In this document: one piece after another, positions 1 to 45,011 of the stretch
How positions within the stretch are numbered: the stretch's first letter is position 1
Layout: every line of letters begins with the position of its first letter
Source of the DNA: Bacillota bacterium
GTDB lineage: Bacteria > Bacillota > Sulfobacillia > Sulfobacillales > Sulfobacillaceae
Direction: 5' to 3'
Length of the DNA stretch: 45,011 nt
NCBI GenBank assembly: GCA_021784595.1
Contig: JAJYHT010000076.1
Span: 1-45,011, forward strand
The notes under the pieces: model-generated
The model's database searches: none
Told to the model about the DNA's origin: nothing
Seen by the model: only the letters and a program-made list of their open reading frames with translations
Program-made: the position numbers and the translations under genes

Positions 1-1
1 G

Positions 2-496
2 GCTCGCTACGATCTCATATTAAGCTCGGGCGGTGTTTCGGTCGGCGATTTCGATTTGGTTAAAACCGCATTGCAACAACATGGCACTCAAAATTTTTGG
101 CGCGTCAATATGAAACCAGGCAAACCTGTTGCCTTTGGACATTATCGCGACACCCCATTTTTTGGATTGCCGGGCAATCCTGTATCGGCCTTAGTGACTT
201 TTGAACTTTTTGTCCGTCCTATGATCCGCCAAATGCAAGGGGACTTCCGGTGGCCCCGATTAGTCCTCCAGCTACCGCTTTTGGAAGACTTCACTGAAGT
301 CGCAGACCGCCGCCACTATGTGCGCTGCCAAATCCGCCGAGATTCTTTAGGTGCTTTAGGTGTCATCCCGAGCCCGGATCAAGGTTCGGCCATTCAAACC
401 TCATGGCTGCAAGCTGACGGGTTAATGGTGATCCCTGAACATACCGGCCCTTGGCTGCGTGGTGCGACGGTTGCCGTCATGCTGTTGCATTCTTGA
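2..496 (+). CDS. moeA: Molybdopterin molybdenumtransferase, C-terminal part (5' end outside window)
   Basis: The reading frame is open from base 2 and begins inside the MoeA/MogA-like domain with the SSGGVSVGDFD signature, followed by PGKPVAFG and GLPGNPVSA, all typical of MoeA. The last ~75 residues match the C-terminal beta-barrel domain (MoeA domain IV). MoeA inserts molybdate into adenylylated molybdopterin in the cytoplasm to finish molybdenum cofactor. Only about the last 164 residues are in the window, so start, operon partners and regulation cannot be seen. The family is unambiguous; a MoeA-like paralogue cannot be excluded from the C-terminal part alone. Confidence 0.93.
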   Translation, partial: ARYDLILSSGGVSVGDFDLVKTALQQHGTQNFWRVNMKPGKPVAFGHYRDTPFFGLPGNPVSALVTFELFVRPMIRQMQGDFRWPRLVLQLPLLEDFTEVADRRHYVRCQIRRDSLGALGVIPSPDQGSAIQTSWLQADGLMVIPEHTGPWLRGATVAVMLLHS

Positions 497-766
497 ACGT
501 GGGATCCGCAATTCGGTAATTGAACTTAATTTTTCCCCAAGGACTTCTCACTTATAGGCAAAGTCGCATTTTATGATTGATCCGACAAGACCGTCATATC
601 ACGCAAAACCGGATTGCGGTGATGGATTACCACTTCTATTAGGCTATTCAGCTTCAATGGGACCGGCACGCAAGTGAGCGCAATCTTTAGACGCCCTGTT
701 GCGGCAATGGGGGCCGTGGGATGGATGTAATGCTGAATGAACGGCTGCATATGAAAGGAGACCCCC

Positions 767-1597
767 ATGGGCACATTGGCTTTCATTCCGCGTTTGCAGC
801 AACTGACTGGTTTCGCGGAGATGCTTCGGTCATGTACAAAAATGGACCGGCGTTCCCTATTTCAACTTGTAACAGATCTCAGTAACCAGGAGGTGGACAA
901 CCTCCTCTACAATGGACTCTGTTCCCTGCAATCTCCGGCAGAAGTCTGGGAGAACGCTATGGCCGCAGAGAAGTCACTTGGCCTCGAATCCTTCGTGCGT
1001 GATACCATCGTGGACCTGCAGTCATACTATCCGTCCGGCGGTGATTTGGCGGTGGAACTGTATCCGATGGACGCTAATGACCAATTTGGGCGGCAAAAGT
1101 TGGGAGGCGTATCGGCGTGGACAAGTTGGGAAGGCACCCCGATTCATTTGGTCGTCTATCCGGCACCTGAAACGATACCGCGGCTCAAATCCACGGTGGT
1201 TCACGAGTATCATCACCATTATCGCACCCTGGCATTGAACAATGGCCATGATCGCATCCCATTGCTGGAAATCCTGATTCGGGAAGGCATGGCGGAACAC
1301 TTCGTAGCGGAAGTTCTCGGTGACTCCGCACGGGGGCCGTACGCCGCGGTTCTCAGCCGGTCGGAAGCACAATCGCTGTGGCAGAATACCTACCGGGACC
1401 GACTGTTCTCGAGTGGAGATGACCATGTGAACCCCTATATATTCGGTGGCGGCGCAAGCAGCCTGCCACTATGGGCAGGATACTCGATGGGATACCACTT
1501 AGTCGACTGGTATTGGGATTTGCATCCGGACCTTTCAGTGAAAGACCTTACCCGTCTCGATGCAGAGTGTTTTGTTCCGGCGACTGAACAGATCTAG
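767..1597 (+). CDS. DUF2268 (YjaZ-like) predicted zinc-dependent peptidase
   Basis: The protein has 276 residues and no signal peptide or membrane segment. HEYHH at residues 146-150 is an HExxH zinc-peptidase motif, and a glutamate downstream (E173 or E177 in REGMAEHF) fits the third zinc ligand. This arrangement, with a C-terminal W-GYSMGYHLVDW segment, is that of DUF2268 predicted proteases. The ATG at 767 has an AAGGAG ribosome binding site 9 bases upstream, which fixes the start. It lies alone between moeA and a decayed stretch, so context gives no clue to its substrate. The peptidase fold call is fairly safe; the physiological role is unknown. Confidence 0.8.
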   Translation: MGTLAFIPRLQQLTGFAEMLRSCTKMDRRSLFQLVTDLSNQEVDNLLYNGLCSLQSPAEVWENAMAAEKSLGLESFVRDTIVDLQSYYPSGGDLAVELYPMDANDQFGRQKLGGVSAWTSWEGTPIHLVVYPAPETIPRLKSTVVHEYHHHYRTLALNNGHDRIPLLEILIREGMAEHFVAEVLGDSARGPYAAVLSRSEAQSLWQNTYRDRLFSSGDDHVNPYIFGGGASSLPLWAGYSMGYHLVDWYWDLHPDLSVKDLTRLDAECFVPATEQI

Positions 1598-2280
1598 CGT
1601 CAGCTGAGCCGTTCCAATTGGGAGAAAATGTTTCATAACCGAATTCTTGTTTTTGGTTCTAAGGCCTTAAGCACGGTGGACGAGGGATACCAGGTTCCGG
1701 CGGCTTCAACGCCCGCGCCGAGCGAGCCTGGCACGCGTGGAAGTCGCTCCGAGTGAGGGAACTGAAACAGGACTCCACCACCGGACTCGCGAAAGTCCCT
1801 ACTTTTTGGTCTGCGGTAAATGACTTGCCCCGGGTGGTGACGGGGCGCTGAGCTAAGGTGCCGGGTTTGACGTCCTGCTAAGCCTCGGTGCCCACCACGT
1901 GGGTGTTCCGTCCTCGCCAGGCGCCCAACTGTTTCATCGACCACCTCCGCTTGACGTTACCGTCTTCGCAGTTGATCGGGACGATTTTCCATTAAACCCT
2001 GCTGCGGCTAGATCCCAAAGGTCTCAACGTAGAGCCTGATGTCGCTTTGACCTACGACCAGATTCGGACCTGTCCATTTGACCGTGCTACCCTCACCCTG
2101 GATACTTCCGCTTTGGCAGATGGTAACCGGTGACAGCAGTGAGCGTTACGGAACTTAAAGGGCGGCTCGTACCTGATTGATCGGTTGCGCCAATACGGCT
2201 CCGATCAACAGAAAACTCTTTCGAGCGTACCCCGCAATGCCCAGGCGCAGACCAACCATGCAATGGGCTCCCCATAAAGG
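1598..2280. other. Non-coding / decayed stretch
   Basis: About 680 bases without a convincing gene. Short open stretches occur in both strands, for example a forward frame ending at the TAA near 2275, but none has a ribosome binding site plus recognisable protein sequence, and stops interrupt every longer frame. The GC content and codon-like texture resemble old coding DNA, so decayed genes or an old mobile element are likely. I could not identify the parent. Confidence 0.4.
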
Positions 2281-2310
2281 TTAGCCCTATTCCAACATTT
2301 CCCGTATACT
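2281..2310 (+). promoter_or_regulatory. Candidate sigma-A promoter of the PspA gene
   Basis: TATACT at 2305-2310 is a good -10 hexamer, 26 bases before the ribosome binding site. The best -35 is the weak TTAGCC at 2281-2286 with 18-base spacing, so activation or an alternative sigma factor is possible. Confidence 0.4.
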
Positions 2311-2341
2311 AGAATCAGCAATAAGATAGGGAGGGTTACTG

Positions 2342-3076
2342 ATGGCAGGATTACTTGATCGGGTCAGGACTATTCTGGGTGCTAAGGCCAATAAGGCATT
2401 AGATGCTATGGAAGATCCCACCGAAACTATCGAATATTCCTATGAACAAATGCAGCAAGCATTGCAAGAAACCAGACGTCACATTTTGGAAGTCGCCACC
2501 GCCAAGAAACAGTTGGAAATGCAGGCCTCCAATTTACAACAAAAAGTTACCCAATATGATCAGGACGCAAGAGATGCTGTGCAGTCGGGACGCGATGATT
2601 TGGCTCAGCAGGCCTTGTCTTTGAAAACCACTATGCAACAGCAGGTCCAGGATCTGCAAACCCACATTGAACAAACACAAACCGAAGAAGACAAACTCAC
2701 TCAAGCTCAACACAAATTGGAGCAACAAATAGAAACCTTTGGCACTCAAAAAGAAGTCATGAAAGCGCAATATTCCGCTGCCAAAGCCGAGGTGCAGGTA
2801 GGAGCAACGCTCACCGGCATCACACAGCACGCTCAAGATATCAGCGGCAGCCTTCAGCGAGCCCAGGATAAAATCTCCTCAATGCAGGCTAGAGCATCCG
2901 CCATCGACGAACTTGGAGCTAATCCTGATTTTAATAGTCTCCCTTCGTCGTCCCATACCGACAGCATTCGCCAACAATTGGACGCTGCTAAAGCCAGCAC
3001 CGCGGTGCAAGACGAACTGGCAAAACTAAAAGCTGAAATGCAGCTTCCTCCCAGTTCCCCATCCACACCCTCTTAA
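2342..3076 (+). CDS. pspA: PspA/IM30 family membrane-stress protein
   Basis: The 244-residue protein begins MAGLLDRVRTILGAKANKALDAMEDP, the conserved amphipathic N-terminus of PspA/IM30/LiaH proteins, and continues as an almost uninterrupted Gln/Lys/Glu-rich coiled coil (about residues 25-160), then a short second helical region and a Ser/Pro-rich tail. Family members are ESCRT-III-like proteins that coat and stabilise the cytoplasmic membrane under stress. GGGAGGG ends 6 bases before the ATG. The gene is monocistronic: decayed DNA lies upstream and a large hairpin follows immediately. No pspF, liaRS or other PSP regulator is nearby, so inducer and partners are unknown. Confidence 0.9.
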   Translation: MAGLLDRVRTILGAKANKALDAMEDPTETIEYSYEQMQQALQETRRHILEVATAKKQLEMQASNLQQKVTQYDQDARDAVQSGRDDLAQQALSLKTTMQQQVQDLQTHIEQTQTEEDKLTQAQHKLEQQIETFGTQKEVMKAQYSAAKAEVQVGATLTGITQHAQDISGSLQRAQDKISSMQARASAIDELGANPDFNSLPSSSHTDSIRQQLDAAKASTAVQDELAKLKAEMQLPPSSPSTPS

Positions 3077-3087
3077 AAGACCGTTAC

Positions 3088-3132
3088 GGGTCCTAGTTGG
3101 TCCAGCGTGCAATGTTGGACCAACTAGGACCC
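3088..3132 (+). terminator. Perfect 17-bp stem-loop after pspA
   Basis: Left arm 3088-3104 and right arm 3116-3132 are perfectly complementary (17 of 17) around an 11-base loop, 11 bases after the pspA stop. No T-run follows, so it may be a factor-dependent terminator, an RNA-stabilising 3' hairpin, or a bidirectional terminator shared with the convergent dapB transcript. Confidence 0.6.
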
Positions 3133-3373
3133 ACCTTGGCAATCAATTCACCCTTGGCCCCGCCCTCTGCGCTTTGATGATGAGGCAACGGTTTCTAGCT
3201 TATTCCGATTTTTGCTGCACAAACCCCAAACCCTGCACTGGTAAACGTCGTGGTGATGGTGTCAGAGAAGACTGGGCTTCGGGACATGCATAGCGCATAT
3301 GCCAGATAGCAGGGTCTGTTTGTGCCAACTTCGATCGTTTAGGAGGGAAAGCTGAACAGTCGATGATGAGTGG

Positions 3374-4189
3374 CTATTGGTCTGGATTATTCAAAAATAG
3401 CAATGTATCCAATCCCCGTACGATTCCAGATACCTGCCCCACCTTTCTCGCTGCTAGGAGTGTGCCGGCGACATAGGGAGAGGCATTTTGTCCCGCCTCG
3501 TGATGAATCGTCAACCGCTCATCGGGCATGCCAAATAGGACATCGAAGCCGAGAATATAGCCCGGCAGTCGCACTGCATGAACAGTCGTGCCTTGAATGT
3601 CCGCTCCGCGAGATTGTGGCCGCCCAATCACGTTCTCGCGGGGCACAAATATATCAGGCTGACGGATGGCGCTGAGGCTTTCCGCCAATTCTTGTACCGT
3701 GCCCCCGGGAGCATCGACTTTGCTCTGACTCGCGTATTCCACAATTTCCCACGAACCCAAATATTGTGCTGCCATAAGAGAGAAATGTTTTGCCAGTGCC
3801 GCTGTAAGAGAAAAATTTCCCGCAGCCACCACACCTTTTCCTTGCCGCCGCGCTATCTCATCAATCTCCTCAAAGTCTTGTGCGGTCAGCCCCGATGTGC
3901 CAATCACAACGTGGACCCCACTCTCTAGGGCGGTGATGGCGTGCTGTTTGACTACGGTGGGGTGAGTGTAATCAATCAGCACATCGCAAGCTGATGTCAA
4001 GGCTTCAGGAACCGTGCCCGCGACCACTACGCCGCAAGGAGAAAGTCCTAAGACCTCGCCAATGTCTTGGCCTGCATGACTGCGGCTGACGGCGCCCACT
4101 AAGACGAATTCTTCCGATTGGATCAGGGCGCGAGTCACGGCACTGCCAGCCCACCCAGTAGCTCCTGCAACGGCAACGCATATTGCCAT
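3374..4189 (-). CDS. dapB: 4-hydroxy-tetrahydrodipicolinate reductase
   Basis: DapB reduces 4-hydroxy-tetrahydrodipicolinate with NAD(P)H in the diaminopimelate/lysine pathway, which supplies peptidoglycan and, in spore formers, dipicolinate. The chosen start gives 271 residues, the normal family size: N-terminal Rossmann segment AVAGATGWAGSAV, then IDYTHP, GTSG, AAGNFSL, VDAPGGT and a C-terminal FDVLFGMPDERLTIHHEA segment, all DapB hallmarks. I start at 4189 because GAAGGG lies 9 bases upstream of that ATG; longer frames to 4198 or 4273 add non-conserved residues. The gene stands alone, converging on pspA. The glycine motif reads GATGWAG rather than the common GxxGRMG, a minor variation. Confidence 0.92.
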   Translation of the reverse strand: MAICVAVAGATGWAGSAVTRALIQSEEFVLVGAVSRSHAGQDIGEVLGLSPCGVVVAGTVPEALTSACDVLIDYTHPTVVKQHAITALESGVHVVIGTSGLTAQDFEEIDEIARRQGKGVVAAGNFSLTAALAKHFSLMAAQYLGSWEIVEYASQSKVDAPGGTVQELAESLSAIRQPDIFVPRENVIGRPQSRGADIQGTTVHAVRLPGYILGFDVLFGMPDERLTIHHEAGQNASPYVAGTLLAARKVGQVSGIVRGLDTLLFLNNPDQ

Positions 4190-4247
4190 AGACAACATCC
4201 CTTCGGTTGTGCGTGTTGAGCCTGTGGTCATCGTTGAACCGTTAACT

Positions 4248-4275
4248 ATTTTATCATCGATGGCAATTGGCACAA
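4248..4275 (-). promoter_or_regulatory. Candidate promoter of dapB
   Basis: On the reverse strand TTGTGC (4275-4270) and TAAAAT (4253-4248) are separated by 16 bases and lie about 60 bases upstream of the dapB start. The -10 is good and the -35 is moderate. Confidence 0.45.
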
Positions 4276-4358
4276 AGCTCTTGATCTACTCTGTGACTTG
4301 GAAAACGCTTTAATCATCTGCGACCGTTTGCTTTCTCCGGCCCTCAGGGCGGTGCCCG

Positions 4359-4594
4359 CTAAGAGGGTTGTTTGGTTGGGGGCAATAAAATTTCATTGAT
4401 CAAGACACGCTGAGGCTGACCAATGGCATAGGCAATAGCGGCAGCAATATCTTCCGGTTTGTGCCACTATAGACGGCGCCACCCATGCCCACGCGATGGC
4501 CCGCGACCGATGAGATGTTGATGACGTGGCCGCGTTGTTGCCTTTCCATGATAGGTAAGGCTGCGGCAATGCCATACAGCCGATCGGGGTCATG
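4359..4594 (-). pseudogene. Short-chain dehydrogenase relic with internal deletion
   Basis: Reading the reverse strand, one frame gives [11 protein letters not shown], then [12 protein letters not shown] and VYSGT, the strand-5/active-site region of a classical short-chain dehydrogenase/reductase with the YxxxK tyrosine. It then jumps, out of frame, to [18 protein letters not shown] and INEILLPPT before the stop at 4359. In intact relatives roughly 70-80 residues separate these two pieces, so an internal deletion has joined them and shifted the frame. The 5' half of the gene is missing where the insertion-sequence fragment abuts at about 4590. No function remains. Confidence 0.8.
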
Positions 4595-5013
4595 GGCGCG
4601 TGGAAAGGCGGGTCGTGCGGAGCACGACGGTGCTGAATGACTACCTAGACTGGCCGCATCTCGGGCAAGTCTTTCGCATCGATCGCCATGTCACCGATTT
4701 GGATGGAGGCAACCCGCGCGACGAGGTGGCGTTGGGCATCACCGATCTGACCCCGGATCAGGCCGATGCCGCCACGATCGGGTGCCTCGTTCGCGGGCAT
4801 TGGGGCATCGAGACCCGCCTCCACTGGGTTCGCGACGTGGTCTATGATGAAGACCGCTCCCAAGTGCGCACAGAGAATGGGCCGCGTGTCATGGCCACTC
4901 TCCGTAATACGGCCATTAGCTTGCTCCGTCACGTGGGGGTGGCCAATATTCAACGCGCCGTGAATTATTTGCATCGACATCCGCAACAGGTCGCACGCAT
5001 ACTCTTCCCATAA
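4591..5013 (+). pseudogene. ISAs1-family transposase, C-terminal fragment
   Basis: The frame from 4591 reads HGRVERR, then [18 protein letters not shown] and RGHWGIETRLHWVRDVVYDE, DRSQVRT, and PRVMATLRNTAI, the C-terminal third of ISAs1-family (IS4-related, DDE) transposases. The glutamate of GHWGIE fits the last acidic residue of the catalytic triad. The N-terminal two thirds, including the first two catalytic aspartates, are absent, so the protein cannot transpose. Homology starts at the HGR motif, exactly where the dehydrogenase relic stops, placing the deletion junction near 4590. The frame itself is intact to its natural stop. Confidence 0.87.
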
Positions 5014-5028
5014 TTCCCTGCGGAATCC

Positions 5029-5177
5029 ATGCGATATTTTTCCCGGTCGTAAACGACCGGTGAACTTCCATTTGGGACGCTAGGTGGCCGTTCTCAGCTG
5101 ACCTCGTTGGGGTTTCGTTCAAGGGCCCGACTCCCGAAAATCGCTACAGCTTGCATCACGACTTTGACGTTATCTTG
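5029..5177 (+). repeat. 149-bp direct repeat, copy 1 (IS right end)
   Basis: It is identical to 7182-7330 except for one base (T versus C within GGGACG[T/C]AGG... about 53 bases in). This copy sits directly behind the transposase fragment. It contains the hairpin CCGGTCGTAAACGACCGG near its left end. Confidence 0.95.
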
Positions 5178-5190
5178 AGTTTTAGTCGGC

Positions 5191-5424
5191 TACCGTGGAC
5201 CGTTTACCGTATACGGTAGATCCCCTTGTCTGCCAATATTCCGAGCCTCTTGACAGATTCGGGGTCTCCGCCGTCCTAGAGCGTAGCATGGGTCAACATT
5301 CCGACGGATCAAGATCTCCAAGACGCCAAAAACTATCTAACCTCGTGAAGACAACCATCGTATAGCAGCGGCGCATGCGAGAGCCTCGGAATCTTGTTGG
5401 GCTTACCGTATACGGTCCACGGTA
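5191..5424. repeat. MITE-like element or paired operators with inverted ends
   Basis: Left end 5191-5218 reads TACCGTGGACCGT + TTACCGT + ATACGGTA. The right end 5404-5424, read in reverse complement, gives TACCGTGGACCGT + ATACGGTA. The two ends therefore match in inverted orientation, differing by a 7-base TTACCGT insertion. A second, inner inverted pair (ATTCCGAGCCTCT at 5238-5250 against the complement of 5379-5392) supports a single ~234-bp unit. There is no open reading frame and no obvious target duplication. Each end also contains the palindrome ACCGTATACGGT, so operator function is an alternative. Confidence 0.55.
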
Positions 5425-5522
5425 AACGTAGACCTCTTCTCTTTAAATCGCACCAACATAAACCCACAAATTCGCGTATGATAAGACGTAAAGAGCCGGT
5501 GCCTACGGAGGGATTGCACAGG

Positions 5523-6071
5523 ATGTCACGTTCATCAGCAGTGGTCGATACAGGTTTTTGGGGTACGTGTTGCCGCCTCGGTATTCACCTGTACTTAACG
5601 CGTATTTGGCCCGATCCGGTACTGGTTCCCGGTGCTGTCATGGCTGAAATTTTTAGACAGCCTGCGTTCATGACAAGCCCTGCCGCCGCCTCATGGGCCG
5701 CATGGGGCCCGTTGTATCGTGACCAAGCCGAATTCCTAAATGCTTTCCTGCAACGCACAGTGCAACCCAGCAATCCGAACCGCAGCCACATGACGCTATT
5801 TCACCCCGGAGAGCGGGCCGTTATCGACTTGGCCGTGGAGCTACACGCCGATGCATTAATCGACGAACAGAAGGCCCACGACCACGCCATCACCCAAGGA
5901 TTGGATGCCCTCAGCGTACCAGAATATCTTGTGATTTTGCTCAGAGAGGGTATACTCACGGTAACGCAAGCCGTCACCGCCTTTCAGCAGTTGGTGGCAT
6001 TGGGCCGATCACCACAACCGTTCATCGATTGGGCTCGATACCAATTACAGGCACAAGGAGGGCAGATCTAA
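5523..6071 (+). CDS. PIN-domain toxin-like protein (DUF3368/VapC-like)
   Basis: The 182-residue protein has the scattered acidic residues of PIN ribonucleases: D9 in AVVDTG, E42 in PGAVMAEI, E97 in HPGERAVIDLA and D114/E115 in ALIDEQKAHDHA, followed by GLDALSVPEYLVILLREGIL, the C-terminal pattern seen in DUF3368 proteins. Such proteins are predicted Mg-dependent RNases that act as toxins. I start at 5523 because GGAGGG lies 10 bases upstream; a frame from 5394 begins inside the MITE-like element. Its stop overlaps the next gene's ATG by one base, so the two are translationally coupled. Usual antitoxin-toxin order is reversed here. Toxicity is not shown by sequence. Confidence 0.75.
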   Translation: MSRSSAVVDTGFWGTCCRLGIHLYLTRIWPDPVLVPGAVMAEIFRQPAFMTSPAAASWAAWGPLYRDQAEFLNAFLQRTVQPSNPNRSHMTLFHPGERAVIDLAVELHADALIDEQKAHDHAITQGLDALSVPEYLVILLREGILTVTQAVTAFQQLVALGRSPQPFIDWARYQLQAQGGQI

Positions 6072-6409
6072 TGGCGATCAATCGACAACACAACACGGAC
6101 GTAGATGACGCTACCATTGATCAATTACGTACGCAAGTCGATATGTCGCGTGAAGACGCCCGAGCCCTTGTAAAGCAAGAAGGGTTAGACGGGTTGCGTA
6201 TTCGCGTCGCGGCGAAACTTTACGCGACGGCATACCTCACGAGTGGCGAAGCAGCTGATCGTGTAGGCCTTCGCAACCGCGGATTGCTACTCCAGTTCCT
6301 CGATGAGAATCATATTGGGCCCGTTCCCGACCCCATGAAGAGTCCCGAACAGGTCCGAGAGGAACTCGACGAACGGATGGAAGCCCGATTAAAGCGCTGG
6401 GAATCATGA
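6071..6409 (+). CDS. UPF0175-like antitoxin partner
   Basis: The 112-residue protein contains RIRVAAKLYATAYLTSGEAADRVGLRNRGLLLQFLDENHIG, matching the UPF0175 pattern (helix, LY-x-SGEAA helix-turn-helix, FLxxL). UPF0175 proteins are commonly found next to DUF3368/PIN proteins and are thought to be their antitoxins. The ATG at 6071 overlaps the upstream stop, and GGAGGG at 6058-6063 is 7 bases before it. An earlier ATG at 6029 in this frame would overlap the toxin gene and lacks a site. A charged C-terminal helix ends the protein and could be the toxin-binding tail; this is inference. Confidence 0.7.
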   Translation: MAINRQHNTDVDDATIDQLRTQVDMSREDARALVKQEGLDGLRIRVAAKLYATAYLTSGEAADRVGLRNRGLLLQFLDENHIGPVPDPMKSPEQVREELDERMEARLKRWES

Positions 6410-6445
6410 CAAAAGCTGAGGGACACATTCCGAAGTCCTTTGCTC

Positions 6446-6505
6446 TACAGGTACTTTACAGGTCGCAATAGCAAAGGATATAACACAGGTAAATAACCTG
6501 TAAAG
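6446..6505 (+). promoter_or_regulatory. ACAGGT operator array
   Basis: Three direct copies of (T/C)ACAGGT at 6446-6452, 6457-6463 and 6484-6490 and one inverted copy ACCTGTA at 6496-6502 lie within 57 bases. The first two are 11 bases apart, one helical turn; the last two form the palindrome ACAGGT-5-ACCTGT. A longer inverted pair CTTTACAGGT/ACCTGTAAAG spans 6454-6505. The right arm runs into the ribosome binding site of the next gene. The layout fits cooperative binding by a ribbon-helix-helix dimer, and the next gene encodes such a protein. Confidence 0.6.
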
Positions 6506-6516
6506 GAATGACCACA

Positions 6517-6856
6517 ATGGCCCCGTCCTAAAGCGCCCGAAGGCCCGCAACGCACCCAGCGCATTACCCTCTATTTGACGGATCCCGAATGGCAGGCCGT
6601 GCATGAAGTGGCCGCTCGCGAACAACGCCCGCTCACCCAGGTCTTCTTGCGGGCCTTAACAGCATGGCTCGACCGTTTGTCGGAACCCGTCCCCCGTTGG
6701 CAACAAGCCCGATCGGAACGCATCATGGACGCCACCTCGGAAGAATTGGTCGGCTGGGTCTGTGGCCGCAGCGACGCCTTTTGGACGCCATGGAGTGCCG
6801 CCATGTATCCCGATCAGTGCCCGGTCTGTGGCAGTCGCGAGTTGAAACGCACCTAG
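6517..6856 (+). pseudogene. Ribbon-helix-helix protein with zinc-knuckle tail, frameshifted near its start
   Basis: The ATG at 6517 has AAAGGA 9 bases upstream but reads only MAPS before a stop. Removing one C from CCCC at 6521-6524 gives MARPKAPEGPQRTQRITLYL, continuing into TDPEWQAVHEVAAREQR, LTQVFLRALTAWLDRL and a C-terminal CPVCGS pair, about 112 residues. RITLYLTDPEW followed by two helices is a CopG/Arc-like DNA-binding fold. So this is an intact gene with a one-base insertion, a sequencing error, or translational slippage. A TTG start at 6575 would lose the DNA-binding beta strand. The operator array upstream suggests autoregulation. Confidence 0.6.
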
Positions 6857-7181
6857 GGTGGCATCATTCAGCGACAACAGCGGACCTCGTCGGGCAACGT
6901 GGGATTGGGCGTGCGGCAACCGCCGCAATAAGAATGGGACATAAAAATGCATCGAGAATGCGAATTGGGAACGGCTCAAGGATTTCCTGACGGATGGGAT
7001 GCCGTTGCATTAATTGGCGGAGTCTCAACAATTTTACAGAGCCAGCGTGCGGTCCGAATCGGTTCTTAGTCGTATTTTTGTGTTGTGGATTGCTTACCGC
7101 AGTTGTCATCACGCAGACGGCTGCCCCCGATGGTCCAAAATTGGACTGTTGACCCCTATAGAGATTCAGCGCTCCTCGTCT
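6857..7181. other. Non-coding stretch before the second IS end
   Basis: About 325 bases with no gene I can support on either strand: the open frames are short, lack ribosome binding sites, and do not resemble any family I know. It probably represents mobile-element debris given its flanks. Confidence 0.4.
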
Positions 7182-7330
7182 ATGCGATATTTTTCCCGGT
7201 CGTAAACGACCGGTGAACTTCCATTTGGGACGCCAGGTGGCCGTTCTCAGCTGACCTCGTTGGGGTTTCGTTCAAGGGCCCGACTCCCGAAAATCGCTAC
7301 AGCTTGCATCACGACTTTGACGTTATCTTG
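7182..7330 (+). repeat. 149-bp direct repeat, copy 2 (solo IS end)
   Basis: 148 of 149 bases match 5029-5177, in the same orientation, but with no transposase sequence before it. It ends at the same terminal base as copy 1. It finishes 23 bases before the rpmE -35 element, so the accessory region stops right at the conserved core operon. Confidence 0.95.
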
Positions 7331-7353
7331 CGGATCCGATCCATGTTACGTTA

Positions 7354-7382
7354 TTGTCAGCTAAAAGCGATTTTGATATACT
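7354..7382 (+). promoter_or_regulatory. Sigma-A promoter of rpmE
   Basis: TTGTCA (7354-7359) and TATACT (7377-7382) are separated by exactly 17 bases and lie about 45 bases before the rpmE start, an arrangement close to consensus. Confidence 0.75.
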
Positions 7383-7427
7383 GTTGAACGATGTCTCTAA
7401 GTGTCGGGTTGGAGGAAGGTGAAAGTA

Positions 7428-7628
7428 ATGAAGGCAGATATTCATCCGACCTACCATCGAACGACGGTGACCTGTTCGTGTGGTGCGGTCTACAATGTGG
7501 GATCGACGAAGGATAATGTGCGGATTGAAATTTGCGGCAAGTGCCATCCGCTGTATACCGGTCAACAGCGAATCATCGATAGCGGGGGCCGCGTGGAGCG
7601 TTTCAGGAAGCGCTACGGAATGAAGTAG
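7428..7628 (+). CDS. rpmE: 50S ribosomal protein L31
   Basis: A 66-residue protein beginning [10 protein letters not shown], with the cysteines of TCSCG and CGKC and the ending HPLYTG...[10 protein letters not shown] of bL31. The four cysteines mark the zinc-binding (C+) form of this large-subunit protein. ATG at 7428 follows GGAGGAAGG; an upstream extension to 7401 is not conserved in the family. It heads the rpmE-prfA-prmC-ywlC cluster known from other Firmicutes, but a strong terminator follows, so part of the transcription stops here and zinc-dependent control of L31 paralogues is not visible. Confidence 0.96.
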
Positions 7629-7635
7629 CAGCATG

Positions 7636-7661
7636 AAACAGAGCCCCGGGGCTCTGTTTTT
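7636..7661 (+). terminator. Rho-independent terminator after rpmE
   Basis: Bases 7636-7659 form a perfect 24-base palindrome centred on CCCCGGGG (10-bp stem with a CCGG loop), running into TTTTT and a second T-rich patch. It lies 8 bases after the rpmE stop and 34 bases before prfA, so it probably attenuates prfA expression. Confidence 0.85.
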
Positions 7662-7692
7662 CATTTTTGGCCAAAAAGGTGTGGGAAATACT

Positions 7693-8772
7693 ATGGATGA
7701 TATGACACGGGCACGATTGGAATCGGCCAAAATTCATTACGGCGAACTACAGGAGGCTCTGTCGGATCCCAAAGTAGCACAGGATCCCGAGCGTTTGCGT
7801 CGTTATGCCCAGGAGCTTTCGGAATGGGAAGCGCTGGTAAACGGATATGATCACTACTGCAGCTTGGTCGAGGAACTCGAAACATTACGGGAATTATCGC
7901 GGGATGAGGATGCGGAATCTCGGCGCTGGGCAGAGCAGGAGCTAGCCGATTGCAAAACCCGTATGGCGGAAAACGAAGCGTTTCTCCAAGATCTGCTCAC
8001 GCCCAAAGATCCCAATGATCAAAAAAATGTGATCATGGAAATTCGCGCTGGCGCAGGTGGTGAGGAGGCGGCGCTGTTTGCTGCCGACTTGTTCCGTATG
8101 TATAGCCGTTATGCGGAACGCCAGGGCTGGAAGGTTGAGGTGCTGTCGCTGAGTCCGACGGATATTGGCGGCATCAAGGAAATCATCTTTATGATTGAGG
8201 GTGCCGGAGCGTTCTCGCAGTTGAAGTATGAGCGTGGAGTGCATCGGGTGCAGAGAATTCCGGCAACCGAAGCGGGGGGCAGAATCCACACCTCGACGAT
8301 TACGGTGGCGGTGATGCCCGAGGCCGAGGAAGTGGACGTCACCATTAACCAAGACGACTTGCGCATTGAAACCATGCGTTCTGGAGGCGCCGGCGGGCAG
8401 CACGTCAACAAGACGGAATCGGCGGTGCGCATCACTCACTTGCCGACAGGCATTGTGGTCTCGTGTCAAGACGAAAAGTCTCAGTTGAAGAACCGGGATA
8501 AGGCAATGAAGGTTTTGCGGGCGCGACTCAAAAATTTGGCTGATGCCACCAAAGCCCAGGAAGTGGCGGATGAACGGCGTTCCCAGGTAGGAACGGGAGA
8601 TCGCTCGGAAAGAATCCGAACCTATAATTTTCCCCAAGGACGGGTTACCGACCATCGCATTGGGCTGACCTTGCACCGACTCGACACCATCATGGACGGC
8701 GATATCGAGGAAATTGTCGCTAGTCTACAGGCTCGTGATCAGGAGGATCGACTGACCCAGGAGGCTCAATGA
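7693..8772 (+). CDS. prfA: Peptide chain release factor 1
   Basis: RF1 ends translation at UAA and UAG. The 359-residue protein carries the PAT tripeptide that reads the stop codon (residues 190-192, in [11 protein letters not shown]) and the catalytic GGQ at residues 234-236 in [16 protein letters not shown]. Domains run in order: N-terminal coiled coil (1-100), then domains 2/4 and 3. I start at ATG 7693 (MDDMTRAR), with AAGGTG about 11 bases upstream; ATG 7702 is possible, and the frame open from 7633 lies in the terminator. The stop overlaps prmC by 4 bases; PrmC methylates the GGQ glutamine, so coupling makes sense. Confidence 0.97.
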
Positions 8773-9605
8773 GGTGGCGTGAATACCTCGCTCAGGCCAC
8801 CCAAATTTTAGCTGCGGCCGGGGTTTTGGATCCTGCCGCTGAAGCTCGTTATTTATGGGAGTATGCCTCCAAGTTTTCCTATTCCGAGTGGTTGACACAC
8901 GAGTGGGAACCCTCACCACAAATTTTGGTGGCCTTTGATCGCATGGTTCAACGGCGAGCTCGAAGAGAGCCCTTTCACTATATTGTAGGGAGCCGGGAGT
9001 TTATGGGATTGACACTGTCAGTCAATCAATCCGTACTGGTGCCCCGGCCCGAGACAGAAATTTTGGTGCAACGCGTTCTGGAACATTTAAAATGTACTCC
9101 GGGCGCGGTTGTGGTCGATGTAGGCACGGGAAGCGGCGCTATTGCGTTGGCTATTCGCCGCTGGGGGCCGCAGTCCTTAGAAGTTTTGGCCACGGAGGTC
9201 AGTGAATCGGCCTTGGCAGTGGCTAGGGAAAACGGAAGACGTCTGCAACTTTTGGTGTCATGGAGGTTGGGCTCCTTGCTCCAGCCGATTTCTGACCCAG
9301 TAGATGTAGTGGTGGCGAACTTACCTTATATAGCAGATTCAGAAGAAGGCCACTTGGCTCCCGAGTTGTCATATGAACCTTCGGTGGCGTTATATGGGGG
9401 CGCCAAAGGCACGGAACTGGTGGAGCAGTTAATTGATCAATCCAGGGCAAGATTGCGGCCGGGCGGTCATATCTATTTAGAGCTCGGACAGGGACAATCT
9501 CAGTCTGTGATGGCTTATTTGACTGACCAGGGTTTTGCGGTGGACCCAGTGACTCATGATTATGCAGGCATAAACAGAGTGGTTGGAGGACGTTGGGAGG
9601 GGTGA
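8769..9605 (+). CDS. prmC: Release factor glutamine methyltransferase
   Basis: PrmC methylates the GGQ glutamine of RF1 and RF2 using S-adenosylmethionine. The 278-residue protein has the helical N-terminal substrate domain (about 1-75) and a Rossmann methyltransferase domain with [12 protein letters not shown] as motif I and VPRPETE before it. The catalytic NPPY motif reads NLPY ([11 protein letters not shown]), a variant in which the first proline is replaced while the asparagine and the Pro-Tyr are kept, so activity is likely retained. ATG overlaps the prfA stop (ATGA). Confidence 0.95.
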
Positions 9606-9608
9606 GGG

Positions 9609-9911
9609 ATGGCTAAAGACATATTGGCGTCAGAACTTGCCGCGTGGCGCCGTCAGGGTCTGCCGGTGGTGGTTATCGACGTACGTTTTGATCAGATAGG
9701 TACGATCCCTGGTTCGGTGCATGTGCCAGTAACAGATTTGGAAGACAAAGAATGGGACTGGGAAAAAACTACTAAATTGGTCGTCTTTTGCCAATATGGG
9801 CGCGGAGCGAGCGAGTATGCCGCGGAAGTGCTGGAGGAACAGGGATACAAGGAGGTGTATAAGTTAAAGGGCGGGTTGGACGCATGGATTGCAGAATTCA
9901 ATCTAGGATAA
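9609..9911 (+). CDS. Single-domain rhodanese-like protein
   Basis: A 100-residue cytoplasmic protein with one rhodanese domain: IDVRFDQIGTIPGSVHVP at the front, active-site loop CQYGRGAS with the nucleophile C61, and a C-terminal YKLKGGLDAWIAE. Such proteins move sulfane sulfur (thiosulfate, polysulfide or persulfide carriers). GGGAGGGG precedes the ATG, 3 bases after prmC, so it is in the same operon. It is followed by an ArsB/NhaD-type transporter, which hints at a shared role with sulfur or metalloid chemistry, but that is inference. The loop length (seven residues after Cys) would fit sulfur rather than phosphate substrates. Confidence 0.85.
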   Translation: MAKDILASELAAWRRQGLPVVVIDVRFDQIGTIPGSVHVPVTDLEDKEWDWEKTTKLVVFCQYGRGASEYAAEVLEEQGYKEVYKLKGGLDAWIAEFNLG

Positions 9912-9918
9912 GCAGATA

Positions 9919-11187
9919 ATGTTAATCCATGCCTTGGGACTCAACCCGTTTTGGGTGGCGGTTTTCGCTATTGGCATATTATACATTCTCTTGATAGGGG
10001 ATTGGTTTCACCGGGCCTGGGCTGCTTTGGGGATGGCTTTGGCGGTCACTCTGGTGGGGGTCTTACCTTACAACCAAGCTCTGGCCTCAATTGACGTCAA
10101 TACCATGATGCTGTTGATCGGCATGATGATCCTAGTCGGTTTGCTAGGCGAGGCCGGACTTTTTGTTTATCTTGGACACTTTATGAAAAAGTGGACGCGC
10201 GGCTCCCCTCGCCGTCTGATGTGGATAATTTATGGGATGACCGCTGTTGCGTCAGCATTTTTAGACAACGTAACCACGGTGTTGCTCTTGTCGCCAGCCC
10301 TGTTTCAAATTGCCGAAAGCATGAGCCTCGATCCGGTGCCATTGCTCATGGTGATGGTGGTAGCCAGCAATTTGGGAGGTATGGCTACGCTGATCGGTGA
10401 TCCACCCAATATTTTAATCGGGACTGCGGCTGGCTTGACCTTTAATCAGTTTGTTTATTTATTGCTGCCGGGAGCTCTGGTGGTTCTGGGCGGCTTGGCG
10501 TGGTTGCTGCCCGGTAGTCTGGCGAAATCACAACCCTCGACAACACCCGCTGCCCCGTCCAAACCCGTGTCGGCCCTCGTTTTGCGTCCCCGGCTGAATG
10601 GTTTGCTGGTTATTTTGGGGCTGACCCTGTTGGCGTTTGTCTTTCAAGGGGCGCTAGGCGTGGATGCTGGAGATATTGCCGTGGCTAGTGCGGTGTTTGC
10701 GGCTCTTTACAGCTGGTTGCCGCTGAAACCATTAATTACGTTTGTAGACTGGGGCACATTAGGCTTTTTTGTCGGTATATTTGTGCTAGTGCGATCTTTG
10801 GAGCAGCATGGGGTGGCCAGTTTCTTAGCAGGAATGATTAATAGTCGGCAATGGGGGCCGTGGCTGCCATTAGTGCTGTTTTTGGGAGCAGCGGTGTTTT
10901 CTGCGCTTTTAGATAATGTGCCTTTGGTGGCGGCCGCGATTCCAATCATTCGGTCGTTATTGCAACAAAACCCTCATTTGGGAAATACTCTTTGGGTCGC
11001 TTTGGCAATGGGAGCGGCCATCGGTGGAAATGCTACAATTATTGGAGCTTCCGCCAACGTGGTGGCACAAGGTTTGGCCTTAGAGCGGGGATACGCATTG
11101 GATTTTAAGCGTTACCTGCCGTTTGGGGCTAAAATTTTCGGCATCACCTTGGTATTGGCGACATGCTATATTCTGATTCGATTTTAG
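9919..11187 (+). CDS. ArsB/NhaD-family ion transporter (ion transporter superfamily)
   Basis: A 422-residue membrane protein with 10-12 predicted hydrophobic helices in two homologous halves. Each half has the re-entrant signature of the superfamily: SAFLDNVTTVLLLSP and ASNLGGMATLIGDPPNILIG in the first, SALLDNVPLVAAAIPI and GAAIGGNATIIGASANV in the second. Relatives include ArsB arsenite exporters, NhaD Na+/H+ antiporters and the human P protein. The sequence alone does not settle the substrate. It is co-transcribed behind the rhodanese, in a position where other Firmicutes go straight from prmC to ywlC or have unrelated inserts. A short hydrophilic linker (about residues 200-215) joins the halves. 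Confidence 0.85.
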   Translation: MLIHALGLNPFWVAVFAIGILYILLIGDWFHRAWAALGMALAVTLVGVLPYNQALASIDVNTMMLLIGMMILVGLLGEAGLFVYLGHFMKKWTRGSPRRLMWIIYGMTAVASAFLDNVTTVLLLSPALFQIAESMSLDPVPLLMVMVVASNLGGMATLIGDPPNILIGTAAGLTFNQFVYLLLPGALVVLGGLAWLLPGSLAKSQPSTTPAAPSKPVSALVLRPRLNGLLVILGLTLLAFVFQGALGVDAGDIAVASAVFAALYSWLPLKPLITFVDWGTLGFFVGIFVLVRSLEQHGVASFLAGMINSRQWGPWLPLVLFLGAAVFSALLDNVPLVAAAIPIIRSLLQQNPHLGNTLWVALAMGAAIGGNATIIGASANVVAQGLALERGYALDFKRYLPFGAKIFGITLVLATCYILIRF

Positions 11188-11199
11188 GGAGGGTTTGGC

Positions 11200-12216
11200 G
11201 TGGAGACCAAGATTATGGACGCGAAAAGCGGTCTGTCTTTTGCCGCATCCCTGATCCAATCGGGACAACTGGTGGCGTTTCCCACCGAAACCGTTTACGG
11301 TTTGGGGGCGAATGCCTTGGATGCAGATGCTTGCCGGGATATTTTTTTGGCTAAAGGACGACCTGCAGACAATCCATTAATTGTGCATATACCACATCGC
11401 GAAAATGTAGACGAAATGATTTCAACACCTTTGTCCGAACTCGTCAACCAGTTGCTGGAAGCTTACTGGCCGGGTCCGCTGACCATTGTCGTGCCTGCGT
11501 CCGGCGTTGTTCCTCTAGTAGTGCGAGGAGGACTGGATACGGTGGCCATTCGATGTCCTGACCATCCCGTAGCCCAGGCGCTAATGGAGCTGAGTGCGCG
11601 CCCGATCGCGGCCCCTAGCGCCAATCGATCGGGCCGTCCGAGTCCTACTACAGCAGAGGATGTTTATGAAGATCTCATGGGACGAATTCCGTTAATTTTA
11701 GATGCAGGCTGCACTGTATTTGGATTGGAGTCAACAGTCGTGGATGTGACACGTGATCCACCCGTGTTGCTGCGCCCTGGAGCAATTACTCGCCAGCAGC
11801 TAGAAGAGTTTTTAGGGCCAGTGGTTTTAGCCGACAACGGAACGACGGCGCGGGCACCAGGCATGAAGTATCGCCATTATGCTCCCAGCGCCCCGGTCTG
11901 GTGGTGGAATACCAGCGATGTAGAAGAATTGCGCACTCGGTGGGATGCACTGGAGAAACATTCTGGCCGTCCCTATGCCTTATTGGCTTCGCAGGAAACC
12001 CAGCGCGCATTGCGTCCAGCGTTGTTTTATAATTTGGGTGATAACGACAGGACGGTGGCGCAAAACATGTTTCACGGACTTCGCACGTTGGATCGCTATC
12101 ATCCGGCGGCAATCATTGTCTGTTGGGCTCAATCTTCGGGTCTGGGCGAGGCCATTCTTAATCGGCTACGGAAAGCCGCTGAACTGGGCGATGCGGGTGA
12201 TGTTGATGGCAACTGA
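11200..12216 (+). CDS. ywlC: L-threonylcarbamoyladenylate synthase (Sua5/YwlC type)
   Basis: This enzyme makes threonylcarbamoyl-AMP from threonine, bicarbonate and ATP for the t6A37 modification of ANN-decoding tRNAs. The 338-residue protein has the YrdC domain (about 15-200) with PTETVYGLG, KGRPADNPLI, and SANRSGRPSPT, and a separate C-terminal Sua5 domain (about 220-330), so it is the long Sua5 form rather than the short TsaC. The start is GTG at 11200 with GGGAGGG upstream. Its end overlaps ywlE by about 11 bases, showing tight coupling. Confidence 0.95.
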   Translation: METKIMDAKSGLSFAASLIQSGQLVAFPTETVYGLGANALDADACRDIFLAKGRPADNPLIVHIPHRENVDEMISTPLSELVNQLLEAYWPGPLTIVVPASGVVPLVVRGGLDTVAIRCPDHPVAQALMELSARPIAAPSANRSGRPSPTTAEDVYEDLMGRIPLILDAGCTVFGLESTVVDVTRDPPVLLRPGAITRQQLEEFLGPVVLADNGTTARAPGMKYRHYAPSAPVWWWNTSDVEELRTRWDALEKHSGRPYALLASQETQRALRPALFYNLGDNDRTVAQNMFHGLRTLDRYHPAAIIVCWAQSSGLGEAILNRLRKAAELGDAGDVDGN

Positions 12217-12676
12217 GGAACAGCGGATTTTGTTCGTTTGCACTGGCAATACATGCCGCAGCGCGATGGCGCAGGCCCTGTGGAATCAGTTGTATCGGGA
12301 GCCCAAGGCGTCATCGGCTGGGATTTCGGCATGGTCTGGACAAACGGCACAGCAAAGCGCGCAGAATGCGATCCGGGCCTATGGGGCAGACTTGGCCCAT
12401 CATCGGTCGCGGGATCTGGACGATGTGTGGGAAGAACCGGAGTGGGTCATTTGCATGACCCGCGCGCAATGCCAGGGTGTAGCTGAACGGCGTCCCCAAT
12501 GGGCGCAAAAGACCTATCTTCTGAGCGAATTGGTGGGAGAGAGCGGAGATATTGCAGATCCGATCGGCTTGGATCAGGTAGTTTATGATAAGCTGGCATC
12601 AGTCCTTTATGGACTGTTGCGTCGCCTAGGCGATCGTCTAGGAGGCGTTGCCGCCAAAGATGATGGGGAAGGATGA
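12206..12676 (+). CDS. ywlE: Low-molecular-weight phosphatase, probably protein-arginine phosphatase YwlE
   Basis: The 156-residue protein opens with the P-loop VCTGNTCRSAMA (C12, R18), and an ADPIG motif near residue 117 supplies the general-acid aspartate. A threonine straight after the catalytic cysteine (CTGNTCRS) is the feature that distinguishes YwlE arginine phosphatases, which reverse McsB marks, from tyrosine phosphatases. I use ATG 12206; ATG 12200 is equally in frame, and a frame back to 11945 is only a shadow of ywlC. It sits between ywlC and rpiB exactly as in Bacillus. No mcsB is in the window, so the arginine specificity is inference. Confidence 0.88.
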   Translation: MATEEQRILFVCTGNTCRSAMAQALWNQLYREPKASSAGISAWSGQTAQQSAQNAIRAYGADLAHHRSRDLDDVWEEPEWVICMTRAQCQGVAERRPQWAQKTYLLSELVGESGDIADPIGLDQVVYDKLASVLYGLLRRLGDRLGGVAAKDDGEG

Positions 12677-12683
12677 GTGGCGC

Positions 12684-13136
12684 ATGCGCATTGCAGTGGG
12701 AGCAGATCACGCGGGATGGCCCCTAAAAGAGACATTAGTGCAATTTCTCATTGATGGGGGCTGGGATGTCGAGGATTTTGGCACTTTCGGGCCGGAGTCG
12801 GTAGATTATCCCGATTATGCGGAAAAAGTGGCCACCGCTGTAGCCAAAGGCGATGTCGAGCGTGGACTGCTGATTTGTGGCAGTGGCCAAGGTATGTGCA
12901 TGGTGGCCAATAAGATAGAAGGGGTCCGAGCTGCATTGGCGCACGACGTGGTGTCGGCGCGCTTGTCACGGGAACATAACGACGCCAACGTCTTGACGAT
13001 GGGGGGCCGATTTGTGGCGCCGGCACTGGCGGAAGAAATTCTCCAGGTTTGGTTGAGCACCTCGTTTCAAGGCGGCCGCCATATGCGACGCGTTGAAAAA
13101 ATTCACGAGTTGGAAAAGCATTCACATGGCATCTGA
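12684..13136 (+). CDS. rpiB: Ribose-5-phosphate isomerase B
   Basis: RpiB interconverts ribose 5-phosphate and ribulose 5-phosphate in the pentose phosphate pathway. The 150-residue protein starts MRIAVGADHAGWPLKE and has the active-site segment LLICGSGQGMCMVANK, with the catalytic cysteine in CGSGxG, plus SREHNDANVLTMGGR. ATG 12684 has AAGGA 10 bases upstream; the frame open to 12648 overlaps ywlE and is less likely. The end overlaps ywlG by 11 bases. Confidence 0.95.
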   Translation: MRIAVGADHAGWPLKETLVQFLIDGGWDVEDFGTFGPESVDYPDYAEKVATAVAKGDVERGLLICGSGQGMCMVANKIEGVRAALAHDVVSARLSREHNDANVLTMGGRFVAPALAEEILQVWLSTSFQGGRHMRRVEKIHELEKHSHGI

Positions 13137-13683
13137 TACGGACGATTGGGCCCAACAGTTGGCAGAGGCGCTAGATGAGGTTTTGGCTATTCGCACGGCC
13201 ATGCCTCTCAAGATATTTGTACTTGGAGCTTCTATCAGCGAAATTACAGGCCACCGTATTGGTACTGCCCATAATCTCGACTTAGCTCGGCCTTTACTTG
13301 AACGTTTGCTATCGTCCGCGCCTAAAGAGGTGGGGATAGCCATTCAGGGTTGCGAGCATATTAATCGCGCCTTGGTAGTGGAAAAACGCATCCAGGAGCG
13401 GTATAGCCTCAAATTGGTCGATGTCTGGCCGGTTCCCGAGGCAGGCGGCAGTTTTGCATCAGCCGCCATGGAATTGTTTGATGAACCGGTGGTGGTGTCG
13501 GAAATTCAAGCTGAGGCCGGACTCGATATAGGGCAAACCTTAATCGGGATGCATCTGCGCCCGGTTGCGGTTCCGATTCGGATTAAGACAGCGCGAGTTG
13601 GCCACGGTATCGTCACCGCGGCCCGGTCCAGGCCCCCGTTGATAGGTGGAGCTAGGGCCAAATATGTACATATGACCCATTAA
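13126..13683 (+). CDS. ywlG: UPF0340/TIGR01440 family protein YwlG
   Basis: A 185-residue protein with the family landmarks GASISEITGHRIG, GIAIQGCEHINRALVVE, VPEAGGSFASAA, IGMHLRPVAVP and GGARAKYVH. The family is conserved in Firmicutes directly behind rpiB, but its biochemical activity is unknown to me. The start ATG 13126 lies inside the rpiB 3' end. In Bacillus glyA follows, but here it is absent and upp comes next after 64 bases. Confidence 0.93.
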   Translation: MASDTDDWAQQLAEALDEVLAIRTAMPLKIFVLGASISEITGHRIGTAHNLDLARPLLERLLSSAPKEVGIAIQGCEHINRALVVEKRIQERYSLKLVDVWPVPEAGGSFASAAMELFDEPVVVSEIQAEAGLDIGQTLIGMHLRPVAVPIRIKTARVGHGIVTAARSRPPLIGGARAKYVHMTH

Positions 13684-13747
13684 TATCGGTGATGGCGGTT
13701 TCTGCCTGGTTGCCTAAAAAAGTCATCGGCAAGGAGTTGCGGTCAGT

Positions 13748-14368
13748 ATGTTAATCGTCGTAGATCATCCGTTAGTAAAGGTCCATATTGCCAATTTGCG
13801 CCACAAGGATACCAGCATGGACCAGTTTCGACACACGCTTACTGCGATTTCCCGTCTTATAGCTTATCCGGTCCTAGAAGAATTGGACGTCTATCCCGTC
13901 GAGGTGCCAACTCCCTTGGCGATGGCACCGGGGTTCGCGTTGTCTAAGGAGCCGATTCTGGTGCCCGTGCTCAGGGCGGGCTTAGGAATGGTGGAAGGAT
14001 TCCGCGATGTGATTCCTGGGGCCGTAGTGTCGCATTTGGGCATGTATAGAGACCACGCGACTTTAAAACCGGTGCGCTATTATACTAACTTTCCTGTGCA
14101 AAAGGGGGACCATCCTTTTCTCTTGCTCGATCCCATGTTAGCTACAGGGGGATCTGCGGTGGATGCTCTCACCTATCTGAAAGAAGAAGGGGCGCGAAAT
14201 ATTAGGTTGGTGAGCGTGATTGCGGCACCCGAAGGGGTGCAGCACGTTGAGCGGCTGCACCAAGATGTGCCCATCTATACCGCGCAGCTCGATGAGCGGC
14301 TTAATGAGCATGGCTATATTATCCCGGGTTTGGGCGACGCTGGCGACCGTCAGTTTGGCACACTGTAA
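13748..14368 (+). CDS. upp: Uracil phosphoribosyltransferase
   Basis: Upp salvages uracil by joining it to PRPP to give UMP. The 206-residue protein has the typical start (VVDHPLVKVHIANLRHKDT), RAGLGMVEGF, the PRPP-binding loop LLLDPMLATGGSA and the uracil-recognition end YIIPGLGDAGDRQFGT. AAGGAG precedes the ATG. It is the last gene before the 558-base gap ahead of the ATP synthase operon, the same neighbourhood as in Bacillus. Confidence 0.97.
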   Translation: MLIVVDHPLVKVHIANLRHKDTSMDQFRHTLTAISRLIAYPVLEELDVYPVEVPTPLAMAPGFALSKEPILVPVLRAGLGMVEGFRDVIPGAVVSHLGMYRDHATLKPVRYYTNFPVQKGDHPFLLLDPMLATGGSAVDALTYLKEEGARNIRLVSVIAAPEGVQHVERLHQDVPIYTAQLDERLNEHGYIIPGLGDAGDRQFGTL

Positions 14369-14926
14369 TTTTCTGCAAGGTGATTGTGGCTTTTCATTAA
14401 TAACGCCGAGTTAAACAGTCAGTCTGGTTGAGAAATTTATAGTGTTCGGGGCACTTTGCAATGTACACATCCATGGTAATTGCTCCCTTTTCGCGCTCGA
14501 CTTTGGCCTGTCCTGTGAGACGACAGGTCGGGGAAAAACTAGTCAGGCAATGGCGCTATGACACCGTGGCTGCTTGGTGTAAGCGCATGATTTTTTGCGG
14601 GTGGAGGTGGAACAGCGATGCCACGAGGTTCCAAACCTTTTCTGTTAGTACCTTAAACCTATTGACGACAGTGTCGGGGATTTTTTATACTTCATGTTGG
14701 AGAGTGTCGCCTCCATACCCAACCAGGTATCCTCATTGGCAAAGCGACATAACCTGACTGATTCCGTGAACAGTGCTCGTTTAGTGGTAGAGGAAGTGTA
14801 GTGAATTTCGTAAGATGCTTTCTTTACCTGTTCTGCTTATGCGCGGGGCGTAGCACAATCTGGCAATTTAGCAATATTTTTGCCGGATAATGGGCACACT
14901 TCCAAAAGTAGATACGGGGGGAAAGG
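14369..14926. other. Intergenic region upp-atp with no gene
   Basis: The 558 bases hold no frame with both a ribosome binding site and recognisable protein. A small hairpin (CCTGTC/GACAGG, 14507-14527) could end the upp transcript. A good sigma-A promoter at 14662-14691 leaves a leader of about 230 bases before atpZ, long enough for undiscovered leader control; I see no known riboswitch in it. Confidence 0.6.
14662..14691 (+). promoter_or_regulatory. Promoter of the atp operon
   Basis: TTGACG (14662-14667) and TATACT (14686-14691) with an 18-base spacer are the best promoter-like pair in the gap before the ATP synthase genes, about 235 bases upstream of atpZ. Confidence 0.65.
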
Positions 14927-15160
14927 GTGAGAAACACGGGCACATCAGGTTCCAAAGGCCGAACTGTGGCGCGCAGCATCGCCATAGCGACAACTTTGGC
15001 GATCCAGTTGGTAGTGTCTGTAGTTTTGGGCTTTCTTCTCGGCCAGTGGCTTGATGGGCTATTGCATACGACACCATGGTTGACCATTGTAGGCGTTGTA
15101 GTGGGGATAGGAGCTGGCTTTTATGGCCTCTATCGTCTCTCGCAGGTTTTGTTAAAGTGA
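14927..15160 (+). CDS. atpZ: AtpZ/AtpI-like small membrane protein of the ATP synthase operon
   Basis: A 77-residue protein with two hydrophobic helices joined by a short loop (LAIQLVVSVVLGFLLGQWLDG, then WLTIVGVVVGIGAGFYGLYRL), the AtpZ/F0F1-ATPase subunit I-like family. Relatives have been proposed to help c-ring assembly or magnesium/calcium movement. The GTG at 14927 is preceded by GGGGGAAAGG. Its stop overlaps the GTG of the next gene (GTGA), so it is the first gene of the operon. Confidence 0.75.
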   Translation: MRNTGTSGSKGRTVARSIAIATTLAIQLVVSVVLGFLLGQWLDGLLHTTPWLTIVGVVVGIGAGFYGLYRLSQVLLK

Positions 15161-15534
15161 AAGAATTCACAAACCTTTGGCGAAAATCTGCTGCAGTTTC
15201 TCTAGGGCTTGCGGCACTACTAGCGGTGGCAGGGTTAGTAACGGGATCCAATGCGATATGGGGATTGGCACTGGGGATAATACCGGGTGTCATGGATCTG
15301 GTGGGATTGGGGCTGAGGCTTCCATTGTGGGCCCGTCTGAACCAGCGTGCGGCAGTGGCTAGCGTCAATTTGCGGTTATTGTCCAGGTTAGTGGTGTTGG
15401 CGGTATATTTTTATGTCCTGCACCGTTATACCCAGGTAAACCTGAAATGGGCCGTGGTTGCAGTGTTTTTTCCGCACGCCATTTATGGACTATGGGCCTT
15501 CATCCAGCATAGAAGCAGGGGGGTGAAGGGATGA
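15157..15534 (+). CDS. atpI: ATP synthase subunit I (AtpI), c-ring assembly factor
   Basis: A 125-residue protein with four hydrophobic segments (about 10-30, 34-52, 70-90, 95-115), the size and topology of ATP synthase protein I, which assists assembly of the c-ring. GTG 15157 overlaps the atpZ stop, and the 3' end overlaps atpB by ATGA. Primary sequence is poorly conserved in this family, so the call leans on topology and on place between atpZ and atpB. Confidence 0.75.
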   Translation: MKEFTNLWRKSAAVSLGLAALLAVAGLVTGSNAIWGLALGIIPGVMDLVGLGLRLPLWARLNQRAAVASVNLRLLSRLVVLAVYFYVLHRYTQVNLKWAVVAVFFPHAIYGLWAFIQHRSRGVKG

Positions 15535-16223
15535 ATTTTTCCTTGACCGGGTTTGACTGGCCCCCGTTCATCTGGGGGCTGTTGGCGATGGCCGTGGTTT
15601 TTGGCTTTGGGTTGTTGGCGGTACGACGCGTCAGCACGGCAGTGCCATCGGGATCTCAAAATATAATGGAGACGGCGTTAGAAACCTTCCAGGATTTGGT
15701 TGGGCAAATGGCGCCGCCAGCATTGGCACCCAATCTGACCTTAATGGGGCTGACGCTGTTCTTGTTGCTGGTAGTGTCAAATATTTTAGGGCTTCTGCCT
15801 TTGCCGGGAATTGGTGCGCGGTGGATCCACTCTCCCACAGCCTTTTTGAGTATGCCCGCAGGTTTGGCGTTATGGATATTTTTGTTAATCCAATGGGCGG
15901 GCATCAAGTACAAGGGGATTGGCGGATTCTTAGTCGGATGGTTCTGGAAGCCGATACCGGTCTTCGGTTTTATCGTCAACGCACTCGAACAGCTGGTCAT
16001 GCCGGTCAGTCTGGCATTCCGGTTATTTGGAAATATCTTGGCTGGGGAACTGGTGCTCCGGATGACCACCAATCTACCTCATGGAATCGGCGGTTGGCTG
16101 GTGACGCTGTTAGTAGGGACCGGATGGTTGGCCTTCAGTCTAATAATTTCTTTGATTCAAGCGCTGATTTTTACCATTTTAATGGTGGCGTATATGAGCA
16201 TCCAGGCAAATAAAGACCACTAA
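15531..16223 (+). CDS. atpB: ATP synthase Fo subunit a
   Basis: Subunit a forms the two half-channels for protons against the c-ring. The 230-residue protein has five to six membrane helices and the family core LAFRLFGNILAGE with the essential arginine R164, followed by a final helix pair with LIQALIFTILMVAYM. A 130-base gap separates it from atpE, the only sizeable gap in the operon. Confidence 0.97.
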   Translation: MNFSLTGFDWPPFIWGLLAMAVVFGFGLLAVRRVSTAVPSGSQNIMETALETFQDLVGQMAPPALAPNLTLMGLTLFLLLVVSNILGLLPLPGIGARWIHSPTAFLSMPAGLALWIFLLIQWAGIKYKGIGGFLVGWFWKPIPVFGFIVNALEQLVMPVSLAFRLFGNILAGELVLRMTTNLPHGIGGWLVTLLVGTGWLAFSLIISLIQALIFTILMVAYMSIQANKDH

Positions 16224-16320
16224 TTGGATTGTGCGGATGCTTGTGGGCGGATCCCTTTACTGTGGAAAAACCCGTACATTTCTTACAAATGATTGCCCCC
16301 CAAAAAGGGGACAGAAGTAA

Positions 16321-16581
<261 letters not shown>

Positions 16582-16625
16582 CCAGGCCAAAGGCGTATTC
16601 GGCGACTACAGAAGGGAGTTTTACA

Positions 16626-17120
16626 GTGTCCACTACATCATTAACCGCGGGGAATATGATTGCCGCGATCGTGCAGTGGTTAATCCTGTTGGTGTTACTC
16701 CGCGTCTATGTCTACAAGCCACTTTTGGCGGCCATGCAGCGACGGAAAGACAACATTGCCAAGCAAATCCAAGATGCGGATATACTGCGCGAACAGGCTC
16801 AGAAGTTACACGACGAGCAACAGGCTTTGGTTCGATCGGCGCGTGATGATGCAAAAACCATTATTGCGGCGGCCCGACGAGAAGGCGAAGAACAGGCTAA
16901 GAAAATTGTGGAGACAGCGCAGCGCGAAGCTAATTATCGCCAAAAGGCGGCGTTGGAAGAGATTCAGCATGAGAGGGACTTGGCACTATCAGAAATTCGT
17001 GGCCAAGTTGCCGATTTGGTATTAATGGCTACGTCCAAGTTGTTGGAGCGGGACATTCGAGAACAGGATCAACACCATTTGGTCGAAGAATTTCTCGCTG
17101 AGGCGGGGTCGCTCCAATGA
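16626..17120 (+). CDS. atpF: ATP synthase Fo subunit b
   Basis: The peripheral-stalk subunit: one N-terminal membrane helix (AAIVQWLILLVLLRVYVYKPLL) followed by a long charged coiled coil. The chosen GTG at 16626 has GGGAG upstream and gives 164 residues, normal for the family; the frame open from 16533 runs through atpE and is not used. It ends 4 bases into atpH. Confidence 0.95.
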   Translation: MSTTSLTAGNMIAAIVQWLILLVLLRVYVYKPLLAAMQRRKDNIAKQIQDADILREQAQKLHDEQQALVRSARDDAKTIIAAARREGEEQAKKIVETAQREANYRQKAALEEIQHERDLALSEIRGQVADLVLMATSKLLERDIREQDQHHLVEEFLAEAGSLQ

Positions 17121-17686
17121 TGATGACAGAACGGGTCGCGCGTCCGTATGCACGAGCGTTGTTTGAATTGGCGCAAGCGGCATCTAACCAGGCTCAAATC
17201 GCCCATGATTTGCGTCATGTGCTTGAAACCATCGAAAAATCTCCTGACCTGAAACAATTTTTATGGCACCCCCAAGTTTCGCATCAAGCCAAGGCAGAAG
17301 TAATAGGGCGTGTGTTTACTTCTGAGGTCAGTACTTTGATTATTCATTTCTTGTTGGTGGTGGCAGCCAAAGGACGAGAAATCGCGTTGCCGCGAATCTA
17401 CGAAGAGTATCAAAAACTTTGGGATGCCGCGCAAGGTCGATTGCATGCCCATGTTCAAAGTGCGGTCGCCTTGACCGACAGTGAAGAAGCAGAAATGTCC
17501 CGTGTCCTTTCCGCAGTCACCGGCAAAACCGTAGAATTGGCGGTCGCTGTGACGCCCAGCCTTCTCGGGGGAGTTGTGGTGCGTATAGGCGATCGGGTCA
17601 TGGACGGGAGTCTGGCACGGAGATTATCCGTGCTCGGTGAGCGGTTACGGAACGGTAGCGGGGGAGGTTACGTCGTTGAGCATTAA
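17117..17686 (+). CDS. atpH: ATP synthase F1 subunit delta
   Basis: A 189-residue protein starting [15 protein letters not shown], the N-terminal signature of the delta/OSCP subunit, and ending in the conserved [20 protein letters not shown]. It joins the peripheral stalk to the top of F1. Three consecutive ATG codons (17117, 17120, 17123) are possible starts; the first overlaps the atpF stop. The 3' end overlaps atpA by 11 bases. Confidence 0.95.
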
Positions 17687-19184
17687 ACCAGAAGAAATTA
17701 GTGCAATTCTCAAGGAAGAAATTGAAAAATACAACGTAGCCACAGAACTGTCCGAATCTGGCGTGGTCTTGACCGTGGGAGACGGGATTGCCCGGATTTA
17801 CGGGTTGTCCGATTGCATGGCAGGCGAAATGCTGGCATTCGACGACGGTGTCTTTGGAATGGCGCTAAACCTGGCCGAGGACAATGTCGGGTGCGTAATT
17901 TTAGGTTCCGATATCGGCATCAAAGAAGGAGATCGGGTGCGCCGCACCGGCCGAGTGGTGGAAGTGCCCGCCGGCGAAGCTTTGATTGGGCGGGTGGTAA
18001 ATGCCTTGGGCCACCCTATTGATGGCAAAGGTCCGTTGGAAACGACGGTGCGCCGTCCGGTGGAATATCCCGCTCCGGGCATTATAGAGCGGCAGCCGGT
18101 TAAGCGTCCGCTTCAAACAGGCATTAAGGCGATTGACGCGATGATTCCTATTGGCAGAGGTCAGCGCGAGCTTATTATTGGGGATCGTCAAACCGGGAAA
18201 ACTGCCGTAGCTATCGATACCATCTTGAATCAAAAAGGCCAAGGCGTGATATGCGTGTATGTTGGCATCGGCCAAAAAGAGTCAACGATTGCAGGCATCG
18301 TGCGTCAACTCGAAGAGCGCGGCGCCATGGAGTATTCAATCGTCGTGTCGGCAGGTGCATCAGAGCCGGCTCCGTTGCAATATTTGGCACCCTATGCAGG
18401 CTGCGCCATGGGGGAATATTTTCGTGACAACGGACAAGATGTGTTGGTGATTTATGACGATCTATCTAAACATGCGGTAGCATATCGGGCAATGTCTCTG
18501 TTGCTGCGACGGCCGCCGGGTCGAGAGGCATATCCGGGTGATGTGTTCTATCTTCACAGTCGATTGTTGGAACGTGCAGCCAGTCTCAGCGCGCAAAACG
18601 GCGGAGGCAGCTTAACTGCCCTGCCCATCATTGAGACCTTGGCGGGCGATGTTTCGGCGTACATTCCCACCAACGTCATTTCGATTACCGACGGGCAGAT
18701 CTTTTTGGAAAGCGACTTGTTTTTCTCGGGGATCAGGCCAGCGGTAAACGTGGGGCTTTCGGTATCCCGCGTAGGAGGATCGGCGCAGATTAAGGCAATG
18801 CGGCAGGTAGCAGGCACCATGCGGTTGGATTTAGCGCAGTACCGTGAACTAGCGGCGTTTTCCCAGTTTGGATCTGACTTGGATAAGGCGACTCAAGCAC
18901 GCCTGGCACGCGGAGTTAGAACGGTGGAACTCTTAAAGCAATCGCAGTATCAGCCCTTGCCCGTCGAAGAACAAGTGGCGGTCATTTTCGCGGTGACCAA
19001 AGGGTACGTGGATGATTTGCCAGTTGAGTCGGTGCGACCCTTTGAACATGGGTTTCTGCGCTTTTTGCGAGAAAGCCGGCCCACTGTGCTTGAACGGTTG
19101 CGCCAGGAAAAGAGTCTTAGCGATGAGATAACCCGGGATCTGACCGAAGCCATTGAGGAATTCAAACGGACGGCGGTGTTGTAA
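17676..19184 (+). CDS. atpA: ATP synthase F1 subunit alpha
   Basis: A 502-residue protein with the Walker A motif GDRQTGKT at 169-176 and the family segments [18 protein letters not shown] and [17 protein letters not shown]. The start is TTG at 17676 ([19 protein letters not shown]), 8 bases after GGGGGAGG, inside the end of atpH. A longer frame from 17637 adds residues not found in the family. The alpha subunit carries the non-catalytic nucleotide site and the regulatory arginine in the SVSRVGG loop. Confidence 0.98.
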
Positions 19185-21571
<2,387 letters not shown>

Positions 21572-21586
21572 TCAGGGGGACATGAT

Positions 21587-22012
21587 ATGGCGACAAGCTA
21601 CCAACTGAAAGTGGTGACCCCCGAGCGGACCATGTACGATAAGCCGGTGACTATGATTATCGTGCGGTCGACAGAAGGGGAAATTGGAATTTTGGCGCAC
21701 CATGTGCATATTATTACGCCGCTGGTGCCGTATATCATGACGATTTATGAAAATGACGGGAAGACTGCAAGTCTGCATATCGGTGGCGGGTTTTTAGAGG
21801 TTGGAGATACCACGGTGGTCTTGGCGGATTCGGCCGAATGGGCAAGCGAAATTGATGTGGCCCGTGCCCAGAGGGCTCGGGAACGCGCGTTGGAAATATT
21901 GTCGACTGGTGGTTCCAACCTAGACTTAAAACGCGCCCAACGGGCGTTGCAGCGTGCTGAAAACCGTTTAAAACTGGCGGGGGGAATTGTGAATCAAGCT
22001 ACCACCCATTAA
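21587..22012 (+). CDS. atpC: ATP synthase F1 subunit epsilon
   Basis: A 141-residue protein with the N-terminal beta-sandwich (LKVVTPERTMYDKPV, EGEIGILAHHV, GGGFLEVGDTTVVLAD) and the two-helix C-terminal hairpin that can inhibit rotation. It is the last gene of the operon and is followed after 15 bases by a strong terminator. Confidence 0.96.
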   Translation: MATSYQLKVVTPERTMYDKPVTMIIVRSTEGEIGILAHHVHIITPLVPYIMTIYENDGKTASLHIGGGFLEVGDTTVVLADSAEWASEIDVARAQRARERALEILSTGGSNLDLKRAQRALQRAENRLKLAGGIVNQATTH

Positions 22013-22027
22013 AGTTAAGCTTGTTAC

Positions 22028-22066
22028 AAAAGGCCCTCTCAGCGTTATCTGAGAGGGCCTTTTCTC
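22028..22066 (+). terminator. Terminator of the atp operon
   Basis: Arms 22028-22042 and 22049-22063 form a perfect 15-bp stem (core GGCCCTCTCAG) around a 6-base loop, ending in TTTT. It begins 16 bases after the atpC stop. Confidence 0.92.
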
Positions 22067-22484
22067 TTCATCGTTGTCTTAGACAGATTCTGAGGTGGTG
22101 TTGTACCTTATGTAGTGCACAGCGGAAACAAAGCGAAGTGGGGACCATCTATAAAGTGGAGGAGCGTGTCATCGCGAGAGTGGAAACGACGAGTCAGCAT
22201 GCTAAGGGTGCCGTCCGACAGAACGGCAATTCCGTTCTCGATTGCCAAGGGGCAAGGGCCCTTAATCAGCTAGCCATCGGGTGTTGCGAATTTAGGGTGA
22301 CATCTGAGAAATAGTCACAGATAATGGGCATAAGGAGTCCATTTGAGTATTAACTACTGCGCGTGTAGCCCCAATGGTCGGAGTTGATAAGAAGCGCAAG
22401 GGATGGTGGGCTGTGCGCGAAGTGTGTCTCACGGCTCAGAGGAAGTGCGGGACTGACCATAACATGTGCAAAGGTCGGATTACT
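22067..22484. other. Intergenic region after the atp operon
   Basis: About 420 bases. A forward open frame reaches 22314 but starts inside the terminator and has no ribosome binding site or known features. A small perfect inverted repeat AGAACGG/CCGTTCT lies at about 22219-22237. I see no gene or known RNA. Confidence 0.5.
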
Positions 22485-22859
22485 GTGAAAGCGCGGGCGA
22501 ATAGACGATCCATCGCATTATGGGCGGTGTTGGGAATTGCCGTGATAGGTCTGGTAGGTCCTCGGATCTACCACGATGTGGCGTATAGCGACGGCAATTT
22601 GCATCACGCGGCTCATTGGTTTGTGTACGGTTATGACCAGGTGTGGTATCGGGGCCGGGCCTATGTTTATGGTTCGCAAATGGCAAGGCATCAGGCGGAT
22701 TCTGAATTTGGACCATTGGAACCCACCGGACAAACCGTGATTGGCTTACCTGTTTTAGAAACTCCCCTAGCCGCTCACTCACCTTACGTCCCTACCATAT
22801 TGGTTTTGCAAAAGAATCCTCAGACCGATATTGTCTATGGGTTGAGCGGAGGACCCTAA
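22485..22859 (+). CDS. Membrane-anchored protein of unknown function
   Basis: A 124-residue protein with a positively charged start and one hydrophobic helix (IALWAVLGIAVIGLVGPRIY), then an outside-facing, Tyr/His-rich domain (AHWFVYGYDQVWYRGRAYVYG) and a C-terminal segment. I do not recognise the family. The GTG at 22485 has AAAGG 10 bases upstream; ATG 22464 would add seven residues. It occupies the place between atpC and ywmB where Bacillus has murAA, and precedes three sporulation-type genes, which makes a cell-envelope or sporulation role plausible but unproven. Confidence 0.6.
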   Translation: MKARANRRSIALWAVLGIAVIGLVGPRIYHDVAYSDGNLHHAAHWFVYGYDQVWYRGRAYVYGSQMARHQADSEFGPLEPTGQTVIGLPVLETPLAAHSPYVPTILVLQKNPQTDIVYGLSGGP

Positions 22860-23143
22860 CCTGGTTGGACGGTGGGTGTTGGGTCAAAGATATCGGGGTG
22901 AGAGATCCGACCGCACGTCACTGCCCGAGGACTGGCGCCGGAGTGATTGTGGCTGGTATGACTTGTCATGCCTACGGTGTAATTCATTGCGTCAAAGGAT
23001 TTGCCAACCGCCTAGCGCCATTGCAAACCTGCCATCAATAAGCCTTAACTTCACCTGAGAGTGCGAGGCATGCACTCTACGAGGTATGAAACTGTTCATT
23101 CCGTGGAACAATCTGGTAGGACATTATCCACGGAGGGACAAAG

Positions 23144-23848
23144 ATGAAGACAGTGTTATGGATAGGGGCAGTCGCTGCCGTTCTCTGGGTCGGCGCGTCA
23201 GTGCGGGCTGCGGTGGTTTCTCCTTTGTTAACTGCATTTAACAGCACTCATGCCAAGCCCACAGGATTTAGTCTCAATGCTTGGGTCGAACTTGGGGCCC
23301 CGGCGCAAACGCAATCTTTGCCAGTCTTAGTACACCAATTGACCCACAGTCTGCATGTCCAGGGACCTGCAATAACCGCCAGCGGGCCCACTTACCAAAA
23401 ATATTCAGTGTCCGCTACGGTAGCCGGCTTTTATACCGATGTTATCGCGGAACGCCTGCAAAACGGAAACACCTTTCTCGTGATCGACCGTACCGGCAGC
23501 CAAGGGTTCCAAGGTCTAAGGGAAAGCTCTCAGATCGTGTCGCAAGTGCTCAGCCCTCGAGGTTCCGTGCACTTGTCGGTAACCCTGGAGGGATCTTTGC
23601 CGGGTCCGTTGTCAGCGGTCGAGGAAGAAAACGTGGTCAACCAAGCTTTTTCTGCTGTGGGCGCCACTCGGGTCAACGGAATTGCTACGCCGCAATATGT
23701 CTCGATAGCGGGCCATAGCAATTTGCTCCAAGACTCGGAAAACTTGCAGGGACATCCAGTCAACATTCAAGTGGCACTCAATTACAACACTTACTGGGGT
23801 CAGGAGCAAATCGATATCGGTTCCCCCTTGGTGACCGTGACCTACTAG
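23144..23848 (+). CDS. ywmB: YwmB-like secreted/anchored protein
   Basis: A 234-residue protein with an N-terminal signal or anchor helix (VLWIGAVAAVLWVGASVRA) and a mixed alpha/beta exported domain. The pattern (TGFSLNAWVEL, SVSATVAGF, VHLSVTLEGSLPG, IQVALNYNTYWGQEQIDIGSPLVTVTY) and place fit the YwmB (TATA-box-binding-fold-like) family, which in Bacillus lies between murAA and spoIID. GGAGGG precedes the ATG. The function of YwmB is unknown. Assignment rests on general pattern and on the neighbouring spoIIQ and spoIIID, so moderate confidence. Confidence 0.65.
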   Translation: MKTVLWIGAVAAVLWVGASVRAAVVSPLLTAFNSTHAKPTGFSLNAWVELGAPAQTQSLPVLVHQLTHSLHVQGPAITASGPTYQKYSVSATVAGFYTDVIAERLQNGNTFLVIDRTGSQGFQGLRESSQIVSQVLSPRGSVHLSVTLEGSLPGPLSAVEEENVVNQAFSAVGATRVNGIATPQYVSIAGHSNLLQDSENLQGHPVNIQVALNYNTYWGQEQIDIGSPLVTVTY

Positions 23849-23942
23849 TGTTCTCCCCCGATTAAGATGGAATAAACTGGGCAAACTGGAAGCGAGAGGA
23901 TGCCGATGGCGCCTCAATTTACGACAGGAAGCGGGAAAATGC

Positions 23943-24527
23943 ATGGCAAATCGTCGTCTCACCTTATTAGGCATCATTGGCGGAGCCGTGGTAGTGGCGG
24001 GCGGCATTGTTACCGTGGCGCTCTATCACCCGACGAGCAGGACAGTCACTGTGCCCTTAACCGGGGGCAATCGCCCCACGACTCGTGGCACCACCCCAGG
24101 CCGAGTGGTGCCCGAGCCAACAGCCGCCCCACTGATGATGCCTGTGAACGCACCGGTCCAGAACGCCTATGGTTGGCAATATTCGGGAGCCTTGAACGAG
24201 TGGTACTTCAATCCCGGAGTTACCATTGCCGCCAAAGCCGGCACCCCGGTCCACGCCGCTTGGGCAGGTACGGTGAGCAAGGTTTCTGACAATCCGGCAA
24301 TGGGCATGACCGTGACCGTATCTGATGGCAACAACTATACCACGGTGTATGGTCACTTGGGTCAAGCTGAGGTGAAAGCGGGCCAGATTGTGAGACAAGG
24401 ACAGGTGTTGGGCACAGTAGGCGGCAACGATATTTACAGTCACCAAACCGGAGCTCACGTAAACTTTCAAGTATATCGGGGAAACCAAGCAACCGATCCC
24501 GAAAGCTATCTTCACCCTTCCTCATAA
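23943..24527 (+). CDS. spoIIQ: SpoIIQ-like membrane protein with degenerate M23/LytM domain
   Basis: A 194-residue protein: membrane helix at about 7-27 (TLLGIIGGAVVVAGGIVTVAL), a Thr/Pro-rich linker (30-65) and a LytM/peptidase M23 domain (75-190). The first zinc motif HxxxD reads NPGVT (N90, T94) and the HxH motif reads HVN (172-174), so both metal sites are broken and it should not cleave peptidoglycan. SpoIIQ of Bacillus is likewise degenerate; it bridges forespore and mother cell by binding SpoIIIAH. The position just upstream of spoIIID, as in Bacillus, supports the call. A terminator follows. spoIID is not present between ywmB and this gene. Confidence 0.8.
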   Translation: MANRRLTLLGIIGGAVVVAGGIVTVALYHPTSRTVTVPLTGGNRPTTRGTTPGRVVPEPTAAPLMMPVNAPVQNAYGWQYSGALNEWYFNPGVTIAAKAGTPVHAAWAGTVSKVSDNPAMGMTVTVSDGNNYTTVYGHLGQAEVKAGQIVRQGQVLGTVGGNDIYSHQTGAHVNFQVYRGNQATDPESYLHPSS

Positions 24528-24552
24528 TTGGGGATGAGGAGACAGGGATCTT

Positions 24553-24591
24553 ATGCCAGAGCAGCCATCAAATGCTCTGGCATTATTTTTT
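24553..24591 (+). terminator. Terminator after spoIIQ
   Basis: Perfect 11-bp stem (ATGCCAGAGCA at 24553-24563 with 24573-24583), 9-base loop, then TATTTTTT. It starts 26 bases after the spoIIQ stop and separates it from spoIIID. Confidence 0.9.
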
Positions 24592-24607
24592 AACCGGGCC
24601 ATATACT
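24580..24607 (+). promoter_or_regulatory. Candidate sigma-E-type promoter of spoIIID
   Basis: CATATACT at 24600-24607 resembles the sigma-E -10 (CATACAnT), with GCATTATT at 24580-24587 as a weak -35, 36 bases before the spoIIID start. In Bacillus spoIIID is sigma-E-dependent. The match is partial, and the -35 overlaps the terminator. Confidence 0.35.
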
Positions 24608-24642
24608 CTACCAAGTATCGGGGGGAGAAAGGGGCCGGAGGT

Positions 24643-24900
24643 GTGAAGGACCATATCTGGCAACGTGTAATGGATATAGGCAATTACATTTTGAAGAGTG
24701 GGGCCACGGTTCGCGACACAGCCAAAGTGTTTGGCGTCTCTAAAAGCACAGTGCACAAAGATGTCACGGAACGATTGCCCAAAGTTAACGCCCACCTAGC
24801 CGACGAAGTGAAAAAAGTCCTTGAGTTGAACAAAGCCGAACGCCATCTTCGAGGCGGTGAAGCCACCCGTCAAAAATTCCGCACACAAAACACCCTTTGA
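24643..24900 (+). CDS. spoIIID: Sporulation transcriptional regulator SpoIIID
   Basis: An 85-residue mother-cell DNA-binding protein. Helix-turn-helix VRDTAKVFGVSKSTVHKDVTERLP (about 24-47) and the basic tail HLRGGEATRQKF are hallmark features; both are needed for DNA binding in the family. The GTG at 24643 with AAAGGGG 8 bases upstream matches the known N-terminus; an open frame from 24553 only extends through the terminator. Its presence shows the organism has the core sporulation programme. Confidence 0.97.
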   Translation: MKDHIWQRVMDIGNYILKSGATVRDTAKVFGVSKSTVHKDVTERLPKVNAHLADEVKKVLELNKAERHLRGGEATRQKFRTQNTL

Positions 24901-24935
24901 GCAACCCGGGTCCTTCTGTGCGTCTTTAGGGCCCA

Positions 24936-24960
24936 GCCGGGGGCGACCATCGCCCCCGGC
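24936..24960 (+). terminator. GC-rich hairpin after spoIIID
   Basis: 11-bp perfect stem (GCCGGGGGCGA with 24950-24960), 3-base loop, 35 bases after the stop. No T-run follows, so terminator function is likely but not certain. Confidence 0.55.
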
Positions 24961-24982
24961 GAGAATCCAGCCCGCTTGCGAA

Positions 24983-25011
24983 TTGACATTCCTCAGTTCC
25001 CCTTCTATAAT
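24983..25011 (+). promoter_or_regulatory. Consensus sigma-A promoter of metK
   Basis: TTGACA (24983-24988) and TATAAT (25006-25011) with a 17-base spacer match consensus at every position. Transcription would start about 15 bases before the riboswitch. Confidence 0.93.
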
Positions 25012-25031
25012 TGCAACGATAATATGGTAAG

Positions 25032-25136
25032 GCTCTTATCAAGAGCGGCGGAGGGACAGGCCCGATGAAGCCCGGCAACCGGCGGAACCACGCCATGGTG
25101 CCAATCCCGACCCCATCAGGGGACGGATGAGAGATA
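25032..25136 (+). ncRNA. SAM-I (S-box) riboswitch
   Basis: The conserved core is all present in order: CTCTTATCAAGAG, GGCGGAGGGA, GGCCCGATGAAGCCCGGCAACC, a variable P3 arm, GGTGCCAAT and the closing GGACGGATGAGAG that pairs with the 5' strand of P1. It binds S-adenosylmethionine and is followed directly by a terminator, so high SAM should switch metK off, closing a feedback loop on the enzyme that makes SAM. Confidence 0.95.
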
Positions 25137-25145
25137 TGGCGCAGA

Positions 25146-25178
25146 CCTCTTCTCTCGCATTGAGAAGGGGATTTCTTT
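25146..25178 (+). terminator. Riboswitch-controlled terminator before metK
   Basis: CCTCTTCTC (25146-25154) pairs with GAGAAGGGG (25162-25170) through one G-U pair, 7-base loop, then ATTTCTTT. It lies 10 bases after the aptamer and 20 bases before the metK start, as expected for an expression platform. Confidence 0.85.
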
Positions 25179-25197
25179 GTTAGTAGGGGGGCTCGGC

Positions 25198-26397
25198 TTG
25201 GAACGAGATTTTCTATTTACTTCGGAGTCGGTGACCGAAGGTCATCCAGATAAGGTGGCCGACCAAATTTCAGATGCCATTTTGGACCGCATTTTGTCGC
25301 AGGACAGTACTGCCCGAGTGGCTGCGGAAACGGTGGTAACCACGGGTCTGGCCTTAGTGGTCGGTGAAATATCGACATCATGCTATGTGGACATTTCTCA
25401 TGTGGTACGCGATACAATCCGCAATATAGGGTATATACGGGCCAAAATGGGGTTTGACGCCGATACCGTGGCCGTGATTACCTCTATCGATGAACAGTCC
25501 CCTGATATCGCGATGGGAGTGAATGAGGCGCTTGAAGCGCGTGACGGCCAAGGTGAAGACCTAGAGCGCATCGGAGCTGGTGACCAAGGCATGGTCTTTG
25601 GCTATGCCTGTGATGAAACGCCGGAATTGATGCCATTGCCGATTGCACTGGCTCATCGATTGTCCTATCGTCTGGCGCAAGTCCGCAAAGAGGAGATATT
25701 GCCTTTTTTGTGGCCTGATGGCAAGACCCAAGTCACCGTCAAATACCAGGATGGCCGTCCGGTAGGTGTGGACACGGTGTTGATTTCAGCCCAACACAAC
25801 CAAGAGGTATCTCAGGAGACGCTTCGCGAAGGACTAATCGAGCACGTTATCAAGCCGATTCTAGGAAAAACCTGGCTGACTCAGCAAACGCGCATTCTCA
25901 CCAACCCCACCGGACGTTTTGTAATTGGCGGACCTCATGGGGATTCAGGATTAACTGGACGCAAGATTATTGTCGATACGTATGGCGGCTATGCACGCCA
26001 TGGGGGCGGAGCATTTTCAGGCAAGGATCCGACCAAAGTTGACCGGTCTGCGTCTTATGCCGCTCGTTGGGTGGCAAAAAACTTAGTGGCGGCAGGGTTG
26101 GCTTCTCGGGCGGAAATTCAAATTGCTTATGCGATTGGGGTTGCCAAGCCGATTTCGGTTATGGTCGACACCTCGGGGACGGGGAAATTGTCCGACTCCT
26201 TGTTGGGTAAACTTGTGCAGACGGTGTTTGACTTGCGTCCTCTTGCGATCATTCGCCAATTGGATTTGCAGCGACCCATCTATTTGCAAACGGCAGCATA
26301 TGGACATTTTGGGCGAACCGATGTGGTGTTCCCCTGGGAGCAGTTAAATATGGTGGATGCGTTGCGCGATAATGCTTCAATGTATCTAAAAGCATAG
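25198..26397 (+). CDS. metK: S-adenosylmethionine synthase
   Basis: MetK makes SAM from methionine and ATP. The 399-residue protein has [13 protein letters not shown] near the start, [50 protein letters not shown], all hallmark loops. I start at TTG 25198 ([11 protein letters not shown]), 6 bases after GGGGGG; a TTG at 25177 lies within the terminator T-run and would add non-conserved residues. Expression is under the S-box riboswitch just upstream. Confidence 0.97.
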
Positions 26398-26456
26398 ACC
26401 AAAGGCATTTTTAGGACTTGGCCCCCGTATACATGGACTAGTGGGGGGGAACCGCT

Positions 26457-26924
26457 GTGACATGGTGGGGGGCCGTCGGCCTAGCACTGGCGTTGTATGG
26501 AGTTGTGGTTTTGCTCGAGTGGGTTTATGGGCGTCTGACGCAACCAAATGATTTGAAACAATCGGTGGCGGTGAGTTTGGTTGTTCGAGTCAAGAACCAG
26601 GAACAGTCTATTGAGCATACCCTTAGAGAATTAATATCCTTATGGACCGATCACCAATGGCGCCATAGCGATATCGAAGTATTGATTTCTGACGGGGGCT
26701 CAAGAGACCAAACCGCGGCCATCATCGAGCGGGTGGCGCAACAGTATCCCTACTTTAGGGTGGCTGACAGAGGACTAGATCCCGGTGCTGTCATGGGCTT
26801 ATGCCGATATCCGGTGGTGATTTGGGTAGATTTCTCTCCAGACCATGCGGTGCGCACCATTATCCCGACAGTGCACCGCCTGTTGGCGCAGATGCCCCTT
26901 CGTAGCAAAAACCTCGCCGAGTAG
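26457..26924 (+). CDS. Short GT2-like protein with one membrane helix
   Basis: A 155-residue protein with an N-terminal hydrophobic helix (AVGLALALYGVVVLLEWVYG) and a partial GT-A fold: VAVSLVVRVKNQEQSIEHTLREL, then EVLISDGGSRDQTAAIIERVA, then a shortened C-terminal half with VIWVDFSPD. Family-2 glycosyltransferases are normally 250 residues or more and carry a DxD metal site and catalytic base; neither is clear here. It could be an inactive or minimal relative. GTG start behind a G-rich site. The next gene, a diguanylate cyclase, follows after 59 bases in the same direction. Confidence 0.6.
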   Translation: MTWWGAVGLALALYGVVVLLEWVYGRLTQPNDLKQSVAVSLVVRVKNQEQSIEHTLRELISLWTDHQWRHSDIEVLISDGGSRDQTAAIIERVAQQYPYFRVADRGLDPGAVMGLCRYPVVIWVDFSPDHAVRTIIPTVHRLLAQMPLRSKNLAE

Positions 26925-26983
26925 CAGGAAAATGCACTTGTGTTAAGAATATTTATTCGTATAGAGAGGCTTGACAGGGGTCA

Positions 26984-28621
26984 ATGCAGGTGACGATGCG
27001 ACAACGTATGGCAGATGGATATTCGTGGATAGTAGTGGGAGTGGCAAGTCTGGGCTGGGTGGCTCTTGGCCTAGGTTTTTATCCTCGCATCCACTATATT
27101 ACGATATTGCTGGGCATCGCAATGGTCGCCGTCTCGGACATATGGCCCTTAAAAATGGCCAGGGGCAGCATCTCTTTGTCGAGTGCCGGGTATTTCTCGG
27201 TGTTCATGATAGGAGGTTTGTCAGCCGCTTCGTATGCACTGTTAGGCGGGCTTTTGCTAAGCACCCTGAAACGGCCCAGGGGAATACGGTCTGCCTTTAA
27301 CATGGCCCAGTTCATGTTGAGTTTATTTGGCGCGGCGTTGATCTTTCGGGAATTCAAGGACCATCTTTGGCTGGCTCTGGTAGCGTTTGTCGTGGTTTCT
27401 ATAGGCATCAACCATCTCTTGGTTAATGCCTATTACTATATTTTAGAAGGTAAGGCGGCGTTGGTTGATGTGTTGCCCAGTTTAACGCTAGATGGCCTGG
27501 CGTGGGTTCTTTCGGGCCCTCTAATTGCGATTTTTGTTTTGTTGGACCGCGCTTATCATGGCGAGGGGGCTATGCTTGCTTTCTTTCCGTTTTTGTTCGT
27601 GACCTGGTTGTTGGCTTCAGCCTATCAAACGCGGCGAGCTCACCGCAACACCATGGTGGTGGCACGCATGAGCACTGGGATCGCCTTGGCTGGCGAGCGA
27701 CGTGCAATCTACCAGCTAATCGAAAGTGCCGTGCGGGACATTATGGATGTGACGGCGCTGGTCATCTATGCCAGCGGTCCCAATCCGCAAGAGCTGGTCC
27801 GAGAGTGGACGTTTCACCCAATGGGGGAAAATGCACCCTACGACTGGACGGTGCATCCCAACGAAGGTATTACGGGGTGGGTGATGGAAACTCAGTCCCC
27901 GGAATTGGTGCGGGATAGCTTTCAAATCAGCCAGCGTTGGATCAACCCCGGCGATCCCTACCCCATTCGATCGGCGCTGATGTTGCCCATGGTCATGGAA
28001 GGCCAATTGATAGGGATGCTCGTGGCAGGGCATATTCGTCCCAACATCTACGACAATTTCGATCTGCGCTTAGGAATGATCATGGCCGGTCATGCGGCCA
28101 TAGCCATTCGCAAGATCGACCTCGACCACGAGGCGACGCGGTTGGCGCGGGTGGATCCCCTGATTCCGGAGCTTTTTAACTACCGCTACTTTCGTATTGC
28201 TCTGCAGACGGAACTGGACTATGCCTCGATGTATCAAAGACAATGCGCGGTGGCATTTTTGGATATGGATCATTTCAAAATGGTCAATGACCAGTATGGA
28301 CACCAAATGGGGGACGAGGTGCTCCGGCAGTTTGTTTCTGTCGTGCGCCGGGAAATTCGTGCGCATGATGTACTGGCACGCTACGGAGGCGATGAGTTTG
28401 TTCTGTTGTTATCCGATATTGACAATGATGGAGTCACCCAGGTGCTCAAACGTATTCAAGACCGGATTGGCCATTATCGGTTTTTAGACGTCGCATTTCC
28501 CTTAGGGGTGAGTGTCGGCTGGGCCCTTTATCCGGAAGATGGAAATAGCCTGGAGAGTCTTCTAAGTGTGGCGGACCAAAAAATGTATCACAACAAGGAG
28601 GCGCGCAGAAATATTCTATAA
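26984..28621 (+). CDS. Membrane diguanylate cyclase: 6-7 TM module, GAF domain, GGDEF domain
   Basis: A 545-residue protein. Residues 1-215 contain six or seven hydrophobic helices with the segment RSAFNMAQFMLSLFGAALIF; 235-385 look like a GAF sensor domain (VRDIMDVTALVIYAS, PIRSALMLPMVMEGQLIGML); 390-545 are a GGDEF domain with an intact GGDEF at 468-472 and the product-inhibition RxxD site (RAHD, 459-462). It should make cyclic-di-GMP. The start ATG 26984 has a G-run close upstream; ATG 26996 is an alternative. The DxLTGLxNRR motif at the domain start is degraded to DPLIPELFNYRYF, a mild oddity. The membrane module resembles that of the HD-GYP protein at 30674. Confidence 0.9.
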   Translation: MQVTMRQRMADGYSWIVVGVASLGWVALGLGFYPRIHYITILLGIAMVAVSDIWPLKMARGSISLSSAGYFSVFMIGGLSAASYALLGGLLLSTLKRPRGIRSAFNMAQFMLSLFGAALIFREFKDHLWLALVAFVVVSIGINHLLVNAYYYILEGKAALVDVLPSLTLDGLAWVLSGPLIAIFVLLDRAYHGEGAMLAFFPFLFVTWLLASAYQTRRAHRNTMVVARMSTGIALAGERRAIYQLIESAVRDIMDVTALVIYASGPNPQELVREWTFHPMGENAPYDWTVHPNEGITGWVMETQSPELVRDSFQISQRWINPGDPYPIRSALMLPMVMEGQLIGMLVAGHIRPNIYDNFDLRLGMIMAGHAAIAIRKIDLDHEATRLARVDPLIPELFNYRYFRIALQTELDYASMYQRQCAVAFLDMDHFKMVNDQYGHQMGDEVLRQFVSVVRREIRAHDVLARYGGDEFVLLLSDIDNDGVTQVLKRIQDRIGHYRFLDVAFPLGVSVGWALYPEDGNSLESLLSVADQKMYHNKEARRNIL

Positions 28622-28659
28622 TATGCAACAATTTAAGACAAATTCTCGATAAATTTCAG

Positions 28660-28720
28660 TTATCCCCAATAAAAACCGTTGGAATGGCTGTTATCAACAG
28701 AGTTATCCCCATTATCCCCA
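28660..28720 (+). repeat. Cluster of four DnaA-box-like 9-mers
   Basis: TTATCCCCA at 28660-28668, 28703-28711 and 28712-28720, and TTATCAACA at 28691-28699, all on the forward strand, in the gap before the cold-shock gene. Each differs from the DnaA box TTATCCACA by one base. Confidence 0.5.
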
Positions 28721-28793
28721 GGTGAGAACGGATGGTAAAGTGTGGCAATTGAAACGTCAGAGTTCCTTGGCGAATGTTGACGACGGATATTGT

Positions 28794-28822
28794 TTGACTT
28801 TTTTGGCAGCAGATGCTATATT
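28794..28822 (+). promoter_or_regulatory. Promoter of the cold-shock gene
   Basis: TTGACT (28794-28799), 17-base spacer, TATATT (28817-28822), about 55 bases before the start codon. The short leader has no obvious fold of the long cold-box type. Confidence 0.75.
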
Positions 28823-28876
28823 AAGCCCGGTCGTCCTCGAAGTTGGGACGGCGCAAGAAAGGGGAAATATTTAAGT

Positions 28877-29074
28877 ATGACCGGACGTGTCAAATGGTTC
28901 AGCGCAGAAAAGGGCTACGGCTTCTTGGAGCGTGAAGACGGCGGCGACGTATTTGTTCATTACAGTGCCATTAATGGCGAAGGTTTCCGTACGCTCAATG
29001 AAGGCGAGCGTGTCGAATTTGATGTTGTAGAGGGTGACCGTGGCCCACAGGCCGCGAACGTCGTCCGCCTATAA
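28877..29074 (+). CDS. Cold-shock domain protein (RNA chaperone)
   Basis: A 65-residue single cold-shock domain with RNP1 KGYGFLE and RNP2 VFVHY and the usual start ([16 protein letters not shown]). It binds single-stranded RNA and DNA and melts secondary structure. AAAGGGG lies 11 bases before the ATG. It has its own promoter and terminator, so it is monocistronic. Which paralogue (CspA, B, C, D) cannot be said. Confidence 0.97.
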
Positions 29075-29092
29075 GGTGTAAATTTCGACATT

Positions 29093-29126
29093 AGCAAGGG
29101 GCCGGATACCCGGTCCTTTGCTTTTT
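29093..29126 (+). terminator. Terminator of the cold-shock gene
   Basis: 13-bp stem with two G-U pairs (29093-29105 with 29110-29122), ATAC loop, followed by TTTTT. Confidence 0.9.
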
Positions 29127-29204
29127 AGATCTGCAAGGATGTTATAATAAGGTACCAGTCTGGTTGCCATGGATTGGGACAAAGCCGTAAAGGGGCGAAT
29201 ACTC

Positions 29205-29711
29205 ATGGAAGTCATCGTTCGCGGCAAAAATTTTGAGGTTACGGATGCTCTGAAGGAGCATGTCACCAAAAAATTAGGCAAAATGGCTAAATTGTTTGAC
29301 CCCCACCCCGTCACCGCGCATGCGGTTCTCAGTATAGAAAAAGAGCGCCAAATCGTTGAGGTTACGGTGCCAATTGATGGGTTGCTCTTGCGTGGAGAAG
29401 AGGCCACGCCCGATATGTACGCATCTGTCGATCTTGTCGTAGAAAAACTTGAAAAACAGTATGCCAAATTTAAGACTCGGGTTCGGCGTCGCCACAGCCA
29501 GACAGAGTACCGTGAACCCCCGCCAATGGACGTATCTAACGTGGTGCGTCGAAAAAGTTTTCCAGCCAAGCCAATGTTGCTCGATGAGGCTTTGTTGCAA
29601 ATGGACCTCTTAGGACACGATTTTTTTGTTTTTACGAACGGGGAAACTGATACTATCAATGTCCTGTATCGCAGGCGTGATGGGGAATATGGGCTCCTCG
29701 AACCAAGGTGA
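29205..29711 (+). CDS. hpf: Ribosome hibernation promoting factor, long form
   Basis: Long HPF joins 70S ribosomes into inactive 100S dimers. The 168-residue protein has the N-terminal ribosome-binding domain (MEVIVRGKNFEVTDALKEHVTKKLGKM..., 1-100) and the C-terminal dimerisation domain with RRKSFPAKPMLLDEALLQMDLLGHDFFVF and INVLYRRRDGEYGLLEP. ATG 29205 has AAAGGGG 10 bases upstream; the longer frame from 29169 is not supported. A TATAAT at 29143-29148 may be its -10. In other Firmicutes hpf sits right before secA; here two genes intervene. Confidence 0.96.
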   Translation: MEVIVRGKNFEVTDALKEHVTKKLGKMAKLFDPHPVTAHAVLSIEKERQIVEVTVPIDGLLLRGEEATPDMYASVDLVVEKLEKQYAKFKTRVRRRHSQTEYREPPPMDVSNVVRRKSFPAKPMLLDEALLQMDLLGHDFFVFTNGETDTINVLYRRRDGEYGLLEPR

Positions 29712-29721
29712 TGAACGATTA

Positions 29722-29754
29722 AAAAATCCCCTTCCCTAAAAGAAGGGGATTTTT
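29722..29754 (+). terminator. Terminator of hpf
   Basis: Perfect 13-bp stem (AAAAATCCCCTTC with 29742-29754) around a 7-base loop, symmetrical A/T tails, so it can work in both directions. Confidence 0.9.
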
Positions 29755-29827
29755 CCATTCTTTGCATTCAAAAGAAGGATTCTGGAAAAACTCGTCGAAA
29801 GACTAGAATATGCCCATAGGAGGACCT

Positions 29828-30445
29828 ATGACACCATCTTGGCAGGAACTTGAAAACATCATCCTCCGCATCCCCTATATTCGAGGGGCGCACGTCTTAT
29901 TGGACGAAGAGGGGCATCCAAAGATTCATGTCTTGGCGACCACTGCACAAGCGCCGCGGCACATTATTCGCGAAGTGACCGCGCTCCTCAGGAGCTTCGG
30001 CGCGGCAGATGCCAGTGCCGATTGGGTAACGGTGGTTCAGGTGCATGAGGAAGGGGATACCGCTTTTTCGGCGACACGGCTCTCGATTGCAGGGTTTGCT
30101 GTGGGGCATGGTGGAACTGGAATTCAAGCTACATGTCGGCTGAATCGGGGATCGGAGTATTACGAATCTACAGCCATCGGGCCATCTTTGCCGGTTGCAA
30201 TGGCGATGGCTACTGTGGGGGCAGTGAATGAGGCGTTGGCACGGTTGGATCATTTGGTATTCAACGGGGTTGACATTATTCGCAGCGGTGGCTCCGAAGT
30301 AGTCGTGGCAACAGTTGTGGAGTCGGCCTCCGAGGTGCTGTCCGGTAGTGCCGTGTTGCGGGACACCATGGAGGACTCAGTGATTCGGGCGACGTTGGAT
30401 GCAGTCAATCGCAGGTTCGTAGTGTACAGTGGGCAAAAAGTTTAG
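29828..30445 (+). CDS. Conserved-looking two-module protein of unknown function
   Basis: A 205-residue soluble protein. The N-terminal 75 residues (LENIILRIPYIRGAHVLLDEEGHPKIHVLATTAQAPRHIIREVTALLRSFG) resemble an unnamed small domain that pairs a beta hairpin with a helix. Residues 90-200 form a second alpha/beta unit (ATCRLNRGSEYYESTAIGPS, AMAMATVGAVNEALARLDH, VVVATVVESASEVLSGSAVLRD, ATLDAVNRRF), like a thiolase- or dsRBD-like fold; I do not know its name. ATG 29828 has AGGAGG 5 bases upstream, so the ATG at 29810 is not used. It lies between hpf and a c-di-GMP phosphodiesterase. No function can be given. Confidence 0.7.
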   Translation: MTPSWQELENIILRIPYIRGAHVLLDEEGHPKIHVLATTAQAPRHIIREVTALLRSFGAADASADWVTVVQVHEEGDTAFSATRLSIAGFAVGHGGTGIQATCRLNRGSEYYESTAIGPSLPVAMAMATVGAVNEALARLDHLVFNGVDIIRSGGSEVVVATVVESASEVLSGSAVLRDTMEDSVIRATLDAVNRRFVVYSGQKV

Positions 30446-30673
30446 AAGGATTCGACCAACTGAATTTGACCCGAAGCGAAAAATTATGTGGAAAGCCCCA
30501 AGCGGAGGGCGCCATATGGCGATTACGATAGGAGTAATAGCCAAATGATGAAGGGTCTTGTACGTCACCTTGTTTCAGGGTTAGTGGAAGTTTTAACCGT
30601 AGGTGCTGGATTTCGAATCGATTAAATAGGTTGGTCGTAATTTTTGATTTTCAAGACGTGGGAGGGAAGGCGT

Positions 30674-31993
30674 ATGTACCCTAAATCGATGTCGTGGTTT
30701 ATTGCTGCAGTTGCTGGAGTGGCGTGTATTATCGCAATACAAAATGTCTATGTACCTACAATGTTCTCAATTGGCATTCTTGTAATGGCAATTGGGAATG
30801 AAATCGGGGCGTTCGGGAGTTTGACTCTTATACGGGGTCACGGGGAAGTGTCAGTAGATCTACCTATTCTGGTAGCTGTCGCCATAATCTTTGGCCCATT
30901 TTATGGGTTTTGGGTAGGCCTTTTGGCCACGTGGACACGTCGAGAGTTAAACCGAGAAATCCGGTGGCCATCCACACTGTTTAATCATGCGCAGTTTGCG
31001 ATTATAGGCTGGACTAGCGGGTACGCTTTTCTGTGGTTGCACGGAGACGTTCGCGCGCACACTTTAGTGAGTAATACGGTTCCTTTAATAGTTACGGTGG
31101 CCTTAGCGTTCATACTTAATGTTGGGTTTGTTATATCAGCTATTGCATTGCGGAAGCACCGGTCATTGCAGGAAATTTTCCGTGTATATTACAAGTCGAT
31201 GATACCCAGCTTCCTCTTAATGCTACCTGTGGCGTTTCTAATGGCTGGTTTATACAAGACCTTAGGCATCTGGGGCGAACTGGTGTTCTTTTTGCCCTTG
31301 GCGGGTATTCGGTGGACAGTGGTATTGGTCAAGGCCCTTCGTCAGGCCTACTTCAACACTATTCGTGTGATGTTAGCCACGTTGGATGCCAAGGATCCCT
31401 ATACTTACGGTCATAGCATGCGGGTTGGCCATTACGGCATGTTGCTGGCACAGCATTTGGAGATGCCCGACGATCAAGTGGAAGGCGTGCGGTTTGCCGG
31501 TATGCTCCATGATATTGGGAAAATGGGGACACCGGAACACATTCTTAACAAGCCTGGTCGGCTAAACATGGACGAGATTTTGATTATGCAGCGCCACCCT
31601 ATTGTGGGCAGTGCGATTTTGGCGCAAATCCAACTGCAGGGATGCGCGGCTAAAGGAGTCCTTCACCACCATGAGCGTTGGGACGGCACTGGGTACCCTG
31701 ACAACTTGCGCGGAGAAGAAATTCCGATTGAAACGCGTATCATTTCTGTCGTGGATGCGTATGACGCGATGACTTCGGACCGTCCCTATCGGCGGGCAAT
31801 GCCCCACGAAGCCGCTATCGCGGAGATTCGCGCTGGCGCTGGGATTCAATTCGACCCCGCTATCGTGGAGAAGTTTTTGGAGATTGCGGAACACACGGAC
31901 TTGGCTCGCACCGAGGGTAGTGGCCATGGTTGGGACATGAGTCCGTCGATTTTCTCTCGTTTTAGTCGCAAAGGGACAAGTCAGTCCGGTTGA
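30674..31993 (+). CDS. Membrane HD-GYP phosphodiesterase (c-di-GMP breakdown)
   Basis: A 439-residue protein. Residues 1-220 carry about seven hydrophobic helices with FNHAQFAIIGWTSGYAFLWL; residues 230-410 are an HD-GYP domain with HSMRVGHYG, the metal HD pair in MLHDIGKMG (H279, D280), HHHERWDGTGYP with GYP at 340-342, and DAYDAMTSDRPYR. It should cleave cyclic-di-GMP. GGAGGGAAGG precedes ATG 30674; the longer frame from 30644 lacks a site. The stop lies within the secA promoter. Confidence 0.92.
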   Translation: MYPKSMSWFIAAVAGVACIIAIQNVYVPTMFSIGILVMAIGNEIGAFGSLTLIRGHGEVSVDLPILVAVAIIFGPFYGFWVGLLATWTRRELNREIRWPSTLFNHAQFAIIGWTSGYAFLWLHGDVRAHTLVSNTVPLIVTVALAFILNVGFVISAIALRKHRSLQEIFRVYYKSMIPSFLLMLPVAFLMAGLYKTLGIWGELVFFLPLAGIRWTVVLVKALRQAYFNTIRVMLATLDAKDPYTYGHSMRVGHYGMLLAQHLEMPDDQVEGVRFAGMLHDIGKMGTPEHILNKPGRLNMDEILIMQRHPIVGSAILAQIQLQGCAAKGVLHHHERWDGTGYPDNLRGEEIPIETRIISVVDAYDAMTSDRPYRRAMPHEAAIAEIRAGAGIQFDPAIVEKFLEIAEHTDLARTEGSGHGWDMSPSIFSRFSRKGTSQSG

Positions 31994-32018
31994 TAGGCCC
32001 CACCCTTCATGATAAAAT
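31990..32018 (+). promoter_or_regulatory. Promoter of secA
   Basis: TTGATA (31990-31995), 17-base spacer, TAAAAT (32013-32018), just after the HD-GYP stop and about 70 bases before secA. Confidence 0.6.
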
Positions 32019-32038
32019 GTCATATTGAGGATCGACGT

Positions 32039-32061
32039 AGGAACCTTCCATGGTTCCTTTT
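32039..32061 (+). terminator. Hairpin plus T-run in the secA leader
   Basis: AGGAACC (32039-32045) pairs with GGTTCCT (32052-32058) around a 6-base loop, followed by TTT. It lies between the secA promoter and its start, so it could stop read-through from upstream or attenuate secA. Confidence 0.45.
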
Positions 32062-32085
32062 ACGTTGAATGGGGGAAATCAGGAC

Positions 32086-34650
32086 ATGCTCAAGATGTTG
32101 TCCAATTGGGTCAACCGATTTAGTGAACGGGAGGTACGGCGCTACCGCGGACTAGTCGAGGATATCAATAGTCTCGAACCAAAAATGCAGACCTTGTCCG
32201 ATGAGGAATTGCGCCAAAAGACCGCGGAATTTCGCCAGCGACTCGAAGCCGGGGAGACACTGGACGATTTGCTGGTTGAAGCGTTTGCAGTGGTACGTGA
32301 AACGGCGCGTCGGGTGCTCAACATGCGGCATTTTGATGTCCAGCTGATCGGTGGCATGGTGTTGCATGATGGCCGCATTTCCGAGATGAAGACAGGCGAA
32401 GGAAAGACGTTGGTGGCTACCTTGGCCGCCTATCTTAACGCGTTGTCAGGCAAAGGTGTGCATGTAATTACGGTCAACGACTACCTGGCGCGCCGTGACT
32501 CGCAATGGATGGGGCAAGTATATCAATTTCTAGGCATGACGGTGGGCCTCATCCAACATGATTTGGAACCGGAAGCTCGACGGCAGGCTTATGCGGCAGA
32601 CATTACCTATGGCACCAACAACGAATACGGGTTTGATTACTTGCGGGACAACATGGTGAACACGGTGCAGGAGATGGTGCAGCGGGATTTGCACTATGCC
32701 ATCGTGGACGAAGTGGATAGCATTCTGATTGATGAGGCCCGTACTCCGCTCATTATTTCAGGACAGGCGGACCGGTCCCCTGATATGTATTATACTTTTG
32801 CCCGCATCGCCTCGAACTTGAAGGCAGAAATCGATTATTCGGTCGATGAGAAATTGAAGGCAGTGTCACCAACTGAAGCAGGGGTGGCCAAGGTGGAGCG
32901 GATGTTGGCGGTGTCCAACCTCTATGATGATGCTCATCTTGACCTCTCGCACTACCTAAATCAAGCATTGCGAGCTAAAGCTTTGATGAAGCGGGATCGC
33001 GATTATGTGGTTAAAGACGGTGAAGTGATCATTGTTGACGAGTTCACGGGACGGCTGATGTTTGGACGTCGCTATTCAGATGGATTGCATCAGGCTATTG
33101 AAGCTAAAGAAGGTGTTAAGATAGAGGATGAAACCCAAACTTTGGCCACGATCACCTTTCAAAATTACTTTCGCATGTACCGACAGCTATCGGGCATGAC
33201 AGGAACCGCCGTCACTGAAGAGGAAGAATTCCGCAAGATCTATGGACTTGACGTCATTGTAGTGCCTACTCACCGGCCCATGATCCGCAAGGATTACCCA
33301 GATATGGTGTATAAAACTGAAGCCGCTAAGTTTAGGGCGGTCATTCGAGAGATTGAAGAGCTGTATCAAAGTCGTAGGCCGGTGCTGGTGGGGACCGTAT
33401 CTATTGAGAAGTCCGAGATGCTGAGTGAGATGTTGCGCGAAAAAGGAATTCCGCATACCGTGCTCAATGCAAAATATCATGAACAGGAAGCTGAAATTAT
33501 AGCGCAAGCGGGCCGCATCGGCGCCGTCACCATCGCGACCAACATGGCTGGACGCGGAACGGACATCGTGTTGGAAGAAGGAGTGCCGCAGATGGGCGGG
33601 CTTCACATCATCGGTACCGAGCGGCATGAATCGCGCCGGATTGACAATCAGTTGCGAGGCCGGTCAGGCCGCCAAGGAGATCCGGGGTCCTCCCGGTTTT
33701 ATCTGTCACTGGAAGACGACTTCCTGCGATTGTTCGCTGCGCCTACATTGGCTGGCTTAATGGATCGCCTAGGCGTTCAAGAAGACGAGCCCATCGAGAG
33801 CGGGGTGCTGACCCGTGCTATCGAATCGGCACAAAAGAAGGTCGAAGCGCGCAACTTTGATGCCAGAAAACAAGTACTACAATATGATGATGTGATGAAT
33901 CTGCAACGAGAAGTAATCTATAAGCAGCGACGAGACATTTTGACCAAGGACAATCTGCGAGAAGACGTGCTTCACATGCTGCAGGGACTGATCGAAGATG
34001 CCACCACCATTTACTGCCCGCAAAACCTGCATCCTGAAGAATGGGATATCTCAGCACTGTTGGACAGCTTTGACGAACTATTCATGCCCAAAGGCTCGCT
34101 GGATCCAGAACAGTTGCTGGGGATGAATCGTGATGAGTTGCAAGAGGTGATATACGAAAAAGGTCAGGAACTGTTTGCCCTAAAGGAGCAAGAGTTTGGG
34201 GAAGAAGCGATGAAAGAGTTAGAGCGCATGATTTTATTGCGGGTGGTGGATTCCAAATGGATGGAGCACCTGGACGCCATGGATGCATTGCGCGAAGGGG
34301 TTGGACTGCGAGCTTATGGACAACGCGACCCCTTGGTTGAATACAAGAAGGAAGCCTACGACATGTATCAGAATATGCTGGGGGCGATTCGCGAAGAGGT
34401 GGTTCGTATGTTGTTCCATCTCCAAATGGCTCCTGCAGCGGAACTTCCCTTGATGCAGCCGGTGGCAACCGCAATGGCTGAGCAGCATGGAGATGAGGTG
34501 CGTCCGGCGGCTCATCCGTTCCAGGTCATTCAAGGCGGGCAGGGCAAAGCAAAACAGACCAACGACACCAGGCCGGGGCGCAACGATCCCTGCCCGTGTG
34601 GAAGTGGGAAAAAGTACAAACGGTGTCATGGCGCGCTGGAAAAAGACTAA
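32086..34650 (+). CDS. secA: Preprotein translocase ATPase SecA
   Basis: SecA drives proteins through SecYEG. The 854-residue protein has the Walker [14 protein letters not shown] (GEGKT 104-108), the DEAD-like [17 protein letters not shown], the cross-linking domain, second motor domain [17 protein letters not shown], and a C-terminal zinc-binding SEC-C tail [19 protein letters not shown], which binds SecB-like partners and phospholipids. I start at ATG 32086 ([12 protein letters not shown]), preceded by GGGGGA; the frame from 32050 begins inside the leader hairpin. prfB follows as usual in Firmicutes. Confidence 0.98.
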
Positions 34651-34692
34651 TCACGGCAGCTAATTTGGTTGGAGAAGGGTAGGGCATACAGC

Positions 34693-35821
34693 GTGACTTC
34701 TGATGATCTTTCACAGGTACACGGAGAAATGATTAGCATTTTAGACCGAATAAGGGGGTCTCTTTGACCAAGGAGAGCGGGAAACAGAGCAGAGAAACCT
34801 TGAGGCTGCAATGGCGGAGCCAGACTTTTGGAGCGACTCAGCACGCGCTGAGCGTATCACTAAAAGACTGAGAACGGTGTCGGGACCGTTGCAACAGTAT
34901 CATACCCTGGTGGCCGCAATGCAGGAATGGACTGAACTGGTGGAATTGGCCACACTGGAAGAGGATTCTCGGATGTTGCAAGAGCAACTCACCGAGGGAT
35001 TGAAAATGAAGGAGATCTTGCGTCAGTTTGAACTGACGCTGGTTTTGCGTGGACCTTATGACCACGAAGACGCGATTGCCACTCTGCACGCGGGTGCCGG
35101 TGGCACTGAGGCCCAAGACTGGGTGCAAATGTTGCTGCGGATGTATTTGCGGTGGGCCGAACGACGCGGCTTTCGGGCCGACATCATTGATCAGTTGCCG
35201 GGGGAGGAAGCGGGTCTCAAGAGCGTTACGATTGAAGTGCGTGGAGAAAACGCATTTGGTTTCTTGCGTCCCGAACGAGGGGTGCATCGGTTAGTGCGAA
35301 TCTCGCCTTTCGATGCGTCAGGACGTCGTCATACTTCTTTTGCCTCGGTTGAAGTGATCCCGGATTTAGAAGCCGATGAGACGATAGAGATTCGACCGGA
35401 TGATCTTAAGGTGGATACTTATCGGGCATCGGGGGCGGGAGGCCAGCATATCAACAAGACGGAATCAGCCATTCGGATTACTCACTTGCCAACCGGAATC
35501 GTGGTTACCTGCCAGTCTGAGCGATCCCAGCACTCCAACCGGGAAACCGCGATGAAGATGCTCAGAGGAAAATTGGCAGAGTTAAAGGAACGGGAGTGGG
35601 AGCAGCACATGGCTGAGGTTCGCGGTGTGCAATCAGATATTGGTTGGGGCTCGCAGATTCGGTCATATGTATTTCAGCCGTATACTATCGTACGTGATCA
35701 TCGGACCCGTTTCGAGATGGGCAATGTGCAAGCGGTGATGAATGGCGACATCGATGGATTTATTGAGGCATATCTACAGGCTGAGGCCAAAGGGGCGTTG
35801 ATGCCTGAGGACTCGGACTGA
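34693..35821 (+). CDS. prfB: Peptide chain release factor 2, made by programmed +1 frameshift
   Basis: RF2 ends translation at UGA and UAA. Bases 34693-34764 encode 24 residues (start GTG, MTSDDLSQVHGEM...RGSL) and then reach an in-frame TGA; skipping one base (T34765) at CTT-T-GAC continues into 34766-35821, giving 375 residues in all. The stop-reading SPF tripeptide is at about 204-206 and catalytic GGQ at about 249-251. The slip lets low RF2 levels raise RF2 synthesis. Standard for the family; see the site below. The end overlaps the next gene by one base. Confidence 0.96.
34753..34768 (+). promoter_or_regulatory. prfB autoregulatory frameshift site
   Basis: AGGGGG (34753-34758) acts as an internal Shine-Dalgarno three bases before CTTTGAC (34762-34768), where the ribosome slips from CTT to TTT past the UGA. 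Spacing and sequence match the classic bacterial prfB site. Confidence 0.95.
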
Positions 35822-36486
35822 TGAACCGAGTGATTCAGGTTTTAGTACTTGCGGTTCTCGCGTTGGTTGGGTTGCAGTGGTATGTGCCGCGGTGGGTTTC
35901 CAGTAAAGTAGCAACGCAAATTATGGCACTGGATCATGGGACGCGACCCCAAGTGGAAGTGACGGCCATTCCTTTTTGGTATTTGCTGCAGGGGAATTTT
36001 CAAGATCTCTACGTGAATGCGCAACACGTGGCGGTAGGTCCGCTTACGGTTGCGGATGCCCAATTGAATTGGGAACAGGGGGGCCTTGGCGTCCAAGCCT
36101 TATTGCACCATCGACTGTCAATTACGCGGCGCGGTCACATGACGGTGTCCATAACAGTGGATGAGGCGGCATTGGCAAAGTTTTTGGCACAACAAGGCAA
36201 ATTTCAAAATCCTACAGTGGGCATCGATCCGACTGGGTTGACCATTGGTGGGAAAGTGCTTTTAGGGGGAGTCTATGTTCCTCTCAACACGCGGGGTACG
36301 TTAGTGGTGTCGTCGGATCGAAAAAGCATTATCTTTCATCCAACATCCATTGATGGCATTCAATTGCCCATGGTGACCGATATTGAGATTTTCAACGTTA
36401 ATGCAATTAAGTTGCCAGTCAATTTGGTAATCCAGTCGGTGACCCTCCAAAAAGGGTCGATGGAGGTCAAAGCTCAGACGCCATGA
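35821..36486 (+). CDS. DUF2993 (LmeA-like) exported or anchored protein
   Basis: A 221-residue protein with an N-terminal hydrophobic anchor (VLVLAVLALVGLQWYVP), then mostly beta sequence. Pattern and length fit DUF2993/LmeA, predicted lipid-binding proteins outside the cytoplasm; the segments GNFQDLYVNAQHVAVGPL, HMTVSITVDEAALAKFLAQQ and LTIGGKVLLGGVYVPLNTRGTL match the general shape of the family. The ATG overlaps the prfB stop (TGATG). Its 3' end overlaps yitT by four bases, so they are co-expressed. The ligand is unknown. Confidence 0.72.
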   Translation: MNRVIQVLVLAVLALVGLQWYVPRWVSSKVATQIMALDHGTRPQVEVTAIPFWYLLQGNFQDLYVNAQHVAVGPLTVADAQLNWEQGGLGVQALLHHRLSITRRGHMTVSITVDEAALAKFLAQQGKFQNPTVGIDPTGLTIGGKVLLGGVYVPLNTRGTLVVSSDRKSIIFHPTSIDGIQLPMVTDIEIFNVNAIKLPVNLVIQSVTLQKGSMEVKAQTP

Positions 36487-37331
36487 CAGCGAAACGGCGC
36501 ATCATCCTAGATTACCTACAAATTACGACTGGCACAGTGGTTACCGCAGTCGGCATCAATGGCTTTTATGTTCCTAACCGAATCTCTGATGGTGGGGTCT
36601 CGGGCCTAGGCATTATTTTATTCTATCTCGTGCACATTCCGGTCTGGGCCACTCTGTTGGTGGTCAACCTGCCCTTGTTATGGCTCAGCCATAAGCTGTG
36701 GGGAGGGCGGGTTGGCAGCCGCACGGTGTACGGAACCGTGATGCTCTCGGTCGCGGTGGCGCTTTTGACAATACATCCTTTGACCCACAATACGCTGTTG
36801 GCCTCTGTGTACGGCGGACTTTTATCCGGGGTGGGACTAGGACTGGTCTTTCGGTCGCGGGGAACGACCGGGGGCACTGACGTGGCGGCGCGATTTTTAA
36901 GCCACTTGCTCCCGGTCAGCATGGGTCAAGGGATGATGTTGATAGACTTTTTTATCATTGCCGGTTTTGGATTTGTCTTCAATCCGACGATCGCCATGTT
37001 CTCCCTGATTGCCCTTTTCATTTCATCACGCGCCATCGATGTGGTGCAAGAAGGGGTCTCCTATGCCCGGGCGTTTACGATTGTCAGTCAGCACGCCGAT
37101 GAGATCGCGCAACGCGTTTTGGCCAATATGGACCGCGGTGTCACGCGGATTGGAGGGACTGGTGAATACACGGGGGAGCAGCGCACCATTTTGTACGTGG
37201 TCGTCACTCGATCGGAAGTCACCACGCTAAAGGAATTAGTGTATGAGGTAGATCCCGAAGCCTTTGTGGTGGTAGGCACCGTGCACGAAGTCGTCGGAGA
37301 AGGCTTTCGCAAGCCGCCATTGGAGGAATGA
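36483..37331 (+). CDS. YitT family membrane protein
   Basis: A 282-residue protein with five or six hydrophobic helices (1-185) containing GINGFYVPNRISDGGVSGLGII and RSRGTTGGTDVAARFL, both YitT signatures, and a C-terminal DUF2179 domain (about 190-282: GVTRIGGTGEYTGEQRTILYVVV, EVDPEAFVVVGTVHEVVGEGF). The transport substrate of the family is unknown. ATGA overlap with the upstream gene. It is the last gene before a converging reverse-strand operon. Confidence 0.88.
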   Translation: MTAKRRIILDYLQITTGTVVTAVGINGFYVPNRISDGGVSGLGIILFYLVHIPVWATLLVVNLPLLWLSHKLWGGRVGSRTVYGTVMLSVAVALLTIHPLTHNTLLASVYGGLLSGVGLGLVFRSRGTTGGTDVAARFLSHLLPVSMGQGMMLIDFFIIAGFGFVFNPTIAMFSLIALFISSRAIDVVQEGVSYARAFTIVSQHADEIAQRVLANMDRGVTRIGGTGEYTGEQRTILYVVVTRSEVTTLKELVYEVDPEAFVVVGTVHEVVGEGFRKPPLEE

Positions 37332-37333
37332 GG

Positions 37334-38401
37334 CTAGACGTCGTTTTCATCGAGTTGTTGCAGCAAGTCGTCTGCTTCGTCCACCGTCAGGAGCCCTTGT
37401 TGCAACTGTTCTAAGATTTGTAGGCGAGGATCGGTGGGCAGATTATCGATATCTTGGTCTAAATCAGGACCCGTGGATGTTTCGGCAAATTGTCCCAACG
37501 TAATGGTTCCTCGTCGCGTGTGCAGTTGGATATGGGTTGACCCATCACCCACCGATCCTACTAGGCGATGCCCTCGGGCGGGTCCTGGGTTGTTGACTTC
37601 GACTAATTCCATTTGTGAAACCACTCGCCCTTGATCTGTGCTGGCTTCAATTCGGGCGCCTTGGGAGGTGGGAATCGATACATGTACATCACCGCGGTTT
37701 TTGACGTCTACCGCCAAGGACGCCACACGGGCCTCTACTGTTACTGACCCGATGCCCGACTCGCACTCTACATGGTCAAACAAGCCTCCCAAAAGCTGAA
37801 TTTTTCCAAAACCGCTATTGGCTTCTATAGACAGTTTGCGGCTATTGCGGAGCACAATCGAACCCATACCCGCATTGGCGTCCATGTGGCCGGACAAACC
37901 ATTGCCCATAATGTCGCCTTTCCCAGCATTAATGTCAAAGGCTCCGCGGCAGTCATCCAGGGTGATGTTCCCCAAGCCATCATTGACGTCCCCGCTCGCA
38001 TTGAGGTGTTGCAACAGGACGGCGCCTAGTCCTGCGTTAATGTCGATCTGTCCATTAAAGTTTTGCATCGTCACATTGCCCTTGCCGACGTTGATATCGA
38101 ATTCGCCTTTTGAGGCGTCGACCATAAGATTGCCAAGGCCCACGTTAAGATCAGCGCTGGTCAATGACATGCCATTGATGGTGACAGGACCCCAGCCAAG
38201 ATTAAGGTCCAAGGACTTGATACTGGAGGGGACTTCCACTTCAAGTTCCAAGGTGCGCGACTGATCGTACTCGAGGGTTAACCTTTGGTCGGTGCGTTCC
38301 TGTTGGATGGGAAGACTGGAGACAACATGCACTTCGTCATCATGGCTAGGACTAATGCGGACCTTCGCCTTTTTTAGTTTTAAGTTTACTTCGCTTATCA
38401 T
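37334..38401 (-). CDS. DUF4097-like repeat protein with 18-residue solenoid
   Basis: A 355-residue protein without signal peptide or membrane helix. About residues 65-220 consist of repeats of the form DhNhGhGxhhhxxxxGxh, each 18 residues; six in a row are exactly 18 (DLNVGLGNLMVDASKGEF, DINVGKGNVTMQNFNGQI, DINAGLGAVLLQHLNASG and so on), which implies a right-handed beta-solenoid. The C-terminal 25 residues (LQILEQLQQGLLTVDEADDLLQQL) form a short helical hairpin also found in the DUF2089 neighbour. Family members (YvlB/DUF4097) act in cell-envelope stress, function unknown. It follows the DUF2089 gene in the same operon, 52 bases downstream. Confidence 0.75.
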   Translation of the reverse strand: MISEVNLKLKKAKVRISPSHDDEVHVVSSLPIQQERTDQRLTLEYDQSRTLELEVEVPSSIKSLDLNLGWGPVTINGMSLTSADLNVGLGNLMVDASKGEFDINVGKGNVTMQNFNGQIDINAGLGAVLLQHLNASGDVNDGLGNITLDDCRGAFDINAGKGDIMGNGLSGHMDANAGMGSIVLRNSRKLSIEANSGFGKIQLLGGLFDHVECESGIGSVTVEARVASLAVDVKNRGDVHVSIPTSQGARIEASTDQGRVVSQMELVEVNNPGPARGHRLVGSVGDGSTHIQLHTRRGTITLGQFAETSTGPDLDQDIDNLPTDPRLQILEQLQQGLLTVDEADDLLQQLDENDV

Positions 38402-38453
38402 GGATGATCCTCCCTTGAGAAAGGTTTTTTCATCATGGCCAATGCGTGTTTGG

Positions 38454-38858
38454 CTACGCGTCCTTCATCGGACTGCTAGAATTATCCCGAAGCAGCTTCA
38501 GTCCTTCGGCTACCTCAAGTTGTCCCCTACGTATCTGTTCCAGGATAGAGCGGCGATCCCCGGCGATGGCCTCAGAATCTCGAGATTCGAGGTTCAAATC
38601 GGGCTGAAAGGCTTCCACCAATTGGTCCAACTTGCTGCGAACAGTAGGGTAGGAGATCCCCAAGATGCGTTCAATTTCCTTTAGATTGCCGCGGCTGACC
38701 ACAAACACCTTTAAGAACGCCAACTGTTCTTCGGTTAATTCGAGGGTCGGATGACTGTCGAATTGACCCCGTATCATAATATGGCAATGAGGACATGTGA
38801 GCTCGGTGATCTGTAGCGAATGACGACAACTTGGACAGCTCGTCAACATTTTTGCCAT
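38454..38858 (-). CDS. DUF2089 regulator: zinc ribbon plus helix-turn-helix
   Basis: A 134-residue protein. N-terminal zinc ribbon (CPSC at 8-11, CPHC at 22-25), then a helix-turn-helix (LTEEQLAFLKVFVVSRGNLKEIERILGISYPTVRSKLDQLVEAF), a linker and a C-terminal ILEQIRRGQLEVAEGLKLL hairpin. DUF2089 proteins are thought to regulate the neighbouring DUF4097/YvlB-like gene. AGGAGGCGG precedes the ATG, and a promoter overlapped by a palindrome lies just upstream, fitting autoregulation. Confidence 0.85.
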   Translation of the reverse strand: MAKMLTSCPSCRHSLQITELTCPHCHIMIRGQFDSHPTLELTEEQLAFLKVFVVSRGNLKEIERILGISYPTVRSKLDQLVEAFQPDLNLESRDSEAIAGDRRSILEQIRRGQLEVAEGLKLLRDNSSSPMKDA

Positions 38859-38879
38859 ACTTTACCGCCTCCTGTGAAT

Positions 38880-38908
38880 AGAATATCTTTCACCGACATA
38901 TATGTCAA
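38880..38908 (-). promoter_or_regulatory. Promoter and operator of the DUF2089-DUF4097 operon
   Basis: On the reverse strand TTGACA (38908-38903), 17-base spacer, TATTCT (38885-38880). The 12-base palindrome GACATATATGTC (38895-38906) overlaps the -35, an ideal place for a repressor. A longer, imperfect inverted repeat CCTCATAA/TTATGAGG (38915-38951) lies upstream of it. Confidence 0.7.
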
Positions 38909-38963
38909 TGAAAACCTCATAAACATTAATATTATAGTTAACATTATGAGGGATATGGGGCTG

Positions 38964-40166
38964 TTAAGAAGAAATTCCTACGGATGACGAAGTGGGTTTT
39001 TGTCTCGAGAATCGTTGGTAGCCGAATGATGTTAACAAGGCCAATGCTCCCGTGGTGCCCAGCCAAGGCAAGACGCCCATGGACATGAGGAGTCCACCCG
39101 TTAATGGTCCGACGGCAAATCCTGCGCGGTTGGCTAAACTGAAAAATCCCATGTATCGCCCCCGGAGGTGTTGCGGGGCGCGGTCCGCCACCCAAGAGGA
39201 GGCGGCTGGGTTGATGACATTTTCGCCCAGGGTAATCACCAACACCGCACCTGCAAAGGTTGCCAGCGAATGCCCGGTGAGCATCAACCAAAAGCCCGCT
39301 GCATAGCACAGAGTTCCGAGCGCCATCAACATGGGTCGCGCGATAGACCGTGTCAGCCGGGTGACGGGAAGCTGCAGGGCGACAACCAGAACGGCGTTTT
39401 CAGCGGCCAAATAGCCAAACGCACTCGGGGGATATCCCAAGTCTAGGTGAAGATAGGCGGGGACGACCATGAATAATTGGGAATAGACCAAGCTGGTAAG
39501 ACCCCAAAGCCCGGCAAATCTCAGAAATAGGGGGTCTCGGGCCACATCGAACAATCGGCTCGGAGCAATTGCCGTGCTGGTCTCTGGGCGGGTTTCGGGA
39601 ATGAAAGACCAGATGACCGCTAAAAACCCGACCATCGATAGCGCATCGAGAGCGAAGATCCAGAAAAATGAATGGTCGGCCAAGAATCCCCCTAGCATGG
39701 GTCCGATAATAATGCCGGCATTGCTGGCCATTCGCATGAGGCCGTAGGCATAGCTTAATCGGTCGGCCGGCACCATATCACCGACTGCCGCCATTGATGC
39801 GGGTTGAAATAAGGGAACGGTAAAGCCCATTCCACTGAGAAAAATGACCAACCATAACGAATGAACGGGAAAGCCCATGAGAAAAGTGAAGGCAGCCCCC
39901 GATGCCAATGACACTAGCATTACCCGTCTGCGGCCAAGTTTGTCGCTCCATACACCGCCGACTAGAACTGCCAACACTTGTGCCGCACCGTAAAATGTCA
40001 TGACTACGCCTACCATGCTCATAGGTGCATGTAATCGAGCGGCCAGGTAAATGGTTATGAAGGGAAACACCAACGAGTTTCCTACCAGATTGATGAACCG
40101 TCCTGCCAACAGGACATAAAAAGCCCTGGGCAATGTCGGATCTATCAACTGTTGCGTCCATCTCAT
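38964..40166 (-). CDS. Major facilitator superfamily transporter
   Basis: A 400-residue protein with 12 predicted hydrophobic helices, motif A GGVWSDKLGRRRVM between helices 2 and 3, a weaker copy after helix 8 (TRLTRSIARPML) and an RFINLVGNSLVFPFI start typical of drug/multidrug-type exporters. GGAGG precedes the ATG by about 8 bases. Substrate unknown. Divergent from the CBS gene with a 109-base shared upstream region. Confidence 0.85.
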   Translation of the reverse strand: MRWTQQLIDPTLPRAFYVLLAGRFINLVGNSLVFPFITIYLAARLHAPMSMVGVVMTFYGAAQVLAVLVGGVWSDKLGRRRVMLVSLASGAAFTFLMGFPVHSLWLVIFLSGMGFTVPLFQPASMAAVGDMVPADRLSYAYGLMRMASNAGIIIGPMLGGFLADHSFFWIFALDALSMVGFLAVIWSFIPETRPETSTAIAPSRLFDVARDPLFLRFAGLWGLTSLVYSQLFMVVPAYLHLDLGYPPSAFGYLAAENAVLVVALQLPVTRLTRSIARPMLMALGTLCYAAGFWLMLTGHSLATFAGAVLVITLGENVINPAASSWVADRAPQHLRGRYMGFFSLANRAGFAVGPLTGGLLMSMGVLPWLGTTGALALLTSFGYQRFSRQKPTSSSVGISS

Positions 40167-40275
40167 CCCCGGAGCCTCCTCGCGGTGGGTTAGCCACCGA
40201 GAAAACTACGGGAGCCATTGTAGCAGAACTGCGGTACAATCGAAATGGGAGCGGATGGATTAAGGAGGGATCGCC

Positions 40276-40743
40276 ATGATTGCCAGAGAGATTATGACCA
40301 GTGATGTCATTAAAATCGCCTCAACTGCGACAATTGGGCAGGCGGTGGCGCTATTGAAAGAGCACACTATAAGTGGCTTGCCGGTTGTGGACAATAAGGA
40401 CCACTTGGTGGGGGTCATCACTGGAGGTGACGTGTTGCGCGCCATCCAGCAGAGAGCTCAAAAAGTTTACCATACGCTGTTCGGCCCGACCCATGTGGTG
40501 ATTGACGAGAATGTGTGGCGTGAGGACCGCGATCAATTGCTCAAGCAATCAGTCGAAAAAATGATGAGCCGATCACCCATTACCGTAGCTCCTAACACGC
40601 CGGTAGGTGAAATTACCGATTTGATGTTGCGCCAAAGTATTCGCCGGGTTTTTGTGATAGAACACGGCAAGCTTCTCGGTGTTTTGACCCGCAATGATAT
40701 CGTGCGTTGGCTGGTCCGTCGGGTGGACTCCCCGACTCCTTAG
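40276..40743 (+). CDS. Tandem CBS-domain protein
   Basis: A 155-residue protein made of two CBS motifs (1-58 and about 92-150), each with the pattern MTSDVIKIAS/SPITVAPNTP, VVDNKDHLVGVITGGDVLRAI and EHGKLLGVLTRNDIVRWL. Stand-alone CBS pairs sense adenine nucleotides and regulate partners. A 30-residue helical insert joins the two. GGAGGG precedes the ATG. It converges with the serine hydrolase gene, stops overlapping by four bases. Confidence 0.88.
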   Translation: MIAREIMTSDVIKIASTATIGQAVALLKEHTISGLPVVDNKDHLVGVITGGDVLRAIQQRAQKVYHTLFGPTHVVIDENVWREDRDQLLKQSVEKMMSRSPITVAPNTPVGEITDLMLRQSIRRVFVIEHGKLLGVLTRNDIVRWLVRRVDSPTP

Positions 40744-41522
40744 CGCAGAAGTCGGGGCAGTGCGCGGCCAACCCGCTTTATCACAGGGGCTAAAGTCTCA
40801 TGAGGGGCTCCGTGGCTCATAATCGCCGCGGCATACGCCAGTCCGTCCTCTGAGTAGACAATGCCCACATCGTGACTGGCGTCCGATAGGGATCCAGTTT
40901 TATGGGCTACTGTGATGTTGGGGGGTTGGCCGCATAAGGTGTTGCGGGAGGTCAACCCAGTAATGCTGACGGGGCCTTGGCACCGTTTTAAGAGATCGAC
41001 CATCCGCGTGCTGACCGCAAGGGAAATGCATTGCCCTTTAGCCAGCATCTCCATCAGCACGGCCATATCATGAGCAGTGGCACGGTTGACCGTGGGATGT
41101 TCCACAGGCACACGCTGCAAACGCCGGACTAGCACGGTATCATGAATTCCCAAGCGTTTCATGGTGAGATTGACAGCATCGACGCCTAAGTAGTCGATAA
41201 GCAAATTGGTTGCCGTATTGTCGGATACTGTGATCATGAGCGTAGTCAAATCGCGTATCGAATATGCGGTTCCCGGGGTCAAATCAAACAATACGCCGGA
41301 TCCGTCTACCTGGTCTTCTGCTGTCAGTGTCAAAAGGGTGTCTAATGACAAATGCTCTTCTTCTACTCTTCGAAACACTTCAATCATAATTGGTACTTTA
41401 ATGGTGCTGGCGGAAGGGAAGGTTTCCTTTTCGCGATAGGCTACGGTGTTTCCAGTATGAAGATTTATGGCAAAAACGCCATATTGTCCAGGTGCTTGGT
41501 TCAACAAGGTGGTAATATCCAT
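40740..41522 (-). CDS. Class A beta-lactamase-like serine hydrolase without a signal peptide
   Basis: A 260-residue protein with all the class A motifs: S39-T-I-K42 (SxxK), S100-D-N102, K208-T-G210, and E141 in VEHPTVN in the omega-loop position, with spacings close to standard class A numbering. ATG 41522 has GAGG 8 bases upstream and yields a protein starting MDITTLLNQAPGQYGVFAIN; ATGs at 41543 or 41585 add only hydrophilic residues. No export signal is visible, so it should be cytoplasmic or exported by another route. It may be a peptidase or esterase rather than a drug-resistance enzyme. Confidence 0.82.
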   Translation of the reverse strand: MDITTLLNQAPGQYGVFAINLHTGNTVAYREKETFPSASTIKVPIMIEVFRRVEEEHLSLDTLLTLTAEDQVDGSGVLFDLTPGTAYSIRDLTTLMITVSDNTATNLLIDYLGVDAVNLTMKRLGIHDTVLVRRLQRVPVEHPTVNRATAHDMAVLMEMLAKGQCISLAVSTRMVDLLKRCQGPVSITGLTSRNTLCGQPPNITVAHKTGSLSDASHDVGIVYSEDGLAYAAAIMSHGAPHETLAPVIKRVGRALPRLLR

Positions 41523-41690
41523 GGGGTCAGCCTCGTTTCGCATGAGTGTATTTTCCCCGATGATATCATCTTGTGGCGGATGCATTTCATCAAAAAGGAA
41601 ATTCTTGTATTAAAGGCGAATTAGATCATTATAGATCAGGATTTGCCAGGATGCGAGGTGAGCCAGAGTGCGGTTAAAGCTCGATGAACA

Positions 41691-42593
41691 ATGAGTGTTG
41701 TGGTATTAGGCAGCATTAACCTCGATCTCGTAGCGCAGATCGACAAAATTCCCGTCCCCGGGGAGACGCGGTTGGCCCGTTCTATGGTCACGCTACCCGG
41801 CGGCAAGGGCGCCAATCAAGCCTTGGCGGCGCAGCGCATGGGCGCCCACACCATTATGCTAGGCATGATTGGCGAAGATGCATTCGCCATGCAGGCTTTA
41901 AAATTCCTGCGGCAGGATGGAGTGGATCTAAGTCATATAGGGGTGAGTAAAACCTCTCCGACTGGGCTGGCCTTCATTGTGGTGGAAGAGGGAGGGCAAA
42001 ATGCCATTACTGTGGTGCCGGGAGCCAATGCGGAAGTAGGGTCGGATGCATTGGCCGATCTGCAACAGGTGTTGGGACCGTCGGATGTTCTTGTATTGCA
42101 ATGCGAGATACCCCTCGAGGTCGTGGAAAGGGCTGTCATCACTGCTAAGAAAGTCGGCGCCCGCATTGTTTGGGATCCAGCGCCGGCATCGAAAAATTTA
42201 CCGAAATCCTTGTTTAAAGCGGATATTGTGGCCCCGAATCAAGGGGAAGCGGAGATCCTGCTTGGCGTTCCGGTTACAGATGTGCGTACCGCCAAAATTG
42301 CAGCGCGCCAGCTTCGCTCGCGAGGCGCCCAAGTGGGTATAGTGAAGCTGGGAGCAGAAGGCGTGGTCTGGGCTACTTCGCGCGGCCTGTTTTACCAGCC
42401 TGGCGAGGAAGTCCAGGCTATTGATGCGGTAGGCGCTGGCGATACGTTTGCGGGAGCCTTGGCTGCGCGGTTGGACGCAGGTGAAGCATTGGGTGACGCC
42501 ATTCGAGTCGCCAATCGGGCGGCCGCCCTTTCCACTACCAAAACGGGAGCGCAAAGTTCCTTTCCTTGGCTAAAAGATGTCCCTGGTTTATGA
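41691..42593 (+). CDS. rbsK: PfkB family sugar kinase, probably ribokinase
   Basis: A 300-residue protein with GSINLDLVAQIDKIPVPGET, PGGKGANQALAAQRMGA (PfkB signature 1) and the C-terminal AIDAVGAGDTFAGALAARL (signature 2, catalytic D). These details match ribokinase best, which phosphorylates D-ribose; a related specificity (adenosine, fructose, tagatose) is possible. No rbs transport genes are near. The ribosome binding site before ATG 41691 is weak. Confidence 0.85.
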   Translation: MSVVVLGSINLDLVAQIDKIPVPGETRLARSMVTLPGGKGANQALAAQRMGAHTIMLGMIGEDAFAMQALKFLRQDGVDLSHIGVSKTSPTGLAFIVVEEGGQNAITVVPGANAEVGSDALADLQQVLGPSDVLVLQCEIPLEVVERAVITAKKVGARIVWDPAPASKNLPKSLFKADIVAPNQGEAEILLGVPVTDVRTAKIAARQLRSRGAQVGIVKLGAEGVVWATSRGLFYQPGEEVQAIDAVGAGDTFAGALAARLDAGEALGDAIRVANRAAALSTTKTGAQSSFPWLKDVPGL

Positions 42594-42768
42594 CGGCGCT
42601 AGAAGAGTTGGCGGCTGAAAACGAAGACGTGCGGGGGTTTAGGGCAATGGGGAATCGGTTTTACTAAGACGCTAAACACCTCGGAATAATTTTATGGATT
42701 GTCGTGTAACCTTTTAGGCAGAGCGGCGTTATAAATGCAAAAGGGATTACACGAGGAGGCGGGAGCTT

Positions 42769-42939
42769 ATGAAGCCACCAGTCAAAGATCAAAAGCGTGC
42801 CGACTACTATCTCTATACCTGGCAAATTCGTGAGGTGCAGAGGATTTCCAGGGAAACTCACACGCCGCCTTCGGAGGTTATGCGCTCGCTGTTAAGCCGT
42901 GCCCTGAGCGATGCCCAAGATACTCCCATGGCTAAGTAG
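42769..42939 (+). CDS. Small ribbon-helix-helix-like protein
   Basis: A 56-residue protein, below the usual gene-finding limit, starting at ATG 42769 behind GGAGGCGGGAG. Sequence: KPPVKDQKRADYYLYTW, QIREVQRISRETHT, PPSEVMRSLLSRAL, with the pattern of a beta strand and two helices as in Arc/CopG regulators. A strong ribosome binding site, sensible length and a terminator 57 bases after the stop support a real gene. Target unknown. Confidence 0.65.
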   Translation: MKPPVKDQKRADYYLYTWQIREVQRISRETHTPPSEVMRSLLSRALSDAQDTPMAK

Positions 42940-42995
42940 TGGCTGTTGCCGTCACGTCTGATTGGTTCATCGCATGACCGAAAATGTCCAATCCC

Positions 42996-43023
42996 AATAC
43001 CCGGAGTTCGTGCGGGTATTTTT
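42996..43023 (+). terminator. Terminator after the small RHH-like gene
   Basis: 8-bp stem AATACCCG/CGGGTATT (42996-43003, 43013-43020) with a 9-base loop, merging into TTTTT. Confidence 0.8.
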
Positions 43024-43354
43024 GGGTTTTAGGATGCTTTGAGCTATGGACGCGGGCAGCAGGTTCATTTTTGGATGAAACGGGGACCGCACCACGAGGA
43101 TTAGCTTTGCTGGTTTGGGTAACGGAGTGCGGGCATAAATTGGGGGACCAAGCAATAAGATTTTAGCTGTGATGACACAGACAACAATAGAGGGATGGTC
43201 GGAGGATCGGCGGACGTCTGTCGGACACCAAAAATCCGGTTCGAGAGACGCTTGGCTTTAAACCAGGAAGAAGTGTGCGATCACCGAGACGATTCATAGA
43301 TGTACAATATGGTCGGAGTTTGGACAACATATCAATATAAAGGAGTCGACATCG
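43024..43354. other. Intergenic region before fumC
   Basis: About 330 bases. Both strands carry only short open frames without ribosome binding sites. No convincing promoter hexamers were found, although TACAAT at about 43303 and the A/T-rich stretch before the fumC ribosome binding site are candidates. Confidence 0.45.
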
Positions 43355-44752
43355 GTGAGCCAACAATTTCGAATTAGCAAAGATTCGTTAGGCGAAGTGC
43401 GTGTACCTAAGGAAGCATATTGGGGTCCCCAAACGCAACGCGCGATACATAACTTTCCTATCAGTGGGTTGCGGTTGCCGCGCAGATTCATTCGCGCTCA
43501 AGGAATTATCAAATGGGCGGCGGCCAAAGCCAATAAGGAAGTGGGAGAGCTTTCACCTTCGGTGGCAGATGCCATAATGCAGGCGGCAGACGAGGTCATC
43601 GACGGTAAATGGGACAACCAGTTTGTTGTCGACGTATATCAAGCTGGCGCCGGCACCTCGCAGAACATGAATGCCAATGAAGTCATTGCCAGTCGAGCTC
43701 AGGAATTATTAGGCGCCCAACGCGGCGATGTCCACGCCGTGCATCCCAATGACCAGGTCAACATGGCGCAATCGACCAACGACACTATTCATGTGGCTAT
43801 TCACATAGCAGGAGTTGAAGCCCTGGTCCATGATTTGCTGCCGGCCATCGACCAGGCGATATTAGTTCTAGAGGAGAAGGCGCGTCAATGGATGCCTATC
43901 GTCAAGTCGGGCCGAACTCATCTACAGGACGCGGTGCCAATGCGGTTGGGCCAGGAAATTGGTGGTTATGCCGGAGCATTGTCATATTGGCGCGATAGTC
44001 TTCAGAACCGGGGGGAACGACTTTACGCCATAGGCCTGGGAGGTAATGCGGTAGGAACCGGCATTAATGCCCACCCGCACTATAAGTCCTTGGCAACCAA
44101 GGCAGTGGCCGAAAAAACTGGGTTGCCGTTCAAGCAGCCGGACAACATGTTTACTTTTATTCAGAATTTGGACGCGGTGCTTGAAGTGTCGGGAACTTTG
44201 CGTGGACTAGCGACAGGTTTGGGTAAAATCGCCAATGATCTGCGCTTGTTGAGTTCTGGCCCGCGGACAGGAATTGGTGAATTGAGATTGCCGGCAGTTC
44301 AACCTGGCTCGTCGATTATGCCGGGCAAGGTCAATCCGGTAATGGCGGAAATGATGAATATGATCTGCTATCAAGTGATCGGCAATGATGTAGCCATCCA
44401 AGGTGCGGTGGGCGGAGCGCAACTGGAATTAAATGTGATGATGCCGGTGATCGCGTACAACTTGCTGCATGCGGTAGCGATTCTCGCCAATGGGTTAAAG
44501 GCGTTTACCGAGTTTGCTTTGGTAGGACTGCAAGCCGATGTGGAACGCGTTACCGGATTTGTCGAAATGAACACCGCGTTGGCCACTGCGTTAAATCCTT
44601 ATATCGGTTATGACAAAGCTGCAGTGGTGGCTAAAACGGCGTTCGCCGAAGGGAAGACCGTGCGGCAAATTGTGCGTGAGCAGAATTTGTTGGATGAATC
44701 GGTATTAAACGAAGCTTTAAATTTGGAGAAGATTACGGAACCTAAAGATTAA
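43355..44752 (+). CDS. fumC: Class II fumarase (aspartase/fumarase superfamily)
   Basis: A 465-residue protein with VPKEAYWGPQTQRAIHNF, NANEVIASRA, HPNDQVNMAQSTND, GRTHLQDAVPM and the signature GSSIMPGKVNPV. Fumarase-like features (EVRVPxxxYWGxQTQR, GRTHLQD, GLGGNAVGTGINAH, PGKVNPV instead of the aspartase PAKVNP) favour fumarate hydratase, the TCA-cycle step fumarate to malate. A few positions (QSTND, DAVPM) look aspartase-like, so an ammonia-lyase function is a remote alternative. GTG start with AGGAG 9 bases upstream. It lies next to the rRNA operon. Confidence 0.9.
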   Translation: MSQQFRISKDSLGEVRVPKEAYWGPQTQRAIHNFPISGLRLPRRFIRAQGIIKWAAAKANKEVGELSPSVADAIMQAADEVIDGKWDNQFVVDVYQAGAGTSQNMNANEVIASRAQELLGAQRGDVHAVHPNDQVNMAQSTNDTIHVAIHIAGVEALVHDLLPAIDQAILVLEEKARQWMPIVKSGRTHLQDAVPMRLGQEIGGYAGALSYWRDSLQNRGERLYAIGLGGNAVGTGINAHPHYKSLATKAVAEKTGLPFKQPDNMFTFIQNLDAVLEVSGTLRGLATGLGKIANDLRLLSSGPRTGIGELRLPAVQPGSSIMPGKVNPVMAEMMNMICYQVIGNDVAIQGAVGGAQLELNVMMPVIAYNLLHAVAILANGLKAFTEFALVGLQADVERVTGFVEMNTALATALNPYIGYDKAAVVAKTAFAEGKTVRQIVREQNLLDESVLNEALNLEKITEPKD

Positions 44753-44787
44753 GGACTGGGTTAGGATTTTTTTCAACTTAGCTTGTA

Positions 44788-44965
44788 TTGTTTGTCGGAC
44801 CGTGATAGGATACTAAAGCTGTCGCGAGACACGATGCGAGTTGCGGAGGGCCGAAAGGCCACTGTAAACGCCGTGCGACGCGCAACCCGGTCCTTGAAAA
44901 CTATATCGTCAGTCACGCAGAAGTATCAAAGTATTGCAATGCAAGTAGTGCCAACGATGAGATTG
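44788..44965 (+). promoter_or_regulatory. rRNA operon leader with candidate promoter
   Basis: TTGTTT (44788-44793) and GATACT (44809-44814) are the best but short-spaced (15) promoter pair. The leader contains a GC-rich hairpin region (GGAGGGCCGAAAGGCC, 44847-44862) and CTTGAAAACTATATCG near 44893, similar to the boxA-like antitermination sequence that precedes 16S genes in Firmicutes. Confidence 0.5.
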
Positions 44966-45011
44966 AGTCATGGAGAGTTTGATCCTGGCTCAGGACGAAC
45001 GCTGGCGGCGT
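44966..45011 (+). rRNA. rrs: 16S ribosomal RNA, 5' end only
   Basis: GAGAGTTTGATCCTGGCTCA followed by GGACGAACGCTGGCGGCGT is the universal start of bacterial 16S rRNA. The exact 5' end is set a few bases upstream by analogy; the gene continues beyond the window. Confidence 0.97.

What the first reader, a model, noticed from the sequence alone, without database searches (positions are those of the whole stretch)
37334..38858. DUF2089/DUF4097 pair with an exact 18-residue repeat solenoid and a shared C-terminal motif
The repeat protein has at least six consecutive 18-residue units (54 bp each). Its last helix pair (ILEQLQQGLLTVDEADDLL) closely resembles the end of the DUF2089 regulator (ILEQIRRGQLEVAEGLKLL), suggesting the two proteins bind each other or a common partner through it. 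The promoter has a palindrome over the -35.
Basis: partly seen in the sequence, partly recalled or inferred. Interest (0 to 1): 0.55.

Follow-up and report, generated by a model that had tools for sequence, protein, structure and literature searches.

The report
DUF2089–Toastrack pair with tandem operator
A bacterial regulator and its partner scaffold protein share a small known helical domain, and relatives of the regulator gene throughout the same phylum carry a strikingly regular array of TTAA sites in the promoter, which probably lets the regulator switch off its own operon.

Summary
The window encodes DUF2089 (zinc ribbon–HTH–helical hairpin) followed by DUF4097/Toastrack (beta-solenoid with six 18-residue units, plus the same hairpin). 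The shared motif is already catalogued: Pfam PF22746, "SHOCT-like_DUF2089-C". Ravi et al. 2024 (PMC11237479) already describe DUF2089/Toastrack operons as a PSP-like membrane-stress system, so the pair is a member of a known kind. It is a stripped-down variant: two genes, no membrane protein, hairpin at the Toastrack C-terminus. By HMM search both the regulator and a downstream partner carry the hairpin in 101 of 115 loci, but specific SHOCT–SHOCT co-variation was not detectable; binding remains inferred. What is conserved, and I found no description of it in print, is a lattice of TTRA tetramers spaced 9/12/21/30/42 bp over the −35: 134 pairs at 21 bp against 7.0 in shuffles, replicated in 63 further loci. 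Across 398 genomes, 6 of 11 five-site TTAA-rich matches lie at DUF2089 promoters. The window keeps three lattice sites. Best model: DUF2089 autorepresses through tandem TTAA dyads, and SHOCT hairpins couple it to Toastrack or a shared partner.

The parts
37334..38401 (-). DUF4097/Toastrack protein, 355 aa, beta-solenoid, no predicted membrane helix
   Evidence: PF13349 34.8 bits; AlphaFold2 pLDDT 91.9, pTM 0.81; Foldseek 4qrk E 1.9e-7; hydropathy count 0 TM
37829..38152 (-). six consecutive 18-residue solenoid units (residues 84-191)
37343..37426 (-). C-terminal SHOCT-like helical hairpin of Toastrack (residues 326-353) behind a low-confidence linker (309-322)
   Evidence: PF22746 31.3 bits in the genome search, 27.6 bits; helices 325-334 and 340-353
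38454..38858 (-). DUF2089 regulator, 134 aa
   Evidence: PF09862 76.2 bits, PF22747 42.7 bits
38757..38837 (-). zinc ribbon (residues 8-34)
   Evidence: PF22747; invariant C8, C11, C22, C25 in 58 sequences
38610..38738 (-). helix-turn-helix (residues 41-83)
   Evidence: PF09862; helices 43-54, 59-66, 70-84
38487..38555 (-). C-terminal SHOCT-like hairpin of DUF2089 (residues 102-124)
   Evidence: PF22746 12.2 bits, below cut-off; own-family SHOCT model 39.4 bits (window sequences were among those used to build it); helices 94-110 and 116-127
38903..38908 (-). -35 TTGACA; its TTGA is lattice site 0
38880..38885 (-). -10 TATTCT, 17-bp spacer
38926..38929 (-). TTAA lattice site at -21 from the -35
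38938..38941 (-). TTAA lattice site at -33 from the -35
38888..38913 (.). 26-bp imperfect palindrome (11/13 pairs) over the -35, private to this genome
38868..38873 (-). AGGAGG ribosome-binding site of DUF2089
   Evidence: sequence

Best explanation
This is a minimal, autoregulated DUF2089-Toastrack module. Inferred from comparative evidence: DUF2089 binds, as dimers or an oligomer, TTAA dyads (TTRA-N5-TTRA) repeated every 21 bp (two helical turns) across its own promoter, covers the -35, and represses the operon. Shown by sequence: the lattice, its wide conservation in Bacillota and its concentration at DUF2089 promoters. Inferred with less confidence: the SHOCT-like hairpin tethered to the cytosolic Toastrack solenoid and the one ending DUF2089 dock to each other, or to a shared envelope or PSP partner, so that an envelope-stress signal acting on Toastrack changes how much DUF2089 is free to repress.
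For: TTRA spacing peaks at 9, 12, 21, 30, 42 bp in 115 upstream regions (106, 82, 134, 57, 46 pairs against 7.4, 7.7, 7.0, 6.3, 5.7 in shuffles). AT-matched control regions from the same loci: 2 pairs at 21 bp, 2 at 9. At least one 21-bp pair in 68 of 115 loci against 2 of 115 controls; 48 of 87 after removing redundancy. Replication in 63 new non-redundant loci: 60, 40 and 63 pairs at 9, 12 and 21 bp against 5.8, 5.7 and 5.5. Three or more lattice sites in 61 of 115 against 3.8 in shuffles. The lattice lies on the -35. In 398 genomes, 6 of the 11 places with five sites and at least four TTAA are directly upstream of DUF2089. Window: three sites; 12 of 3000 shuffles reach three, and the exact 3-site arrangement occurs once in its genome, here. 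SHOCT on both proteins in 101 of 115 loci. In 28 aligned Toastracks, four of nine invariant columns are in the hairpin. Net charge +2 against -5 in this pair; 16 of 18 C-terminal-type pairs have DUF2089 the more positive.
Against: No binding data exist. That DUF2089 is the lattice-binding protein rests on association alone. The lattice is weak in the window's genus: 2, 1 and 2 sites in L052, L054, L055. It is strongly AT-dependent (2 of 19 loci below 50% AT have three or more sites) and absent in 15 loci outside Bacillota or of unknown phylum. SHOCT-SHOCT co-variation is not distinguishable from a zinc-ribbon control. A canonical SHOCT did not oligomerise in a published test (PMC3581485), and Ravi et al. 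prefer membrane anchoring. Six of 115 DUF2089s lack a SHOCT detectable by my model.
Confidence: 0.55

Rival explanations
1. SHOCT-like hairpins are membrane or PSP-complex anchors: both proteins go to the same sub-membrane site but do not touch each other (the published proposal for SHOCT-like domains).
For: Ravi et al. 2024 argue this from domain architectures. Related operons often contain a small membrane protein: 9 of 10 five-gene loci have a predicted membrane helix in the third gene. The genome has two PspA homologues, one in this window.
Against: The window operon has no membrane protein and the genome has no PspC hit. The Toastrack hairpin is strongly acidic (-5), which disfavours binding to an anionic membrane surface (general knowledge).
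Confidence: 0.3
2. The lattice is a general promoter or DNA-curvature feature of AT-rich genomes (UP element, phased A-tracts) rather than the DUF2089 operator.
For: Lattice strength rises with AT content.
Against: Spacings 10, 11, 14, 20 and 24 in the same sequences are near background. AT-matched controls from the same loci lack it (control AT 0.605 against 0.642). Shuffles preserve dinucleotides. Genome scans concentrate it at DUF2089 promoters.
Confidence: 0.12
3. The window's own operator is the 26-bp palindrome, recognised by DUF2089 or by another regulator.
For: Long palindrome over the -35 (18 of 5000 shuffles); unique in the genome within three mismatches.
Against: Its 12-bp core is found in 0 of 114 other upstream regions even with two mismatches, although the DUF2089s of this genus that were aligned are 73-75% identical to the window's.
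Confidence: 0.15

Closest known systems
DUF2089-Toastrack neighbourhood of the extended PSP system (Ravi et al. 2024, PMC11237479; section 27 read whole, other passages by search)
   Same: DUF2089 as ZnR-HTH-SHOCT-like; Toastrack gene in the same neighbourhood; SHOCT-like domains at N- or C-termini of Toastracks
   Different: They describe a four-gene context; here two genes, no membrane partner, no linked sigma factor seen. No operator is described in the section read.
Pfam PF22746 SHOCT-like_DUF2089-C
   Different: The window's DUF2089 copy scores below the gathering cut-off
SHOCT domain (PMC3581485; passages read)
   Same: about 30 residues, two amphipathic helices, mostly C-terminal
   Different: The SHOCT-like family is a divergent relative; the canonical SHOCT gave no oligomerisation in their test
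LiaG family (NCBIfam NF049997)
   Same: Toastrack-containing protein; 40.9 bits to the window protein
   Different: Cut-off is 285 bits; no LiaRS two-component genes beside the pair

Membership tests
Toastrack / DUF4097 | PF13349 above cut-off | tested here: met
   34.8 bits against 22.9
Toastrack / DUF4097 | beta-helix fold like 4QRK/4OPW | tested here: met
   AlphaFold2 model; Foldseek 4qrk E 1.9e-7, 4opw E 4.6e-3, though TM-scores are low at 0.15-0.22 of query length
DUF2089 family | zinc ribbon plus HTH models | tested here: met
   PF22747 42.7 and PF09862 76.2 bits
SHOCT-like_DUF2089-C | PF22746 above cut-off in Toastrack | tested here: met
   27.6 bits against 27; 27 of 28 aligned Toastracks match at E 0.01
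SHOCT-like_DUF2089-C | PF22746 above cut-off in DUF2089 | tested here: inconclusive
   window copy 12.2 bits, below cut-off; 48 of 58 family members match at E 0.01; hairpin predicted
PSP-like DUF2089-Toastrack system | DUF2089 and Toastrack in one operon | tested here: met
   adjacent, same strand, 52-bp gap
PSP-like DUF2089-Toastrack system | membrane partner (LiaI-LiaF-TM, PspC) in the operon | tested here: not met
   no such ORF next to the pair; no PspC hit in the genome
PSP-like DUF2089-Toastrack system | role in envelope stress | not testable with these tools
   needs experiment
lia operon | LiaRS two-component system beside the Toastrack gene | tested here: not met
   neighbours are a YitT-like and an MFS gene

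The most novel reading that the evidence does not exclude
DUF2089 proteins across Bacillota are autorepressors that polymerise along one face of a tandem TTAA-dyad operator (TTRA-N5-TTRA every 21 bp) over their own -35. The SHOCT-like hairpin is the tunable joint, either between adjacent DUF2089 dimers or to a SHOCT-bearing Toastrack or small protein encoded next door that pulls the repressor off DNA under membrane stress: a one-component alternative to LiaRS or PspF control.
Probability: 0.35. Interest if true: 0.7.

Novelty: new variant of a known kind. Interest (0 to 1): 0.5.

Why it matters
DUF2089 is a widespread predicted regulator (155 of 398 sampled genomes of this phylum); none of the passages I read on it reports a target or a signal. 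The lattice gives it a concrete, testable operator in dozens of genera, including culturable Bacillus relatives, and predicts autorepression. It also gives a direct way to ask what SHOCT-like hairpins do: whether removing them from the regulator, the Toastrack or the small SHOCT protein changes operator occupancy. That would link the Toastrack branch of the PSP stress response to a specific transcriptional switch.

Tried and rejected
Rejected: the 12-bp palindrome as the conserved operator. Rejected: SHOCT-SHOCT co-evolution as proof of binding. A first partial Mantel test looked significant for all pairs (partial r 0.212, 0 of 500 permutations), but not for the window's own C-terminal type (0.082, 122 of 500), and the zinc-ribbon control gave similar values with bootstrap intervals of the difference spanning zero. 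Rejected: a regulon in the window's genome. The exact 3-site arrangement occurs only here; three one-mismatch hits equal the reversed-pattern control count of three. The five-site pattern search is full of coding coiled-coil repeats (TTGA every 21 bp = heptads); I counted only places with at least four TTAA, by eye: G201, G248, G287:C33, G290, G300, G379 upstream of DUF2089; G287:C54, G065, G153, G307, G066 elsewhere. Of those five, three lie inside open frames, one is at a gene end and one (G287:C54) is non-coding. The DUF2089 model gave no PDB match at E 0.001; sequence searches of solved structures gave nothing useful.

Dropped rows: 119 loci were scanned (window, 38, 80). L040, L094, L147 and L148 failed the DUF2089/CxxC filter, leaving 115. 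Two low-scoring matches were not fetched. The 80 regions were picked by hand, mostly by score, from about 155 positive genomes. Of 80 loci, 14 shared a 30-mer with the first set and 3 were redundant, leaving 63. SHOCT counts use a model built in part from these same loci (53 of 74 segments), so they lean towards detection; Pfam's own model matches 48 of 58 DUF2089s and 27 of 28 C-terminal-type Toastracks at E 0.01. The Toastrack set for A2 was chosen by a C-terminal motif pattern, except L034, so its hairpin conservation is biased upward.

Full report
What is there. On the minus strand the window encodes DUF2089 (38454-38858, 134 aa) and, 52 bp downstream, a DUF4097/Toastrack protein (37334-38401, 355 aa). 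An MFS-type gene lies upstream on the same strand and a YitT-like gene converges from the other side; both are conserved beside the pair in several relatives (MFS in 8 and YitT in 9 of 38 loci). Matching contig lengths suggest that the genus includes Sulfobacillus benefaciens metagenome bins (G004 and PXYW01000062.1, both 13554 bases); this is an inference.

The repeat. Residues 84-191 are six units of exactly 18 residues. The 18-residue period beats all 2000 shuffles, and units share 5-9 of 18 residues. AlphaFold2 gives a confident beta-solenoid (pLDDT 91.9), and Foldseek's best matches are the structures cited for Toastrack, 4QRK and 4OPW (cited), with low TM-scores. The repeat is ordinary for this family.

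The shared motif. It is Pfam PF22746, SHOCT-like_DUF2089-C, and no other PF22746 match in the genome passes E 0.001. In 115 loci the DUF2089 hairpin is found in 109, a SHOCT-bearing partner within the first three downstream genes in 107, both in 101. The partner is a small protein in 47, an N-terminal hairpin in 42 and a C-terminal hairpin in 18. Some apparent losses look like diverged hairpins by eye (L057, L058, L060, L062). Ten loci show a five-gene order: DUF2089, N-SHOCT Toastrack, small protein (membrane helix predicted in 9 of 10), C-SHOCT Toastrack, small SHOCT protein (L086, L089, L104, L108, L113, L119, L122, L126, L128, L139). The window's Toastrack has the C-SHOCT form, so its family appears to keep a two-gene remnant; I did not build a tree to prove this.

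Do the two proteins bind? Both hairpins are predicted as helices. Their net charges differ: DUF2089 +0.24, partner -1.60 on average over 104 pairs, DUF2089 the more positive in 73. Co-variation did not exceed a zinc-ribbon control. Direct binding is plausible, not shown.

The promoter. The DUF2089 promoter is TTGACA-17-TATTCT. Comparing 115 upstream regions revealed something else: TTRA tetramers at spacings 9, 12, 21, 30 and 42 bp. Anchored on the -35, sites fall at -33, -21, -12, 0 (the TTGA of TTGACA) and +9. The unit is TTRA-N5-TTRA, TTAA being the commonest form, repeating every 21 bp. Controls: AT-matched upstream regions lack it; dinucleotide shuffles lack it; 63 new non-redundant loci repeat it. 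Three or more sites are found in 34 of 51 new Bacillota loci and in 0 of 15 others. The window's family as a whole shows it: 38 lattice pairs against 3.6 in shuffles for 24 upstream regions. The window keeps TTAA at 38938-38941 and 38926-38929 plus TTGA of the -35. Given the fixed -35, 34 of 20000 shuffles do as well.

Specificity. A five-site pattern searched in 398 genomes hit 38 of them, mostly coding coiled-coil repeats. Of 11 places with at least four TTAA, six are directly upstream of DUF2089, by comparison with the coordinates. One more, G287:C54, is non-coding and could be a second target.

Mechanism. A repeated dyad covering the -35 of the regulator's own gene points to autorepression. 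The 21-bp repeat places adjacent dimers on one face of the helix, which suggests cooperative binding. Shown: gene order, domains, lattice, its conservation and specificity. Inferred: that DUF2089 is the binder, that it represses, that SHOCT hairpins couple it to Toastrack or a shared partner, and that envelope stress is the signal (from Ravi et al. 2024).

What is known. Ravi et al. 2024 (PMC11237479; section 27 read whole, other passages by search) already describe DUF2089 as ZnR-HTH-SHOCT-like beside Toastrack in a PSP-like context, and propose membrane anchoring for SHOCT-like domains. Eberhardt-type SHOCT work (PMC3581485, passages; author name recalled) found no oligomerisation. A full-text search for DUF2089 found seven papers. 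I saw passages of four (PMC11237479, PMC7332713, PMC9484092, PMC10434189); in them DUF2089 genes appear in a PSP-like context, in two leaderless bacteriocin clusters and in an iron-stimulon table. The other three I saw only in the listing. None of what I read mentions an operator. Subscription papers were not searchable, so a description elsewhere cannot be excluded.

Verdict. The pair is a member of a known kind, in a reduced form. The new content is the DUF2089 promoter lattice.

Noticed in passing
window 2342-3076 (+): PspA/IM30 homologue (PF04012, 112.6 bits) about 35 kb from the pair; a second copy lies on another contig of the genome, and no PspC was found.
   Followed up: partly
L057, L058, L060, L062: In two sister genera (G007/G016 and G010/G018) DUF2089 is followed by a 127-128 aa SHOCT protein instead of a Toastrack, and the DUF2089 hairpin is too diverged for my model.
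   Followed up: partly
L152:283-340: Non-coding TTRA lattice with TTGACA in a genome whose DUF2089 lies on another contig; possible second target, downstream gene unclear.
   Followed up: partly
L038:586-1035 and L064:621-1076: Second DUF2089 loci of G028 and G024 are followed by a 149-151 aa protein with two SHOCT-like matches.
   Followed up: no
window 7635-7660: Strong GC-rich 26-bp palindrome (at least 11 of 13 pairs), the only other one of that quality in the window.
   Followed up: no
window 37331-37334: Stop codons of the convergent YitT-like gene and the Toastrack gene are only 2 bp apart.
   Followed up: no
e.g. G330:C1:39031-39181: TTGA repeats every 21 bp, apparently coding for coiled-coil heptads, mimic the operator lattice; a trap for pattern searches.
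   Followed up: yes
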